Origin: Brevinematales bacterium
Lineage (GTDB): Bacteria; Spirochaetota; Brevinematia; Brevinematales; Thermospiraceae
Direction of reading: 5' to 3'
NCBI GenBank assembly: GCA_026417555.1
Contig: JAOADA010000001.1
Coordinates: 84,195 to 148,194 of the forward strand
DNA length: 64,000 bases
Position 1 is the first letter of the stretch. Each line of letters begins with the position of its first letter. Position numbers and translations under genes: made by a program. The notes beneath the pieces are model-generated. The model worked only from the letters and a program-made list of their open reading frames with translations, made no database searches and was not told the DNA's origin. Of the stretch, positions 1 through 64,000 are shown piece after piece.

Positions 1-1
1 G

Positions 2-46
2 CAGGCAAGTGTGAGTGGCTATCTGTTAGGAGGACTCCTTGAGTGA
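2..46 (+). CDS. possible C-terminal tail of an upstream gene (partial)
   Basis: An open frame runs from the window edge to a TGA at 44-46 and encodes about 14 residues rich in Leu and Gly. It lies directly upstream of the gatB promoter on the same strand, so it could be the end of a preceding gene. The stretch is too short to identify, and another frame also stays open to position 42, so this is only a possibility. Confidence 0.25.
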   Translation, partial: QASVSGYLLGGLLE

Positions 47-72
47 AGGGCTAAAGGCAAAGAAGAGTTTTT

Positions 73-101
73 TGCTGTTTTTTTGGTTTTGTCCTATAAT
101 A
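73..101 (+). promoter_or_regulatory. sigma-70-type promoter for gatB
   Basis: A TTGCTG -35 element (73-78) and a perfect TATAAT -10 element (96-101) are separated by 17 bp. Transcription would start near 108 and give a leader of about 28 nt before the gatB start at 136. Confidence 0.6.
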
Positions 102-135
102 ACAGGGAAATTTCTCGTGAAGCATGGAGGAACCC

Positions 136-1581
136 ATGAAAAGTTATGAGGCAGTGATAGGCCTTGAGGTACATGTCCAACTCAATACGAAAACCAAGAT
201 TTTTTGTGGTTGTTCCACAGAGTTTGGCGCTCCAGCCAATACGCATGTGTGTCCTATTTGTATGGGACAACCCGGGGTGCTTCCTGTCTTGAACGAAGAG
301 GTTCTTCATAAAGCGATCCTCGCAGGGCTTGCTATCCAGGCCAATATTGCGGAGTTCTCAAAATTTGATAGAAAGAATTATTTCTATCCTGATCTTCCCA
401 AGGGGTATCAAATTTCTCAGTATGATTATCCTATTTGCCAGAAAGGGGTTATCGAAATAGTCCTTTCTGATGGATCTACCAAGAAGATTGGGGTGACTCG
501 TATCCATATGGAAGAGGATGCGGGGAAATCTCTGCATCTTGAGGGACAGCCCTTCTCTGCTGTCGATCTGAACCGTGCGGGTGTTCCTCTTCTTGAGATT
601 GTTTCTGAACCAGATATGCGTTCTAGTGAGGAAGCCTATCTCTATCTCAAGGAACTTCGTAGTATCATGAAATATCTTGGGGTTTCCGATGTAAACATGG
701 AAGAGGGGAGTCTCCGTTGTGATGTGAATGTCTCTGTACGACCTGTTGGCCAGAAGGAATTTGGCACCAAGGTGGAGGTAAAAAACCTCAATTCCTTCAA
801 TGGAGTGAAAAAGGCCATAGAGTATGAGATAGAACGACAGATAGCATTGTTGGAAAACGGGGAAAAAGTTATCCAAGAAACCCGCCTCTATGATGCCAAG
901 CAGAACAAGACTTTTCCCATGCGAGACAAAGAGGAAGCAAATGATTATCGCTATTTCCCTGAACCGGATCTTCCCCCTCTTCGTATTGCTCGGGAAGAGG
1001 TGGCAAAGATACAAAAGGAACTTCCAGAGCTTCCCCAGCAGAAACGAGAGCGGTTTGTGAGAGAGTATGGGATTACCCTCGCTGATGCTGAGGTACTCAC
1101 AGAGGAAAGGGAAATGGCAGATTATTTTGAGGATGTTTTGAGGCATACCACGATTGAACCGAAAAAAGTCGCCAACTGGATCCAGAGTGAATTAATGGCG
1201 GTATTAAATGAACTTGGATGGGATATTACTCGGCTGGCCAAAGAGCGTATTTCTAGTACTAAACTTGCGGAGCTTATGAATCTTATTCAGGAAAATGTTA
1301 TCAGTGGCAAGATGGCCAAGGATGTTTTTGCCGAAATGGTGGATACGGGTGAGGCTCCCTCTGTCATTGTGGAGAAGAAGGGACTCAAACAGATTACCGA
1401 TACCTCAGCCCTGGAAACCCTCATTGATGATATCCTTGCTAAAAATCCCAATGAGGTTCAGCGTTACAAAGAGGGCAAGAAAAACCTGATGGGATTCTTT
1501 GTGGGTGAGGTGATGAAGGCAACAAAAGGACAGGCTAACCCTAAACTTGTGAATGAGATCCTTCAGAAGAAACTGGGGTAG
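136..1581 (+). CDS. gatB: aspartyl/glutamyl-tRNA(Asn/Gln) amidotransferase subunit B
   Basis: GatB is the tRNA-binding and kinase subunit of the GatCAB amidotransferase, which converts Glu-tRNA(Gln) to Gln-tRNA(Gln), and often Asp-tRNA(Asn) to Asn-tRNA(Asn), in the cytoplasm. The 481-residue protein opens with the family hallmark YEAVIGLEVHVQL. It has the Zn-site cysteines C24, C26, C39 and C42, and the C-terminal third looks like the helical/YqeY tail domain. An ATG at 124 is in frame, but GGAGGA (126-131) is a ribosome binding site placed correctly for the ATG at 136, so I use 136. It is followed after 3 nt by gpsA. gatA and gatC are not in the window, so the subunits are probably encoded apart or just to the left. 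Confidence 0.97.
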   Translation: MKSYEAVIGLEVHVQLNTKTKIFCGCSTEFGAPANTHVCPICMGQPGVLPVLNEEVLHKAILAGLAIQANIAEFSKFDRKNYFYPDLPKGYQISQYDYPICQKGVIEIVLSDGSTKKIGVTRIHMEEDAGKSLHLEGQPFSAVDLNRAGVPLLEIVSEPDMRSSEEAYLYLKELRSIMKYLGVSDVNMEEGSLRCDVNVSVRPVGQKEFGTKVEVKNLNSFNGVKKAIEYEIERQIALLENGEKVIQETRLYDAKQNKTFPMRDKEEANDYRYFPEPDLPPLRIAREEVAKIQKELPELPQQKRERFVREYGITLADAEVLTEEREMADYFEDVLRHTTIEPKKVANWIQSELMAVLNELGWDITRLAKERISSTKLAELMNLIQENVISGKMAKDVFAEMVDTGEAPSVIVEKKGLKQITDTSALETLIDDILAKNPNEVQRYKEGKKNLMGFFVGEVMKATKGQANPKLVNEILQKKLG

Positions 1582-1584
1582 TGT

Positions 1585-2574
1585 ATGAGGGTAGCCATTC
1601 TTGGTGGTGGAGGGTGGGGAACGGCACTTGCCCTTCAGATTCGAAGAAACCATGAGGTGCATATCTGGTCCTATGATGCCAAAGAGGCGGAACTTTTCAA
1701 TACCCAACGGGAGAATGTGTACTATCTTCCTGGTGTTAAGCTTCCTGAGGATATTGTGTTTACAACGGACGAGGCAATTGTCGAGGGGGCAGAGATTGTT
1801 GTTTTTGTGACCCCCTCAAAATTTTTTCGATCGGTGGTCAAACGGTTTGCCCCCAGAATAACCCCTTCTCAGGTGGTGGTGAGTGCAACAAAGGGGCTTG
1901 AGTTTCCCTCAGAGAAACGGATGACGGAAATCCTGGAAGAAGAACTCCCTGGTTGCAAGAAAATTGTGGCTCTTTCTGGGCCTACGCATGCTGAAGAGGT
2001 GAGTCGAGACATTCCTACAGCTATTGTAGCTGCCTCTTGTGAGGCGGAAGCTGCTACGACGGTACAGCAGGCTTTTTCTACAGAGTTTTTCCGTGTCTAC
2101 CGGAATAGTGATGTGGTTGGTGTAGAACTTTGTGCGGCAATCAAGAATGTGATAGCCATTGCTGCCGGTATGGTGCGAGGGCTGGGATTTGGAGACAATA
2201 CGATGGCTGCACTTATTACCCGTGGGCTTGCGGAAATGCGACGCCTTGGGCTGAAAATGGGGGCTCAAGAGGTTACCTTTTCTGGCCTGGCTGGGGTCGG
2301 GGATCTCATTGTGACCTGTACGAGTCGTCATAGCCGAAATGGAAGAGTAGGGGAGGCACTCGCTACAGGAAAAACGATTGAGGAAATTCTCTCGGGTATG
2401 AAGATGGTGGCTGAGGGGGTAGAAACAGTGAAGCCAGTGCTCAAAATGGCCTCGGAGGTGGGTGTGGATATGCCTATTTGCCAGGCAGTGTATACGGTAC
2501 TCTATGATCACTCCCATCCCCTTGAGGTCATGAAACAACTCATGGTGAGGCCGCTCAAAGATGAAACTCTCTAA
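1585..2574 (+). CDS. gpsA: glycerol-3-phosphate dehydrogenase [NAD(P)+]
   Basis: GpsA reduces dihydroxyacetone phosphate to sn-glycerol 3-phosphate, the backbone for phospholipid synthesis, in the cytoplasm. The 329-residue length is normal for the family. The N-terminal dinucleotide fold has a GGGGWG glycine loop at residues 7-12. Family motifs SATKG, SGPTHAEE and CAAIKN (with the catalytic lysine) follow, then GLAGVGDL in the C-terminal helical domain. It starts 3 nt after gatB and overlaps coaX by 14 nt, so it is co-transcribed with both. Confidence 0.96.
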   Translation: MRVAILGGGGWGTALALQIRRNHEVHIWSYDAKEAELFNTQRENVYYLPGVKLPEDIVFTTDEAIVEGAEIVVFVTPSKFFRSVVKRFAPRITPSQVVVSATKGLEFPSEKRMTEILEEELPGCKKIVALSGPTHAEEVSRDIPTAIVAASCEAEAATTVQQAFSTEFFRVYRNSDVVGVELCAAIKNVIAIAAGMVRGLGFGDNTMAALITRGLAEMRRLGLKMGAQEVTFSGLAGVGDLIVTCTSRHSRNGRVGEALATGKTIEEILSGMKMVAEGVETVKPVLKMASEVGVDMPICQAVYTVLYDHSHPLEVMKQLMVRPLKDETL

Positions 2575-3349
2575 GTATCTCGTTGCTATTGACATCGGAA
2601 ATACCAATGTGACGATAGGGCTTTTCCAGAGGGGGGTGAACCGTCCTTTACAGCATGCTCATTTCCTCACTCAGAAGGGGATAACCCATGATGATTGGAT
2701 GGTACGTTACGAAGTACTCAGACACCGCTGGAAACTGAAATCAGGAGAGAAAGAGGATATTGTCATAGCTAGTGTAGTCCCGGAAGTGAATTATGAGATG
2801 GGGCACCTTTTCGAAAAGTACTATGGGAGGTTTCCCCGTTTTCTTCAGAGCCAGGATATTCCTCTTGGTATTCATTATGATTTTCCTCGAGAGATAGGGA
2901 TTGATAGACTTGTCAACGTGTATGCGGTAGCCAAAGAATATCCCTGTCGGGATGCGATTGTTGTGGATTTCGGGACAGCAACCACGATAGATATTCTCTC
3001 TGAGGGCAAAGTCTATGAAGGAGGGGTTATTATTCCTGGGATGATGACCTCTCTTAGGGCTTTGACAGAGCGAGCATCCAAGCTTCCCCATATAGACCTC
3101 TCTCTGCCTTCTACGATAGTGACCAAAAACACCATCGATGGAATCCGAAGCGGTGTTCTCTATGGCCATGGGGCAATGATTGATGAACTCGTGAGACGGA
3201 TTGTGGCCGAACTTCACTGGGAAAAGCCTCTTGTCATAGCCACGGGAGGTCTTGCCAAAGTGGTAAAACAGGCCAGTACTTTGATTGAGGTCGTAGATAC
3301 TCATCTCATGCTCAAGGGAATCTATTATCTCTGGATGGATCATGGCTAA
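2561..3349 (+). CDS. coaX: type III pantothenate kinase
   Basis: CoaX phosphorylates pantothenate, the first step of coenzyme A synthesis. The 262-residue protein belongs to the ASKHA (acetate kinase/Hsp70-like) fold. Visible motifs are the phosphate-binding DIGNTN at residues 11-16, an EIGIDRL segment matching the family GADR motif, DFGTATT, GGVIIPG and a C-terminal ATGGLA. The start lies inside the end of gpsA (14-nt overlap), and the stop overlaps the next gene by 8 nt, which points to translational coupling. Type III kinases are typically insensitive to CoA feedback, according to family knowledge. Confidence 0.94.
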   Translation: MKLSKYLVAIDIGNTNVTIGLFQRGVNRPLQHAHFLTQKGITHDDWMVRYEVLRHRWKLKSGEKEDIVIASVVPEVNYEMGHLFEKYYGRFPRFLQSQDIPLGIHYDFPREIGIDRLVNVYAVAKEYPCRDAIVVDFGTATTIDILSEGKVYEGGVIIPGMMTSLRALTERASKLPHIDLSLPSTIVTKNTIDGIRSGVLYGHGAMIDELVRRIVAELHWEKPLVIATGGLAKVVKQASTLIEVVDTHLMLKGIYYLWMDHG

Positions 3350-4592
3350 AAGATGGGGATTTGTCTTGCTCGTGTTGTGTTGGGGATCTCTTGGGGCTGG
3401 TGTGTCGCTTGAGGATATAGCAAGAGAATACAAGCTCTCTCTTCGCTATGATTGGAACCTTGGCTATGGAGAACTCAGGCATGAGAACACCAACCGGCTT
3501 TGTCGGGTGTATTTTCACATGCCCTATATTGTGGTAGAAGGTCGTATCTACTATTTCGAGGAAGGGGTTTCTTGGGAGACCAATGGCAAACTCATGCTTT
3601 CTCCCTCGATGGAAAGCCTTGTGAGAGAGTTTGCTACCACCCCACAAAAAGTTACCCCCTCTTCTCTTTCCAAGAGTAATGAAATACAAACAAATCTGTT
3701 AGTGACTCCCCTGGTACCGACGAGAGGGGGGATTTCCAATACCACAAACCAGACTCTCACGAACGCGAAAACATCCCCGCTTCCTTCTCCGTTATCCCCC
3801 ATGACCAATCGAGGGGAGAAAGAGACTACGTCAACCCAGAAACCGAAAGACAAGACCAATCAAGAACCTTCATCCTTCCCAGGAAGAGATCTTTTTCGCC
3901 CTATCAAGACAGTGATCCTTGATCCTGGCCATGGGGGAAAGGATCCGGGTGGTATTGGGAAGTCTGGCATAAAAGAAAAAGAGGTAGTTCTTGAGGTTAC
4001 CCAGCTTCTTCAAGAGGAACTTGAGAAAATGGGGTATCGGGTACTGCTTACCCGTTCCTTAGATAGGTATGTCTCTCTTGCTGAGAGGGTAGAGTTGGCC
4101 TATGACCGTTGGAACGGAGGAGAGGGGGCTCTCTTTGTCTCTATTCACGGCAATATCTCACTTAATCCTAAGGTTCGGGGGATTGAGATATACTATCTCT
4201 CTGACAAAGCCAGTGATGCTGGGGCTTCAGCGGTAGAGATTGCAGAAAATGCGGGTTTTAGTATGGATGATGTGAAACACACGGAGAGTTTCTATAGTGT
4301 ATTGAATGTACTTATGCGAGAAGGGGTATCACGGGTTTCTCGAAGTCTGGCTCAAGAGGCAAAAATAGCATTGGCCTCAGTGTTTTCTCGTGTTTCTGTG
4401 AAGAGCGCTAACTTTTATGTCTTGCGCTTTAGCCCTCTTCCGGCTATTCTTTGGGAAATAGGGTATCTTTCTCACCCTGAGGAGGTTAAACAATTGACCT
4501 CTCCATCATACCAACAGCAGATGGCAAGGGCAATGGCGACTGGTTTGGATAGATTTATTCGTCGTTACAATACACGAAGGGGAAATATATGA
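3342..4592 (+). CDS. N-acetylmuramoyl-L-alanine amidase (Amidase_3 family), exported
   Basis: This protein should cleave the amide bond between N-acetylmuramic acid and the stem peptide in the periplasm, for cell separation or wall turnover. The 416-residue protein has a signal peptide (about residues 1-20) and an N-terminal region of about 90 residues that may bind the wall. A Ser/Thr/Pro-rich linker (about 105-180) leads to the catalytic domain. The zinc ligands fit H197 in DPGHGG, an acidic residue near 212-214 and H269 in SIHGN. The catalytic Glu fits LWEIGYLS near the C-terminus. It overlaps coaX by 8 nt and the following GerMN-like gene by 4 nt. Confidence 0.92.
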   Translation: MAKRWGFVLLVLCWGSLGAGVSLEDIAREYKLSLRYDWNLGYGELRHENTNRLCRVYFHMPYIVVEGRIYYFEEGVSWETNGKLMLSPSMESLVREFATTPQKVTPSSLSKSNEIQTNLLVTPLVPTRGGISNTTNQTLTNAKTSPLPSPLSPMTNRGEKETTSTQKPKDKTNQEPSSFPGRDLFRPIKTVILDPGHGGKDPGGIGKSGIKEKEVVLEVTQLLQEELEKMGYRVLLTRSLDRYVSLAERVELAYDRWNGGEGALFVSIHGNISLNPKVRGIEIYYLSDKASDAGASAVEIAENAGFSMDDVKHTESFYSVLNVLMREGVSRVSRSLAQEAKIALASVFSRVSVKSANFYVLRFSPLPAILWEIGYLSHPEEVKQLTSPSYQQQMARAMATGLDRFIRRYNTRRGNI

Positions 4593-5095
4593 AGCGTTCC
4601 AAGAGGCTTTTTTTCTGGATAGGTGGGATAATTGGGGTGGTTTTTTTCCTTGTTTTGGTACTCTTGGTGGTAACCTCTCCCCCAAAGGTGAGGATGATCT
4701 ACTATACTTCTATGGGAAAAAAGATAGTGGAGAAACAGGTCCTTCAAGCCAGTATGCTAAAACGTTATGGAAAAGATAGTGCCATAGCAAGGCAATACTT
4801 TGAGGGACCACTCTCGTATGTTCCTGAGGTGTGGTTTTTAGATGCGAAGGTACGAGGGGTATGGGTGATTACCCCCAAAAAACCTACTCATCTGGTGATT
4901 GACCTCAGTCAAGATTTTTTTTCCGATCTGCAAAGGCATCCTCTCCTTGTTCAGAGGTGGATTGAGGGGCTCTTTCATACCCTTCGAGAAAACAAACGGC
5001 CTATCGAAAAGTGTAGCTTTCTTGTTGAGGGTAGATACCAGAGTGTATTTGTGGGGCGCTGGAATCTTTTTTATCCTGTTCCCTTGAGGAAATAA
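4589..5095 (+). CDS. GerMN-domain-like membrane-anchored protein
   Basis: The 168-residue product has one strong N-terminal membrane segment (about residues 8-30) and an extracytoplasmic domain. That domain resembles GerMN domains in its order of features: an EGP turn, a VRGVWV strand, a LVIDLS strand and a final TL-EN-K-FLVEG pattern. GerMN proteins are often found beside Amidase_3 enzymes and are thought to assist wall hydrolysis or envelope assembly. The start codon overlaps the amidase stop (ATGA), so the two are translationally coupled. The assignment rests on pattern and context rather than on a decisive motif. Confidence 0.6.
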   Translation: MKRSKRLFFWIGGIIGVVFFLVLVLLVVTSPPKVRMIYYTSMGKKIVEKQVLQASMLKRYGKDSAIARQYFEGPLSYVPEVWFLDAKVRGVWVITPKKPTHLVIDLSQDFFSDLQRHPLLVQRWIEGLFHTLRENKRPIEKCSFLVEGRYQSVFVGRWNLFYPVPLRK

Positions 5096-5120
5096 GGGAG
5101 TGGGTTATCGGGGAAATTGA

Positions 5121-5143
5121 AAGAAAAAAATGATTTTTTTCTT
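5121..5143. terminator. AT-only hairpin, possible weak terminator
   Basis: AAGAAAAAAA (5121-5130) and its exact complement TTTTTTTCTT (5134-5143) flank a 3-nt loop, and T-rich sequence continues to 5150. It sits about 25 nt after the gatB-GerMN run. The stem has a single G-C pair, so its strength as a terminator is doubtful. Confidence 0.35.
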
Positions 5144-5237
5144 TTTTATTAAACTTCTGAGAGGGGATTATCCGATAGTATGAATACCTGAGTTGGCCCA
5201 TCCATGTATCGGCAAAAAGAAAAAAACCTTGAGGGCC

Positions 5238-5265
5238 TTGACAGGGGATTTTTTCCCTGTATACT
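5238..5265 (+). promoter_or_regulatory. flaA promoter with palindromic spacer
   Basis: A consensus TTGACA -35 (5238-5243) and TATACT -10 (5260-5265) are 16 bp apart. The spacer is flanked by a perfect inverted repeat, ACAGGG (5241-5246) and CCCTGT (5255-5260), which overlaps both hexamers. That arrangement would suit a repressor operator. Transcription would start near 5272, about 30 nt ahead of the flaA start codon. Confidence 0.75.
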
Positions 5266-5302
5266 ATCCCAGGACAAAATACCTTTTTAAAGGAGTGGAT
5301 AT

Positions 5303-6277
5303 ATGAGGAAAGGAGTGGCGTTTCTATCTATTGTTAGTGTATTATGGATAACCGCAAGCGGATTTGGCGCTATCCAGAAAAAATTGATTCATTTCCCCAC
5401 CTTTGAACAAAATATAGCCAAGGTGGTGGAAAAGGATAACGCAATCCGGGAAAAGGCTTCCAATGCCATTAACTTGGCAGATTATGGTTATCCAACGGTG
5501 AAGTTCTCGGGTTCTGATTGGTCTCTCTCGAACTGGCGGATTATTCTGGCTCCGTCAGCAAATACTACCAAGAACAATGTGCTCTCCTATACCAAGCCCG
5601 TGAAGAGTAAAAAGTGGGAGAGTGAGGGAGGAACAGTCTTGGGTGCCCGTATCCATTTCATTCAGGGTCGTTTCCTCTCCTGGGCACTTATTAAGCCACC
5701 TTTTGACATTTTTGCGTATTATGATGATGGCTCTTTTGTGAATTCAGAAGGTGGAGAAGAGAATTCTCTTGTGATGGGGCTTCTTGCGAATGTGGGACAG
5801 ATCAAGAGTATTTCCACCTGGGTGTATGGTTTGAACTACCAGATGCAGGTGGGTATCCGTCTCCGTGACCGTATGGATCAAACACGAGACTACTTTATGG
5901 GGTCTGTCTGGTTTGAGGGTTGGAGAAAACTTCTCTGGCAAAACCCTGAGTACACTGATGATGTGCGTGATCGTGTGCTCCAGAGGATTCCTCTCTATCC
6001 AAGAAGTTATCCGTATGTGGTGTTTGATGGTTACATTGTCTACAAGCCCGAGATTGAACAGGGTGGGGACTTTGTGATCTACTTCAAGGATGTTGATATG
6101 GAATTTGATAGGGCTATTATTCGGGAAGAGATGGATATCGATGATGAGGCTCAGTGGGGTATCCTTGCGAAAGAAAGACTTGATAGACGAATCATCGAGT
6201 TGAAGCGTCTCAGTGATATCCAACAGCTGTATGAACAGGCAAAAGCTCAGCAGAGGGCAAATGCTCCAGCCAAATAA
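5303..6277 (+). CDS. flaA: flagellar filament outer layer protein FlaA
   Basis: FlaA coats or accompanies the FlaB core of spirochaetal periplasmic flagella. The 324-residue protein has a clear signal peptide (about residues 1-22), as expected for export into the periplasm. FlaA-family features follow: an SNWRI segment, a paired GARIHF/VYGLNY beta framework, the SVWFEGW region, PLYPRSYP and a FKDVDMEFDRA block. A charged, Gln-rich C-terminal helix comes last. The ribosome binding site is AAGGAG about 7 nt before the ATG. It is a single-gene unit with its own promoter (5238-5265) and terminator (6293-6322). This gene is the best single pointer to a spirochaete host. Confidence 0.93.
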   Translation: MRKGVAFLSIVSVLWITASGFGAIQKKLIHFPTFEQNIAKVVEKDNAIREKASNAINLADYGYPTVKFSGSDWSLSNWRIILAPSANTTKNNVLSYTKPVKSKKWESEGGTVLGARIHFIQGRFLSWALIKPPFDIFAYYDDGSFVNSEGGEENSLVMGLLANVGQIKSISTWVYGLNYQMQVGIRLRDRMDQTRDYFMGSVWFEGWRKLLWQNPEYTDDVRDRVLQRIPLYPRSYPYVVFDGYIVYKPEIEQGGDFVIYFKDVDMEFDRAIIREEMDIDDEAQWGILAKERLDRRIIELKRLSDIQQLYEQAKAQQRANAPAK

Positions 6278-6292
6278 GGAGAAATCTTTGTG

Positions 6293-6322
6293 AGGGCTAC
6301 CGAAAGGTAGCCCTTTCTTTTT
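6293..6322 (+). terminator. intrinsic terminator of flaA
   Basis: GGGCTACC (6294-6301) pairs perfectly with GGTAGCCC (6306-6313) around a GAAA tetraloop. An additional A-T pair lies outside, and the stem is followed by TTTCTTTTT. The T-tract runs into the -35 element of the next promoter. Confidence 0.93.
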
Positions 6323-6349
6323 GACATTTCCTGGGTTTTGGTGTAGAAT
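6321..6349 (+). promoter_or_regulatory. sigma-70-type promoter for the pyrK-like operon
   Basis: TTGACA (6321-6326) and TAGAAT (6344-6349) are separated by 17 bp. The -35 element abuts the T-tract of the flaA terminator. The implied start near 6356 makes any start codon before 6379 unlikely for the next gene. Confidence 0.8.
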
Positions 6350-6378
6350 AATTGCTATCTTGTCTTGTAGGTGAGGAC

Positions 6379-7128
6379 ATGAAATACGAAGAAAATGCTG
6401 TTCTCAAAGAGAGAGAAAGGCAGGGTGAGTATGTTCTTCTTTCTCTTAGGGCTCCACAGATATCTCGCGTGGCAAAACCTGGCCAGTTTGTCAATGTGCG
6501 GGTTTCGGAGACGTTTGATCCCCTTTTGAGGCGTCCCATCAGTATTGCCGATGTTCATGGGGAGGATATAAGGCTTCTTGTTCAAATTCGTGGGAAGGGA
6601 AGTCGTCTTCTGGCTGAGAAGAGAGAGGGGGAGAAGATTTCTCTTGTTGGGCCGTTGGGAAGTGGTTTTCCTCTGGAAAAAAAGGATCTGTTGTTTGTAG
6701 GTGGGGGAGTAGGGGTGGCTCCGTTTATGTGGCTTCTTCGACTTTTTCCTCTCTCGAGTTTGGTTATGGGATTCCGCACGGCAAGTCTTGTTCCCCCTTT
6801 GGCGTGGTTTGATGAACAGCGTGTAGAGATAGCCACGGAGGATGGTTCTGTAGGGGAAAAGGGTACGGTTTTGGATGTATTGAGTCACAAGAGGCTTGAT
6901 GATAAAGTTATCTTTGCCTGTGGTCCACATCGAATGCTTTCGGCACTTGCAGGTTTTTTTGAGAGAGAATATCCTACAATAGAGGCTTATTTTTCTACGG
7001 AGAGTATGATGGGATGTGGATTTGGGGCGTGTAAGGGATGTGTCCTTCCGAGAAAAGAGGGGGGATATGCCCTCTGTTGTACAGATGGCCCTGTTTTTTT
7101 CTGGAGGGATATGATATGGGAAAAATAA
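6379..7128 (+). CDS. pyrK: dihydroorotate dehydrogenase electron-transfer subunit-like flavoprotein
   Basis: PyrK-type proteins carry FAD and a [2Fe-2S] cluster and pass electrons between NAD(H) and a partner such as dihydroorotate dehydrogenase PyrD. The 249-residue protein has an FAD-binding RRPISIAD motif, an NAD-binding VGGGVGVAPF motif, and a C-terminal cysteine cluster (MGCGFGACKGCVLP, then CCTDGPVF) that matches PyrK. The ATG at 6379 is preceded by GGTGAGG, while the upstream in-frame TTG at 6352 lies too close to the promoter. No pyrD adjoins it, so the partner may be elsewhere or different. The next gene begins inside its 3' end. Confidence 0.83.
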   Translation: MKYEENAVLKERERQGEYVLLSLRAPQISRVAKPGQFVNVRVSETFDPLLRRPISIADVHGEDIRLLVQIRGKGSRLLAEKREGEKISLVGPLGSGFPLEKKDLLFVGGGVGVAPFMWLLRLFPLSSLVMGFRTASLVPPLAWFDEQRVEIATEDGSVGEKGTVLDVLSHKRLDDKVIFACGPHRMLSALAGFFEREYPTIEAYFSTESMMGCGFGACKGCVLPRKEGGYALCCTDGPVFFWRDMIWEK

Positions 7129-7562
7129 CTATTCCCCTTTTTGTGATGGGGTGTGTGTTTTCGATGATACCAGTTTTCTTTGCCCCAACATGGCTATGGG
7201 GAAGTTTGACTGTCTTAGGCTATGGGGTGTTTGGGCTTTTGTTTTGGAATGACAGAAGCCACCAGCGAGAGGTGACATGGGTGATGTATGCCTTGATGGT
7301 GTTTTCTGCTGTCATGGGGCTTGATTTCTGGCATCGCGTGTTTCGCGTAGGGTTTTGGATGGCGCTTCTTTTTTCCGAGGTTTCTGCTGAGACACGGGAA
7401 AGAGGAGTGTTTCTTGGGATAGGTGCCTTTTTTGTGTGGGGGGTATCCCTTGTTTTCTCAGTAAGTAGTTGGCAGTGGTGGGTAGGGGGAGTAGATGCGT
7501 TGGGGTGGCTGTGTATGGCAGGTTTTTTTCTGTTAGAGGAAAGGCTTGCTGTCAGAGAGTAG
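7116..7562 (+). CDS. small polytopic membrane protein of unknown function
   Basis: I do not recognise this family. The 148-residue product is very hydrophobic and rich in Trp, Phe and Gly, with about five predicted membrane segments (roughly residues 5-22, 27-45, 55-72, 74-110 and 118-140). The start at 7116 overlaps the end of the pyrK-like gene by 13 nt and has GGAGGG about 8 nt upstream (7102-7107). Co-transcription with a flavoprotein electron carrier hints at a redox or respiratory partner role, but nothing in the sequence proves this. Confidence 0.7.
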   Translation: MGKITIPLFVMGCVFSMIPVFFAPTWLWGSLTVLGYGVFGLLFWNDRSHQREVTWVMYALMVFSAVMGLDFWHRVFRVGFWMALLFSEVSAETRERGVFLGIGAFFVWGVSLVFSVSSWQWWVGGVDALGWLCMAGFFLLEERLAVRE

Positions 7563-7617
7563 GGCTTTGTGAGAAAAAGAGAAAATAATAAAAAGAGAAG
7601 ATTTGGAGATAAGAATT

Positions 7618-7881
7618 ATGATGTATGAGTATCTTGATATTGTGCTGATTGGGTTAGTCCTTTCGTTTGGCTGGATGGTATATAGATTGGTGATGAAGGG
7701 ACGAGAGTTTCAGGAGAAATGGGAGGATCTTCCTGAGGAGACGAGGATTTTTATTCGAGATCGGCATCGCCATCCTCTTCTGCGCATGCTCTGGAACACG
7801 TTTCGACAGGATATAGATATTGTATTGGCAGGGGGTATGGTGATGGTTATGATCATTGTGGTGTTATGGATACTATCCTAA
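7618..7881 (+). CDS. small membrane protein with two transmembrane segments
   Basis: The 87-residue product has hydrophobic segments near residues 8-24 and 66-86. They flank a charged central region (EKWEDLPEE then RDRHRHP), so both ends probably cross the membrane with a cytoplasmic loop. An upstream TTG at 7603 is in frame, but GGAG at 7604-7607 is a better ribosome binding site for the ATG at 7618. It sits in the pyrK-like/queF run. The family was not recognised. Confidence 0.65.
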   Translation: MMYEYLDIVLIGLVLSFGWMVYRLVMKGREFQEKWEDLPEETRIFIRDRHRHPLLRMLWNTFRQDIDIVLAGGMVMVMIIVVLWILS

Positions 7882-7893
7882 AGGAGGAAAGCA

Positions 7894-8310
7894 ATGAGTA
7901 TACATCAGAGTTGGGATACTTCTGGTTATACGGAGAAGCAAAATCATATCCGGGACCTGGTGATCTCTCCTGCTCTTGAAGTGATTGAGAACATTTATCA
8001 GGACAGGGAGTATGTGGTAGAACTTGTGACGGATGAGTTTTCTTCTGTGTGTCCAAAAACAGGGCTTCCTGATTTTGCCACGGTGATTATCCGATATATT
8101 CCGGATGCCTATCTTGTGGAAGAAAAATCCCTCAAGCTTTATCTCACTTCGTATCGTAATCTTGGGATTTTTCAAGAAAATGCGATCAATAAGATCATGG
8201 ATGATTTTGTCGCCAAGATTTCTCCTCGTTGGATCAAAGTCATAGGGAACTGGAAAAGCCGAGGGGGAATTCGTGTCAATGTGGAGGTAGAGTGGACCAA
8301 AAGAAAGTAG
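7894..8310 (+). CDS. queF: NADPH-dependent 7-cyano-7-deazaguanine reductase
   Basis: QueF reduces preQ0 to preQ1, the base that Tgt then inserts into tRNA during queuosine synthesis. The 138-residue length fits the short, unimodular (YkvM) type. The active-site block FSSVCPKTG contains catalytic C53, with D60 in the following PDFATV. The substrate-binding segment SLKLYLTSYRN is also present. A strong AAAGGAGG precedes the ATG. A tgt gene lies at 42043-43194 in the same window, so both late steps are encoded here. Confidence 0.95.
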   Translation: MSIHQSWDTSGYTEKQNHIRDLVISPALEVIENIYQDREYVVELVTDEFSSVCPKTGLPDFATVIIRYIPDAYLVEEKSLKLYLTSYRNLGIFQENAINKIMDDFVAKISPRWIKVIGNWKSRGGIRVNVEVEWTKRK

Positions 8311-8335
8311 AATACTCAGAGGGGAGGGAAAAGCC

Positions 8336-9430
8336 ATGAAAAAAATGTTGTGGGTGATGGTGGTACTTTATGGGGTACTTGGTTATGGTGAAGAGGCATT
8401 GGTGTTTGAACCTGAAGGGGTGGACGTGGAGATATGGGCTTCTCAGCTGGTGGTGCCATGGTCTCTGGTCTTTGTGTCAAGAAATACGGCCCTTGTCAGT
8501 GAACGAGGGGGAAGGATACTCGTATTGGAGGAAGGAGGAAAAAGGGGTATTTATCTTACCCTTCCTGTGTATGCAGAGGGAGAGGCTGGGCTGTTGGGGC
8601 TTGCTCTGCATCCTCAATTTCCAGCGAAACCGTATGTGTATGCGTTGTACACCTATCGGACCGATGAGGGAATATTTGATAGGGTAGTACGTATCCGTCA
8701 TGAAGGGCAGACGGGGGTAGTGGAAAGGGTGATTATTGACAAGATACCGGCAGCACGGTTTCATGCCGGGGGAAGGATAGCCTTTGGTCCTGATGGGAAG
8801 CTCTATATTACCACAGGGGATGCTCTCAAACCGACCTTGGCTCAAGAGAAAGATTCTCTTGCGGGAAAGATTCTCCGGCTTAATGAGGATGGAACACTTC
8901 CCCAGGATAATCCCTGGGGGACGGCGGTGTGGTCGATTGGGCATAGAAATCCCCAGGGACTGGCTTGGCATCCTGTGTTTGGCATGTTTGCTAGCGAACA
9001 TGGTCCCTCAGGGGAAAAGGGATGGTATGGACATGATGAGATAAATCGTATTCACGCGGGAAAGAACTATGGTTGGCCAGAGGTAAGGGGAGCCCCCAAT
9101 CATCCTCTCTATGTGGATCCTATAATTTTTTGGGAGAAGGCTACTCCCCCTTCTGGAATGACTTTTTTGGGGGATGATCTTTTTGTGGCTACGCTTCGGA
9201 GCGAAGCTCTCCTGCGGCTAACTCTCCAGAAAAAGGGAACAGAGGTGGTAGTTGTGGCAAGAGAGCGCTGGTTTGCCTCTCCCCAGGGAGGAAAATACGG
9301 AAGACTTCGGGATGTGGTTGTAGGACCAGATGGGGCGTTGTATGTTTTGACCAGCAATAGGGATGGTAGAGGAAGGCCGAAGGAGGGAGATGACAAGATC
9401 CTTCGGATTCAATGGAAAAGACGCAAATGA
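8336..9430 (+). CDS. exported PQQ-dependent sugar dehydrogenase (GSDH family)
   Basis: The 364-residue protein has a signal peptide (about residues 1-19) and the six-bladed propeller signatures of the glucose/sorbosone dehydrogenase family: VPWSLVF, GLLGLALHP, RFHAGGRIAFGPDG, WSIGHRNPQGLAW and SEHGPSGEKG with HDEINRI. It would oxidise an aldose or related sugar in the periplasm with pyrroloquinoline quinone or a similar cofactor. No PQQ synthesis genes are in view, so cofactor supply is unknown. It lies 25 nt after queF, with the ribosome binding site GAGGGGAGGG. Confidence 0.88.
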   Translation: MKKMLWVMVVLYGVLGYGEEALVFEPEGVDVEIWASQLVVPWSLVFVSRNTALVSERGGRILVLEEGGKRGIYLTLPVYAEGEAGLLGLALHPQFPAKPYVYALYTYRTDEGIFDRVVRIRHEGQTGVVERVIIDKIPAARFHAGGRIAFGPDGKLYITTGDALKPTLAQEKDSLAGKILRLNEDGTLPQDNPWGTAVWSIGHRNPQGLAWHPVFGMFASEHGPSGEKGWYGHDEINRIHAGKNYGWPEVRGAPNHPLYVDPIIFWEKATPPSGMTFLGDDLFVATLRSEALLRLTLQKKGTEVVVVARERWFASPQGGKYGRLRDVVVGPDGALYVLTSNRDGRGRPKEGDDKILRIQWKRRK

Positions 9431-9570
9431 GGAACCAGCGAACTGTTTTTTCTTTGTTGTGATTCTTTTGAGAAAGAGGAAGGAAAGGGAGGAGTGTGCT
9501 CTAGGGAAGCGAGATATTGTGATCTTCGATGAGTTTCAGAGGTATTTTTTTTGAAACAGCAAAGAAAATC

Positions 9571-9599
9571 TTGACTTTTTTCCCTTTCTGTGAAATAAT
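9571..9599 (+). promoter_or_regulatory. promoter for the 9616-10251 gene
   Basis: TTGACT (9571-9576) and AATAAT (9594-9599) are 17 bp apart, just upstream of a GGGAGGA ribosome binding site. The start point would fall very near the binding site, giving a short leader. Confidence 0.5.
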
Positions 9600-9615
9600 A
9601 AAAGTGGGAGGAAGC

Positions 9616-10251
9616 ATGAGATTTCTCACAAACCGTTTTGTTTTTCTGCTTGCAGGGATAGGGTTTGTGGTATCCTTTCTGTTTGGGCTTGTGGCTCGTG
9701 TCAATGTAGGTATTGTCCTTTTCCGAGCCGTTGTGAGTGGTGTAGGTATGGGAGGGTTGGGATTTTTGTTTCTTTTTGTTTTGTCGAGAGTGCTTCCGAC
9801 AGCAGATTTTGAGGAGCTCATGTTACTGATAGAAGGGAAAAGCCCTTCTGAAATGGCTTCTTCGGAATCAACGGCGACGATGCCGTTGGGAGAGCAGGAA
9901 ACTAGTCCCCTTTCTTCAGGGACTACCATTAACGTAGTAGAGGATAGTGATACGTGGGAGACAGGGGTATCATCAGGCTCTCCTGAGGAGACATCTCTTG
10001 AGTGGCAGGAAAAAACCTTTGATCCGGCAGCAGCAGTGGGTGCCCCTGAGGATGAGGACAAGGAGTTTTCTTCTCATGAACCCCCATCTAGCCTCAGAGA
10101 AGAGTACGAACAACTTCGAACTGAATACGAGAAAGAAAAACCTACTTTCAAGGACAATACCGTTTCTTTTAAGGTCAATGATAAAAAGATCAATACCAGC
10201 CCTGAAATTGTGGCGAAAGCCATCAAAACAATTCTTTCTCGGGAGAGTTGA
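9616..10251 (+). CDS. bitopic membrane protein with long acidic cytoplasmic tail, unknown function
   Basis: The 211-residue product has two N-terminal hydrophobic segments (about residues 7-28 and 31-57). An acidic, Ser/Thr/Glu-rich and probably disordered stretch follows (about 70-155). A Lys-rich helix and a short conserved-looking tail (VSFKVNDKK, then IVAKAIKTIL) complete the protein. I know of no named domain that fits. GGGAGGA lies 5 nt ahead of the ATG at 9616; the longer in-frame start at 9529 has no such site. The promoter of the next gene overlaps its stop codon. Confidence 0.65.
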   Translation: MRFLTNRFVFLLAGIGFVVSFLFGLVARVNVGIVLFRAVVSGVGMGGLGFLFLFVLSRVLPTADFEELMLLIEGKSPSEMASSESTATMPLGEQETSPLSSGTTINVVEDSDTWETGVSSGSPEETSLEWQEKTFDPAAAVGAPEDEDKEFSSHEPPSSLREEYEQLRTEYEKEKPTFKDNTVSFKVNDKKINTSPEIVAKAIKTILSRES

Positions 10252-10275
10252 TTTTTTTTCAAAATTGCTTATAAT
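10248..10275 (+). promoter_or_regulatory. promoter for the 10310-11464 gene, overlapping the upstream stop codon
   Basis: TTGATT (10248-10253) and a perfect TATAAT (10270-10275) are 16 bp apart. The -35 hexamer contains the TGA stop of the preceding gene. Confidence 0.65.
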
Positions 10276-10309
10276 AAAGACCAGTTAGGTAACCCGATAA
10301 GGGGGAGAT

Positions 10310-11464
10310 ATGGGTGTAGAAGCGGATATTCTTGTCAGTAATTACGGTATCTCACAGGAGTTTGCCCAGAATCTTTTGGATTTTTTCGAGGGGGATGTTG
10401 ACAAGGTTATCCAGATCATGGAGTCTTCTGACAAAGAGATTACGGTAGTGAAGGGGAAGTTTATTGCCTCTCGTCGGAACCTTTATGGGGCTTTTCTCCT
10501 TTTCTACAATCACCAAAGTCTGGTTCCTGAATATGTCTTTGTCGTGTGTTCCACAGATTTGAACCTGAGTCGTGTTCGTATTGAAGATCCTTGGCAAGCC
10601 TATGTTGAATCCCTCCGTATGTATCAGATGGCTCAAGAATCAGATCCTGATGTTGCCTCAAGGATAGAGGCGCAGGTTCTTTCGAGGGACAATCTTGCCG
10701 TGTTGACAGGGTATCTGGCGGACAAAACCAACCCAGATCTTATCAATCTGAAGCGTTTTTTTACCAATGAGATCAATCGAGTGATTTATGATGCCAATGT
10801 TCTTGTCAAGTTTGTGCTTGAGGAGGCGGATATCTTTCGCACTCGAGCGTTTCTGAGTACTTCTCATGATGGACTCAAGGCAATCTCCAACAATCCTGCA
10901 AATTTGGTGCTCATGAACCTTAAAGTAGAGCCGGTACTTTCTCCTCTCGGGGGCAAGGATGTAGAGAGTCTCTCTTCCATGGATGAGGTGTATGTGAAGG
11001 TGCTTGATGATAGGGCTATTGTTCCCCAATTGATAGAGAAACTTCGCCCTCCTGATGTTCTTGCTCCTACAACTGTGGTGGGCAAGGTGCTGGAGAATCA
11101 ATTGATGCCTGAATCGGAAAACAGAAGGGTTACACTGCTTTTTGGGCCAGGGATTTTTGGATCTTTTGTTCTTGGAGGCAAGGTGCGGGTGCAGACACGT
11201 ACGGAGACTCAGAGCAAACCAAGTGGGGCTTCACAAAAGAGTGGGGAGGTGTCTTCCAAAGAACCGGTTATTTTCAGTCTCAATTTTGATGCGGATGGAA
11301 ACCCTATCGCTCCTCCCTCTCAGTCTGACATGGTCATCTCTGATCTTTCTTCGACAGACAAACCTAAAAATCAGCCAAGTGTCTCTTCTGCCATCATTGT
11401 GGGAATTGTGGCGATGGCTGTCCTTACCCTTTTGATTCTTGTTTTTTCGTTTGTTCTGTATTAA
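10310..11464 (+). CDS. tail-anchored protein with N-terminal UBA-like helix bundle, unknown function
   Basis: The 384-residue protein begins with a short three-helix pattern (about residues 5-42, NYGISQEFAQNLL then GDVDKVIQIM) that resembles UBA/TS-N domains. A soluble middle region follows (about 43-290), then a Ser/Pro-rich linker (about 295-355). A single C-terminal membrane segment (about 360-383) ends two residues before the terminus. This topology places nearly all of the protein in the cytoplasm, anchored by its tail. The middle is not recognised. It has its own promoter, and AMP-ligase transcription begins again at 11498. Confidence 0.7.
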   Translation: MGVEADILVSNYGISQEFAQNLLDFFEGDVDKVIQIMESSDKEITVVKGKFIASRRNLYGAFLLFYNHQSLVPEYVFVVCSTDLNLSRVRIEDPWQAYVESLRMYQMAQESDPDVASRIEAQVLSRDNLAVLTGYLADKTNPDLINLKRFFTNEINRVIYDANVLVKFVLEEADIFRTRAFLSTSHDGLKAISNNPANLVLMNLKVEPVLSPLGGKDVESLSSMDEVYVKVLDDRAIVPQLIEKLRPPDVLAPTTVVGKVLENQLMPESENRRVTLLFGPGIFGSFVLGGKVRVQTRTETQSKPSGASQKSGEVSSKEPVIFSLNFDADGNPIAPPSQSDMVISDLSSTDKPKNQPSVSSAIIVGIVAMAVLTLLILVFSFVLY

Positions 11465-11497
11465 AAGAAAAAGGGTTTAAAAATTTCTTCTTGCCTC

Positions 11498-11525
11498 TTG
11501 CAATTGGTATATTTTTCCTTATAAT
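11498..11525 (+). promoter_or_regulatory. promoter for the acyl-CoA synthetase gene
   Basis: TTGCAA (11498-11503) and TATAAT (11520-11525) are 16 bp apart, and a GGGAGGT ribosome binding site precedes the ATG at 11556. Confidence 0.65.
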
Positions 11526-11555
11526 ATACTTGGTAGAGATATGGGGAGGTAGTGT

Positions 11556-13283
11556 ATGGAAATTACCACATTGCAACATCTTGTCAATTATCTATCTATC
11601 TTTGGGCGGAAAGTGGTATCAAGAATGAAAGAGAATACCACTTACAAGCAGTATACGTATTATGAGTTTGTCCAGAATATTCGTTCTGTGGCAGCGTATC
11701 TTCTTCGTCTCAAGAGATTGAAAAAAGGAAATATGGTTGCTATCTATTCAGAGAATAGGCCAGAATGGATGATGGCTTATCTTGGGATTGTGTACAATGG
11801 TATATGGGCCGTTCCGCTCGATGCACGTCTGACTGATCTTGAGGTCAAGAACCTTATCACGGATTGTGGAACGAAATACCTTTTTACTACAGCCTCTCTT
11901 CTTGAGAATGTTATATCAGAACCAGAGGTTGTCAAGCAGCTCTCCGAGATCATCCTTTTTGATAGGGTTGAGGTGCCCAAAGAGCTCCAAAAAAAGGTGC
12001 GTTACTGGCAAGATATTCTTGAGGAAGGGTGGGCAAAGGAACACAAAGAACATCGAGAACTGGTGGTGGAGCCAGATGATGTGGCTTCTCTTATCTATAC
12101 TTCGGGTACGACAGGAAAACCCAAAGGGGTGATGCTTACGCATGCCAATTTTTCAGCACAAGTGAATGCCCTGTGCAAAGCGGTTCCTCTCCTCGATACG
12201 GATGTGCTTCTCTCGGTTTTGCCACTTCATCATACGTATGAGTTTTCGGTAGAGCTTACGGTACTTTACAAAGGTGCCAGTATCACCTATGCAGAGAGTC
12301 TCAAGCCGAACAAAATGTTTGACAATATTCGAGAGACGGGCGTTACTGTTATGATAGGGGTCCCTCTTCTTTTTGAGAAAATTTATGATGGTATCATGCG
12401 CCAAGTGAGGAATCTGCCTTTTGGGGTGAAACATGTGTTGATAGGGCTGTATCATTTCACGGCGGGTTTGAATGCCCTTACCCGTAAAAAGGCGGGGAAA
12501 ATTATCTTCTCTTTTCTTCGTAAAAAGGCTCATTTGGATGGAATACGGTTTGCTATCTCGGGTGCAGCTCCTCTCAATCACAAGGTGGCAAAGGGTTTTG
12601 AGGTACTTGGGATCACTCTTCTCAATGGGTATGGACTCACTGAGACCTCTCCTGTGGTGTCTGTAAATCGTATCGATCGGATCAATAACCTTTCGGTGGG
12701 AGAAATTATCGAGGGGATTGAGGTCAAGATTGAAAACCCTGATAGTGAAGGCCAGGGAGAGATTTGTGTTCGTGGACCTATTGTCATGAAGGGATACTAC
12801 AAGAACCCCAAAGCTACCAAAGAAGTTATTGATAAGGACGGATGGCTTCATACGGGGGATATTGGCAAATTGGAGAATGGCTACCTGTATGTTACTGGCC
12901 GCATCAAGAATATCATTGTCACCCCTGGTGGCAAGAATGTTTACCCTGAGGAGATTGAGGAACTCATCAATGAAAGCGATTTTGTGTTAGAGAGCTTGGT
13001 TATTGGTATTCCCGAGAGTCAGCATTCCAAAGGGGAAAATATCTATGCCTATGTAGTACCGAACTATGAGTTTTTTGATACCTACTGTAATCTGAATAAT
13101 CTTGAGCTTACAGATGAATTTGTAGAACAATGTATTGGGAAACACATGAAAGAGGTGAATGCCAAACTCCCGGATTATAAGAAAATTCGTGATTTTCGAA
13201 TACGGCGAGAGGAGTTTGCCAAAACCTCAACGAAGAAGATTAAACGTTTTCTGTATTCGGGATCAGATTTTCTCAATACGTAA
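11556..13283 (+). CDS. AMP-dependent synthetase, long-chain acyl-CoA ligase type
   Basis: The enzyme activates a carboxylic acid as acyl-AMP and transfers it to CoA; the length (575 residues) and motifs fit long-chain fatty acids. The P-loop-like YTSGTTGKPKGVM motif lies near residue 180. GYGLTETSPV (about 355), the LHTGDIG hinge region and the C-terminal lysine region KKIKRFL are also present. The start has GGGAGG upstream. dapA follows after 18 nt, so the two may be co-transcribed despite unrelated roles. The exact substrate cannot be read from the sequence. Confidence 0.92.
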   Translation: MEITTLQHLVNYLSIFGRKVVSRMKENTTYKQYTYYEFVQNIRSVAAYLLRLKRLKKGNMVAIYSENRPEWMMAYLGIVYNGIWAVPLDARLTDLEVKNLITDCGTKYLFTTASLLENVISEPEVVKQLSEIILFDRVEVPKELQKKVRYWQDILEEGWAKEHKEHRELVVEPDDVASLIYTSGTTGKPKGVMLTHANFSAQVNALCKAVPLLDTDVLLSVLPLHHTYEFSVELTVLYKGASITYAESLKPNKMFDNIRETGVTVMIGVPLLFEKIYDGIMRQVRNLPFGVKHVLIGLYHFTAGLNALTRKKAGKIIFSFLRKKAHLDGIRFAISGAAPLNHKVAKGFEVLGITLLNGYGLTETSPVVSVNRIDRINNLSVGEIIEGIEVKIENPDSEGQGEICVRGPIVMKGYYKNPKATKEVIDKDGWLHTGDIGKLENGYLYVTGRIKNIIVTPGGKNVYPEEIEELINESDFVLESLVIGIPESQHSKGENIYAYVVPNYEFFDTYCNLNNLELTDEFVEQCIGKHMKEVNAKLPDYKKIRDFRIRREEFAKTSTKKIKRFLYSGSDFLNT

Positions 13284-13301
13284 ACAAAAAATGGAGGACG
13301 T

Positions 13302-14186
13302 ATGTTTCGTGGATCCATGGTAGCGCTTATCACGCCATTTCGTGGGGGAGCGGTAGATTATGAGGCTTTGGAGGCTCTTGTTGAATGGCATATTGCTGAG
13401 GGAACAGATGCCCTCGTTCCCTGTGGGACGACAGGAGAATCGGCAACCTTGAGTCATGCAGAACACAAAGAGGTAGTTGCCTTTGTCGTCAAAAAAGCCA
13501 AAGGCAGAGTTCCGGTTATTGCTGGAACAGGATCGAATTCCACCAGAGAGGCCATTGAGCTGGCCCAAGCAGCAAAGGAGGTGGGAGCAGATGCCCATCT
13601 CTCGATTACCCCGTATTACAATAAACCAAGCCAAGAAGGACTTTATCAGCATTTTAAGGCTATAAATGAGGCAGTGGCTCTTCCCATGATCCTCTACAAT
13701 GTTCCAGGAAGAACAGCTGTTTCTATTGCTCCAGAAACCATGGGGAGGCTCTCTGAACTCTCCCATGTCATTGGTGTGAAAGAAGCGACAGGAGACCTTA
13801 AGTATGCGGCAGAGATGATGGAAAAGGTAAAGTCTGGTTTTCTTCTTATCTCTGGTGATGATTTTACGGCGTATGCCTTGTTAGCTATGGGGGGTGTGGG
13901 TGCCATATCAGTGACGGCAAACATCCTTCCTCGGCAGAATCATGACATGTTTGCTTCCTATTTTGCAAATGATAGAGAAAAGGCCCAGAAGATATTCTTT
14001 GAAATGCTTCCGTTTCATCGGATGATGTTTGTAGAGACCAATCCTATTCCTGTGAAGGCTGCTGCCTATCATATGGGAAAAATTCCAACGTTAGAATATC
14101 GGCTTCCTTTGTGTCCATTGTCTCCAGCGAATGAAGCAAAACTCAAGGAGTTTCTCAAGGAAAGGGGACTGCTTGTGGTATCGTAG
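13302..14186 (+). CDS. dapA: 4-hydroxy-tetrahydrodipicolinate synthase
   Basis: DapA condenses pyruvate with aspartate semialdehyde, the first committed step to diaminopimelate and lysine and hence peptidoglycan. The 294-residue TIM barrel has the GTTGES motif (about 43-48), Y132 in LYNVPGRT and the Schiff-base lysine K160 in GVKEATGD. A GGAGG lies 6 nt before the ATG. Lysine-responsive regulation is not evident upstream, since only 18 nt separate it from the acyl-CoA synthetase. Confidence 0.96.
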   Translation: MFRGSMVALITPFRGGAVDYEALEALVEWHIAEGTDALVPCGTTGESATLSHAEHKEVVAFVVKKAKGRVPVIAGTGSNSTREAIELAQAAKEVGADAHLSITPYYNKPSQEGLYQHFKAINEAVALPMILYNVPGRTAVSIAPETMGRLSELSHVIGVKEATGDLKYAAEMMEKVKSGFLLISGDDFTAYALLAMGGVGAISVTANILPRQNHDMFASYFANDREKAQKIFFEMLPFHRMMFVETNPIPVKAAAYHMGKIPTLEYRLPLCPLSPANEAKLKEFLKERGLLVVS

Positions 14187-14251
14187 CCATCTCTTTTCTT
14201 GTGGGGAAGAATTCAGGTATACGTGAGGGTGGCCAGACAAAAGAGGGATGG
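14187..14251 (+). terminator. possible long-loop terminator after dapA
   Basis: CCATCTCTTTT (14187-14197) can pair with AAAAGAGGGATGG (14239-14251) apart from a two-base bulge, and TTTT follows directly. The 41-nt loop makes this a weak candidate. Confidence 0.25.
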
Positions 14252-14297
14252 TTTTGCTCAGATGTACGTCATAGAGAAGAGAAGCTCTTTCGAAATG

Positions 14298-14326
14298 TTG
14301 AAAGTTTTTTCTTGAGAAGGTATAAT
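14298..14326 (+). promoter_or_regulatory. promoter for the CsgG-like/murJ/ribF run
   Basis: TTGAAA (14298-14303) and a perfect TATAAT (14321-14326) are separated by 17 bp, about 38 nt ahead of the start codon at 14365. It is the only good promoter I see for the long co-directional run that follows. Confidence 0.7.
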
Positions 14327-14364
14327 ATACATGACAAAATGGGGGATCCCCCAAAAAGGAGGAG

Positions 14365-15537
14365 ATGATGAAGCGATTGGTGTATGGTTTGGGGATATGG
14401 ATAGTGATAGTTTTTGGGTGGGGACAAACAGAGAAGGTGAAGATTGCTATTCTCAGGATAGAGAATCGTTTGCAACAAAATGTTGATACGGATGCTTTGA
14501 CGGAGTCTCTCCAGATAGAGGTAGTGAACAGGCGGTATTTTCTTGTGGTGGAGAGAAGTCAACTCAACCGGATTCTTGAAGAACAAAAACTGAGTCTGTC
14601 GGGATTGACGGAGGAGGAGCAGGCAACTCAGATTGGAAATCTTTTGGGGGCTCAGAAAATATGGGTGGGTTCTCTTGCGCGTTTTGGTGAAAAGTATATG
14701 ATCACAATGAAGTCTATTGATACAAAAACGGGAGTGATTGATTTTGCTGATCAAGTATATGCGTATGACACAGAGGGACTTTTGGATATTATTCCTGATC
14801 TTGCAGATAGGATGATTCGCAAAGCGAAGGGAGAAAACCTTTCGGCGTATGTGCCTAAAAAGAAACCTCCGCAGTCTGACTCCTCTCCACGCTCTAGTGC
14901 CTCTCGGTATTCCTCGTCCTCACGATCTACGTCTGATTATAGTAGGCCTGATGAGTCGTTTGACATAGGGTTTTATCGTATCAATTTTTCGACGAACAAG
15001 GATGTTGCCGATGGGGGAGCGCTTTCTTTTATGATCAAGAGTCCAGGCGATCGACACGGTGAGTTTTATATGGATTTGCGTCTTTATGGGGGGGCTATTC
15101 AGACAAATTGGAATCTTGGTGGGGTGAATTTTAATTTGGGGTTTATGTTTAATCTTATTGCGAATGGGTATGTGCTTCTTGGAGGGGGAATTGGCTTTGG
15201 GTTTGATATTCCTGTTTTCAGCCATGCCAAGAAAGACTATTCCATCAGTTGTTTTGAGTGGACTATTCCTTTCTCGTTGCAGTTTGGTATCCATTTGGGA
15301 AGGGATTTTATGATTGTGGCAGAGGCGTCTTGGATTCCTGGGTTTGGACTTTTTATTTCTGACAGTACGTATCCTGAACCTACCTATAACGTGTATACAG
15401 GAATGTACGAAGGAGAACCAGGGAGGTACCTCAAGGTCTCTGGTGAAGAGTACTATGTTCCTTATGAGTTAGAGTCTTATCTTAAAGATGGGATGAACTA
15501 TGTATATGCGGGTCTCCGTTTGAGTTTTCTTTTTTAG
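14365..15537 (+). CDS. CsgG/LpoB-like exported protein fused to an outer-membrane-like C-terminal domain
   Basis: The 390-residue protein has a signal peptide (about 1-20). A CsgG-family domain follows (about 24-160: KVKIAILRIENR, then FLVVERSQLNRILEEQ and LGAQKIWVGSLARF). A strongly Ser-rich linker (about 170-200) leads to a C-terminal region (about 205-390) of alternating aromatic and Gly-rich strands that ends in LSFLF. CsgG proteins form or regulate outer-membrane assemblies. The C-terminal part resembles a small beta-barrel, so this may be a periplasmic sensor joined to an outer-membrane anchor. Tandem ATGs at 14365 and 14368 both fit the AAGGAGGAG site. Confidence 0.75.
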   Translation: MMKRLVYGLGIWIVIVFGWGQTEKVKIAILRIENRLQQNVDTDALTESLQIEVVNRRYFLVVERSQLNRILEEQKLSLSGLTEEEQATQIGNLLGAQKIWVGSLARFGEKYMITMKSIDTKTGVIDFADQVYAYDTEGLLDIIPDLADRMIRKAKGENLSAYVPKKKPPQSDSSPRSSASRYSSSSRSTSDYSRPDESFDIGFYRINFSTNKDVADGGALSFMIKSPGDRHGEFYMDLRLYGGAIQTNWNLGGVNFNLGFMFNLIANGYVLLGGGIGFGFDIPVFSHAKKDYSISCFEWTIPFSLQFGIHLGRDFMIVAEASWIPGFGLFISDSTYPEPTYNVYTGMYEGEPGRYLKVSGEEYYVPYELESYLKDGMNYVYAGLRLSFLF

Positions 15538-15553
15538 GAGTTAGGTCTTTGAA

Positions 15554-17098
15554 ATGAGTACTTCAAAGCGACTGCTTTCTCTTCGCCATATCGGTACGAA
15601 TAGTTTTTGGACCTTTCTTTCGAGGGTGACTGGTGTGGTGAAGCAGATGGTATTTACGTACCTTTTTGGTTCTGCTGGGGATACTTTCTGGGCGGCTTTT
15701 CGTCTTGTCAATGCCTTTCGCCGGTATATTGGGGAAGGTGGGGCTCTTGGGAGTGCTTTTATCCCTGTCTTTATGCAGGTGAAAGAGCGAGATGGGGAGG
15801 AGGCGGCAAAGATCTTTGCTTTTCGTGTGATGACAGTCTTTGGGCTTTTTTCCCTGGGTGGGGCTCTGGTGCTCTCTGTGACAGCGTTTTGGTATGGGCC
15901 ATGGCTTGCCCCTGGGTTTAGTCCTGAGAGGATGCGAGAGTATATTCTTCTTATGATTCTTATGATGCCCTATATTCCTTTGGTGAATTGGTATGCTTTT
16001 CGTATGGGGATTTTGAATAGTTTTTCTCTTTTTGGTTCATCAGCAGCAGCCCCGGTTCTTTTTAATCTGGTGTTTATTGGCTTGCCTCTCTTCTTTGCGG
16101 GAACGGTTGGTATTTTTGTTTCTGCTCTATCGGTCGTGATAGGGGCTTTGGGCATGGTGGCTCTTCAATGGGGGGATATGCATCGGATTGGCTTTGCCTT
16201 TCGCCCTGTGTGGGAGAAGCATCCAGCAGAAGAAAGGTTCTGGGGACTTTTCTGGCCAACGGCAGGGAATATGGTTGCGCTTACTGTGAAAAATTTTCTT
16301 GCTACGTGGTTTTTGTCTTTTTTTGTGGGCGGGTATGTAGTGTATATGAATGCCTTTACAGTGATCAGTGCCCCGTTGGGATTTATTGCCATTGCTGTGG
16401 GGACAGTGATGATGCCTCTTCTTTCACGTTTTCAAGAAAAGGGGAATCGTGAGGAGTTTCTTCTGGCTGTGGAGGAGGGGTTTCTGTTTCTTTTCTATTG
16501 GACGATACCTCTTATGGTGTACATGGTGATCTTTCCAGAAACGGTAAATCGGGTACTTTTTTATGATCTTTTTCTGGCATTGGTAGGCAAAACGGGGAGA
16601 ATGACACCGCAGCTTCTTGAGATGTCTCATGAAGTTTTGAGCTTGTTTGCCTTGTCGCTTCTTCCGATGAGTGCGGCGGTTGTGTTTGAAAAGATATTCT
16701 ATGCTACGCATGATGCACGCACTCCCTTGCGTTCGAGTATCCTTACCTTGGTGTTAACAGGGGGACTGTATTTTCTTGCTTTTTTGCCAATGTTTGGTGT
16801 GAAGGGAGTTATTATAGCAGAGACTGTTTCGAGTTATGTGGTTATGGGGTATTATATGGCTTCTCTAAAGCGTGAGGTTTTCTCCCCTATGGTGTGGTGG
16901 CGTATTGGTTGGCGAGCAGGAGTATGGTTGGGAGTGTCGGTGCTTTTGGGATTACTTGGAAAAAGGATCTATCAGTGGGGCATGCTTTTTGTCCCTGAGG
17001 GGTGGGGGTATCTTTTCTTTGCTGCGGGGATATTTGGTATTTTTATGGGGTTGTATGTGGTGTGTACCAAAATCTTTCGAGTGGAGTTTCATCGATGA
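15554..17098 (+). CDS. murJ: lipid II flippase MurJ (MviN family)
   Basis: MurJ moves lipid II across the inner membrane for peptidoglycan synthesis. The 514-residue protein has about 14 membrane segments. The family N-terminal signatures are present (SFWTFLSRVTG, then the GGALGSAFIPVF segment), as are the ATHDARTP loop and conserved Arg residues. It lies 16 nt after the CsgG-like gene and overlaps the next start by ATGA. In this run it neighbours RNA and flavin genes rather than mur genes. Confidence 0.95.
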   Translation: MSTSKRLLSLRHIGTNSFWTFLSRVTGVVKQMVFTYLFGSAGDTFWAAFRLVNAFRRYIGEGGALGSAFIPVFMQVKERDGEEAAKIFAFRVMTVFGLFSLGGALVLSVTAFWYGPWLAPGFSPERMREYILLMILMMPYIPLVNWYAFRMGILNSFSLFGSSAAAPVLFNLVFIGLPLFFAGTVGIFVSALSVVIGALGMVALQWGDMHRIGFAFRPVWEKHPAEERFWGLFWPTAGNMVALTVKNFLATWFLSFFVGGYVVYMNAFTVISAPLGFIAIAVGTVMMPLLSRFQEKGNREEFLLAVEEGFLFLFYWTIPLMVYMVIFPETVNRVLFYDLFLALVGKTGRMTPQLLEMSHEVLSLFALSLLPMSAAVVFEKIFYATHDARTPLRSSILTLVLTGGLYFLAFLPMFGVKGVIIAETVSSYVVMGYYMASLKREVFSPMVWWRIGWRAGVWLGVSVLLGLLGKRIYQWGMLFVPEGWGYLFFAAGIFGIFMGLYVVCTKIFRVEFHR

Positions 17099-17745
17099 AG
17101 AAGGGTGTGATTTTTGATATGGATGGTTTGATGGTGGATACGGAGGTGTTCTATTTTCAGGTGGAACGGGATATAGGCAAAAAATACGGCAAAGATGTGG
17201 AGGAGAGTCTTCTTCATCGTATGATGGGGCAAAAGCCTTTGGATTCCATGAAAATGTTTGTGAATGAGTTAGGGATAGATGAGGATCCTGCGGTACTTCT
17301 TGCTGAGCGAGATGAGAGGATCCTTGAGGCAATACGCTCCCAACTCACACCAATGCCTGGGTTGTTTGAACTTTTGGAGGCACTGCGACCTGTGGCTAAA
17401 TTGGGAATAGGAACGGGCAATACATGGAAAATGGTAGATGAGGTGCTTTGTGTGCTTGGGCTTCGGGGTGTTTTTGATTTCATTCAGACCTCTGATACGG
17501 TCAAGGTTGGAAAGCCAAGTCCTGAGATTTTTGAGAAGGCGTGTGATGGGCTTGGTCTTGAGGTTTCTCGTGTAGCTGTGTTAGAGGATTCAGCCAATGG
17601 TATTCGGGCTGCGTGGGCAGCAGGCTGTTTACCGCTTGCTGTACCCAATAGGTACACAAGAGCGCAGGATTTTTCTCTTGCTCATCGGGTGTTTTCGAGC
17701 CTCTTTGAGGCGAAAGAGTTTCTTTTGGAGTGGGTCGTTCAATGA
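17095..17745 (+). CDS. HAD-superfamily phosphatase (subfamily IA)
   Basis: The 216-residue protein has the HAD motif I DMDGLMVD with nucleophile D8 and acid/base D10. It also has a GIGTGN motif II, the lysine motif VGKPSPEIF and the acidic motif IV VLEDSANG. The alpha-helical cap (about residues 15-85) places it with beta-phosphoglucomutase-like and small sugar-phosphate or riboflavin-precursor phosphatases. It overlaps both murJ and ribF by ATGA junctions. The link to ribF allows a role in dephosphorylating a riboflavin precursor, but this is inference. The longer open frame starting at 17002 lies inside murJ and is not used. Confidence 0.88.
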   Translation: MKKGVIFDMDGLMVDTEVFYFQVERDIGKKYGKDVEESLLHRMMGQKPLDSMKMFVNELGIDEDPAVLLAERDERILEAIRSQLTPMPGLFELLEALRPVAKLGIGTGNTWKMVDEVLCVLGLRGVFDFIQTSDTVKVGKPSPEIFEKACDGLGLEVSRVAVLEDSANGIRAAWAAGCLPLAVPNRYTRAQDFSLAHRVFSSLFEAKEFLLEWVVQ

Positions 17746-18692
17746 ATATTGTACGGTATCTTGAGGATCTTCCTGTGCTTACCCGTCCGGTGGTGACCAT
17801 TGGGAATTTTGATGGTATCCATATGGGGCACCAAAGGCTTCTTCGATGGGTCATGGCAAAACCCTTTCCCCATGTGGTGATAAGTTTTGATAGGCCGACG
17901 GGGTTTTGGTTAGGTCGTCCTGAGTATAGGGGGGAGATTCTTCCTCTGGAAACCAAGTGGCGTATTTTTGCTTCTTTTGGGTTTGATTATGCTGTGAGGT
18001 TGTCTTTTCAGGAGATTCAGGCATTTTCTGCTTTGGAATTTCTGCTTCAGATTCTCCATCGTATGAAATACCCTCTTCTGGTAGTTGGAGAGGATTTTCA
18101 TTTTGGGCGGGATAGAACGGGAAATGTCTCTCTTCTTCGGGAGTGGCAGAAAAAATACTCTTTTGATCTCAAGGTTTTTCCTTTTGTAAAACAGGGGAAA
18201 ATGGTAGTGAGTTCAACGGCAGTACGGCATGCGGTAGCAAAAGGGGATATGGAAAAGGCAAGGAAACTTCTTGGTCGTGCCTTTGTCTATCAGGGAGAGG
18301 TTATGGAGGGGGATAAAATAGGAAGGAAAATAGGCTTTCCTACCGTGAATATTCGATTGGGGGGACAGGTTCTTCCAGCCGAGGGGGTGTATGCAACCTG
18401 GACATTGACGGAGGATGGCTGGCATCCCTCGATGAGTTACGTTGGCTATCGCCCTACTGTGGAGGGAAAAGATCTTCGTATGGAAAGCCATATTCTTGCT
18501 CCTGTAGGACAGCTGGGAAAGACCGTGGCCTGTGCTTTTGTAAAAAAAATTCGTGAGGAAAAAACCTTCCATAATCTTGAAGAATTACAAAAAGCGCTTT
18601 ATAATGATAGAGTGAAGGTTCTATGGACCTTACGGAGATGGAATTTGAAGAAAACAATGAATGGTTTGGAGGATAGACGATTATGGCTGTAA
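17742..18692 (+). CDS. ribF: bifunctional riboflavin kinase/FAD synthetase
   Basis: RibF makes FMN from riboflavin and then FAD. The 316-residue protein starts with an FAD-synthetase nucleotidyltransferase domain (about 1-185). Its motifs include GNFDGIHMGHQ with the HxGH-like site, GEDFHFGRDR and a SSTAVR segment. A riboflavin kinase domain follows (about 190-310: GKIGRKIGFPT-like GDKIGRKIGFPTVN, then GVYAT and MESHI). The ATGA junction with the HAD gene and the 10-nt overlap with rpsO show coupling. The ribF-rpsO-pnp order is widespread in bacteria. Confidence 0.95.
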   Translation: MNIVRYLEDLPVLTRPVVTIGNFDGIHMGHQRLLRWVMAKPFPHVVISFDRPTGFWLGRPEYRGEILPLETKWRIFASFGFDYAVRLSFQEIQAFSALEFLLQILHRMKYPLLVVGEDFHFGRDRTGNVSLLREWQKKYSFDLKVFPFVKQGKMVVSSTAVRHAVAKGDMEKARKLLGRAFVYQGEVMEGDKIGRKIGFPTVNIRLGGQVLPAEGVYATWTLTEDGWHPSMSYVGYRPTVEGKDLRMESHILAPVGQLGKTVACAFVKKIREEKTFHNLEELQKALYNDRVKVLWTLRRWNLKKTMNGLEDRRLWL

Positions 18693-18946
18693 GTGCAGAA
18701 CAGAAAAAGCTTGCTATTCAGAAGTATGGCAAGAATGAAAAGGACACGGGAAATACTGAGGTACAGATTGCCGTGTTGACATTGGAGATTAACAATATGA
18801 GTCAGCATCTGCAGAAGTTTCCCAAGGATTACAAGTCTCTTCGTGGACTTCAGAGGCTCTTGGGGAAGAGAAAGTCCCTTTTAAATTATCTCCATCGGAA
18901 AAATGCCGAGAGATATCATGCCTTGAAAAAAGAATTGGGATTGTAA
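18683..18946 (+). CDS. rpsO: 30S ribosomal protein S15
   Basis: S15 binds the central domain of 16S rRNA early in 30S assembly. The 87-residue protein matches the family along its length: the DTGNTEVQIA segment, then the RGLQRLLGKRKSLLNYL signature and YHALKKELGL at the end. Its start lies inside the end of ribF, with TTGGAGG about 9 nt upstream. In many bacteria S15 represses its own mRNA; no obvious leader structure can be defined here because the start is inside ribF. Confidence 0.97.
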   Translation: MAVSAEQKKLAIQKYGKNEKDTGNTEVQIAVLTLEINNMSQHLQKFPKDYKSLRGLQRLLGKRKSLLNYLHRKNAERYHALKKELGL

Positions 18947-18997
18947 AATTGTCTGATGAAGTGAGTTGGGAGTTTCAAGAAAAAGGAGATGGCTTCA

Positions 18998-21076
18998 ATG
19001 AGTTTTTTTACTGTGAAAGGCAAAGTCGGGGATAAGGAGATTGTTCTCGAAACAGGGAAGATGGCCAAACAGGCTGATGGAGCGGTTCTGGTCAAGAGTG
19101 GTGGCAATGCTGTTCTGGTGACAGCCTGTATGTCCAAAGAGGTTCCTGAAGGGATCGATTTTTTTCCCCTGACGGTGCATTATCAGGAAAAATTCTATGC
19201 AGCTGGGAAGATTCCGGGTGGCTATTTTAAGCGTGAGGGAAAGCCTACAGAAAAGGAAATTCTCGTATCTCGCCTCATTGATAGACCTATTCGCCCGCTT
19301 TTTCCAGAGAATTTTTATAATGAGGTGCAGATAATAGCGAGCACGTTGTCAGCTGATCAGATATATTCTACAGATATTCTTGGTATCATTGGAGCCTCGG
19401 CAGCCCTTTCGATTTCTCCAATCCCTTTTCTTGAACCGATTGGGGCTGTGCGAATTGCCTATATGAAGGATGGGCGATATCTTGTCAATCCCTCTATGAA
19501 GGAGGTTGAAGAAGCCCTTTTGGATATTGTGGTTGGTGGGACGCGAGAAGGGCTTACTATGGTTGAGGGAGGGGCAAATGAGGTTAGTAAAGAGGTGCTT
19601 CTTGAGGCACTTCGCATTGCCCATATCCATATCAAGGAGGAGATAGATCTCATTGAAGAGCTGGTGAAGCTGGTGCAGCCCCAAAAGATGTCTCTCCAAG
19701 AGACTGTCAAGCTTCTTTCTGAGGAGATGCGTCAGCAGATTCGTGAGAAGGCATGGAAACCCATGAGAGAGGCAGCTTATACCATAGACAAAAAGGCAAG
19801 GGCAGAGGCTGTGGAAAACCTCAAGAAATCTCTTCTCGAGGAGTATGGAATACACGAGGACCATGAGGCGTATAAAGAAGCAAAGTGGCTTCTGGATGAA
19901 ATTGAGATAGAGGTTATTCGTGAAACTATCCTGAAGGAAAGAATTCGTCCCGATGGACGACGGCCTGATGAGATTCGTCCGATCACTATAGAGATTGATC
20001 TGTTGGACAATGTGCATGGTTCAGCACTTTTCACTCGGGGACAGACCCAGAGTCTGGGTATTGTCACACTGGGATCTACTTCGGATGTTCAATACATAGA
20101 TACTATGGAAGAAGAAGACTCTAAGCGTTTTATGCTTCATTATAATTTTCCTCCCTTCAGTACAGGGGAAGTCAAGAAGTCGCTTGCCCCCTCTCGACGG
20201 GAGATTGGGCATGGGCATTTGGCCTATCGGGCAATTGAATCGGTTTTGCCCTCGGAAGAGGAGTTTCCTTATACTATTCGGGTGGTATCTGAGATTCTTG
20301 AATCCAATGGTTCCTCTTCTATGGCTACAGTGTGTAGCTCAAGCCTCGCCTTAATGGCTACTGGGGTGCCAATTCGCAAGGCTGTAGCAGGTATAGCTAT
20401 GGGCTTGGTCTGGAATAAACAAACAGGGGAGTACTGTATTTTGTCAGATATCCAAGGGCTTGAGGACCATTTTGGGGATATGGATTTCAAGGTTGCTGGA
20501 ACAAAAGATGGGATTACCGCCTTTCAGATGGACGTAAAAACAATTGGGTTGACACAAAAGATGATGGAAGAGGCCCTTAACCAGGCTCTTGCGGGGCAGG
20601 CATATATCCTCTCCAAGATGAATGAAGTGATTGACGCTCCAAGACCAAAACTCTCCCCAAATGCTCCTAAGATTAGGGTTATTTATATTCCTGAATCGGC
20701 TATTGGGCAGGTGATTGGAACAGGTGGACGTGTAATTAAGCGTATCATGGAGGAAACAGAAACCACCATTTCCATTGACGATGATGGGCGGGTGGCGATA
20801 TGTGGCAAAAGAGATGAGGATATTGAGAAGTGTCTCTATATTGTGAACCATATTGTGAACGGATTTGAGCGTGGCGAAAAAGTGAAAGGAAAAGTGATCC
20901 GTATTGAGGATTATGGGGTATTTCTTGAGTTGATTCCTGGGGAAAGTGCCCTTCTCCATCGCTCCAATATGAAGGAGAAAAAACCGGTGCGTTCGTCCTA
21001 TTCTTTAGGACAAATAGTTGATGCCGTGGTAACTGATATTGATGAAAAACACCGAATTGTTCTCAAGGAACTCTGA
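18998..21076 (+). CDS. pnp: polyribonucleotide nucleotidyltransferase (PNPase)
   Basis: PNPase degrades RNA 3' to 5' by phosphorolysis and is a core RNA-turnover enzyme. The 692-residue protein has two RNase PH-like domains (about 1-220 and 300-545; PGGYFKREGKP, RPDGRR, FTRGQTQ and SDIQGLEDHFGDMDFKVAGT). They are followed by a KH domain (about 555-615, GQVIGTGGRVI) and an S1 domain (about 620-690). GGAG at 18985-18988 touches the ATG at 18989, so the ATG at 18998, 9 nt away, is the better start. It follows rpsO closely. Confidence 0.97.
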   Translation: MSFFTVKGKVGDKEIVLETGKMAKQADGAVLVKSGGNAVLVTACMSKEVPEGIDFFPLTVHYQEKFYAAGKIPGGYFKREGKPTEKEILVSRLIDRPIRPLFPENFYNEVQIIASTLSADQIYSTDILGIIGASAALSISPIPFLEPIGAVRIAYMKDGRYLVNPSMKEVEEALLDIVVGGTREGLTMVEGGANEVSKEVLLEALRIAHIHIKEEIDLIEELVKLVQPQKMSLQETVKLLSEEMRQQIREKAWKPMREAAYTIDKKARAEAVENLKKSLLEEYGIHEDHEAYKEAKWLLDEIEIEVIRETILKERIRPDGRRPDEIRPITIEIDLLDNVHGSALFTRGQTQSLGIVTLGSTSDVQYIDTMEEEDSKRFMLHYNFPPFSTGEVKKSLAPSRREIGHGHLAYRAIESVLPSEEEFPYTIRVVSEILESNGSSSMATVCSSSLALMATGVPIRKAVAGIAMGLVWNKQTGEYCILSDIQGLEDHFGDMDFKVAGTKDGITAFQMDVKTIGLTQKMMEEALNQALAGQAYILSKMNEVIDAPRPKLSPNAPKIRVIYIPESAIGQVIGTGGRVIKRIMEETETTISIDDDGRVAICGKRDEDIEKCLYIVNHIVNGFERGEKVKGKVIRIEDYGVFLELIPGESALLHRSNMKEKKPVRSSYSLGQIVDAVVTDIDEKHRIVLKEL

Positions 21077-21516
21077 TGAAGCCAAGGGGACTTCTCCTCT
21101 GTCTTGTGGTGATGTTGACGGCATGTGGGATTGAGAGTTTTGAACAAGAGATTTCTCTCAATCCTCCCTTGGGGCTTGTGGCAACTATCAATGCCGATGG
21201 AAATATTGTGCTTTCCTTCTGGGGGATGAATAACGAGCCGTATTTTGAGGGCTATAATATCTATATAGCGACCTCTATGCAGGATGCCCTTGAGGATAAA
21301 GGAAAAAAGATTGCTGGTCCTTCAGAGAATCAAGCCACTATGCCCAATATCTCTGTCATGAATACAGCAACATCGTTTACCTATACGGTAACGAAAGATG
21401 GAAATGGGGATCCCCTCATGAGTGGGATGACCTATTTTTTCTATGTGAAAGCATATAGCGCTCAGTACAATATTCAGAGTCCAAGGAGTAATATTACCAA
21501 TGCAACGAAACCCTAG
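21076..21516 (+). CDS. lipoprotein with fibronectin-III-like fold
   Basis: The 146-residue product has a type II signal peptide ending in the lipobox LTAC (Cys at residue 17). A single domain follows whose pattern (PPLGLVAT, then IVLSFWG, YEGYNIYI-like strands and TYFFYVKAYS) resembles a fibronectin type III domain. It is probably anchored in the periplasm or outer membrane. Its ATG overlaps the pnp stop (TGATG), so it is coupled to pnp. The function is unknown. Confidence 0.72.
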   Translation: MKPRGLLLCLVVMLTACGIESFEQEISLNPPLGLVATINADGNIVLSFWGMNNEPYFEGYNIYIATSMQDALEDKGKKIAGPSENQATMPNISVMNTATSFTYTVTKDGNGDPLMSGMTYFFYVKAYSAQYNIQSPRSNITNATKP

Positions 21517-21523
21517 AGAGAAG

Positions 21524-22174
21524 ATGATGAAAAGATGGATAGGAATGTTGTTTTTCTTGCCGGTGTTTGTATTTTCTCAGGAAAAAATCAGTGTGAATGT
21601 TCTTCTTCAAAAGATTCAAAACTATACAGCTACCGTTCGTACCTTTACTGCCACGTTTGTGTATGTGGTGAACAAAAAAACCTATCAGGGAGTGTTGTAT
21701 TACAAAGCCCCTTCTAAGTTTGCGATGGAGTATTCCTCTGGGAATCGTATGCTCTCTGATGGAAAGGTTCTTTGGATTGTGATCAAGGATCAAAATATTG
21801 CTATTCGAGAAAATTTAGAAAAAACAAAAAATGTGACGCCCCTTACAGGATGGAATATCCAACGTTTGCAGAAAGAGTATATTCCCTTTCTTCCAAAGGA
21901 GTATACGGTGATATTCCGTGGAAAGCCGGCCTATCGGATAGAGTTTAAGCCCAAGTCCACCCTTTCTGCTTTTCGCTATATTGAGCTTGTGGTGAGTACA
22001 GAAGGACAGATTCAGCGCATGGTGGCAAGAAATCAACTGGGGCGTGAGGTCCAATTGGAGCTTTCCTACACGGGAATGAATGTATCTCTTGGTGAGGATA
22101 GGTTTCTCTATGAACCCGATGAAAATACCTATATTTTTGATGACATCCTGATCTCGACTCCTTCTGAGTCGTAA
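21524..22174 (+). CDS. lolA: LolA-like outer-membrane lipoprotein carrier
   Basis: LolA carries lipoproteins through the periplasm from the LolCDE release complex to the outer membrane. The 216-residue product has a signal peptide (about 1-19) and the LolA pattern: TFTATFVYVV, a GVLYYKAPSKFAMEY strand pair, SDGKVLWI and RIEFKPKS, ending in FDDILIS. The start is one of two adjacent ATGs (21524 or 21527); the in-frame ATG at 21500 lies within the preceding lipoprotein gene. It is flanked by two lipoprotein genes, which suits its role. Confidence 0.85.
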   Translation: MMKRWIGMLFFLPVFVFSQEKISVNVLLQKIQNYTATVRTFTATFVYVVNKKTYQGVLYYKAPSKFAMEYSSGNRMLSDGKVLWIVIKDQNIAIRENLEKTKNVTPLTGWNIQRLQKEYIPFLPKEYTVIFRGKPAYRIEFKPKSTLSAFRYIELVVSTEGQIQRMVARNQLGREVQLELSYTGMNVSLGEDRFLYEPDENTYIFDDILISTPSES

Positions 22175-22187
22175 GAGAGGTAAACCC

Positions 22188-22976
22188 ATGAAAAGAGCAT
22201 GGTTTTTTCTTTGTGTGAGTTTTGTGATGGGGTGTGCTGTGACAACGGTAGAATATCGTTACAAGCAACGATTTGATCATTTTTATAAGTTATTGAACGA
22301 TAAAGAGAAATCCGCTTTTCGTGCAGATGATTTCGCGACTGTTGGAAAGTCCTTAGAAGAACGGATGAGCAAGGACAAGAACCTCAGTAATGCTATGGAT
22401 CGAGTGATGTTTGATGAGGCTATCCATACGTTTCGTATGGATCAGGTAGCTATGTTTTTTAAACGGTATATTTTGCCAGGTTTTCATGAGGATGATTACG
22501 CCACTTTTGTCCAGGCTCTTCCCCAATCTGTTTTGCTCAAGTTTGCTCTTTGGGACAAAACGGTGGTAGAGGATATTCAGGCCCTCCTTCAGAAAGACAA
22601 AAGGCTGGGGACATGGTGGCGGCATGCCACAACAGATGGGAGGTTGGGAGATTTTTCGCTTGCCGAGGCAGTTTCGTTTTATCGATGGTATATCTTTGTG
22701 GAAAAAACGCGTAAGGAAGTCTATTCTGTGGTGAAGTTCCTCTATGACCAGAAACTTCTCAAGGCTTTTTTGGAGAATATGCCCGAGTTTGGTTCTCGTC
22801 TTGAAAAACTCTCCCAGGAAGTAGTTGTGGCTCGTGAGCTCAAGGTTGTGAAGCGACGGGCGTTTTTGTCCTCTCTTGGGGATAAGGAGTTTTTTCAGGT
22901 CTATCGGGAGGTTGTCTTTCGAGAGATGGATCAAGAGGCACTTGCCAAGACAATAGCGATGTTTCCTGTGGAGTAG
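22188..22976 (+). CDS. lipoprotein of unknown function
   Basis: The 262-residue protein begins with a type II signal peptide and lipobox VMGC (Cys at residue 16). The mature part is predicted to be almost wholly helical, rich in Lys, Asp, Phe and Leu, with repeated FLENMPEF- and KEFFQVYREV-like amphipathic stretches. I recognise no domain. It lies 13 nt after the lolA gene and 2 nt before rsfS, so it is part of the same run. It may be an outer-membrane or periplasmic structural lipoprotein, but this is a guess. Confidence 0.7.
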   Translation: MKRAWFFLCVSFVMGCAVTTVEYRYKQRFDHFYKLLNDKEKSAFRADDFATVGKSLEERMSKDKNLSNAMDRVMFDEAIHTFRMDQVAMFFKRYILPGFHEDDYATFVQALPQSVLLKFALWDKTVVEDIQALLQKDKRLGTWWRHATTDGRLGDFSLAEAVSFYRWYIFVEKTRKEVYSVVKFLYDQKLLKAFLENMPEFGSRLEKLSQEVVVARELKVVKRRAFLSSLGDKEFFQVYREVVFREMDQEALAKTIAMFPVE

Positions 22977-22978
22977 GC

Positions 22979-23350
22979 ATGCGAAGAAAGCTTTCTGCGG
23001 AGAAAATGCTTTTTCGTGTTATAGAGGAGATCCAGAAACTCAAGGTGAGGTCTCTCAGAATTGTGGATGCGTCAGGGTATTCTCTTCTGGCGGATATGTT
23101 TGTGATAGGAACGGTGGATTCTGTGGTTCAGCTTGAGGCTGTGAGAAATCGCCTCATAGAGGAGATGGAAAAACATGGGTGGATGCTCAAAAACCCTCTG
23201 GAGTCATGGGAGGGGGGGTGGCTTCTGCTTGATTTTGGGGATATGATCTTTCATCTGATGTTGGAGGAACTTCGGTCATTTTATGGTATTGATACCCTTA
23301 TTGAGGGGCGTGAAGTGACAGAAAGGTTTCTTTCCTCTCATCACTTGTGA
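22979..23350 (+). CDS. rsfS: ribosomal silencing factor RsfS
   Basis: RsfS binds ribosomal protein uL14 on the 50S subunit and blocks subunit joining, lowering translation in starvation or keeping immature 50S inactive. The 123-residue protein shows the family framework: LRIVDASGYSLLADMFVI (family form D-S-DYFVI), QLEAVRNRL, the WEGGWLLLDFGDMIFHLM signature and a closing YGIDTL segment. It is the last gene of the run that began at 14365; a terminator-like hairpin follows at once. Confidence 0.93.
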   Translation: MRRKLSAEKMLFRVIEEIQKLKVRSLRIVDASGYSLLADMFVIGTVDSVVQLEAVRNRLIEEMEKHGWMLKNPLESWEGGWLLLDFGDMIFHLMLEELRSFYGIDTLIEGREVTERFLSSHHL

Positions 23351-23374
23351 AAGGGACGAGAAAACGCCCTTTTC
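23350..23374 (+). terminator. hairpin after rsfS, probable terminator
   Basis: AAAGGG (23350-23355) pairs with CCCTTT (23367-23372), and an inner CG/CG step extends the stem past one bulged A. The loop is AGAAAA. The T-tract after it is short (TTTTC). Confidence 0.5.
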
Positions 23375-23583
23375 GTATGGGGTATTTCTTCAACGTTTTG
23401 GCGTGGAAGTAAAAACGGAGAAGGGTATTTCTGGTTTTGGCATTGCTTTGGGGAGAGGTTTTTTCTTATGGTTTTTCTGGGGTGTCTTTTTGGGTAGCCC
23501 TCCCTTGAAGGGAAGAGCATCTTTTCCGTGGGAATGATTGCGAGAGTTTCATTTTTTGTGGGTTAAAAACTTTCCAAAAGGTA

Positions 23584-23612
23584 TTTACTTTTTTGTGAAA
23601 GTAGTGTACAAT
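23584..23612 (+). promoter_or_regulatory. promoter for the RtcB-like/phoH/pgpH/Bat run
   Basis: TTTACT (23584-23589) and TACAAT (23607-23612) are separated by 17 bp and lie about 28 nt before the start codon at 23640. An AGGA ribosome binding site is at 23629-23632. Confidence 0.6.
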
Positions 23613-23639
23613 ATAGTGACATAAAAATAGGACAGGGAG

Positions 23640-25046
23640 ATGGAACAAAGCGAACTTCAACGGGTGAGTGAGTTTGAACGTGTTCTGCCTCGCAGGGATT
23701 CTTCTCGTGCGGCCATTCGTTTTTTGGTAACTCATCAGCATCTCTCAAAGTTGCATCCGGAACTTTTTGGGCAAATAGAGAGAGTGGCCTCTCTTCCGGG
23801 GGTAAGGGATGCCGTGGTTGTTTTTCCGCATGCTGTTCCTTCCCATGGGGTTCCTTCTGGGTGTGTGTTTGCTGTCGGGGTCCATGATGGAGTGATGATT
23901 CCTTCGGCTATTCATTGGGACATCAATCTTGGTATTCGTACCTTGACTACCAATCTTATTCTTCCCGATGTGGAAAAGAAACTTCCCCTTATTCTCAAGG
24001 ATATTCAACGGTTGTTGCCTGTGGGACAGAAAGCCACAGGAAAAATGGTGCTTTCAAGAAAGGATTTGTTAGAGGTATTTAGCCAAGGGGCTCGTTGGAT
24101 CCAGGAAAAAAAATCTTCTGAGTTTGTAGACGAGCTTGAGTATATTGAGGATTATGGAGATTTGCCTGTTTCTAATCTCTCGAGTGTGCCGGAGTTTCTT
24201 CTGGAAGAAGAACATCGACAATTTGGGACTCTCAGGCATTTCTTGGAGATTCAGATTGTCAGTGAGATTTTTGATGTAGAAAAGGCCCGTATCTATGGGC
24301 TTTTCAAAAATCAGATTCTCATTACTTATCGGGCTGGGTCGGCTTCTTTAGGACGAGCGGTATGGTGGTATTATTATAGGCTCTTTCGAGAAAAGATGGA
24401 ACGTTATCACCTCACCCCTCCTCATCCCTCTCTTGTATATTTGCCTGTGGAGACAAGTGAATCCGAGGCTTTTTATCAGGCTGTTCAATGTGTTTCCAAC
24501 TATGCTCTTGCGAATAGACAGTTTATGGCCAGCCAGGTATACCACGTGCTCAATACCCTTCTCAAGGATGTAGAGGCCAATACCATGTATGACAGTGCCA
24601 CGAATACGGTCCGTTTGGAGACGCATTCGCTTGGATCTCTCCCAGAGAAGGTCTATGTCTACCGGAAGGGAAGTGTACGGACACAAATCCAGAGTGAGAG
24701 GGATCTTTCTCGTTCTTATCAGGTGGTAGGGAATCCTACCATGGTATGGGGTGGGATAGGGCAACCCTCATATATCATTTCAGGAAGAGATTCTTTGCTT
24801 GAGAAGAGTTTTGGCTCTTTTGAGATTTTACAGCCTGCTATTCCTCCTCATCTTTTTCCTGACGCAGAATGGACCAAGATTTTGAAAGGACAGGATTTGG
24901 TGGTACGTGCTCAGGGGGAACGCTTAGATTGGCGTCTTTATGCCAAAAACTATGAAACACCAAGGTCGGCGGTGGATTTCTGGATCCGGAGTGGATGGGG
25001 GAGTCGGATTGCTATGGTGAAACCGGTGGGAATTCTTTTGTCATGA
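23640..25046 (+). CDS. RtcB-like protein lacking catalytic residues (probable pseudoenzyme)
   Basis: RtcB is a Mn/GTP-dependent RNA ligase that joins 2',3'-cyclic phosphate and 5'-OH ends. This 468-residue protein matches the family from end to end: VASLPGV, WDINLGIRTLTTNL, RHFLEIQIV, ANRQFM, VYRKG and KPVGI near the terminus. Compared with archaeal RtcB from memory, key residues are changed. The metal Cys of DINCG is L97. The Asn before the first metal His is R199. The second metal His is R231, and the third is T321 in YDSATN. The guanylylated His is I396, and the C-terminal GMP-contact Lys is absent. D94 and H200 remain. There are no frameshifts and codon use looks normal, so selection seems to keep a non-ligase role, perhaps RNA-end binding. 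It leads the run with phoH and pgpH. Confidence 0.85.
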   Translation: MEQSELQRVSEFERVLPRRDSSRAAIRFLVTHQHLSKLHPELFGQIERVASLPGVRDAVVVFPHAVPSHGVPSGCVFAVGVHDGVMIPSAIHWDINLGIRTLTTNLILPDVEKKLPLILKDIQRLLPVGQKATGKMVLSRKDLLEVFSQGARWIQEKKSSEFVDELEYIEDYGDLPVSNLSSVPEFLLEEEHRQFGTLRHFLEIQIVSEIFDVEKARIYGLFKNQILITYRAGSASLGRAVWWYYYRLFREKMERYHLTPPHPSLVYLPVETSESEAFYQAVQCVSNYALANRQFMASQVYHVLNTLLKDVEANTMYDSATNTVRLETHSLGSLPEKVYVYRKGSVRTQIQSERDLSRSYQVVGNPTMVWGGIGQPSYIISGRDSLLEKSFGSFEILQPAIPPHLFPDAEWTKILKGQDLVVRAQGERLDWRLYAKNYETPRSAVDFWIRSGWGSRIAMVKPVGILLS

Positions 25047-25064
25047 TGGATATGAGGGTGTGCT

Positions 25065-26009
25065 ATGCGATGTGAGTTTCCCGTTCCGGGAGACGTTCAT
25101 CCTGTATTAGCGTTGGGGGTTCATGATTCTAATCTCAGATTGATGGAGAGGCTTCTTGAGGTACGGATTCGTCCTGGTGAGGATGTGTTGGTTATTGAAG
25201 GGACGGAGGAGAACTGTACGCGAGCCACGCATGTTCTCAAGGAAGTTTTTCAATTGGCGCGTGGGAATACCCCTGTCTCTCATGGAGAGATAACGTTTCT
25301 TGTGGAACAGGAGGGGAAGATTGCCCATTCTGCCTCAAAACTTCTTGTAGAGGGACTCACTATTACCAAACGCTCTCGAAAGATTAAGCCAAGAACGCCT
25401 CATCAGGCACAATACATTGAGGCTATCCATCATGATGATCTTGTCTTTGGTGTTGGCCCAGCAGGGACAGGAAAGACCTATCTTGCTATGGCTACGGGAC
25501 TTTTTTATCTTTTTTCTGGCAAGGTGAAGCGGCTTATTCTGACACGACCTGTGGTAGAGGCAGGGGAGAATCTAGGATTTTTGCCAGGTACCTTTGAAGA
25601 AAAGCTTCATCCCTATCTTCGTCCCCTTTTTGATGCCTTGGAGGACATTCTTTCTCCGGAGGAGGCTGAGAGGCTTCTTTTGTCTCATCAAGTAGAGATC
25701 GCTCCTCTGGCCTATATGCGGGGTCGTACACTTTCGAATGCTTTTGCCATTCTGGATGAGGCCCAAAATGCTACAAAAATGCAGATGAAAATGTTTCTTA
25801 CTCGTTTGGGAGAGGGAACCAAGATGGTGGTGACAGGGGATGTAACGCAGATAGATCTTCCTTCGGCTCAGGACTCTGGGCTTGTCGAGGCACTTCATCT
25901 TTTAACCAAGGTTCCAGGGGTGAGTATCCAGTATTTTGATGAAGAAGATATAGTTCGTCATCCCTTGGTGGCTCGTATTCTTGCTCGGTATGAAATGAGG
26001 AAGTCATGA
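25065..26009 (+). CDS. phoH: PhoH-family ATPase
   Basis: PhoH proteins are cytoplasmic ATPases with a helicase-like P-loop and a suspected role in RNA metabolism. The 314-residue protein has an N-terminal KH-like part (about residues 25-90). The ATPase domain contains the Walker A GPAGTGKT at about 131-138, LTRPVVEAGE, the Walker B ILDEAQN and the sensor-type VVTGDVTQIDLP. It starts 18 nt after the RtcB-like gene, and its stop overlaps pgpH (ATGA). The common order phoH-pgpH-ybeY is nearly retained, with ybeY now convergent downstream. Confidence 0.93.
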   Translation: MRCEFPVPGDVHPVLALGVHDSNLRLMERLLEVRIRPGEDVLVIEGTEENCTRATHVLKEVFQLARGNTPVSHGEITFLVEQEGKIAHSASKLLVEGLTITKRSRKIKPRTPHQAQYIEAIHHDDLVFGVGPAGTGKTYLAMATGLFYLFSGKVKRLILTRPVVEAGENLGFLPGTFEEKLHPYLRPLFDALEDILSPEEAERLLLSHQVEIAPLAYMRGRTLSNAFAILDEAQNATKMQMKMFLTRLGEGTKMVVTGDVTQIDLPSAQDSGLVEALHLLTKVPGVSIQYFDEEDIVRHPLVARILARYEMRKS

Positions 26010-28165
26010 GATTTGATGAACCTTTGCCTATTCGTATCATGATGGGGTTGCTGATTGGGGCTTTTGGAGTGAGTGCTCTCTTTTTGACGTTGGCGTATTG
26101 GCCATCGTCTTTTCGAGAGTATCAGATAGGACTTGCGTCTCCTCGCCAGGTGGTTTCTTGGTATACCTTTGCCTATGAGAATCAACAAGCAGCTTCTCAC
26201 GTGAAGAAGGAGATAGAGAAGAGTACTCCCTTTTATTATCGTGTAGTGCCAGGAAGTGAAGAAGAAAACAAACGTTTGGTTCAGGAGTGGTTGTCTGCAG
26301 CCACTAACAAAGAGAAAAGGGTTTTTGAGGCCTTTCTTGAACAGAGGAATTATACCTATAGTGAAAGGGTGAGAGAATATATTTTGGAGAACAGGGCTCT
26401 TCTTGCTAAATACGAGAACCGCTTCTTGTTCGTGGTAGAGTTTTTACAGCAGAATTTTCTTCTTGTGAAGAAAATGGTACCTGATCGGATGGAAGAGGTG
26501 TACCTTCAAAAAGGAAAGGAGATTCAGAGGTTTCCCTATGATCAGCTGTTGCTTATTCCTATAGAAAAATCTCAGATGCTGAGCCTTATCCGGCGTCTTT
26601 TCGGAGAGAGAAATGGTATTTTCTACGAGGCACTTGCAGAGATCCTTATCTCTTTACTCCAGCCGACGGCTGATCTGGATGAGGAGGCACGAGAGAGAAT
26701 GATAGCCTCTCAAGTGGTGCAACGGGTTCCTAGGGAGGTGATTCGGAAGGGAGAGGTTATTGTGGGAAGGGGAGTGGTACTGACAGCAGGAGATATAGAA
26801 AAACTCCAGGCGTACCGAAAGTACAAAGAAAATCTATTGTGGACGCGTTTTCCTGTTGTTTTGGGTATGATGCTAGTGGTTTTTGTGCTTTTTATTTATA
26901 GGTACCATCGGTATCAAGAGATCCTCTGGAAAAAATCTTCTTTTTTCTTGCTTTCGTTGATATTCTATGTGTTGCATCATGCACTTCTTTGGTATAGTCA
27001 TGTGTCGTTTGGTTCTTTCTTTTTGCCGGTGTTTTTGCATATTCCTTTTGCTATTGTAACACTCACACTGCCGATTCTTTTTCAGCAGCAACCTGTGGCT
27101 TTTGTGCTTCTTATCAATTATAGTTTGTATGCTGTTTTTTATCCTCTTATAGACGTGGTGAGTTTTACGAATTTGTTGTCTTTGTCTCTTTTTGCGTTGT
27201 ATACGGCTTCGCAGAAGAGAAAAACTTTTCAAAAGCGGTATGATTTTTTTGTGATTGGTATGGAGATTTTCTTACTTCAGCTGTTGTTTTCGTTTTTTTA
27301 TGAGTGGTTTTATCAAATCCATCTCAGTCTTTCAGATTGGTTTGTTGTGGGTCTTTTTGCTCTTGGAAATAGTCTCATTTCGGCTTTGGTGGCTTTTGCT
27401 ATTCTTCCTTTCTTTGAGAATATGTTTGGTATCCCGACGTATTTTCGTCTGACAGAATTGTCGTCACCATCGACAAGTCCTCTTTTGCGTCTGCTTCAAG
27501 AGAATGCTCCCGGTACCTATCTTCACTCTCAGCGATTGGGTGAGATGTGTGAGGTGGCGGCAGCAGAGATAGGAGCCGATGCCCTTCTTGCTAAGGTAGG
27601 GGCGTATTATCATGATGTGGGAAAACTTCAAACGCCAGAATTTTTTATTGAAAACCAGTCGGGAGATAATCCCCATGATGATATCAAACCTGGTCTTTCA
27701 ATTTCTGTGATCAAGCAGCATATAAAGTATGGAGTAGAACTTGCTCGTAAGTATCGTCTTCCCGAGGAGATAGTGGCTTTTATTGAGGAGCACCATGGGA
27801 CGACATCGATATCTTATTTCTACCATCAGGCCCTGAGGCTGTATGGAGAAGAAACCATTAATCCTGCAGATTATCAGTACCCTGGGCCGAAACCCCACTC
27901 TCTTGAGACAGCCATTTTGATGCTTGCTGATGGGGTTGAGGCAGCAACACGTGCCTATCAACAAAAGGGTGGGGAAACGAAGGTGACTATCCATGCTCTT
28001 GAAGATATTGTTGATGATATCATTGAACAGCGGCTTCAGTCTGGTCAGTTAGACGAGTGTCCCATTACCTTTGCTCAGGTGAGAAAGATTCGAGATGCCT
28101 TTGTGGAGTACCTTACAGCAGCTTTCCATAAACGGATGGACTACGCTCCAAGGAGAGAGGGATGA
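26006..28165 (+). CDS. pgpH: 7TM-HD (PgpH-type) cyclic-di-AMP phosphodiesterase-like membrane protein
   Basis: The 719-residue protein has one N-terminal membrane segment (about 10-32), a large extracytoplasmic 7TMR-HDED domain (about 33-280) and a bundle of about seven membrane segments (285-485). A cytoplasmic HDIG domain follows (about 500-690). The HD pair falls at about residues 535-536 in YYHDVGK, with further metal ligands in EEHHGT and LADGVEA. PgpH proteins hydrolyse c-di-AMP and so affect wall and potassium balance. Both borders are ATGA overlaps, with phoH and with the Bat-like gene. Confidence 0.9.
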   Translation: MRFDEPLPIRIMMGLLIGAFGVSALFLTLAYWPSSFREYQIGLASPRQVVSWYTFAYENQQAASHVKKEIEKSTPFYYRVVPGSEEENKRLVQEWLSAATNKEKRVFEAFLEQRNYTYSERVREYILENRALLAKYENRFLFVVEFLQQNFLLVKKMVPDRMEEVYLQKGKEIQRFPYDQLLLIPIEKSQMLSLIRRLFGERNGIFYEALAEILISLLQPTADLDEEARERMIASQVVQRVPREVIRKGEVIVGRGVVLTAGDIEKLQAYRKYKENLLWTRFPVVLGMMLVVFVLFIYRYHRYQEILWKKSSFFLLSLIFYVLHHALLWYSHVSFGSFFLPVFLHIPFAIVTLTLPILFQQQPVAFVLLINYSLYAVFYPLIDVVSFTNLLSLSLFALYTASQKRKTFQKRYDFFVIGMEIFLLQLLFSFFYEWFYQIHLSLSDWFVVGLFALGNSLISALVAFAILPFFENMFGIPTYFRLTELSSPSTSPLLRLLQENAPGTYLHSQRLGEMCEVAAAEIGADALLAKVGAYYHDVGKLQTPEFFIENQSGDNPHDDIKPGLSISVIKQHIKYGVELARKYRLPEEIVAFIEEHHGTTSISYFYHQALRLYGEETINPADYQYPGPKPHSLETAILMLADGVEAATRAYQQKGGETKVTIHALEDIVDDIIEQRLQSGQLDECPITFAQVRKIRDAFVEYLTAAFHKRMDYAPRREG

Positions 28166-28950
28166 TGTGGTGGGTATGGTTGCTTGTGCCTCTTTTTCCG
28201 ACGAATGAGATTCCCATGATGAAGACGATTGAGGTTGTGTATCCTGTGAGGGAAAGAGTGATTTCCTACCAGTTTCTTGGGGAGTTGTCACCTTTTCTGT
28301 CTGTTGAGTCAAAAACCAATGATCGTGGGGTGGTGATGACGCTCTCTCATGTCTCACTCTCGCCTCTCACCCTTCCCCCTCTTGAGGTGACAGTTCTCTC
28401 CAATGGGAGGACAAATCGGTTACTTTTTGAGGGATGGGTGTTGAGGGTAGCGCCTACCAATGTTATGGTTTCTAATCTTCATCCCGTAGCGGATATTTAT
28501 CCTATCTATGACTTGTGGTGGATAGGATGGTTGCTACTTGTATTGGTGATTGGGGGAGGGGTGGGGTGGTTTTTCTGGCATAAAAACAAGAAAAAAGAGG
28601 TTTTTCAGGAACCACCTCTCTCTGAGGATCTTGAGGGTTTTCTTGAGCGTCTCCGGAAAGAGGGAGAAACTATGGAAGAAAAAGCTTACTATTCTGAGGT
28701 GGCCTATTTTATCCGGTGTGTTCTTGAAAAAGCCTATGGGTTTCCTGCAAAGGAAATGGGGAGTCAAGAGATCAAAGCGATGCTTCCTGTGGACAAAGAG
28801 AGAAAAGAGAGTATTTTGGATGTCCTCAAGTGGTGTGATAGAGTAAAGTATGCCAAACATACGACATCCCCGGAGAAACGTCGAGAAATTCTGCAAGAGA
28901 GTGAAAAGATATATCAGGATCTGTTTCATGAGAAGGAGGAGAAACCATGA
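28162..28950 (+). CDS. BatD-like single-span membrane protein
   Basis: The 262-residue product has a short N-terminal hydrophobic stretch and an extracytoplasmic beta-rich domain (about 20-110). One membrane segment lies near residues 118-138, followed by a basic KNKKKE stop-transfer and a helical cytoplasmic tail (about 145-262). Architecture and position before a VWA gene fit a shortened BatD or DUF4381 protein, components of Bacteroides-aerotolerance (Bat) operons. The moxR ATPase gene usual in such operons is not in this run. It overlaps pgpH and the VWA gene by ATGA junctions. Confidence 0.6.
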   Translation: MMWWVWLLVPLFPTNEIPMMKTIEVVYPVRERVISYQFLGELSPFLSVESKTNDRGVVMTLSHVSLSPLTLPPLEVTVLSNGRTNRLLFEGWVLRVAPTNVMVSNLHPVADIYPIYDLWWIGWLLLVLVIGGGVGWFFWHKNKKKEVFQEPPLSEDLEGFLERLRKEGETMEEKAYYSEVAYFIRCVLEKAYGFPAKEMGSQEIKAMLPVDKERKESILDVLKWCDRVKYAKHTTSPEKRREILQESEKIYQDLFHEKEEKP

Positions 28951-30005
28951 GGTTTTTGCATCCGTGGTATTTTCTCTCTCTTGTGGTGATTCCGTTGTAC
29001 CTTTGGCTTCGGCATGGGCATCCCTTTTGGGGCAAGAGGGGGGAGGCTTCTCTAGCGGTGTCAGATATTCGGCTCTTTGGAAGGGAAAATTTCTTGAGTC
29101 GTTGGTACCACTGGATTATGGATGCTTTGGTGGTTATGGGGATTTTTTGGGGGATAGTGGCTCTGGCACGACCCATAGGAGGACAGATGCTCTCTCAGGA
29201 CAATCTGTATGGAGTAGATATTGTTCTGGTGATGGATGTTTCTGAGACGATGCTCTTTGTGGATGAGATTCCCTCTTTCCTTGTGAAGCGCCATCTCTAT
29301 GGGGAAATAGTGTATGAGGATCCTACCGGAAAAATGGGGGAATATACTCGTCTTGAGTCCGCCAAAAGGGTTATCAAATCCTATGTAGAAAAGCAGTCAC
29401 AAAATCGTATAGGGGTGGTTCTCTTTGGAACGTATGCCTATACCCTTACCCCTCTGACGTATGATAGGGATATGGTTCTTCGGCTTCTTGAGGGAATAAC
29501 CTTCAATCCGGCTAATAACCGGACAGCTATAGGGATGGGAGTGGCCACAGCCATCAATCGGTTTGCTTCTTCCAAGGCAAAGAGCAAGGTGATTATTCTT
29601 CTCACGGATGGAATGAATAATGCGGGTCTTGTGGACCCGAAAACAGCAACCAGCATGGCTCGAGAAAAAAATATCCGTATCTATACGATTGGTTTTGGGA
29701 ATCCTGACGCTGTTCTCCAGCCAGTGGATCGTGCGGGACGCTTCTATGTTCTCAAATCAGGGGAATCCATAGATGAAAAACTCTTGGCTTGGATGGCAGA
29801 AGAGACAGGTGGAAAATATTATCGAGCCCATGATAGGCAAACTTTGGCTACTATTTATGATGATATTGATAGACTTGAGAAATCCAAGATCACCATTCAG
29901 CGACGACTCTTTTGGAAGGAGAATTTTTGGCCCTTTGCTTTTCTTTCTTGGCTCTGTTTTATGGTATGGATAGGGATTCAGGTGGTGTGGGTCCGTCTTC
30001 CGTAG
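28947..30005 (+). CDS. BatA-like von Willebrand factor A membrane protein
   Basis: The 352-residue protein has N-terminal membrane segments (about 8-22 and 55-75), a VWA domain (about 90-310) and a C-terminal membrane segment (about 328-350). The metal-ion-dependent adhesion site is complete but uses Thr at its third position: D97, S99 and T101 in MDVSETM. TPLTYDRD and the LTDGMNNAG motif follow. Between the first two strands is a longer insert (about residues 106-135) than I expect in BatA. Its 3' end overlaps convergent ybeY by 47 nt. Confidence 0.85.
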   Translation: MRFLHPWYFLSLVVIPLYLWLRHGHPFWGKRGEASLAVSDIRLFGRENFLSRWYHWIMDALVVMGIFWGIVALARPIGGQMLSQDNLYGVDIVLVMDVSETMLFVDEIPSFLVKRHLYGEIVYEDPTGKMGEYTRLESAKRVIKSYVEKQSQNRIGVVLFGTYAYTLTPLTYDRDMVLRLLEGITFNPANNRTAIGMGVATAINRFASSKAKSKVIILLTDGMNNAGLVDPKTATSMAREKNIRIYTIGFGNPDAVLQPVDRAGRFYVLKSGESIDEKLLAWMAEETGGKYYRAHDRQTLATIYDDIDRLEKSKITIQRRLFWKENFWPFAFLSWLCFMVWIGIQVVWVRLP

Positions 30006-30495
30006 CGTATTCAGGATAACGGGTGAGAAACCATTGAAGGTATTCGTCTTGTTTGGCAAACATCTCTTTTTCTTCGTGTTCGTCCTTTTCATGGTCGTAA
30101 CCCAACAGGTGAAGGGCTCCATGGATAGCGAGCCTTGCTATTTCCCCTTCCCATGAGAGGTCGTTTTCTTTTGCTTGGGCTTTTGCTTTTTCTGTGGAAA
30201 GAACAATATCCCCAAGCATCTGGTAGATATCCCCATCTTCATCTTCTCTGACTGTTTGGGAAAAGTCCTCTAAAGGTTCGCCTTCTTGGAGAGAAAAAGA
30301 GAGAACATCAGTAGCATAATCCTTGCCTCGATAGAGAGCATTGAGCTCTTGAATAGTAGGATTGTCGCAGAGAAGAAGCGAAACGCCGTAGTGAGCGGCC
30401 TGGTGTTCCGCAAGAATTTTTCTCAAAAGTTGGCTCAACCTGTCGAGAAAGAGAGGATTGTCAAAGGCTTCTTGTTCGTTTCGGATCTCTATCAT
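29959..30495 (-). CDS. ybeY: endoribonuclease YbeY / rRNA maturation factor
   Basis: YbeY is a zinc-dependent RNase involved in 16S rRNA 3'-end maturation and 70S quality control. The 178-residue protein has the HGALHLLGYDH signature with zinc ligands H125, H129 and H135, plus YATDVLSF and GDIVLS. AGGTGG lies just before the ATG at 30495; the in-frame GTG at 30504 has no such site. It starts 2 nt after the YfcE-like gene. Its last 47 nt overlap the end of the BatA-like gene on the other strand. Confidence 0.94.
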   Translation of the reverse strand: MIEIRNEQEAFDNPLFLDRLSQLLRKILAEHQAAHYGVSLLLCDNPTIQELNALYRGKDYATDVLSFSLQEGEPLEDFSQTVREDEDGDIYQMLGDIVLSTEKAKAQAKENDLSWEGEIARLAIHGALHLLGYDHEKDEHEEKEMFAKQDEYLQWFLTRYPEYATEDGPTPPESLSIP

Positions 30496-30497
30496 AT

Positions 30498-30986
30498 TTA
30501 CCACCTATCGGGGAGAAAAAGAAGTCGATGCTCTGTGATTTTGCCGCTGTCCAGCGTTACCATTCCGTAGTGACCATTCTGGAGAGCGCCTGGGTTGAAA
30601 TAGAAGATGTTCTCTTCTTCAAAAGATGCTTGTTCATGGGTATGTCCAAAAAGGACAAGATTTACCCCAAGGTGGAGGGCATGTTTTTTGAGAAACACGA
30701 GGGTAGAATGGACACTGTATCTATGACCATGGGTTGCAAGGAGTTTTACGCCATCGTATTCGGTGATGCGTTCCCAGTCAACGACGATGTTCATTTCTGG
30801 ATAGACGGTCTCCATATTTCCCTTGACAAGCACCAGAGGAAACCCATCATCCAAAAAGGACAACATATCATAGCTTTTGTCACCAAGGTGAAAAAGCACA
30901 TCAAATTCCTCACGATGTTTGCGAATAAGATCATAAATGCGATCCACTTTCCCATGAGAATCGCTGATCACCAACAAGCGGGTCAC
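30498..30986 (-). CDS. YfcE/MJ0936-type metallophosphodiesterase
   Basis: The 162-residue protein is a calcineurin-like phosphoesterase of the small YfcE type. It has all five metal-binding blocks: ISDSHG, HLGDKSYD, KGNME, ATHGH and FGHTHEQ. Such enzymes hydrolyse phosphodiesters in vitro; the physiological substrate is generally unknown. The start is a GTG at 30986, preceded by GGGAGG 4 nt upstream; the ATG overlapping it is out of frame. It lies 27 nt after the SAP/DUF4912 gene and 2 nt before ybeY, so the three form an operon. Confidence 0.9.
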   Translation of the reverse strand: MTRLLVISDSHGKVDRIYDLIRKHREEFDVLFHLGDKSYDMLSFLDDGFPLVLVKGNMETVYPEMNIVVDWERITEYDGVKLLATHGHRYSVHSTLVFLKKHALHLGVNLVLFGHTHEQASFEEENIFYFNPGALQNGHYGMVTLDSGKITEHRLLFLPDRW

Positions 30987-31013
30987 ATATCCTCCCTGCC
31001 CCCTTGTTTTCGG

Positions 31014-32132
31014 TTAGTTGAGACGCTCTTCTCGTGTTGTGTATTTGTTCACAAAAGGGGTGATCTCAATCGTTTCCACTCCATCCTCAGAGGTGGCCAC
31101 AAAGGGTATAGCATGGGAACCGTCTTTCAAGTAAAAACGTATGGAGAAGGTGCCTTCTGGGGTGAGTTGAATAGGTATTCCCCCTAAGGTAACACGGGCG
31201 GTTGGTTCTGTGGCTCCATAAACAATCAGTTCTGTATGAAGTTCTGCCCAAAATTTGCGTTTTCTTTCGCTTGGTTGTACTACAGCCATTCCGCCACTTC
31301 CCGAGGAGATCTGACCAGAGGAAAGCCCAGAGGGAACAGAGATCCATTCACTGACTACTTCTGATCCTACAAGTTTGTGAATAACATACCCGCCAGAGCG
31401 TTCAAAGAGCTTTTCTTGTTTTTCTGCGGCCACGCTCTCTTCTGATCGAAAGGAGGGCGATGGTTCATAGGGGCTGGCTGGTGATGGTCTTTCAGCAGGT
31501 TTGTCTCTCGGGACGGTGATAAAGTTTGAGCCTGTGAGTGAGATAAAAACACCATGCTTGATATATCCCAATTCTCCACGGTAGGTAACGTTAGGAAGAG
31601 GAACGTTGATATACCAGTTTTTGGCATTGAGGTTGACTTCTATATCCATCGTCTGTTTTTCCCCGTAAAAGAGGCGGATCACAAGTCCCAGTCCCTCTGA
31701 GAGGAGGGTATGTCTTGTGTTTTGGGAGAGGTCCCAATAAGCATGAATCCAGTAAGGATCCTGGACAAGAAGAGTGAGACGATCTTCGTTATAACTCTCA
31801 GGGATGTCGTAAATATCACTAAGGTCTGGAACAAGAGCAGGACGTGTTTGTCTATAGTCCTCAATCTCAAACTTTTTGCTTTCTCCTGCGGTGATAGGAT
31901 CAAAGGCCTCTCTTTTGGGTTCTGGTATGGGAGAGGTTTTTTTTCGGGGTGGAGATTTCTTTTCGTCTCCGGAAGGAGTTGTTTTTTTGAGTGGTTTTTT
32001 CTTTTCCCCCGACGAGAGAATCATTTCAATGATAGCGTCTTTGGTACTTGATGCCCCCACATTGATACCCCTCTCTTTGGCGAGTTCAAGAAGTTCGGCT
32101 TTGGTCTTCTTTTGAAGATCCGTCTTCGTCAT
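31014..32132 (-). CDS. SAP/Rho-N-like and DUF4912 domain protein
   Basis: The 372-residue protein opens with a Rho-N/SAP-like helix pair (about residues 1-45: LQKKTKAELLELAKERGI then STKDAIIEMIL), a type of nucleic-acid-binding domain. A Lys/Pro/Ser-rich linker follows (about 46-90). The DUF4912 domain (about 105-200; LTLLVQDPYWIHAYWDL) comes next, then a Ser/Pro-rich stretch and a second beta-rich module (about 300-365). DUF4912 has no settled function. It leads an operon with the YfcE-like gene and ybeY, with its own consensus promoter and an AAGGAGGG ribosome binding site. Confidence 0.82.
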   Translation of the reverse strand: MTKTDLQKKTKAELLELAKERGINVGASSTKDAIIEMILSSGEKKKPLKKTTPSGDEKKSPPRKKTSPIPEPKREAFDPITAGESKKFEIEDYRQTRPALVPDLSDIYDIPESYNEDRLTLLVQDPYWIHAYWDLSQNTRHTLLSEGLGLVIRLFYGEKQTMDIEVNLNAKNWYINVPLPNVTYRGELGYIKHGVFISLTGSNFITVPRDKPAERPSPASPYEPSPSFRSEESVAAEKQEKLFERSGGYVIHKLVGSEVVSEWISVPSGLSSGQISSGSGGMAVVQPSERKRKFWAELHTELIVYGATEPTARVTLGGIPIQLTPEGTFSIRFYLKDGSHAIPFVATSEDGVETIEITPFVNKYTTREERLN

Positions 32133-32162
32133 AAGCCCTCCTTACCTGATATTCGTGTAGTT

Positions 32163-32191
32163 ATTGTATGGGGAAGAAAAGCATCTGTCAA
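32163..32191 (-). promoter_or_regulatory. minus-strand promoter for SAP/DUF4912-yfcE-ybeY
   Basis: Read on the minus strand, TTGACA (32191-32186) and TACAAT (32168-32163) are exactly 17 bp apart, about 30 nt before the start codon at 32132. Confidence 0.8.
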
Positions 32192-32276
32192 GTGAAAGGA
32201 GAAAAAAATATGAATTTGAAAATACTTTGGGGATTCTCTTGAAACAAAGTGTGAGATGAGGAAGTGAAGAGAGGTA

Positions 32277-33200
32277 TTAGATCGTTTGGAGGGTCTTAAC
32301 TCGTGTAAGAAAAATATGTTCAAGAGAGGGAAGGGTTTTTTCTATTGAAACCGATGGGTATCCCAACAAAGAAAGGTGCTGTTGAAGGGTAGCGAGGTCT
32401 ATGGTCGGGGGTACGACGATGTGGATGGTATTTCCGAAAAGGGCCCTATGGAGAACCCAGGGAAGAGAAGCCAGTGAGTGAAAAAGTTCGAGAAGATGAT
32501 TGTCTTCGAGAACATAGACACCATGCTCAAATGTTTCTTTTAGCCGTTGAGGAGAGTTATCAGCGATGAGCCTTCCTCCCATAATGAGTCCTATGCGGTG
32601 ACAGTACTCTGCTTCTTCCATATAATGAGTAGTGACAAAGATGGTTTTTCCCTGATGGGCAAGGGTATAAATAATTTCCCAAAACTTTTTTCTCATGAGA
32701 GGATCAACACCAGATGTGGGTTCGTCAAGAAAGAGGATCTGAGGATCATGGATAAGGGCTGCCGCAAGAGCAAGCCGTTGTTTTATCCCTGTGGGCAAAT
32801 TTCTGGTGGGAGTCGCTGGGGAAACGGGGATTTCCATTTCTTCCAAAAGTTTTTTTATCCTGGCGGAGAGGAGTGGAGATGTGACCCCATACAACCCCCC
32901 GAAGAAAGCAAGATTTTCTTCTAAGGAGAGATCGTCGTAAAGTGAAAAACGCTGAGACATATAGCCGATGTTTTGTTTGATAGGTTCTTGTTCCTTGACA
33001 ATATCAAACCCCAAGATAGAACCTTTTCCTTCTGTGGGAGTCAAGATACCACAGAGCATCTTGATGGTGGTTGTCTTGCCTGCACCATTAGGTCCGAGAA
33101 ATCCAAAGATTTCTCCTTTTTTGACCGTGAAGGAAATCTTGTTGACGGCAACAAAAGTATGAAATGTTTTGGTGAGGTTTTGGACGACAACCGTTTCCAT
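32277..33200 (-). CDS. ABC-2 exporter ATP-binding protein (second ATPase of the operon)
   Basis: The 307-residue ATPase has Walker A GPNGAGKTT, a divergent signature LPTGIKQRL in place of LSGG, Walker B ILFLDEPTSGVD and a switch His in VTTHYMEEAE. The altered signature resembles the second half of YbhF-type ATPases. A C-terminal domain of about 80 residues follows. The ATG at 33200 is preceded by AGAGGA; the in-frame start at 33242 would lie inside the permease gene. It is last in the five-gene exporter operon, 10 nt after a permease gene. Confidence 0.92.
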   Translation of the reverse strand: METVVVQNLTKTFHTFVAVNKISFTVKKGEIFGFLGPNGAGKTTTIKMLCGILTPTEGKGSILGFDIVKEQEPIKQNIGYMSQRFSLYDDLSLEENLAFFGGLYGVTSPLLSARIKKLLEEMEIPVSPATPTRNLPTGIKQRLALAAALIHDPQILFLDEPTSGVDPLMRKKFWEIIYTLAHQGKTIFVTTHYMEEAEYCHRIGLIMGGRLIADNSPQRLKETFEHGVYVLEDNHLLELFHSLASLPWVLHRALFGNTIHIVVPPTIDLATLQQHLSLLGYPSVSIEKTLPSLEHIFLTRVKTLQTI

Positions 33201-33210
33201 AGTATTTCCT

Positions 33211-34365
33211 CTACTCAAGATGTTTGGCAAAACGCTTCCCACTGACGAGAAACATACTCAACCCGATCACAAAAAGAAACAGAATTTGTGGCCAAAGGAT
33301 GCGTATTCCGGCTCCTTTCAGGAAAAGGCCACGAACAACATCGAGAAAATGCCGCATAGGATTTGCATAGGTAAGAAGTTGAACCACGGGAGGCATGGAT
33401 TCAATGGGAAAGGCAAAGCCGGAGAACAGCAAGGCAGGGAGCATAAAAAGAACAACCGTCAAAATGGCCTGCTGTTGATTCTGTGAGATAGTTGAGATAA
33501 AAAGCCCAATAGCCGTTGTGGTGAGAAGAAATTCTACGGAAACAAGGAGCAGGAGAAGAAAACTCCCAGAGAAGGGTACGTGAAACCAAAAGATAAGCAA
33601 GAGAGAAACCATTATAGTATCTACAAAACCTACTATCATATAGGGAAGTGTTTTTCCAACGACGAGTTCAGCTGGCCGCAAAGGGGAAACAATGAGCTGA
33701 TCAAGGGTATTGTTTTCCCTCTCCTTGACCACCGACATAGCTGTCAGCAAAATGGTAATCATAGAAATGAGAAGACCAAAAATCCCCGAGAGATAGAAAT
33801 TTCTGCTTGAGAGTCCTGGATTAAAGAATACCCTTTCCTCTATTGCTATGGAAGAAGGAAGGGCTTGTATGCTTCCATTTTGGCGAATCATGAAAGCTTT
33901 TTGTATACTCTTTTGATGATAAGGAAGCATGACCTCTTGAAAAAGTCCTTGCATAGCGGCGATCACGAGAGAACTGCGACTAGAATCTGTGCCGTCCACC
34001 AGAATCTGGAGAGAGACCTGTTTTCCGTTTTGAAGGTTTTGTTCAAATTGTGGGGGAATATGAAGGAACATATCGATCTTTCCTGTATCGAAGAGAAGAT
34101 TGACTGTCTTTTCATCCTGGACATAGGTCTCTACAAAGAAAATCCCACTCCCTGTGAATTTTTCTATCAAGTGACGGCTTTCTGCTGACCTATCTTCGTC
34201 CCACACGGCAAGACGGACATTTTTGAGATCTGTATTGATGGCGTATCCGAAGACAAGAAGCATTGCCACAGGTGGGACAAAAAGTACCACACGCATTCTG
34301 ATGTCACGAAAAATTTGTGTGAACTCTTTTTGAAGAAGGGTGAGAAGGATTCCATGGCGAATCAT
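33211..34365 (-). CDS. ABC-2 type permease (YbhR/YhhJ-like)
   Basis: The 384-residue protein has one N-terminal membrane segment (about 24-42), a large extracytoplasmic domain (about 45-180) and five or six C-terminal membrane segments, ending in the family block YANPMRHFLDVVRGLFLKG. This arrangement is typical of ABC2_membrane_3 permeases of the Ybh drug-export type. The start overlaps the previous permease stop (ATGA), and TTTGGAGG precedes it. The two permeases are related in sequence order and probably form a heterodimer. Confidence 0.92.
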   Translation of the reverse strand: MIRHGILLTLLQKEFTQIFRDIRMRVVLFVPPVAMLLVFGYAINTDLKNVRLAVWDEDRSAESRHLIEKFTGSGIFFVETYVQDEKTVNLLFDTGKIDMFLHIPPQFEQNLQNGKQVSLQILVDGTDSSRSSLVIAAMQGLFQEVMLPYHQKSIQKAFMIRQNGSIQALPSSIAIEERVFFNPGLSSRNFYLSGIFGLLISMITILLTAMSVVKERENNTLDQLIVSPLRPAELVVGKTLPYMIVGFVDTIMVSLLLIFWFHVPFSGSFLLLLLVSVEFLLTTTAIGLFISTISQNQQQAILTVVLFMLPALLFSGFAFPIESMPPVVQLLTYANPMRHFLDVVRGLFLKGAGIRILWPQILFLFVIGLSMFLVSGKRFAKHLE

Positions 34366-35519
34366 TCGTCCTCCAAACTCATACGAATTTTGGAGAGGGT
34401 GACAACACTCAAGAGAAGGGCAAATACGGCCAGGAAAAGAATCTGGGTTACAAGGAGAGACGCTCCTACTCCTTTGAGGGCAATTCCCTTGATAATTGAG
34501 ATAAGGTACCGTGCCGGGACGAGGTAGGAGATGGCCTGAATAAGCAGAGGCATATTGAGAATAGGAAAGATATATCCAGAGAGGATAAAGGTGGGAAGGT
34601 AGGTGAGGATGAAAGAAATCTGAATAGAGAGAATCTGGGAGCGAGTGATGGTAGAAAGCAACATACCCAGGCTCGAGGAACCAATCAGAAAAAGCAGAGC
34701 AAGCAGATACAGTTCCGTAAAACTTCCCTTGATAGGCACATGGAAAAAGAAATGCCCAATTCCCACGGTGGACATGAGATCAAACAGGGCAATAAAGAGG
34801 TATGGGAGGAGTTTTCCAAAAAAGAATTCATACTTGGTGAGAGGGGTGGTGAGAAGGGTTTCTATAGTGTTTCTTTCCCACTCCCTCGCAATGGTGAGAG
34901 AGGTGATAACAGCTGAGAGAATAGCCATCACTATCACAATAATCCCGGGAATGATAAAGTTTTTACTCGCAAGTTCTGGATTGTAAAGAACCCTGCTTTC
35001 GATATTCAAGGGAAGAGAAATGTGAAGACCCATTCTTTTCAAAGCAATTTCTCTATAGGAGAGGGCATATTCGTAGACGATAGCCTGAACATACCCAGAA
35101 GCCACGGTTGCTGTTGTACTTTCTGACCCATCGACCAACAGTTGAAGATGAACAGGTTTTCCGGAAAGAAATGAGGACTGGAAGCCACCAGGAATGACAA
35201 GAACAAGCTTCACACTTCCACTTTCCAAGGCCTCTTCTCCTTCCTGTTCCGAGAGAAGATATTTCTCTATTATGAAGTAAGAACTCCCCTGCAATTTTGA
35301 GACGAGTTCTCTGGAGAGAAAGGAACGATCGTGATCCATGATAGCCACTTTGATATTTTTGATATCCAAGCTCAAACCATAGGCAAAAATGAAAAGCAAA
35401 AAAATAGGAATAACTAAGGCCATAACGAGACTTCTTACATCCCGTCGTATTTGAATCCATTCTTTCTCTGCTATAGCAAGGGTTCTGTTGAAAGATGCCA
35501 CAAAGGATGTGAGCTTCAT
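34362..35519 (-). CDS. ABC-2 type permease (YbhS-like)
   Basis: The 385-residue protein has the same topology as its neighbour: a first membrane segment near residues 30-48, an extracytoplasmic domain (about 50-185) and a C-terminal membrane bundle. Family motifs include IAREWERNTIETLLTTPL and the closing PARYLISIIKGIALKG. The ATG at 35519 overlaps the preceding ATPase stop as ATGA. An in-frame ATG at 35531 is also possible and has a distant GGAGG, so the exact start is uncertain by four codons. It should pair with the 33211-34365 permease. Confidence 0.9.
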   Translation of the reverse strand: MKLTSFVASFNRTLAIAEKEWIQIRRDVRSLVMALVIPIFLLFIFAYGLSLDIKNIKVAIMDHDRSFLSRELVSKLQGSSYFIIEKYLLSEQEGEEALESGSVKLVLVIPGGFQSSFLSGKPVHLQLLVDGSESTTATVASGYVQAIVYEYALSYREIALKRMGLHISLPLNIESRVLYNPELASKNFIIPGIIVIVMAILSAVITSLTIAREWERNTIETLLTTPLTKYEFFFGKLLPYLFIALFDLMSTVGIGHFFFHVPIKGSFTELYLLALLFLIGSSSLGMLLSTITRSQILSIQISFILTYLPTFILSGYIFPILNMPLLIQAISYLVPARYLISIIKGIALKGVGASLLVTQILFLAVFALLLSVVTLSKIRMSLEDE

Positions 35520-36415
35520 TTGGAAAGCCATGCCATGAATACGTCCTCCAGTGAGGGTTTTTTTCTTTTCCAGGACAAGGGGATTCCCAAGAGAGTAGCA
35601 AGATGGGCCATGTCTTTCTCGACGTTGTGAGAAAATACCACAAGGGTGTTTCCCCTGATAAAAGCCTTCACCTCTTGGTGTTTGTGAAGTATGTGGGAGA
35701 GAGCCAAGGGATGCTCAACAATGCATTCCACAACTTCTTCTGGAATCAAAGAGGCTATTTCTTCTGATTTTTTGAGAAACAAAAATCGTCCTTCATACAT
35801 GACAGCTACCCGGGCACATCGTTCTGCTTCTTCCATGTAAGAAGTGGTGAAAATGATAGAGATATTTTCCTTGAGGAGTTCATAAAGAAGTTCCCAGAAT
35901 TCTCTTCGTGAAACAGGATCTACTCCATTGGTTGGTTCATCAAGGATGAGGATTTTTGGGGCATGCATAAGGGCACACATAAGACCAAGCTTTTGTTTCA
36001 TTCCCCCAGAGAGATGACCGGCCAATCGAGTTCGGAATGGTTTGAGATTGCTGAACTGGTAGAGTCTTTCAATTTTTCTGACTCGCTCTTTGTGGGGCAA
36101 GCCGTGGAGTCTTCCTATGAAGTGCAGGTTCTCTTCCACAGAGAGATCCTCGTATAAGGCAAACTTTTGGGGCATGTAAGCTATGGTTTCTTTGAGAAAA
36201 GAAAGAGAGGAGGAGTCATGAAGGTCCTTGCCATATACCAATACCCTTCCTGTGGTGGGCTTGAGCAAGCCTGCGATGATACGGGTGAGGGTACTTTTCC
36301 CTGCACCATCTGGTCCCACAATACCAATAATCTCTTGCTCTTTTAGGGAGAATGAAATATCCTCTATGATGGTTCTTCCTTGCAGGGTTTTGGAAACGTT
36401 GCATACCTCTATCAT
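35516..36415 (-). CDS. ABC-2 exporter ATP-binding protein (first ATPase of the operon)
   Basis: The 299-residue ATPase has a complete canonical set: Walker A GPDGAGKST, the Q-loop YMPQKFALY, signature LSGGMKQKL, Walker B ILILDEPTNGVD, and a TTSYMEEAERC switch region. In the switch region the usual His is Ser, which is notable beside the second ATPase that keeps His but has a divergent signature. The two may therefore make an asymmetric pair. It starts 3 nt after the HlyD-like gene and overlaps the permease start. Confidence 0.92.
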   Translation of the reverse strand: MIEVCNVSKTLQGRTIIEDISFSLKEQEIIGIVGPDGAGKSTLTRIIAGLLKPTTGRVLVYGKDLHDSSSLSFLKETIAYMPQKFALYEDLSVEENLHFIGRLHGLPHKERVRKIERLYQFSNLKPFRTRLAGHLSGGMKQKLGLMCALMHAPKILILDEPTNGVDPVSRREFWELLYELLKENISIIFTTSYMEEAERCARVAVMYEGRFLFLKKSEEIASLIPEEVVECIVEHPLALSHILHKHQEVKAFIRGNTLVVFSHNVEKDMAHLATLLGIPLSWKRKKPSLEDVFMAWLSK

Positions 36416-36418
36416 AGG

Positions 36419-37222
36419 TTAGGGTTTTTCAGAGACCAGAAAGATTTTTGCATCGGCGGGCATGCCAGCCTTGAGTTCGAGATGGGGATTGGGGAGTTCA
36501 ATCTTGATAGCAAACATGAGTTTGACACGTTCTTCTTTTGTTTGGACGGTTTTTGGAGTAAATTCTGCTTTGGGGGAGATATATATAACCTTTCCTTCAT
36601 ATTTCTTGTTTGGGAAAGAGTCAACACTGATCTCTGCTCGTTGTCCGATTTTGACGAGTCCAAGTTTGGTTTCCGGGATATAGATTTTGATCCAACAATG
36701 AGTGAGGTCAGCCAGGGTAAGAATGGCTGACCCTGGGAAAGCAATCTCACCGGGGTGAAGGTTTCTCGAGACAATGTATCCATCGATGGGGGCTCGAATG
36801 ATGGTGTTTTTTGCTGAGAGAGTGGCAATATCAAGATTGGCTCTCGCGATTTGGTAGGTAGTAGATATGGCCTCAAAGTCTCTTGTGGGAAGGCTTCCAG
36901 CTTCATATAATTCTTTTGCTCTTTTGTAGTTAGCGAGAGCATTTTCATAATTAGCAATAGCAGATTTTTCTTGGGCAGAGAGTTCTTCTCCTTCGAGACG
37001 AACAAGGATGTCCCCTTTTTTTACCTCATCTCCTTCTTTGACTGTGACATCAGCAATTCTTGCCATGATCTTTGAGGCAATATCGATTTCAGTGACTTCT
37101 ATAGTACCACTTCCCTCAAGAATGTGTGGATTTTTTTCCTGTTTTCGAAAGACGTCGAAATAGAGAGTGAGTCCTACGAGTGAAACAATGACCACTATAA
37201 GAGGAATGATTGGTTTTCGCAT
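36419..37222 (-). CDS. HlyD/YbhG-type membrane fusion protein
   Basis: The 267-residue periplasmic adaptor has an N-terminal membrane anchor (about 5-22), a first half-lipoyl domain (GSGTIEVTEIDIASK then VKEGDEVKKGDILVRL), a short coiled-coil hairpin (about 80-130) and a second half-lipoyl domain (IRAPIDGYIVSRNLHPGE). A beta-barrel region follows. It would bridge the ABC exporter to an outer-membrane channel; no TolC-like gene is in the window. It is the first gene of the operon, with AAGGAGG before the ATG. The short hairpin is typical of YbhG relatives. Confidence 0.92.
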   Translation of the reverse strand: MRKPIIPLIVVIVSLVGLTLYFDVFRKQEKNPHILEGSGTIEVTEIDIASKIMARIADVTVKEGDEVKKGDILVRLEGEELSAQEKSAIANYENALANYKRAKELYEAGSLPTRDFEAISTTYQIARANLDIATLSAKNTIIRAPIDGYIVSRNLHPGEIAFPGSAILTLADLTHCWIKIYIPETKLGLVKIGQRAEISVDSFPNKKYEGKVIYISPKAEFTPKTVQTKEERVKLMFAIKIELPNPHLELKAGMPADAKIFLVSEKP

Positions 37223-37299
37223 GAATATATCCTCCTTTAAGAAGGGAGCTTGTGAGAGAGAAACCCCTCTCCGAAGGGGAAAAATAGATAGAGTATATA

Positions 37300-37328
37300 A
37301 GTATAAAAAGGGAAAATGAAAAAGTCAA
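37300..37328 (-). promoter_or_regulatory. minus-strand promoter of the ABC exporter operon
   Basis: On the minus strand TTGACT (37328-37323) and TATACT (37305-37300) are 17 bp apart. The leader to the start at 37222 is about 70 nt and contains a short CCCCT/AGGGG stem (37264-37279). Confidence 0.78.
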
Positions 37329-37360
37329 GGGTGAGGTGGCAATTTTCGGATATCTTCAGG

Positions 37361-37403
37361 AAAATGTTCTTTTTCTTGCGGGAGACTTAGAGGAGAACAT
37401 TTT
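37361..37403. repeat. perfect 10-bp inverted repeat between divergent promoters
   Basis: AAAATGTTCT (37361-37370) and its exact complement AGAACATTTT (37394-37403) are separated by 23 bp, a centre-to-centre distance of 33 bp or about three helical turns. The pair lies between the -35 elements of the ABC exporter operon and accA, so it could be a paired operator for a regulator acting on one or both. Confidence 0.7.
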
Positions 37404-37432
37404 GGTGAGGATGACAACTTTTTTCTCAAAAC

Positions 37433-37461
37433 TTGACCAAAATTTTTCTTGCTCTTATCAT
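37433..37461 (+). promoter_or_regulatory. promoter for accA
   Basis: TTGACC (37433-37438) and TATCAT (37456-37461) are separated by 17 bp, about 40 nt before the accA start. Confidence 0.7.
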
Positions 37462-37507
37462 ATATAGGCATGTTTATTGGGGAAAACGAAAATAAAGAGG
37501 TGCAAAA

Positions 37508-38461
37508 ATGCGGAAGTATTATTTGGATTTTGAGAAGCCCATCCAAATGATGGAGGAAAAGATAGCGGAACTCAAAAAACATCTAGATAGTGATTTTTCC
37601 GTAGAGTTACGAGAGATGGAGAGAAAGCTTCAGTACATGCTTGAGATGACTTACAAGAATCTTACTCCCTGGCAAATCTCCCTTGTGGCCCGTCACCCCG
37701 AGAGACCAATTTTTTCTGATTATAGAGACAAGCTTTTTGATGATTTTTTGGAGATCCATGGTGACAGAAACTTTCGTGATGATCCAGCGATTATTACGGG
37801 TTTTGCTACGTTGGGGGGGTATCGTTGTGTTGTTATAGGAGAGGAAAAAGGGAAGGGGACGAAAGACAAACTCTATCGCAACTTTGGGATGCCCCAACCA
37901 GAGGGATACCGAAAGGCACTTCGTGCGATGAAGCTGGCAGAGAAGTTTGGTTTGCCTGTGTTGACCTTTGTGGATACAGCTGGGGCGTATCCTGGCATGG
38001 AGGGGGAAGAAAGGGGTCAGGGGGAAGCCATTGCGAGAAATCTTTTTGAGATGTCTGGTCTCAAAACCCAAATTGTGGCTACGGTGATTGGAGAGGGGGG
38101 GAGTGGGGGAGCTCTGGCTATAGCGGTAGCTGATAGGGTATTGATGCTTGAAAATGCTATCTATTCTGTGATATCTCCTGAATCGTGTGCTTCTATTTTG
38201 TGGCGCGATGCTTCAAAAGGTCCCCGTGCCGCAGAGGCTCTTAAACTTACCGCACCAGAGTTGCTCAAGCTCAAAGTGATAGATGAGATTCTTCCTGAAC
38301 CGATAGGAGGGGCCCATCGTCAACCAGAAGAAATGATAGCCATTGTCCGGAAGGCCTTGTTACGCCATCTTGATGAACTTGTGAGAATAAGTATCCCTAA
38401 GTTGGTTCAGGCACGGTATCAGCGTTTCCGTGGGCTTGGGGTGGTTCAGATTCAGGATTGA
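37508..38461 (+). CDS. accA: acetyl-CoA carboxylase carboxyltransferase subunit alpha
   Basis: AccA, with AccD, transfers carbon dioxide from carboxybiotin to acetyl-CoA to form malonyl-CoA for fatty acid synthesis. The 317-residue length is normal. Signatures include WQISLVARHPERP, the GDRNFRDDPAI segment, FVDTAGAYPG, GEGGSGGALA and SPESCASILW. The ribosome binding site is AGAGGTG. No accD, accB or accC is present in the window. It may be read through into eda, lptD and tgt, which follow with short gaps. Confidence 0.96.
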   Translation: MRKYYLDFEKPIQMMEEKIAELKKHLDSDFSVELREMERKLQYMLEMTYKNLTPWQISLVARHPERPIFSDYRDKLFDDFLEIHGDRNFRDDPAIITGFATLGGYRCVVIGEEKGKGTKDKLYRNFGMPQPEGYRKALRAMKLAEKFGLPVLTFVDTAGAYPGMEGEERGQGEAIARNLFEMSGLKTQIVATVIGEGGSGGALAIAVADRVLMLENAIYSVISPESCASILWRDASKGPRAAEALKLTAPELLKLKVIDEILPEPIGGAHRQPEEMIAIVRKALLRHLDELVRISIPKLVQARYQRFRGLGVVQIQD

Positions 38462-38487
38462 TGGTGAGAGGCAAGGAGGAAGTGATC

Positions 38488-39132
38488 ATGATGACCGCAA
38501 AAGAGACCGTCTCCCTTTTGAAAGAGGAGAGAATTCTTCCCATTGTTCGTGGGATTGATGCAGACTATGCCTTTGATCTTGCCAGGGCAACCCTTGCCTC
38601 TGGATGTCGGATCATGGAGTTTACGCTTTCTATTCCTGGGATTGTGAAAGAGGTGGCGCGGGTCAAGGAGATGTTTCCAGAGATGGCTATTGGGCTTGGG
38701 ACCGTATTGACCAAAGAACAGGCAAGAGAGGCTGTGAAGATAGGAGTAGATTTTGTGGTAAGTCCTATTCTCAATAGAGAAATTGTGGAAGAAGTCAAAA
38801 AGGCAGACAAGATGCTTGTGCTTGCAGGTCTCACTCCTACCGAGCTTTATGAAGCGTATCGATTGGGATCTGATGTGGTGAAACTGTTTCCGGCTCGTGA
38901 GATGAATCCTTCCTATATTAGGGAACTTCGGGGACCACTTCCTGAGTTGGAAATTTTGGCCACAGGTGGGCTTTCTCTCATTATGGCTATTGAATATATT
39001 GCGGCAGGGGCAGTTGCGGTAGGCCTAGGAAGCACCTTGTACAAGAAAGAACTTATTATCCAGAAGAAATTTGATCAAATCACACAGATTATTGAGAATG
39101 CCTATAACCGTATCAAAATGGTAAAACTCTGA
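38488..39132 (+). CDS. eda: 2-dehydro-3-deoxyphosphogluconate aldolase (KDPG/KHG aldolase)
   Basis: The 214-residue class I aldolase cleaves KDPG to pyruvate and glyceraldehyde 3-phosphate, or acts on 4-hydroxy-2-oxoglutarate. The Schiff-base lysine is K132 in DVVKLFPA and the catalytic Glu is E44 in MEFTLS. The phosphate-binding ATGGLS motif follows. AAGGAGG lies 8 nt before the ATG at 38488; the earlier TTG at 38458 overlaps the accA stop and lacks a site. No Entner-Doudoroff dehydratase is nearby, so the in vivo role is open. Confidence 0.92.
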   Translation: MMTAKETVSLLKEERILPIVRGIDADYAFDLARATLASGCRIMEFTLSIPGIVKEVARVKEMFPEMAIGLGTVLTKEQAREAVKIGVDFVVSPILNREIVEEVKKADKMLVLAGLTPTELYEAYRLGSDVVKLFPAREMNPSYIRELRGPLPELEILATGGLSLIMAIEYIAAGAVAVGLGSTLYKKELIIQKKFDQITQIIENAYNRIKMVKL

Positions 39133-39146
39133 AACAGGGTGGCTAT

Positions 39147-43478
<4,332 letters not shown>

Positions 43479-43483
43479 GCGGG

Positions 43484-43681
43484 TTATTTTCCTGCGGGTG
43501 TGTTCTTCTTGGCTGCCATTTTGGCAAGTTTGTCTCGAAGTTTTTGTTCTTTTTTGTGGTCCACGCGGTAATGGATATAGTTGCCATTTTTCATCTTGAC
43601 TTTGAGATCAAGGAAGAGAATGTCATCCGCGTGGTCGATGAGACCGTTGACCATGGCTTTGAAGTCTTCTAAAAGGGCCAT
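43484..43681 (-). CDS. 65-residue basic protein of unknown function
   Basis: The ATG at 43681 has a good AAGGAG site and opens a 65-residue product. It has an acidic N-terminal helix (MALLEDFKAMVNGLIDHADDIL), a short strand pair (DLKVKMKNGNYIHYRV) and a Lys-rich tail. A longer open frame reaches 43816 but would overlap the upstream acyltransferase gene and has no site. I do not recognise the family. It lies between, and is co-oriented with, the PlsC-like and DUF503 genes. Confidence 0.65.
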   Translation of the reverse strand: MALLEDFKAMVNGLIDHADDILFLDLKVKMKNGNYIHYRVDHKKEQKLRDKLAKMAAKKNTPAGK

Positions 43682-43691
43682 AGGATACTCC

Positions 43692-44354
43692 TTAACTCCA
43701 GAATTTGTTGACTTTGATGTCCCACACAAGGTATTCAAGTTGCTTTCGAACCTGTTCGGTGATCTCCTCAAGAGGGGTGTCCGACGAAAAATACATAGCC
43801 TTTCCAATGTTGGCATAGTATTTTCCGGAAAGAACAGTCAGCGTCTCATATTGTTGTTCCCCTACTTGAATAGTGGCAGATTTGCGTTTGACATGGCGTC
43901 TTGGGGAGACGATACCAATGGGCACAATGGGGGTAGGTTTTTCTTTGTAGATTTTGGCCATACCGTGATAAAATTGACGAAACTCGAGCTGATTGTTAAG
44001 ATCTCCCTCAGGAAAAATATAGATGGATTCTCCTCGAGAGAGGTATTCAATAGCTTTGGGGATAACGTTTTTGCGATGTTCGGGGAGGGCATTGATCTGT
44101 TCCATCCAGGTGAGAAAGTGTTTTACAATGGGTACAGAAAATCCTGGTCCTATGACCATATGGACTGGCTCCTTCATAAGAGTAATCACAAAAAAAGGGT
44201 CTGTTGAGGAAAAATGGTTAGAACAATAGATACATGGGGTGCCTGCTTCCCTAAGATTTTCTTCTCCCCAGACCTGAAATTCGACGAAGGTTCTGAGGTA
44301 AGCACGTATGGCCGTGCGATACACTTCATACATACTTCGTGCTATCCAGTGCAT
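43692..44354 (-). CDS. PlsC-like 1-acylglycerol-3-phosphate acyltransferase
   Basis: The 220-residue protein has the acyltransferase motifs: NHFSSTD with the catalytic H47-D52 (HX4D) pair, a GPGFSV/INALPEHR block II, FPEGD at about 114-118 and IVPIGI as block IV. It would transfer an acyl chain to a lysophospholipid or glycerol phosphate at the inner membrane. AAAGGGAG lies 7 nt before the ATG. It heads a three-gene minus-strand operon. Whether it is the main PlsC or a paralogue cannot be told. Confidence 0.88.
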   Translation of the reverse strand: MHWIARSMYEVYRTAIRAYLRTFVEFQVWGEENLREAGTPCIYCSNHFSSTDPFFVITLMKEPVHMVIGPGFSVPIVKHFLTWMEQINALPEHRKNVIPKAIEYLSRGESIYIFPEGDLNNQLEFRQFYHGMAKIYKEKPTPIVPIGIVSPRRHVKRKSATIQVGEQQYETLTVLSGKYYANIGKAMYFSSDTPLEEITEQVRKQLEYLVWDIKVNKFWS

Positions 44355-44377
44355 GCTTTTCTCCCTTTAGCCTGTTT

Positions 44378-44406
44378 AGTATGGCATGAAATGAGAAAAA
44401 TGTCAA
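44378..44406 (-). promoter_or_regulatory. candidate minus-strand promoter for the plsC-like operon
   Basis: TTGACA on the minus strand (44406-44401) is followed 17 bp later by CATACT (44383-44378), a four-of-six -10 match. A TACTAA at 44381-44376 with a 19-bp spacer is an alternative. Confidence 0.5.
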
Positions 44407-44542
44407 ATGAATCATCTGGACGAGTTCTTGTATGAGAGGAAAAGTCACAAAAGAGAAAAAAAGTTTTTGAAATTTTTGAAGGTGGACACAAACTTCAGAG
44501 AGAAAAAATCTTCTCTTGCTTTCTTTTTTTTTGAAAATCGTG

Positions 44543-44548
44543 TATAAT
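44543..44548 (+). promoter_or_regulatory. -10 element for the PAP2 gene
   Basis: A perfect TATAAT lies 31 nt before the start codon at 44579. I see no good -35 hexamer at the usual distance (the 17-bp position reads TTTCTT), so the promoter may be weak or activator-dependent. Confidence 0.4.
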
Positions 44549-44578
44549 GTTAAAAGGAAAAGAATATAGGGAGAACCT

Positions 44579-45349
44579 ATGCCAGAAGAAAAACAAAAAA
44601 GTTCTTCCCAGAAAACAAAACCTCTTTCTGTTCCTAAAAAATTTTCTCTTGCTCAGTGGCAGACAATAATGGATGCTCTTGAGGATGAAGAGGTGAGGGA
44701 GTTTCTTGAGGATGTTTATGTGTATGATGCACGCAGGAGCCGCTATATCCTTACTAGGGGACTGAGTCGAAAAGAGAAAACTATTCTCCAGGTCCTTTTT
44801 CAAGAAATTGCCCTTCCCGTGAAGGAGAAGAAAAAATTTCATATTAGTGCGAATCTGGATAAGGAAATTGTTGCCCTTTTGGCCCGGAAGCGTCGACGTG
44901 GGCTCAATATCTTTATGACCTTCATTACCCGTGTAGGGGATGGGTACGTGTGGTTTGGTTTGATTCTCTTTTTTCTTTTCTTTGATCTGTACGCAGGGAT
45001 TGTTTTGGCTATGGCGCAACTCATACAGATTCTTCTTCAGATCCTGATCAAGAATATTTTCACCAGGGATAGACCGTATGTGAAGCATGGGGATATCTCG
45101 ATTCTTCTTGCTCCTCCGGATAGGTTTTCTTTTCCTTCGGGACATACGGCTGGGGCGTTTACCGTGGTGTTTTTTTTCTGGTATTTTTATCCGATGTGGA
45201 CATGGCCTTTTCTCGTTCTTGCGGTTTTGATAGGGTTTTCTCGGATGTACCTGGGGCTTCATTATCCTACGGATGTGGTAGCAGGCATGGTACTTGGCTA
45301 TGTCAGTGTGAGGATAGCGCTTTTTCTGTCTTTTTTTCTTCCATTATGA
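44579..45349 (+). CDS. PAP2-family lipid phosphatase with soluble N-terminal extension
   Basis: The 256-residue protein has the three PAP2 phosphatase motifs: K158 to P166 (KNIFTRDRP), PSGH at 186-189 and S221-R222 with H228 and D232. They lie in a bundle of five or six membrane segments (about 112-256). Likely substrates are phosphatidate, diacylglycerol pyrophosphate or undecaprenyl pyrophosphate. Residues 1-100 form a charged, soluble extension (acidic helix LEDEEVREFLED) that typical PAP2 enzymes lack. The next gene follows 7 nt after its stop. Confidence 0.9.
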   Translation: MPEEKQKSSSQKTKPLSVPKKFSLAQWQTIMDALEDEEVREFLEDVYVYDARRSRYILTRGLSRKEKTILQVLFQEIALPVKEKKKFHISANLDKEIVALLARKRRRGLNIFMTFITRVGDGYVWFGLILFFLFFDLYAGIVLAMAQLIQILLQILIKNIFTRDRPYVKHGDISILLAPPDRFSFPSGHTAGAFTVVFFFWYFYPMWTWPFLVLAVLIGFSRMYLGLHYPTDVVAGMVLGYVSVRIALFLSFFLPL

Positions 45350-45356
45350 GGTGTGT

Positions 45357-47057
45357 ATGATACGTTACCCGCTTCTTCGGAACATGGCCCAACAGAGTTC
45401 AGATTTTGTTCAAGCAAAGGATGGTCTGGTAACCCTTCGTGTTGGGGAGCGTTTTGTTCATAGTCCCTACTCACCGGGAAAGGAAGCCCTTCGCCTGGTA
45501 GAAGGATTGAAGGGCTTGGATCCCTCGAAAACCTTTGTGATTTTTCTTGGGGCAGGGCTTGGATATCATATTGAACTTCTGGAAAAGGAGGGTTTTGAAA
45601 GAGGGGTGGTGATTGAAACTCATCCGGAAATAGCCAAGATTTTTCAGACGGTGTACGAACTTCCATCCTCGCTGTATTGGATAGGTCCTGAGCAAACAGA
45701 GGAGGCACTTGATAGTATCTTTGCTTTGCTTGATTTTGGCTCTATCCGGTGGGTGAAAACCCTTGTTTTACGGGGGAGTTATGAACTGGGAAATTATGAT
45801 GCCTTTGAGAAACGTATACAGCGTCTTGCCCAGGTAAAACTGGGGGATTTTAGTACCCGCCTCAAGTTTGAGGAGATCTGGCTTGTCCACATGATTCGCA
45901 ATATTGATAACCTTCCCTTTTCTACTCCTTTGTCTGAGCTCTTTTTTCGTCAGAATAATTTCCCTGTTGTTATTGTCTCGGCAGGGCCCTCTCTCCGAGA
46001 GTCGCTTCCAGCGTTGCGTCGGGTGGCATCTTCGGTGTTTATGGTGGCGGTAGATACAGCCCTTCTTCCTCTGTATGAGGCAGGGATTGTCCCTGACCTC
46101 GTGTATTCTCTTGATGCTCAGGTCCATACCCTTGAGGATTTTGTAGGGATAGAAAAAGATTTTCTCTCCCGTATCCATCTTGTGTATGATATTGTGGCTC
46201 ATCCCCAGACGTTGGCTTTTGTGAGGGAGGCGTCTCCTGGGCCTCATTATGTAGCGACAACAGCCCATGGAGATATTGATCCTCAGGGCAATCCTTTTCT
46301 TCTCAAACATGAGTTTGTACGGTGGCTCGAGCTTACTACCAATACTTCCTTGGGGGATGTGGAAACGGGGGGATCGGTATCGACTTCTGTGTTTCATGCT
46401 TCTTTTCTTATGGGAGGAAATCCTTTGATACTTGTGGGACAGGATTTGGCCTTTAGTTATCAGACGACGCATGTAGCTTCTACCTCTCATTACTATCGGT
46501 ATTCTCCTCTGTCTCATAGGCTTCATCCTATCAATACCATCTTTTTTGAGGCCATCCTTTCTCGTCGTTTGCAAAAGCACAGGGGGATTCGCCAGGAGGA
46601 GATAGATTCTGATTTTGTCCTGTCGAACTTCAAGGGGTGGTTTGAGGTGTCAGCCAAACGTTTAGCAGAGTTTCGAGGGATTCGCTGTATCAATGCCACT
46701 CATGAAGGGGTGTGGCTTGATGGGTTTGTTCATGAGGATATAGAACATCTCTTTCATACGTTAGCCCCTTCTCCCGTTATCAAAGAAAAAGAAAAGATAT
46801 TTCTCTCCAAACCGTTTTCCTTGTCTTCTCTCCGGAAGGTAAAGGAAGGACTCATCCACATCAAAGAGAGGTTGCGAACATTTCCTTGTGATGAAAGGTG
46901 GTATGAAAGGATTGGCGAGATGGGATATGTTTTTCTTGAAAGATATTTTATGCGGGAAAAAATGCTTTTTGAACGGTATGGGAACCATGATAGGGTCTCT
47001 TTGGAACGGAAAACCTACCGCCTTATTAAAGCGATTGAGGGGCTGAGGGATGAGTGA
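45357..47057 (+). CDS. DUF115/Maf-type (6-hydroxymethylpterin pyrophosphokinase MptE-like) protein
   Basis: The 566-residue protein contains a DUF115 domain (about residues 195-400; VVIVSAGPSLRESL, then FMVAVDTALLPLYEAGIVPDLVYSLDAQ, VGQDLAFS). An N-terminal Rossmann-like part precedes it (FVIFLGAGLGYH near residue 65). Motility-accessory Maf proteins with this domain glycosylate flagellin in several bacteria. In spirochaetes the same family is common, so a role in flagellar or surface glycosylation is plausible. GAGGTG stands close to the ATG at 45357; an in-frame GTG at 45351 is less likely. It overlaps the next gene by 8 nt. Confidence 0.85.
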   Translation: MIRYPLLRNMAQQSSDFVQAKDGLVTLRVGERFVHSPYSPGKEALRLVEGLKGLDPSKTFVIFLGAGLGYHIELLEKEGFERGVVIETHPEIAKIFQTVYELPSSLYWIGPEQTEEALDSIFALLDFGSIRWVKTLVLRGSYELGNYDAFEKRIQRLAQVKLGDFSTRLKFEEIWLVHMIRNIDNLPFSTPLSELFFRQNNFPVVIVSAGPSLRESLPALRRVASSVFMVAVDTALLPLYEAGIVPDLVYSLDAQVHTLEDFVGIEKDFLSRIHLVYDIVAHPQTLAFVREASPGPHYVATTAHGDIDPQGNPFLLKHEFVRWLELTTNTSLGDVETGGSVSTSVFHASFLMGGNPLILVGQDLAFSYQTTHVASTSHYYRYSPLSHRLHPINTIFFEAILSRRLQKHRGIRQEEIDSDFVLSNFKGWFEVSAKRLAEFRGIRCINATHEGVWLDGFVHEDIEHLFHTLAPSPVIKEKEKIFLSKPFSLSSLRKVKEGLIHIKERLRTFPCDERWYERIGEMGYVFLERYFMREKMLFERYGNHDRVSLERKTYRLIKAIEGLRDE

Positions 47058-47778
47058 GCGGCCTATTCTTCAAGAGGTGGAAGAGAATATCTTTGTTGTG
47101 TATGGAGAGAAACCAAGCTCACATGTGTATATCATCAAGGGACAGTATAAAAATGTGCTTATTGATACAGGAACAAAGAAAAACTTTCATCGTATTGTGA
47201 TGGCACTTACTCAGATTGGACTGAAAGTCAGTGATATTCATATGGTGATTTGTACCCATGAACATTATGATCATGTGGGGGGGATGGGTTTTTTTTATGA
47301 AACAGCGGTAATCGCTGCTGATAGATTTGCAGCAACCAAATTGGAACTTCAGGATGAGTATGTGATTCACGCTATTGTGCATGGTGAGGAGGCTATCCAG
47401 TCTCGTGTGAATATCTGGCTTACGGATCAGAACATTTTTGACTTTGGGAACTACAAGCTTCGGGTGTTTTATACCCCTGGGCATACCTCAGGGTGTATCT
47501 GTTTGTATGAGGTGAATCACCGACTTCTTTTTTCGGGGGATACGGTGTTTGCAGATGGAGTGATCTCTAAAATCTCTCAATCGGGGAGTTATGGGGATTA
47601 TATTAACTCGCTGGAGCGCCTGAGTACCCTTCAGATTCGACGGATTTTTCCGGGTCATGGCAAAATCTGTGACTACCCTCAAGAGACTCTGAAACAGTCT
47701 ATTGCAAATGCCAGACTTCATCTTCAGGAATATAACGAATCTCTTCTCCAAAAAAGCCAGAAGGAGTGTGAACCATGA
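47050..47778 (+). CDS. MBL-fold metallo-hydrolase (glyoxalase II-like)
   Basis: The 242-residue protein has the metallo-beta-lactamase signature THEHYDH with H70, H72, D74 and H75. YTPGHTSGCICLY (third His), SGDTVFADG (bridging Asp) and FPGHG (last His) complete a two-metal site. It is most like hydroxyacylglutathione-hydrolase-type enzymes, but the substrate is not predictable. Its start is inside the DUF115 gene and its stop overlaps the next start (ATGA). Confidence 0.9.
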   Translation: MSERPILQEVEENIFVVYGEKPSSHVYIIKGQYKNVLIDTGTKKNFHRIVMALTQIGLKVSDIHMVICTHEHYDHVGGMGFFYETAVIAADRFAATKLELQDEYVIHAIVHGEEAIQSRVNIWLTDQNIFDFGNYKLRVFYTPGHTSGCICLYEVNHRLLFSGDTVFADGVISKISQSGSYGDYINSLERLSTLQIRRIFPGHGKICDYPQETLKQSIANARLHLQEYNESLLQKSQKECEP

Positions 47779-48419
47779 AGAAAAATGGTTTGGTTGTTGT
47801 TGTCCTTCTTGTGTTGGGGTGTAGTAAGGGATGGGACCCCGGAGTCTTGTACAATGAAGGGGTGGCTTTGTGGAACCAAGGGAAGAGAGGGTATGCCCTC
47901 TGGTATGCCAAGAAAGCGTACCTTGTCGATCCTGGACAAGAGGCTATTCGTCACACCTATGAACGTATGCGATTAGAGTTTGCTGACAAACCACCCATGA
48001 ATCCCGTGGCGCTGGGAGTCAGAGGGGTAAATAGGCTGTCCTGGTTTGCTCTGGGATGTTTGGCGTTCGCGGGGGGAGTGGTTATATTGCGTCACGTTGA
48101 GGCTTCGTGGGTATGGATACGGAGGGTCCAAACGTGGCCTTTTCTTCGGCAGGTTATGATTATTCTCTATCTTGTGGGAGGGGCTCTTTTTCTGATGCAA
48201 GCCTTGGTGGCTGTCAGGATATTTTTCCCCGAGCCGGCAGTCGTGGTGGAGGAGGGGAAACTTTTGGATAGACCAGAAAATGAGGGATTGGTTCTCGAAA
48301 GTGTCGCTACAGGCACAGAAGGCTGGATATCGAGGCGGCATGGGGCCTATGTACTTTTTCGTTCAGAAGAGGGAAAAGAGGGATGGATCACTACGAATAA
48401 GTGTTGGGGGATATGGTGA
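47775..48419 (+). CDS. BatE-like lipoprotein with TPR and SH3-like regions
   Basis: The 214-residue protein has a lipobox VLGC (Cys at 16) and a TPR-like helix pair (about 25-62: LYNEGVALWNQGKRGYALWYAKKAYLVDP). Two membrane segments follow (about 90-107 and 124-148), then a C-terminal SH3b-like region (about 155-214: VVEEGKLLDRP, EGWISRRHGAYVLF). This order (TPR, membrane, SH3) resembles BatE of Bat operons, whose VWA partner is at 28947-30005. A lipobox followed by two membrane spans is unusual, so the cysteine may not be lipidated. Confidence 0.62.
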   Translation: MKKNGLVVVVLLVLGCSKGWDPGVLYNEGVALWNQGKRGYALWYAKKAYLVDPGQEAIRHTYERMRLEFADKPPMNPVALGVRGVNRLSWFALGCLAFAGGVVILRHVEASWVWIRRVQTWPFLRQVMIILYLVGGALFLMQALVAVRIFFPEPAVVVEEGKLLDRPENEGLVLESVATGTEGWISRRHGAYVLFRSEEGKEGWITTNKCWGIW

Positions 48420-49786
48420 TGATGTGGTGGCAGGATATGGTATCTCTGTGGGTACTTTTTTTAGTAGCGGGACTTTTGGCAGCGATTGTGGGATGGTCAC
48501 TGTGGATGATGTTTCTTTCTCAAACCATAGAGCGAACTATCCAGCGTCTCTACAAGAAAAAAGAGTATCAAGAATGTATCCGTCGTATCACTGACCGACT
48601 TGAGAAGCAAGAAAACCTTCCTCAAAAAGAGAGACTTTTTCTTTTGTACTACCTTGCTCGTGCCTATGAGGCGTTGGATCAACTTGTGAGTGCTATCCAG
48701 TTTTATCAAGAGGCAAGCCGTGTGGCAGGCATTCGTCATCCTTTGTACGTGGATCTTCTTTTGGCTCTGGTCAGTCTTTATCAGCGCCAGGGGAACTACC
48801 GGGAGGCTTTGGCCTATAGCATGATGGTTCTTCAGCAAAAACCAGATCATCCCCTCGCTCTTCTCAAGGCTGCTGAGTGTCAGTATGCACTTCATCATCC
48901 TAGAAAAGCCAAAGAGTTTCTTGAGAATCTTTTAACCAAACGGCCAGGGATTCTTGAGGCACGTTTTCTTTATGGAAAGATACTCTACGAAAGTGGGAAT
49001 TCTTCCTTGGCTCTTAAACAATGGGAATTACTTCTCAACCATCATTTTGAAAATGGTTTGGTATGGTTTTATTATGCCCGCTGTTTGGAACAGAGCAAAA
49101 AATACTTTGAGGCCTTGAGAGCGTATGAATGTTTCTTGAAAAACGCTTCTTCTGGGCATCCAGAAGAGAAATGGAAGACCTGGATAGCTGTCATCCAGAT
49201 ATGGATCAAACTCAAGGATTACCATAAGGGTATCCAATATGTCTCAGACTATCTCTCACAACCTTCCCCTGAAGAGGTCAAGAAAGAACTCTTGTATCTC
49301 TATGCCAATCTTCTTTGGAATACAGGGGAAGAGTATCAATCCCTAAAGAATATTGAACGTCTTTATATGATGGACTCTACGTTCAAGGATGTCAAGACCA
49401 CGTATGAACTCTACAAAAAACTCCTTCCTCATAGTTATTTGGGACACTATTTTACTTCTCGCCAAGAGGTGTTTCTTGCTCTTTGCAAAAAAATTTTGGG
49501 AAGAACGGCCTTTCAGCAGTTATTAGTGAATGGGGATCTGGCTATCTATGGCAAGGGAAGTTTTTATGTGGTTTTCTGGAGACATATTGAAGCCATCTCG
49601 CATAGTAAACTGACGGATATTTCGGTACTTCTCTCAAGCTTTGAGGTTCTTCCTTCGAGTGTGGAAATGTATACTCTCATGGGAATCCGAGAGGATGCTG
49701 TACTTCATGAACTTCTTAAGAAAAGTCATGTGGTTGAAGGGCAGGAGTTTATACAAACCGTTCGGAGTGTAATACAGGAGACGTAA
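48413..49786 (+). CDS. membrane-anchored TPR-repeat protein
   Basis: The 457-residue protein has one N-terminal membrane segment (about residues 10-33), then at least six tetratricopeptide-like repeats (about 40-330). Examples are RLFLLYYLARAYEALDQLVSAIQFY, LALVSLYQRQGNYREAL and LYGKILYESGNSSLAL. A non-repetitive C-terminal domain of about 120 residues follows. The architecture recalls LapB/YciM scaffolds of the inner membrane, though I see no terminal rubredoxin-type cysteines. The ATG at 48413 follows GGGGGAT; ATGs at 48419 and 48422 are alternatives. Confidence 0.75.
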   Translation: MVMMWWQDMVSLWVLFLVAGLLAAIVGWSLWMMFLSQTIERTIQRLYKKKEYQECIRRITDRLEKQENLPQKERLFLLYYLARAYEALDQLVSAIQFYQEASRVAGIRHPLYVDLLLALVSLYQRQGNYREALAYSMMVLQQKPDHPLALLKAAECQYALHHPRKAKEFLENLLTKRPGILEARFLYGKILYESGNSSLALKQWELLLNHHFENGLVWFYYARCLEQSKKYFEALRAYECFLKNASSGHPEEKWKTWIAVIQIWIKLKDYHKGIQYVSDYLSQPSPEEVKKELLYLYANLLWNTGEEYQSLKNIERLYMMDSTFKDVKTTYELYKKLLPHSYLGHYFTSRQEVFLALCKKILGRTAFQQLLVNGDLAIYGKGSFYVVFWRHIEAISHSKLTDISVLLSSFEVLPSSVEMYTLMGIREDAVLHELLKKSHVVEGQEFIQTVRSVIQET

Positions 49787-49790
49787 TTTT

Positions 49791-49819
49791 TTGACAGAAA
49801 AACCAAAAACGGTTATACT
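49791..49819 (+). promoter_or_regulatory. consensus promoter for the 49839-50355 gene pair
   Basis: TTGACA (49791-49796) and TATACT (49814-49819) are 17 bp apart. The predicted start lies only about 13 nt before the start codon, so the leader is very short and holds little beyond the GAAGGAG site. Confidence 0.82.
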
Positions 49820-49838
49820 TTAAAGAAGGAGAGCACGT

Positions 49839-50063
49839 ATGAAATATCTGACTGCAGGAGTAATTTTTCTTGTGGTAGGGGGAATGATAGGGGGGTATGC
49901 CTTTTTTCTTCTGTGGGCTTTGGGGACAGCGGGTGTATCGTTGTGGGTGGTGATTTTCATCTCATTTGTATTTTTTGCGGTTCTTATGGGGCTTGTGGTG
50001 GCATTTTTTGCACGGATAAAAGAAATTGGCAAGGAGGATACTCATGATTATCGCAACTACTGA
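49839..50063 (+). CDS. small two-span membrane protein
   Basis: The 74-residue product has two hydrophobic helices (about 4-29 and 33-59) joined by a short Gly-containing turn, and a charged tail. A GAAGGAGAG site precedes the ATG. The end overlaps the following YbjQ-like gene by 20 nt, so the pair is coupled. No family was recognised. The coupling suggests that it recruits or works with the YbjQ-like oligomer. Confidence 0.65.
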   Translation: MKYLTAGVIFLVVGGMIGGYAFFLLWALGTAGVSLWVVIFISFVFFAVLMGLVVAFFARIKEIGKEDTHDYRNY

Positions 50064-50355
50064 CACCATTGAAGGAAAAAAACTTCAGACTCTTGGGCTG
50101 GTGAGGGGTTCTGTGGTGTACTCAAAGCATCTGGGCAAGGATATTGTAGCCGCTTTTAAAATGCTTCTGGGGGGTGAGGTGTTTGCCTATACAGAGATGC
50201 TCAATGAGGCGAGGGCTATTGCTACCAAGCGCATGGTTGAGGATGCTGAAAAATTGGGGGCAGATGCCATTGTAGGTATGCGGTATGCTTCAGCTGCTGT
50301 CATGCAAGGAGCTGCCGAGATTGTGGCGTATGGAACGGCAGTCAAGTTTATGTAA
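50044..50355 (+). CDS. YbjQ/UPF0145 family protein
   Basis: The 103-residue protein fits the YbjQ (heavy-metal-binding-domain-like) family: IATTDTIEGKKLQTLGLVRGSVVYSK, a central ARAIATKRMVEDAEKLGADAIVGMRY helix-strand and a closing EIVAYGTAVKF. Members form ring-like pentamers, and their role is not settled. AAGGAGG stands before the ATG at 50044, inside the 3' end of the small membrane-protein gene. Confidence 0.9.
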   Translation: MIIATTDTIEGKKLQTLGLVRGSVVYSKHLGKDIVAAFKMLLGGEVFAYTEMLNEARAIATKRMVEDAEKLGADAIVGMRYASAAVMQGAAEIVAYGTAVKFM

Positions 50356-50419
50356 CACTATTTCATTTTTGGATGGTAATGTTCGTAATACTTATGAAGG
50401 AGTCAAATGAGGAGGAAAA

Positions 50420-50881
50420 ATGAAGCAAGTGTGGTGGTGTGTATTAGGAGTGGCGGTTTCTTTGTGGGCAAAACCTTTTCAGTGGGAAAAAAATGGAGAG
50501 TATATCCTTGGCTTTTATGATATGGGGGTTTCGACATCGGCAGTGGTGTATGATCTTTCCTACCTTCCCTGGCAGGTTATAACCCTACGGTGGAATCCCT
50601 TTGCCAAGGTTTTTACCTTTGAGACAGGGGTGAGGTATTTTCCTCTGAGCCAGTTTGGTACCTCGTGGTGGATATTTTCCGAGAAGGGAGTGAGTCCTTA
50701 TATTTTTGCAGGGTGCAAGGTTCCTCATACGTTTCAGGCCATGGGAATACCAGTAGGGGTAGGGGTGATGCATCACTGGACGAACATTTCTTTGCATGGG
50801 CGTGTGTATGGGGATTTTGGAATTGTTCCCGTCTTCGTTCCTGGGTGGTCTTTTGAATTGGCGATCGGATGGAAGTGGTAG
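50420..50881 (+). CDS. exported small beta-rich (outer-membrane-like) protein
   Basis: The 153-residue product has a signal peptide (about 1-17). About eight alternating hydrophobic/aromatic strands follow (examples FTFETGVRYF, GVSPYIFAGCK and SLHGRVYGDFG), ending in WKW, which suits a small eight-stranded outer-membrane barrel. GAGGAGG precedes the ATG. It lies 19 nt before the TPR lipoprotein gene. I do not recognise a named family. Confidence 0.65.
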   Translation: MKQVWWCVLGVAVSLWAKPFQWEKNGEYILGFYDMGVSTSAVVYDLSYLPWQVITLRWNPFAKVFTFETGVRYFPLSQFGTSWWIFSEKGVSPYIFAGCKVPHTFQAMGIPVGVGVMHHWTNISLHGRVYGDFGIVPVFVPGWSFELAIGWKW

Positions 50882-50900
50882 AAGGAAAAGGAGGAGGACA

Positions 50901-52067
50901 ATGAAGTGGATCAAAAAAACCATCCTTATCGGATGGGTAGTGAGTGTCTTCGGATGTAACGTTTTTGAATGGCTCACACCACCCATGAGTGGGGTAAGTG
51001 CTGAGGAGCTGGTGTATCGAGGACAGCAATATTTCGATAAACAACAATACGAGAATGCGGCGATGTCTTTTGAACAGGCTATAAAAATCAATCCTCGTTC
51101 AAGTGAGGCGAGGTTAGGGTATGCCAAATCTTTACTTTGGAAGGTATTGTTACCTGTAGCGAATATTGTGGCAGAGGAAGCCCATAATCAGGGAAACGAC
51201 ATCTCTTTGGGACTTTTGGTTTCCCTGAACAAAAAAGAGTTTCAAGATGCTTTGTTTGGAGGCGAAGTGCCGTTGTACAAGAAGATTATTGAAACACTTG
51301 AAGGACCATATGGCATTGTAGGCAATCAGGGAGACGGCGTTATCAAGGATGATAATCTCGAGGTCAATGTGGTTCTTCTTGTGGCGTATTTTACCCTTAC
51401 CTCTTTGAATCTGCTTGATTCTAATGGGGATAAACAATTCCTCAAGACTCCTGATTATCTTGTTCTTCAGGATGGCAACATAGTCTTTTCTTTGAATATT
51501 GACCGCGTGTTAAGTAATGTGACAGCAAGTACTGAGATAACCACAAGCTATACGGGAGATAGTCTCACCAATACCCTGAAAGGGTCTCATGATGCTCTTG
51601 AGGAGCTTCTTGGGTTGTTACGTTTTCTCTATTTGAATATAAGCTATGTGGACGGGATGATAGGGTGCGTTGTTCGTCCCTCTACCTTTTTGCGGAGAGA
51701 ACCAGCGTCTTCTTCTTCGTATGCGAATAGGTATGATGAGATTCGGGATGCTCTCACCAATCCCTCTGCGTTTACGGAGTATACCAATTCTTTTCGTTTT
51801 TTGTATGTTCTTCGCTATGCTCCTACGAATGTGGGAAGGGTATGTAACGATCTTCATAGGGTGCTTGTGGGAAGTGATGCCTATAGTCAATTGGGGGATT
51901 TTCGTCCTTCGGCATGGTCTTCTCATAATGGAGGATTGAAAGCATATGGAGAGGCTCTGGCTGGAGTGACACTCAATGATGACAATGTGAGAAATGTGGT
52001 TACTAATATTACTAACAAGTATACCCCTCAGGAGATTTCTAACCTGATTCGGGGTTTGAACCTGTAG
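50901..52067 (+). CDS. TPR-containing lipoprotein
   Basis: The 388-residue protein has a lipobox VFGC (Cys at 19) and one clear TPR (about 35-75: AEELVYRGQQYFDKQQYENAAMSFEQAIKINP). A long helical and Asn/Ser-rich region of unknown fold follows. The ATG at 50901 has an AGGAGGAGG site; the longer open frame starting at 50796 lies inside the previous gene. With the preceding exported protein and the following outer-membrane protein it forms an apparent three-gene envelope module. Confidence 0.72.
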   Translation: MKWIKKTILIGWVVSVFGCNVFEWLTPPMSGVSAEELVYRGQQYFDKQQYENAAMSFEQAIKINPRSSEARLGYAKSLLWKVLLPVANIVAEEAHNQGNDISLGLLVSLNKKEFQDALFGGEVPLYKKIIETLEGPYGIVGNQGDGVIKDDNLEVNVVLLVAYFTLTSLNLLDSNGDKQFLKTPDYLVLQDGNIVFSLNIDRVLSNVTASTEITTSYTGDSLTNTLKGSHDALEELLGLLRFLYLNISYVDGMIGCVVRPSTFLRREPASSSSYANRYDEIRDALTNPSAFTEYTNSFRFLYVLRYAPTNVGRVCNDLHRVLVGSDAYSQLGDFRPSAWSSHNGGLKAYGEALAGVTLNDDNVRNVVTNITNKYTPQEISNLIRGLNL

Positions 52068-52077
52068 GAGGATAGGA

Positions 52078-53613
52078 ATGAGATACGTTTGGATAGGAAT
52101 ACTTCTTTGGGTAGTGGGTGGGAGTGCGTTTGCAGAAGGGATACCCTCTTCTTCCACATCTTTTAAGGGCAATGTCACCCTTTTTGACTATAGCTCTCCC
52201 TGGGCAGGACTGAATAACCCGGCTCTCATGGGGGAGTATGGGGGATATCCTCAGCCCTGGGTATTTCGTACAGCAAGCACCAATTCTCCTGAGTGGGGGT
52301 TGGGGCGTCTGTATCTTTTTTCTACTTCCTTTGGTATTGGGGTGAATACTTCTTTTTATCAATTGATGGAGGCGTATCTTTATTATATAGCCTATTCGAC
52401 TGATGAAAGTTTCACCATTCCTTTGAAAAGAATCCTGGATGGCATTGTTCCCTGGACAGGAGGGGCTTTTTCAACAGAGATGCTTGCTCATCCTACGAAT
52501 GATTTTGAGTACATAAAAAGAGCTCTCAACCTTGTGCTTTCAAACACGACGCCAGGTTTTTATAGTAGAATGAGTATGAGCCTTTTCTCGTTTTTTCTGC
52601 CGGTTGGCAAGAAAACGTGGTTAGGGGTGCAGCCGATATTTGATCTTGAATCTTATGGGAGTTTGACCTCTTCGAAGAGTACCTTCTTCTTCTTTAAGGA
52701 TCCTGAGGTATCTCTGTGGCTAAAGGGAGGAGTGGTTTCCTCATTTGGTATAGGAAGGCATACCTTGCCTGTGGTAGGGGAGGTACTTCTCGGGGCAAGT
52801 GTGGGGGTCTATCCCTTTATGAGTCGTATTCGATTTGAGAGTTTTGATGAAATAGTCTCGTATATGAATACTATAGAGACGAATAGGGAGGCTATTTTTC
52901 AGTCTGAAAATATTCGTCAAGGATGTGGTGCGGGGGTAGATCTTGGAGCACTCAAAAGGCTTGGAGATACGTGGCAAATAGCGGTGAAAGTGGAGAATCT
53001 TCTGTCTCCTATCCTCTGGAGGTACACACTTTCCAATAGCCAAGGGGAGCAGTATGCCTTTGATTGGATACTTCCCAACGTGGTGGCAGGGGTGCGTTAT
53101 ACGTATCCTGTGGAAAAACCGTTAAAATTTCTTCTCAATGATCCATCTCTCTATTGTGAGGTAGAGGATCTTTTGTATACCAAACCCTTGGCGCTTCTCT
53201 CCAAGGTGAGAATCGGAGCAGACATAAAACTCTTCCTGGATATGGTACAGGTTGGTGTGGGTCTTAATCAGGGGTATCCTACAGCGGGAGGAAAGGTAAA
53301 TCTTACTCTCTCCTGGATCCGAGATATTCCATGGATGCCTGGTGTGGTGAATGTACTTCTTTTCCCACTCACGATGGGAAACCTCACGGGGTATGTGACC
53401 TACTATGGAAAAGAATTAGGACACTATCCGGGGCACAAGGATGCTTTGGGGTATATTGTGGGGGTTGAGTATTATCTTGAGTTTGGAGCAAATGGTCCAA
53501 GCAGGAAAACTCCCAAGGTGCAGGCAGCAGCAGAAAAGCCAGCCAATGAGAACTCTTTAGTTGACCCTGTCTTCAAGGGGGAGGAAGAAGTCACTACCCA
53601 GATAAGAAGATAA
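52078..53613 (+). CDS. outer-membrane protein, barrel-like (unknown family)
   Basis: The 511-residue protein has a signal peptide ending near AFA (residues 17-19) and an N-terminal block FDYSSPWAGLNNPALMG. That block recalls the PorV/TraF-type outer-membrane group in which an NPA(L) motif follows the signal. The rest is rich in Gly/Tyr/Phe strands. A Lys/Glu/Ala-rich tail (about 470-511) is hydrophilic and may sit in the periplasm. It starts 10 nt after the TPR lipoprotein gene and is followed by a strong hairpin. Confidence 0.72.
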   Translation: MRYVWIGILLWVVGGSAFAEGIPSSSTSFKGNVTLFDYSSPWAGLNNPALMGEYGGYPQPWVFRTASTNSPEWGLGRLYLFSTSFGIGVNTSFYQLMEAYLYYIAYSTDESFTIPLKRILDGIVPWTGGAFSTEMLAHPTNDFEYIKRALNLVLSNTTPGFYSRMSMSLFSFFLPVGKKTWLGVQPIFDLESYGSLTSSKSTFFFFKDPEVSLWLKGGVVSSFGIGRHTLPVVGEVLLGASVGVYPFMSRIRFESFDEIVSYMNTIETNREAIFQSENIRQGCGAGVDLGALKRLGDTWQIAVKVENLLSPILWRYTLSNSQGEQYAFDWILPNVVAGVRYTYPVEKPLKFLLNDPSLYCEVEDLLYTKPLALLSKVRIGADIKLFLDMVQVGVGLNQGYPTAGGKVNLTLSWIRDIPWMPGVVNVLLFPLTMGNLTGYVTYYGKELGHYPGHKDALGYIVGVEYYLEFGANGPSRKTPKVQAAAEKPANENSLVDPVFKGEEEVTTQIRR

Positions 53614-53616
53614 GTG

Positions 53617-53648
53617 TAAGCCCTTTGCACAAAAGTGCAAAGGGCTTA
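53617..53648. terminator. long perfect hairpin between convergent genes (bidirectional terminator candidate)
   Basis: TAAGCCCTTTGCAC (53617-53630) and GTGCAAAGGGCTTA (53635-53648) form a perfect 14-bp stem around an AAAA loop. No T-tract follows on either strand, so it may stop RNA polymerase inefficiently or protect 3' ends. It lies 4 nt after the outer-membrane gene and 56 nt beyond the prmC stop. Confidence 0.8.
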
Positions 53649-53703
53649 TGTGAGAAAGACAGTGCGGAAGAAAAGTTTTGGGAGAGAAGGGGGAAACGAC
53701 ACT

Positions 53704-54534
53704 CTATAGTTTTTTCTCAGCGATGAGAACACGGGGATAGTGTTGGTAATCGTAACGAAGAGAACATTGCATACCCTTTTGAGAAAAGATAGCTTCCACG
53801 TCCCTCCATTTGTGATCTACCTCGACGAGTATCTTGCCTGTAGGTGAGAGGTGCTCAGTACTGTAATTGGCAATAGCCCGATAGAAACAAAGTCCGTCCG
53901 TTCCACCAAACAAGGCTTTCTTGGGTTCATAACGCAGGACAGAAGGTTCTATGAGATCCATCTCAAAGGGGGAAATATAGGGAGGATTGGAGACGATGAG
54001 GTCGTAGACACCATCGGGGGGATGAGTGAGAAAATCACACCAGTGAAAACGGATCTTTTTTTTAAGTCTTTGAGCATTGTGGTGAGCAAGACAAAGAGCC
54101 CATAAAGAAATATCACATGCTTCGATAACGGCATGGGGAAAAAGAAACCCGAGAGAGATGGCAAGTATGCCACTTCCGGTACCAATATCGAGGATGTGTG
54201 CAAAGTTGTGTTGAAGCTCTTCAATGGCGTACAAAAGATGTTCGGTATCAGGACGGGGGATGAGTACCCCAGGTCGAACAACAAAACGTCTTCCATAGAA
54301 GTCGGTATACCCTACAAGGTAAGCAAGGGGCACACCAGTACAGCGCTTCCTGACGTAACGAAAGAATCGTTTTTTCTGGGGAGTGGTGAGAGGGATTTCC
54401 CAGAGAAGTGGAAGGGCAGAAAGATCCTTTCCTATCACGTGGGCAAGAAGATATCGTGCTGAAAAATCAGCATCAGCAATGTTTTTTTCTTTGAGCAGCA
54501 GCCGGGCCTCTGTATAGGCATCTCGAAGGGTCAT
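53704..54534 (-). CDS. prmC: release factor glutamine methyltransferase PrmC
   Basis: PrmC methylates the Gln of the GGQ motif in release factors RF1 and RF2. The 276-residue protein has an N-terminal helical domain (about 1-80), the SAM-binding [12 protein letters not shown] (about 117) and the catalytic NPPY at 183-186. Its start overlaps the stop of prfA, the gene for its own substrate RF1 (ATGA junction). The prfA-prmC order is common in bacteria. Confidence 0.95.
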
Positions 54535-55595
54535 GAGATCTCAAGGCTTTTCAAGAGTTCTTCCTGTTCGCTGAGGATAAGTTGGTTGATAAGTTCATCG
54601 CACTCTCCATCCATGATCTGATCGAGTTTGTAGAGGGTGAGGTTGATGCGATGATCTGTAACCCGATTCTGAGGATAGTTGTAGGTACGGATTTTTTCTG
54701 ATCTGTCTCCTGTCCGTATGGCACTTCGACGAAGAGAGGTTTGTTCCTGAAGTTGCTTTTGGATCTCCAGGTCAAGGAGTTTCGATCTGAGCATACGCAT
54801 GGCTGCGGCACGGTTCTGGAGTTGGGAACGTTCTTCCTGACAGGCAACAACAATCCCTGTAGGGATGTGAGTGATACGGACAGCAGATTCTGTTTTGTTG
54901 ACATACTGTCCTCCGGCTCCTCCTGCACGAAAGGTGTCTATCCGAAGATCATCGGGATTTATCTGGATATCTACTTCGTCTGCTTCCGGCATAACGACCA
55001 CAGAGGCTGAGGAGGTGTGGAGTCTTCCACTCGCTTCTGTGGCAGGAACCCTTTGGACACGATGAACACCAGATTCAAACTTCAGATGGCCATAGACATC
55101 TTTTCCTTTCACAGAGAATATGATCTCCTTGTAACCCCCGAGTTCATTTTCGCTGTAGTCCATCACCTCAATTTTCCAACGCTTTTTTTCTGCATAGCGG
55201 CTATACATACGGAAAAGATCAGCAGCAAAAAGAGCTGCCTCGTCTCCTCCTGTTCCTGCCCTGATCTCCATGATGATGTTTTTTCCTTGGAGCTTGTCCT
55301 TCGGTAAAAGCAAAAGCAAGATCTCTTTTTCCAATTTTTCTTTTGTTTCTTCTAACAACGGGAGTTCTTCTTTGGCGAGTTGCTTGAGTTCCTCATCAGA
55401 AGAAGCAAGGATGGCTTTGTGTTCTGCGATCTCCTTTTCGATAGACTGGATACGGTGGTAAACCTCAACAAAAGGCTCAAGATCAGCACGCTCTTTTGCG
55501 ATTCGTATATATTCTTGAGAACCAGGAGAGAGAGTAGCAAGTTTTTCTGCCATCTCTTCGTATTTTCGCATGAGGTCAAAGGCTTTGGGGTGCAT
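54531..55595 (-). CDS. prfA: peptide chain release factor 1
   Basis: RF1 terminates translation at UAA and UAG. The 354-residue protein has the GGQ motif at residues 228-230 within [11 protein letters not shown]. The codon-recognition loop region precedes it (around [16 protein letters not shown]). The ATG at 55595 has a GGAAGGAG site; the longer frame up to 55748 passes through the promoter and is rejected. It is co-transcribed with prmC. Confidence 0.96.
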
Positions 55596-55622
55596 AGTTA
55601 CTCCTTCCTTTTTGAGAGAAAT

Positions 55623-55651
55623 ATTATAACATAAAACTCGAGAAGAGGCAA
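55623..55651 (-). promoter_or_regulatory. minus-strand promoter for prfA-prmC
   Basis: TTGCCT (55651-55646) and a perfect TATAAT (55628-55623) are 17 bp apart on the minus strand, about 28 nt before the prfA start codon. Confidence 0.65.
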
Positions 55652-55864
55652 ATAGCAAAGAGAGTTTGTGCTCAGAGAAGGGATGATTGGTAACCATGGT
55701 ACCCTGACAGGGGAGTGAGGGAAGAAGAAAGGACTTTTTGGTAGCCATCTACTTTCTTTTTTTGAAAACAAGACAATATGTTGAAGGATACCTACCCCCA
55801 ATAGGTGAAACTATGGATTTTTTCTCTGTTTTTTTGGTTAAGAAAAAAGAAAGATGGAAGAATA

Positions 55865-56728
55865 TTAGGTTTTCTTGGCTATCAAGACAAGGTAAAACCT
55901 TTTGAGGAGTAGCCAGAGAAGAAAAGAAAATATCCCAACAAGAAGAATGGGGACGAAAAGTTTTTTCTTAAGCGTAACCGATGCCAACCAGAAAAGAAGG
56001 ATCAGTCCAACTGAGAAGAATAGCTTATCTTCTTTATTCACGAGGATTTTTTTTTTGAAGGCCAGAGCAATACTCTTGACCTCATGGGGTTTGAGGCGTT
56101 CCTTCTTACACCTGGTTTTGTAAGTGAAACGGTAATACACCTCTTCCCCATGTTCGTTCGTTTCAACCAGAAATGAGAGTCCTTGCGGGGTGATACTTAC
56201 ACTTCCAACGAGGGGTTCCCAAACAGTGGGCTTTTCTTTTGTTACTATACCCTCAAAGACACTCGCAAGGTGGGTGATGGTGACATCTTCAAATCCAATC
56301 TTGAGTACGGAAAGGGTGTAGTATCCTAGAAAAAAGGGAAGAAACCCGGCATGAAAAACGAGACGAATATCATCTGTATTTCGTATTTCGATGATGAGAT
56401 CAGCATTCTGGAGATTGGGGATACCATTGAAGTTCTCTTCAAAGGCATAGAGGGAGAGGGAAGATGGGCTGTCATTGAGGACGAATCCCAAAGACTCATA
56501 GGGAAAGTAATACACACCATAGGAGAGTTCTTTGTAGACAAGGTTTTCTTCGTATCGCCAGGTTTCCTTTGGTACGAGGGTGTTTCCCCCTTCATAATCT
56601 TTGATAAGATAATGCTTGAGGTATGGATGGTGAACAGTATACTTGAGGATGTCCCAAAGAGAGAGGTGTACCTGGTGGTAACGACATTCTATGCGCCCAT
56701 TTTCTAAGTAGCGCAGTTCTATTCGCAT
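55865..56728 (-). CDS. unknown protein with two C-terminal membrane segments
   Basis: The 287-residue product is mostly a soluble, Tyr/Glu-rich beta-type domain (about residues 1-230). Two adjacent hydrophobic segments follow (about 236-254 and 258-281), forming a C-terminal hairpin anchor with the bulk in the cytoplasm. There is no signal peptide. I recognise no domain. AAGGAG precedes the ATG, and it has its own fully consensus promoter, which suggests strong expression. The 269 nt between it and prfA hold only the prfA promoter and short imperfect palindromes. Confidence 0.65.
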   Translation of the reverse strand: MRIELRYLENGRIECRYHQVHLSLWDILKYTVHHPYLKHYLIKDYEGGNTLVPKETWRYEENLVYKELSYGVYYFPYESLGFVLNDSPSSLSLYAFEENFNGIPNLQNADLIIEIRNTDDIRLVFHAGFLPFFLGYYTLSVLKIGFEDVTITHLASVFEGIVTKEKPTVWEPLVGSVSITPQGLSFLVETNEHGEEVYYRFTYKTRCKKERLKPHEVKSIALAFKKKILVNKEDKLFFSVGLILLFWLASVTLKKKLFVPILLVGIFSFLLWLLLKRFYLVLIAKKT

Positions 56729-56755
56729 TTCCCATGCTCCTTTTCGTATGCTAAT

Positions 56756-56784
56756 ATTATAGAGAGGGGCAATGAGGCTGTCAA
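56756..56784 (-). promoter_or_regulatory. full-consensus minus-strand promoter
   Basis: TTGACA (56784-56779) and TATAAT (56761-56756) are separated by exactly 17 bp on the minus strand: both hexamers and the spacing are ideal. It drives the 55865-56728 gene. Confidence 0.85.
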
Positions 56785-56815
56785 GTAACTGAAACCCCTT
56801 GGAGTGTCTTCTTCT

Positions 56816-56844
56816 TTGACTTTTTTATCGCTTTTTTGTATCAT
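56816..56844 (+). promoter_or_regulatory. promoter for nrdJ
   Basis: TTGACT (56816-56821) and TATCAT (56839-56844) are 17 bp apart. The two divergent -35 elements (this one and that at 56784-56779) are only 31 bp apart, so RNA polymerases could interfere. No cobalamin-riboswitch-sized leader exists, since the start codon is about 23 nt past the predicted start point. Confidence 0.75.
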
Positions 56845-56873
56845 ATATATTCACCACTTTTGAGGAGTTGATT

Positions 56874-59339
56874 ATGGCGTTCTCAGAGAATGCACATTTT
56901 ATTCTTGAGAAGTTTTATTACAAACGGGATAGGAATGGAAATCTCTTAGAAAAGAAGCCTGAGGAGCTTTTTCATAGAGTGGCCCAATTTGTGGCTTTGG
57001 CTGAAAAGGACGCCAAGGTACAAAAAAAGATGGAAAAAGTGTTTTTTGACCTCATGATGGAACAGAAGTTTATGTTTTCTTCCCCAACGCTTTTTAATGC
57101 GGGGAGTGATTTTCCCCTGTGTTCTAGTTGTTTTGTGGGAGGGATGGAAGATGATATGGTGTCTATCATGAAGGCTGCCGCGGACACAGCGATTACCTTT
57201 AAAGCAGGGGCTGGAATGGGGCTCAATTTTGGAGTGTTGCGTCCTCGGGGAGCTCGTGTAGGAAGAGGGGGGACATCGAGTGGCCCAGTGAGTTTTATGA
57301 GGCTCTTTGATGAGGTAGGGGAGACGGTGAAGAGTGGTGGTGTGCGTCGGGCGGCGTTTATGGCCATGATGGATGTCTCTCATCCAGATATCGAAGAGTT
57401 TATCACAAGCAAGGATTTTGTGGCCCAGATGAAACGCATGTACCCCTCCCTTGATCTTCCTGACAACTTTGTCGAGAGTATGATGGCAGGACTGAAAGGG
57501 TCTCTCAAAACAATCATTGAGGATGAGGAAATTTTACAGGGGATTGTGCAGGATGTGAGACGCAAAGTCTTTGAACCCCTTTCCAATATGAATATCAGTG
57601 TAGCTGTCACAGATGAGTTTATGAGAGCTGTGAAAGAAGAGAGGGAGTTTACTCTGGATAGTGGGCATGGGATTACCAAAACTGTCAAGGCACGAGAACT
57701 GTTTAGGATGATAGCCCTCTCTGCTTGGAGAACTGCTGATCCTGGGGTGTGGTTTATTGATAGGGCAAATGAGTTTGATACGGTGCCGAGTTTTGGGCGT
57801 ATTCTCTCTACCAATCCTTGTGGAGAACAGAGTCTTCATAATTACACCAGTTGTAACCTTGGATCTCTCAATCTCTTGCGGTTTGTGAAGGGAAGCCATT
57901 TTGATTGGGAGGAGTATCGGCAGGCAATTGCTTTTGCTACACGAGCCCTTGATAACGTGATTGATGTGGCGGCATTTCCTACCGAGGAGTTTCGTGTCAA
58001 TACGTTAAAGATCCGTCCTATAGGGCTAGGGTTTACAGGACTAGCGGAGACACTCTTTCGATTGAGATTGTCGTATGCCAGTGAAGAGGGGAGGAAATTT
58101 GCTTCAGCTGTAGCAAGGGAGATGACCCAGCAGGCCATCCGGACATCTATTGAGCTTGCCAAGGAAAAAGGCTGTTTTCCCCTCTTTGAGGAAAATAAAG
58201 AAGCTCTTGTTCGTGTGGCTACGTCATATTTCGATACTGAGGAGGAGAAAAAAGAGATTGCCTCAGCTATTCGCTCATACGGTATCCGAAATAGTAACTG
58301 GACAACCTTGGCTCCTACCGGAACGATCAGTCTTATTTTGGATTCATATACCTATTCGCTTGAACCTCAATTTGCCCTTGCTTATCACAAGAATCTCATT
58401 GATGGAGGAAAACTGGTATATGTGGATCCAGCCTTTCGTGATGCGGTGGGAAATGATCAAAGGATCATTGAGAAGGTGATCGAGAATGGGGGGAGCTGTC
58501 ATGGTGTGGAAGGGGTGAGTCAGGAACTCCAGAGTATCTTCGTAGTGGCCCATGACATATCCTACGAGGATCGGATCAAGATGCAGGCAGCACTCCAGAG
58601 ATATATTTCAAACAGTATTTCTTCTACCATTAACTTGCCATCTTCTACGACTGTTGAAGAGATAGAGGCCATCTATATGCAGGCGTGGGAGTCAGGTCTC
58701 AAGGGTATCACTATCTATCGCGATGGATGTAAGTCTTTTCAGCCCATGACCACTACCAAAAAATCCTCTTCACCAGTGATTTTAGCGGAGAGTCGTCCAC
58801 GGTGGAAACGTCCGAAAGCCCTTCGAGGAGAGATTATCAAAACGAAGACGGGGAGTGGTACCCTTTATACGTCAGTAGGTCTTGATGACAGAGGATGGCC
58901 TGTGGAGTTGTTTATCAATATCTCTAAACACGGTTCAGAGGTATCAGCCTTTTCTGAAGCACTGGGGAGGGTGATTTCTATTGCGTTACAAAACGGGGTC
59001 AATCCCCTTGATATTGCCGATACCTTGATAGGAATTACAGGAGACAGTATTGCGTGGGATAATGGGAAGGTGATCAAGAGTGTTCCTGATGCTATTGGAA
59101 AAATCCTCAAGGAATATGCCGATCGTATACTGAGCAAGGCTCAAGAAGGACTTCTTTTTGATGAGTTTCAAGGGGAATCGGGGTCTCAGGGTTCGTCGCA
59201 TCAGGATACCTTGGCTGAGACACGGGACAAGGAAGAACTTCCTGGGGCACTTGTGTGTCCCAAATGTGGAGAAAAAAGTCTTGTCAAGAGTGAGGATTGT
59301 GTGAATTGTCTGTCTTGTGGATATTCCAAATGTGGTTAG
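56874..59339 (+). CDS. nrdJ: adenosylcobalamin-dependent (class II) ribonucleotide reductase
   Basis: NrdJ reduces ribonucleotides to deoxyribonucleotides with a B12-generated thiyl radical and needs no oxygen. The 821-residue protein has SSPTLFNAG and CSSCF near residues 65-85, NPCGEQ with N314, C316 and E318, and APTGTIS at about 480. A C-terminal cysteine-rich tail (CPKCGEKSL, then CVNCLSCGYSKC) can re-reduce the active site. GAGGAG precedes the ATG at 56874; the TTG at 56868 is less likely. The short promoter leader leaves no room for a B12 riboswitch. A glycosyltransferase gene follows after 9 nt. Confidence 0.95.
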   Translation: MAFSENAHFILEKFYYKRDRNGNLLEKKPEELFHRVAQFVALAEKDAKVQKKMEKVFFDLMMEQKFMFSSPTLFNAGSDFPLCSSCFVGGMEDDMVSIMKAAADTAITFKAGAGMGLNFGVLRPRGARVGRGGTSSGPVSFMRLFDEVGETVKSGGVRRAAFMAMMDVSHPDIEEFITSKDFVAQMKRMYPSLDLPDNFVESMMAGLKGSLKTIIEDEEILQGIVQDVRRKVFEPLSNMNISVAVTDEFMRAVKEEREFTLDSGHGITKTVKARELFRMIALSAWRTADPGVWFIDRANEFDTVPSFGRILSTNPCGEQSLHNYTSCNLGSLNLLRFVKGSHFDWEEYRQAIAFATRALDNVIDVAAFPTEEFRVNTLKIRPIGLGFTGLAETLFRLRLSYASEEGRKFASAVAREMTQQAIRTSIELAKEKGCFPLFEENKEALVRVATSYFDTEEEKKEIASAIRSYGIRNSNWTTLAPTGTISLILDSYTYSLEPQFALAYHKNLIDGGKLVYVDPAFRDAVGNDQRIIEKVIENGGSCHGVEGVSQELQSIFVVAHDISYEDRIKMQAALQRYISNSISSTINLPSSTTVEEIEAIYMQAWESGLKGITIYRDGCKSFQPMTTTKKSSSPVILAESRPRWKRPKALRGEIIKTKTGSGTLYTSVGLDDRGWPVELFINISKHGSEVSAFSEALGRVISIALQNGVNPLDIADTLIGITGDSIAWDNGKVIKSVPDAIGKILKEYADRILSKAQEGLLFDEFQGESGSQGSSHQDTLAETRDKEELPGALVCPKCGEKSLVKSEDCVNCLSCGYSKCG

Positions 59340-59348
59340 GAGAGTCGC

Positions 59349-60455
59349 ATGAAAAGGCTTGTTGTCGATGCCCGCATGGTGAATATGTCGGGTATTGGGC
59401 GGTATATTCGTTCGATTCTCCCCTCACTTTTTGAGCTTCCTGGTACGGAGATTGTGCTGATGGGGAGGCCAGCTGAGCTTCTCCCCTATGGAGACCATAT
59501 TATTCCCCTTCGGAGTCGTATCTATCATCCGAAGGAACAGATAGAACTTCGACACAAAATACCCCCTTGTGATCTTTTCTGGAGCCCTCATTTTAATGTT
59601 CCGGTCACGAGAATTCCGGCCAGAAAGCGGGTGGTTACCATTCATGATGTATTTCATCTTTCGGATGTTTCCCCGTATAATAGGCTTGAGAAAAGCTATG
59701 CACGTTACCTGATACGACAGGCCCTCAAGCGGTCTGATGCGGTGATCACAGTTTCAGATTTCACGAAAGACGAAATAGAATTTTATCTTCATCCTTCTTC
59801 TCGTCACAAGGCCAAGATACAAACCATTCACCACTATGTGGATATTGATCCATCCCTTGTCTCCGAACAGGAGGCAAGGGATGTTCTTCAGGCCTACGGA
59901 ATCCGTTCTCCTTTTTTTCTCTATGTGGGAAACATTAAACCTCATAAAAATGTCGTTGGGCTTGTGAAAGCTTTTTCCCTTGTGAGTCGGTTGAACCATG
60001 AAGTCTCTCTGGTGATTGTGGGAAACAAAGATCATTTCTACAAGGGAATTCCTGATCTAGAACAGATGATCTCCCATGGCCATGCCTCTTCTCGGGTTTT
60101 CTTTACCGGTGCGGTGGGAGATAGGGAGCTTGTGGCTTTTTATAAACAAGCGATAGCGTTGGTGCTTCCCTCTTTTTATGAAGGATTTGGTCTTCCACCA
60201 CTGGAGGCTATGGCATGTGGGTGTCCTGCCATTGTCTCATATATCCCCGTTTTTTGGGAGGTGTGTGAGGATGCGGCGTTGTATGTCAATCCCTATTCCC
60301 CTGATGATATAGCAGAAAAGATGTTTTTCCTTTTCTGCCACGAAGACCAGAGAAAAAAATACCAAACTCGTGGACAGGAAAGGGTGCGGTATTTTTCCAA
60401 AGAGAAAACGCTAAATGCCCATCTCTCTCTGTTTTCCTCTCTTTTGAAGGGGTGA
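59349..60455 (+). CDS. GT4-family glycosyltransferase
   Basis: The 368-residue protein is a GT-B fold glycosyltransferase. Its N-terminal half has the acceptor-side motif MSGIGRYIR, and its C-terminal half has YVGNIKPHKNV and the EX7E motif EGFGLPPLEAMACGCP. Likely donors are NDP-mannose or a similar sugar; the acceptor is unknown. TAGGAGAG precedes the ATG. It is transcribed with nrdJ by position alone, and the two roles have no obvious link. Confidence 0.9.
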   Translation: MKRLVVDARMVNMSGIGRYIRSILPSLFELPGTEIVLMGRPAELLPYGDHIIPLRSRIYHPKEQIELRHKIPPCDLFWSPHFNVPVTRIPARKRVVTIHDVFHLSDVSPYNRLEKSYARYLIRQALKRSDAVITVSDFTKDEIEFYLHPSSRHKAKIQTIHHYVDIDPSLVSEQEARDVLQAYGIRSPFFLYVGNIKPHKNVVGLVKAFSLVSRLNHEVSLVIVGNKDHFYKGIPDLEQMISHGHASSRVFFTGAVGDRELVAFYKQAIALVLPSFYEGFGLPPLEAMACGCPAIVSYIPVFWEVCEDAALYVNPYSPDDIAEKMFFLFCHEDQRKKYQTRGQERVRYFSKEKTLNAHLSLFSSLLKG

Positions 60456-60577
60456 AGTGTTTTTCGTGCGGATAGTGTGAAGTCTTTCTTTCAGTGAAGA
60501 TCTGGATGTGGGGAAAAATATGCTGATTGTTTGAGAGAAGATTAAAGAAGAGAAAAGGCTTCTCTGGGGAGAAAGGA

Positions 60578-61621
60578 TTAATCTTTTGTGTTTTTTTCTG
60601 TGAGGGATGGCATTTTCATCAGGTGGGGGGCAAGCAAAACAAATTTTTCAAGGTTTTTGTCACTCATTTCGATACGAGGAATGGCATAGGGATCAAAACG
60701 GCTACTGGCTGGACGAGGGGCTTGGAGGCCATAGGCATGAAGGGCGGCAACGAAATGATAGGTTTTGTTGTTGTAAGAGATTTCTCGGATAGCCTCTTTC
60801 ACTTCGGGTGAAATATGTCCATTTGGGTAGGCAATCTTGTTTATACTTTTTGCGCGGTAGCCCAGATAACTTTCGAATTTCTCCATAGCTTCTCCAATTT
60901 CTTGGGCGAGGGCATGGGGGGATTTCTTGAAAAGCCTGCTGAGGGAGGTATGGTTTTTTGTATGGTTCACAATCTCAAAGCCGTAATCAAGTAAGAGGTT
61001 GAGTTTTTGTTCTACATAGGATGGTTGGAGAAAAGGAACCTTGGAGAAGTCGATACAAAAGGCACCAGTGAGGGCAAAGTCAGGGTGATTTCTATGAAAA
61101 TCTATAAGAATACCTATGGCACATTCTGGATCGATCTCAACGGTTCCGTCTCCGTTTGTGTCAACAAAATCAAACTGTCCATAGGTGGCATCGTCAAAGG
61201 TGAGAACAAAGGGTTTGGTATTGGGAGCAAGCCTTTTAAGAGAAGAGAGAGAGCCGTTTTCCAGCGCCAGGTATTCATCGAGGGAGATGGGACGGAAACC
61301 GTTTTGGTAGAGAGTGGACAAATGGTTTCTAAATTCTTCAGAAGTGAGAACAAAACGCCTCAACTTTGGTCGGCGTTTCACAAGAGGAGCAAGCCAGGGG
61401 GAATTTCTTGGCGTCATAAGGATGTGGTATTGGAGAATAGGGATAGAACCAGGGAGTCGATACAAAATCTCCTCAAACGAAAGGGTATCAAAAGGATTGG
61501 TATAGTTACCCTCTATGGAAAGGTCAGGGGGAGAGGTTTGCCAGTAAAGATAGGCACTGAAAGAAATGGCCACAGCCCCCAACAAAGCAATGAATCCAAG
61601 GAAAAGGGAATTTTTTCTCAT
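60578..61621 (-). CDS. polysaccharide deacetylase (NodB-like) with membrane anchor
   Basis: The 347-residue protein has an N-terminal membrane anchor (about 5-27) and a NodB-type domain (about 60-320). D143 and D144 are in LTFDDA, and the metal-binding H220 and H224 are in NHTKNH. It would remove acetyl groups from a cell-surface or wall polysaccharide. An unusual loop just after the DD motif (residues 154-164, DTNGDGTVEID) reads like an EF-hand/dockerin calcium loop. The ATG at 61621 has no clear ribosome binding site; a TTG 18 nt upstream (61639) is an alternative. Confidence 0.85.
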   Translation of the reverse strand: MRKNSLFLGFIALLGAVAISFSAYLYWQTSPPDLSIEGNYTNPFDTLSFEEILYRLPGSIPILQYHILMTPRNSPWLAPLVKRRPKLRRFVLTSEEFRNHLSTLYQNGFRPISLDEYLALENGSLSSLKRLAPNTKPFVLTFDDATYGQFDFVDTNGDGTVEIDPECAIGILIDFHRNHPDFALTGAFCIDFSKVPFLQPSYVEQKLNLLLDYGFEIVNHTKNHTSLSRLFKKSPHALAQEIGEAMEKFESYLGYRAKSINKIAYPNGHISPEVKEAIREISYNNKTYHFVAALHAYGLQAPRPASSRFDPYAIPRIEMSDKNLEKFVLLAPHLMKMPSLTEKNTKD

Positions 61622-61749
61622 ACATAAGTTTATCGGCAAAAAGAAGAGAAAGAGTTGAGGGTTTCAGAGAAAATGAAGGAGAAACTTGTGTTTCACATCA
61701 CGACAGCCATACGTTGTTTTTTTGATATTTTGGAAACGTTGAGAAAGAC

Positions 61750-61778
61750 TTGACATATCCGTGAAGGAGTGATACAAT
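61750..61778 (+). promoter_or_regulatory. promoter for the EAL-HDOD gene
   Basis: TTGACA (61750-61755) and TACAAT (61773-61778) are separated by 17 bp, and a GAAGGAAGG ribosome binding site follows. Confidence 0.8.
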
Positions 61779-61803
61779 ATATCAGGGAAGCGAAGGAAGG
61801 TAT

Positions 61804-63051
61804 ATGGAGAGTTCTGAGTTTTATATCGGGAGACAACCCATTCTCAATCGACAATCTGAGATCAAAGGGTATGAACTTCTCTTTCGTTCAAGTGCGCAGG
61901 AAAACCTCTCGGGCAGAAATGATCTCTATGCTACTTCGTCAGTGATTGTTACGGTTCTCAATCAAATAGGAATAGACAACCTGTTGGCAAGCTATACGGG
62001 TTATATCAATGTGGAAAACCAGTTTTTTGAAAACCATCTCTATGAAACTCTGAATCCCAAAAGTTTCGTCTTTGAGTTGCTGGAAACCTGTACAGTAGAC
62101 AAAAATTTTGTCGAAACCGTGGTTAATCTCCACAAAAGAGGTTTTCATTTTGCCCTCGATGATGTGATCTTGAATGACCAAGGGTATATCAAGGCATTTA
62201 GTCCCCTTTTTCCCTATGTGGATGTTATCAAGATTGATGTTCGGGAGAACACAGAAAGTCAGATAAAGGCAAAAATTGCCTTTCTCCGCAAGTATACCAA
62301 TGCCAAGTTTCTTGCAGAAAAAGTGGAAAATGTAGAGGAGTTTCATTTCTATCGGGACAAGATGCAATTTGATCTTTTTCAGGGATACTTCTTTTCTCGC
62401 CCGACGATTATCCATGGAGAACGGGTGGATCCCAAGCGTACCGCTATTATGGAGCTTTTGCATCTCATTGAAAAAGATGCCAATATTGAGGAACTTGAGG
62501 CTACCTTTAAGCGTTATCCAGATATTACTGTCAATCTGTTGAAGTTCATTAACTCCTCGGCGTTTGGGACAAGAAGTCGGGTGAACTCGATACGTCAGGC
62601 TATTGCACTTTTGGGGTATAAAAAACTCTTTAACTGGTTGATGCTTCTGGCATATGTCTATCAATCGGATAATGAACTTGCCAATCCTCTCTTTGAACTT
62701 GCCCTGCAGCGGGCGAAAATGATGGAAATGCTGATGCGTTATGTCAAAGGAAATGATGTAGAGCTTATGGATGCGGCCTTTTTAACGGGGCTTCTTTCAC
62801 TTGTGAATGCACTTTTTCATGAACCGGCGGAAAAGATCTTGCAGGAGCTTGGGATCTCGAGTGAGATCTATGAGGCCATCATAGGCAAAACTAATCTTCT
62901 TGGAAAACTTCTTTTTCTTGTGGAAACTAATGAGGCCAATGATATTGAGGAGATCAAGGCTCTTCTGGATGAGATTCGTTTGACTTTGGATACGTTAAAC
63001 AAGGCAGCTATAGAGAGTTTCTCGTGGGCGCAACTTTTCAAGAGTCTCTAA
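61804..63051 (+). CDS. EAL-HDOD domain signalling protein (YuxH-like)
   Basis: The 415-residue protein has an N-terminal EAL domain (about 1-205) and a C-terminal HDOD domain (about 210-405). Residues matching the usual EAL catalytic set are present: E24, N69, E91 or E94, D119-D120, K143, E172 and Q193. The signature is ELL rather than EAL, and the loop after E172 is KVE rather than GVE. Cyclic-di-GMP binding or hydrolysis is therefore possible but unproven. HDOD proteins act as signalling scaffolds, often in motility. The gene has its own consensus promoter. Confidence 0.9.
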   Translation: MESSEFYIGRQPILNRQSEIKGYELLFRSSAQENLSGRNDLYATSSVIVTVLNQIGIDNLLASYTGYINVENQFFENHLYETLNPKSFVFELLETCTVDKNFVETVVNLHKRGFHFALDDVILNDQGYIKAFSPLFPYVDVIKIDVRENTESQIKAKIAFLRKYTNAKFLAEKVENVEEFHFYRDKMQFDLFQGYFFSRPTIIHGERVDPKRTAIMELLHLIEKDANIEELEATFKRYPDITVNLLKFINSSAFGTRSRVNSIRQAIALLGYKKLFNWLMLLAYVYQSDNELANPLFELALQRAKMMEMLMRYVKGNDVELMDAAFLTGLLSLVNALFHEPAEKILQELGISSEIYEAIIGKTNLLGKLLFLVETNEANDIEEIKALLDEIRLTLDTLNKAAIESFSWAQLFKSL

Positions 63052-63066
63052 AACAGAGGGGTGGTG

Positions 63067-63411
63067 ATGGCGTCTCAGATCCAAATCTTTGGTGTGAAAA
63101 AGAGTTTTGATACGCAAAAAGCCGAGCGTTTCTTCAAAGAAAGAAGGGTGTCTTTTCATTTTGTTGATCTCAAAGAAAAAGGCTTCAGTCCAGGTGAACT
63201 TCGGTCTATCAGTGAAATCCTCCCGTGGGACATGCTTATTGATACCAAAAGTTCTCTCTATCAGCAAAGACAGATGCAGTATCTTGTTGTTGACTGGTTT
63301 GAAGAGGTGTTGGCTCATCCTACTCTTGTTCGTATGCCCATTGTGAGATGGGGAAAAAGAGTAACGGTTGGCTATACCCCTGAGATCTGGAAAGAGTGGC
63401 TCACAGAGTAG
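63067..63411 (+). CDS. ArsC/Spx-like thioredoxin-fold protein without the active cysteine
   Basis: The 114-residue protein follows the ArsC/Spx pattern: IQIFGVKKS..DTQKAERFF, then FHFVDLKEKGFSPGEL, LIDTKSSLY and a closing MPIVRWGKRVTVGYTPEIW. Family members carry a Cys in the first loop (for example VKNCDT). Here the loop reads VKKSFDT, and no cysteine occurs anywhere in the protein, so it cannot act as a thiol arsenate reductase. A binding or regulatory role, like Spx on RNA polymerase, is possible. AGAGGGG precedes the ATG at 63067. Confidence 0.8.
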   Translation: MASQIQIFGVKKSFDTQKAERFFKERRVSFHFVDLKEKGFSPGELRSISEILPWDMLIDTKSSLYQQRQMQYLVVDWFEEVLAHPTLVRMPIVRWGKRVTVGYTPEIWKEWLTE

Positions 63412-63725
63412 TTTCTTTTTTTGTGGGTATATCTTTTCTGCCAGCGGATGTGTGCTGGAAACTATCTTTTTTGTCTTTCTGTTCTTTTGTGTGAGGGGCG
63501 TGGCCTTCGAAGGGACTACCTTCTGCCAAGACAGAGAGGTTTTCGCTCAACGTGTGGAAATGATTTGCTTTTTTTTTGTTTTTTTCTTATACTATAGGCG
63601 TTGAAAATTCATTCGATATCAAAAATAATCTTTTTGCACAGTGCATTTTTGTGCTTTTCTAATGTACAATGTGCACAGGGTGTGCGAATCCTAAAAAAGA
63701 TTTTTTCTCTCAAGTTTACTTAAGA

Positions 63726-63739
63726 AAATATCGATATTT
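63726..63739. repeat. 14-bp perfect palindrome
   Basis: AAATATCGATATTT is a perfect inverted repeat with no spacer. The core TCGATAT also occurs at 63613-63619. It lies about 85 nt upstream of the last start codon and may be a regulator site. Confidence 0.6.
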
Positions 63740-63754
63740 ATGAAAGTTAGCAGG

Positions 63755-63773
63755 ACTATACTTTTGGTATAGT
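63755..63773 (+). terminator. hairpin with T-tract in the leader of the last gene (attenuator or terminator-like)
   Basis: ACTATAC (63755-63761) and GTATAGT (63767-63773) form a perfect 7-bp stem around TTTTG. TTTTT follows at once and TTTTTTT comes shortly after. The stem has few G-C pairs, so it could equally be an operator overlapping TATACT. Confidence 0.4.
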
Positions 63774-63821
63774 TTTTGCTATTTTTTTGTGACTCTAAAG
63801 ACGAGAAGAGAAGGGGAAAGG

Positions 63822-64000
63822 ATGAAAGACTTGCTCGCGATATGGTGGGGAGAGGAACTCAAATACCAACATCCTCTCGGCGAGGTTTTACGTTCGATGG
63901 AAGGAGCAGATGTCTTAGAGAGTCTGCGAAAAACGTTAGGGGAAGGTATCCAAAGGCTACGTACCTCTTTGGAGATGGAGTGTCGGGGGGAGTGGCGATT
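63822..64000 (+). CDS. N-terminal part of an unidentified gene (cut by the window edge)
   Basis: An ATG with a GGGGAAAGG site opens a frame of 59 complete codons that runs off the window. The visible product begins MKDLLAIWWGEELKYQ and continues as an amphipathic, charged helical region (LESLRKTLGEGIQRLRTSL). It has no signal peptide or membrane segment. I do not recognise it, and it does not look like the N-terminus of DnaA. Codon use matches neighbouring genes. Confidence 0.6.
   Translation, partial: MKDLLAIWWGEELKYQHPLGEVLRSMEGADVLESLRKTLGEGIQRLRTSLEMECRGEWR

Follow-up and report, generated by a model that had tools for sequence, protein, structure and literature searches.

The activities known for RtcB are ligation and capping, while PhoH is a conserved ATPase of largely obscure function. 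A search of the full text of 5.39 million open-licence papers for RtcB together with "pseudoenzyme" returned no match, and RtcB pseudoenzymes seem to be undescribed so far. In the long-type RtcB of Pyrococcus horikoshii (PhRtcB), two Mn2+ ions are held by C98/H234/H329 and by D95/C98/H203, and H404 carries GMP (PMC10630183). Alanine mutants of D65, D95, N202, H203, F204, E206, H404 and K480 are inactive, and archease rescues only F204A, E206A and K480A among them (PMC3973293). Related RtcBs with mutated Cys or His ligands are likewise ligase-dead (PMC10630183). Some cells distribute functions over several RtcB paralogues, as with RtcB2-PrfH of E. coli and RtcB1-6 of Myxococcus; unlike the protein described here, which is devoid of catalytic residues, the characterised ones are active (in part from PMC9223846). 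A closer parallel in kind comes from prozyme-type pseudoenzymes, such as the AdoMetDC prozyme of Trypanosoma brucei, in which selection maintains a dead homologue alongside its live counterpart. However, the prozyme has an unrelated fold and its regulatory action has been demonstrated, whereas the present RtcB is known from sequence.

The window, that is, the whole 64,000-nucleotide stretch of a Brevinematales spirochaete analysed here, contains an rtcB frame that starts with ATG, is free of stops and encodes 468 residues (Table 1). The protein belongs to the RtcB family by both profile and full-length fold. PF01139 matches it with 233 bits (E 8.3e-69, cut-off 27) over positions 1–346 of the 426 in the profile, while the C-terminal part can be aligned only with close relatives; PhRtcB (1uc2) matches the sequence at E 3.6e-52. 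An AlphaFold model built from 23 related sequences (mean pLDDT 89.4, pTM 0.91) superimposes on GMP-bound PhRtcB (4dwq) with a TM score of 0.93 over 478 columns. The intact, RtcB-collinear frame of the original prediction is thus borne out. Like P. horikoshii PH1602 and Thermus thermophilus TTHA1785, the protein combines this fold and collinearity with equivalents of D95, H203, F204, E206 and K351; unlike them, it is altered at D65, C98, N202, H234, H329, H404 and K480 together, lacks two active-site loops and resides in a genome without archease.

The residue changes, read from two alignments and numbered for the reference after PhRtcB, dismantle each part of the catalytic center. In the two-Mn2+ site (D95, C98, H203, H234, H329), the cysteine has become leucine, H234 arginine and H329 threonine in all three species of the genus, namely the window genome (G000) and its congeners G001 and G002. 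Two small in-frame deletions remove the GSG of GSGNH (3 residues) and the HGAGR loop (5 residues) in which H404 is guanylylated. Among the contacts to the GTP triphosphate and guanine (N202, F204, E206, K480), N202 is replaced by arginine and K480 by leucine, with F204 and E206 kept. Further losses comprise R238 (now alanine), H349 (now tyrosine), R408 and R412. More broadly, 87 columns are invariant in 17 aligned intact long RtcBs, and 39 of these, deleted loops counted, are lost in all three species while 43 are kept. Both alignments agree with the original prediction in placing L97, R199, R231, T321 and L467 at C98, N202, H234, H329 and K480, and in the retention of D94 (D95) and H200 (H203). 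Its statement that nothing else remains is slightly too strong, since F201 (F204), E203 (E206) and K343 (K351) persist as well. Its assignment of the guanylylated histidine to I396 is correct in that H404 is lost; however, I396 is only the counterpart in an ungapped register, itself devoid of histidine, and in the alignments the loop is deleted.

Table 1. Features of the rtcB locus, with positions in the window
Feature	Position	Strand	Basis
Promoter-like site, TTTACT – 17 nt – TACAAT, -10 ending 27 nt before the start codon	23584..23612	+	Consensus match, alone not significant; conserved in G000, G001, G002
Purine-rich ribosome-binding site aggacagggag before the ATG	23629..23639	+	Conserved in 3 species
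RtcB pseudoenzyme, 468 aa, long (Pyrococcus-like) type	23640..25046	+	Profile, alignments, AlphaFold model
H64 replacing PhRtcB D65	23829..23831	+	Alignments; D65A ligase-dead, archease rescue absent (PMC3973293)
L97 replacing metal ligand C98	23928..23930	+	Alignments; ligand role PMC10630183
L198-R199: GSG deleted, N202 replaced by Arg, followed by H200 (H203)	24231..24236	+	Alignment columns 203–206
R231 replacing metal ligand H234	24330..24332	+	Alignments
T321 replacing metal ligand H329	24600..24602	+	Alignments
F394-E395: 5-residue deletion of the HGAG loop including guanylylated H404	24819..24824	+	Alignment columns 411–415
L467 replacing guanine-contacting K480	25038..25040	+	Alignments; PMC3973293
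phoH (PhoH-like ATPase), 18 nt downstream of rtcB	25065..26009	+	PF02562, E 2.2e-87
pgpH-type 7TM-HD phosphodiesterase	26006..28165	+	PF07697, PF07698, PF01966
Predicted membrane protein preceding BatA	28162..28950	+	Sub-threshold Pfam match only; orthologues before BatA in G001, G002, G003, G004, G007
BatA-like VWA membrane protein	28947..30005	+	PF00092, E 8e-18
ybeY, convergent to the operon and outside it	29959..30504	-	PF02130, E 1.6e-36

Conceivably, cysteine or histidine ligands could have been re-established elsewhere in the protein. Those common to all three species are H39, H64, H69, H200, H262, C284, H302 and H329 (window-protein numbering), and the region of the lost H404 offers no conserved substitute among them; a histidine in a C-terminal PPH is dismissed because the motif reads PPS in G001. 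Nor are the replaced columns more conserved among the three than the rest (26 of 34 vs. 309 of 434 remaining columns, p 0.69), so that the new pocket residues give no sign of forming a special site. Published single mutants are ligase-dead at five of the lost positions (D65, C98, N202, H234 and H404). Judged by analogy with these, the simultaneous loss of seven sites in a genome without archease makes it very unlikely that the protein ligates RNA by the known mechanism, and catalysis by known chemistry is excluded to the extent that sequence allows.

The frame has nevertheless been kept by selection. Within the genus (n = 3), the orthologues in G002 (89–90% identical) and G001 (75%) have the same 468-codon length, lie beside phoH and carry the same substitutions and deletions. 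NG86 dN/dS of rtcB is 0.065 for G000–G002 and 0.08 for G000–G001, the latter with synonymous sites near saturation; phoH gives similar values (0.042 and 0.080), and the membrane protein preceding BatA higher ones (0.13–0.23). Differences at codon positions 1/2/3 number 55/25/196 between G000 and G002, and 106/51/245 in the second pair. When neutral evolution was simulated to an equal third-position divergence, 500 of 500 runs produced at least seven stops, which, together with equal-length orthologues at 89% and 75% identity, excludes chance. The window RtcB is a pseudoenzyme whose catalytic residues are lost while purifying selection still acts on its protein sequence.

The transcriptional setting leads to a similar conclusion. 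The -35 and -10 elements, leader and ribosome-binding site are kept in all three species while the sequence farther upstream has diverged or been replaced, with other genes standing there in G001; the operon is thus under selection with rtcB as its promoter-proximal gene. The gap between rtcB and phoH measures 16–18 nt in all three, and the subsequent genes overlap, in agreement with the predicted rtcB-headed phoH-pgpH-Bat operon. Of the two neighbors that the original prediction assigns to RNA quality control, phoH adjoins rtcB, whereas ybeY lies on the opposite strand and is not an operon member. Moreover, the PhoH link is not a general context. Rather, rtcB-phoH occurs in one genus, and the phoH-pgpH-DUF-BatA operon is found without rtcB in G004 and G007. 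Because the link is genus-specific, a role in RNA quality control draws on one gene neighbor in one genus. The window itself yielded no Rfam matches and no tRNAs, and PADLOC no links for its RtcB.

A second, intact RtcB, sought on the advice of the original prediction, was found in all three species: a short, motif-complete protein of 382 residues (L120:6861-8006, minus strand, corresponding to about 645.4–646.5 kb of contig C11 in G000), encoded inside the trp operon between trpE-like and trpG/D-trpC-like genes. Archease (PF01951) gave no match in G000, G001 or G002, with controls and the f5 genomes positive. Two described arrangements were also looked for. The RtcA cyclase (PF01137) was detected in none of nine genomes, with an E. 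coli control positive, and an E. coli-type RtcAB/RtcR operon is accordingly lacking in these; for a PrfH-RtcB2 module, TIGR03073 reached 33 bits against a cut-off of 271.8, and prfH does not appear among the annotated neighbors.

Comparison across the class places these features in a graded series. The families are designated f1 (the window genus), f2 (the sister family, G003, G006 and G009), f3 (G004 and G007), f4, and f5 (five genomes in the class). A single, fully intact long RtcB is present in f3, within the order, and in f5, within the class, so that families with only a long RtcB keep the enzyme intact; f4 is without one. The short RtcB is confined within the class to f1 and f2, in both with complete motifs, and archease is absent from f1, f2 and f4 and present in f5 and G007. 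In f2, the orthologous long RtcB bears D65N, H234Q, G201E, K351S/C and K480R, with HGAGR changed to HNTGR or HCTGR, and retains C98, N202, H203, H329 and H404 under purifying selection (dN/dS 0.05–0.09). By analogy with the D65 and H234 mutants it is probably ligase-dead too. It resembles the window protein further in its short second RtcB and missing archease, but its losses are milder (D65, H234, K351, K480) and its neighbor is murF, not phoH (loci L008 in G009, L009 in G006 and L010 in G003). These two lineages make a link between degeneration of the long RtcB and the combination of archease loss with a short RtcB suggestive. Loss of archease is not by itself a predictor of decay, since no archease and no second RtcB were detected in the 99%-complete genome of G004, whose long RtcB (L036:9215-10642) is intact. 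In a wider survey, 157 of 393 spirochaete genomes have RtcB; evidently long-type matches outside f1 and f2 score at least 487 bits, compared with 392–398 bits in f2 (341 where the contig ends within the gene) and 216–233 in f1. The same changes recur beside phoH in both congeners; judged from scores and lengths, degeneration looks confined to f1 and f2 in this sample. The RtcBs of phages recovered by similarity searching are only remotely related (no more than 25% identity).

A single origin for the losses in f1 and f2 was considered and is disfavored. The RtcB tree does unite the two families (98/95), with long stems on both (1.94 changes per site for the f1 genus). However, PNPase rejects this grouping (AU p 0.002) and RpoB disfavors it (p 0.043), both trees separating f2 from f1 and grouping it with f4, and the RtcB data themselves do not reject f1 with f3 (p 0.078; f1 with G004 alone, p 0.030). 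Two independent losses are therefore favored, not proven, and in the f2 protein a further RtcB pseudoenzyme may have arisen independently. As to the locus, the phoH-pgpH-DUF-BatA operon is older than its association with rtcB, f2 also having phoH-pgpH. Since rtcB stands divergent to murF in G004 and f2, and murF of G000 has no adjacent rtcB, the gene moved to the head of the operon in the window genus only.

Taken together, these observations are best explained, with a probability of about 0.72, by a selected, ligase-dead long RtcB with a binding role. Starting from an ancestral long RtcB of Brevinematales, the lineage would have lost archease and obtained the short RtcB, which would have taken over RNA ligation. 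Freed from this task, the long RtcB would have shed its Mn2+ and His-GMP machinery, the two active-site loops included, left its place next to murF for the first position in the older operon, and since then been maintained by purifying selection for a non-ligase role. That it works by binding is the part we infer, and such a role is the best supported because the fold is intact, arginines and a histidine occupy the former metal/GTP pocket, and the gene is co-expressed with phoH. In this pocket R199, R231 and H64 would lie next to the retained H200, K343 and R347, and together they could bind the phosphate of a nucleotide or an RNA with no need of a metal ion. As a DAC-domain synthase is encoded as well as PgpH, c-di-AMP is one candidate ligand. 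We favor an adaptor that binds RNA or another ligand, for which the co-transcribed PhoH ATPase would be the likeliest partner, itself possible rather than probable. More tentative by a shade is the full proposal of a non-catalytic, RNA- or nucleotide-responsive factor of RtcB fold, with arginines in place of the metal site, that feeds into PhoH, with two origins of the pseudoenzyme, each accompanied by the loss of archease and the acquisition of a second RtcB. The sensing or sequestering of broken RNA ends suggested originally is weakened. It is possible but not favored, because the end-processing pocket residues D65, R190, N202, R238 and H404 are all gone and the replaced columns are no more conserved than the rest.

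Several other explanations deserve consideration. The dead long RtcB might, like a prozyme, tune ligation by binding either to the active short enzyme or to the RNAs on which that enzyme acts. Both lineages with a degenerate long RtcB indeed have a short intact one in the same genome, and dead paralogues that activate live ones exist elsewhere, as for T. brucei AdoMetDC and its prozyme (PMC5201418). However, the long and short proteins are distant subfamilies encoded at separate loci, the phoH and trp operons, which leaves such regulation unlikely. We know of no RtcB that needs a partner RtcB. A little less likely again is a rewired enzyme in which D94, H200 and the new H64 hold one metal ion for another reaction, for example phosphodiester hydrolysis. 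The identity of D94, H200, H64, E203 and K343 in all three species speaks for this reading, but Leu, Arg and Thr have taken the place of three of the five metal ligands, deletions have removed two catalytic loops, and H64 occupies the position of D65, a residue that does not coordinate metal in PhRtcB.

The long genus stem in the RtcB tree could instead betray a relic in decay, rendered useless by the arrival of the short RtcB and still awaiting deletion. This is very improbable and was rejected, given the low dN/dS, the equal length in three species 75–90% identical, the lack of stops where neutral simulations always give them, and the conserved promoter. Least credible is that an assembly error or a frameshift only simulates the lost residues, for which nothing speaks except that the window derives from a draft genome; this was rejected because two further assemblies, one of them a single 2.5-Mb contig, show the same substitutions and the same deletions.

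If a selected, ligase-dead RtcB is the correct reading, the RtcB fold would have a second, binding-only use, and the window protein would provide a natural separation of the binding roles of RtcB from its chemistry. The series from intact (f3, f5) through partly lost (f2) to fully lost (window genus) would make the path testable, and the tie to PhoH would be a concrete lead on both proteins. Should f2 prove a parallel case, RtcB would have turned pseudoenzyme twice, each time with archease loss and a second RtcB.

A few features of the surrounding DNA may be recorded separately. A gene of metallo-beta-lactamase fold also lies next to the long rtcB in G003 and G006. The predicted membrane protein at 28162–28950, without a clear Pfam family, evolves fast, its congeners sharing 48–63% identity. 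Directly upstream of the rtcB-phoH operon of G001, where synteny with the window breaks, L035:10300-10860 holds at least 11 degenerate copies of a repeat of about 28 nt, mostly spaced by 30–38 nt.
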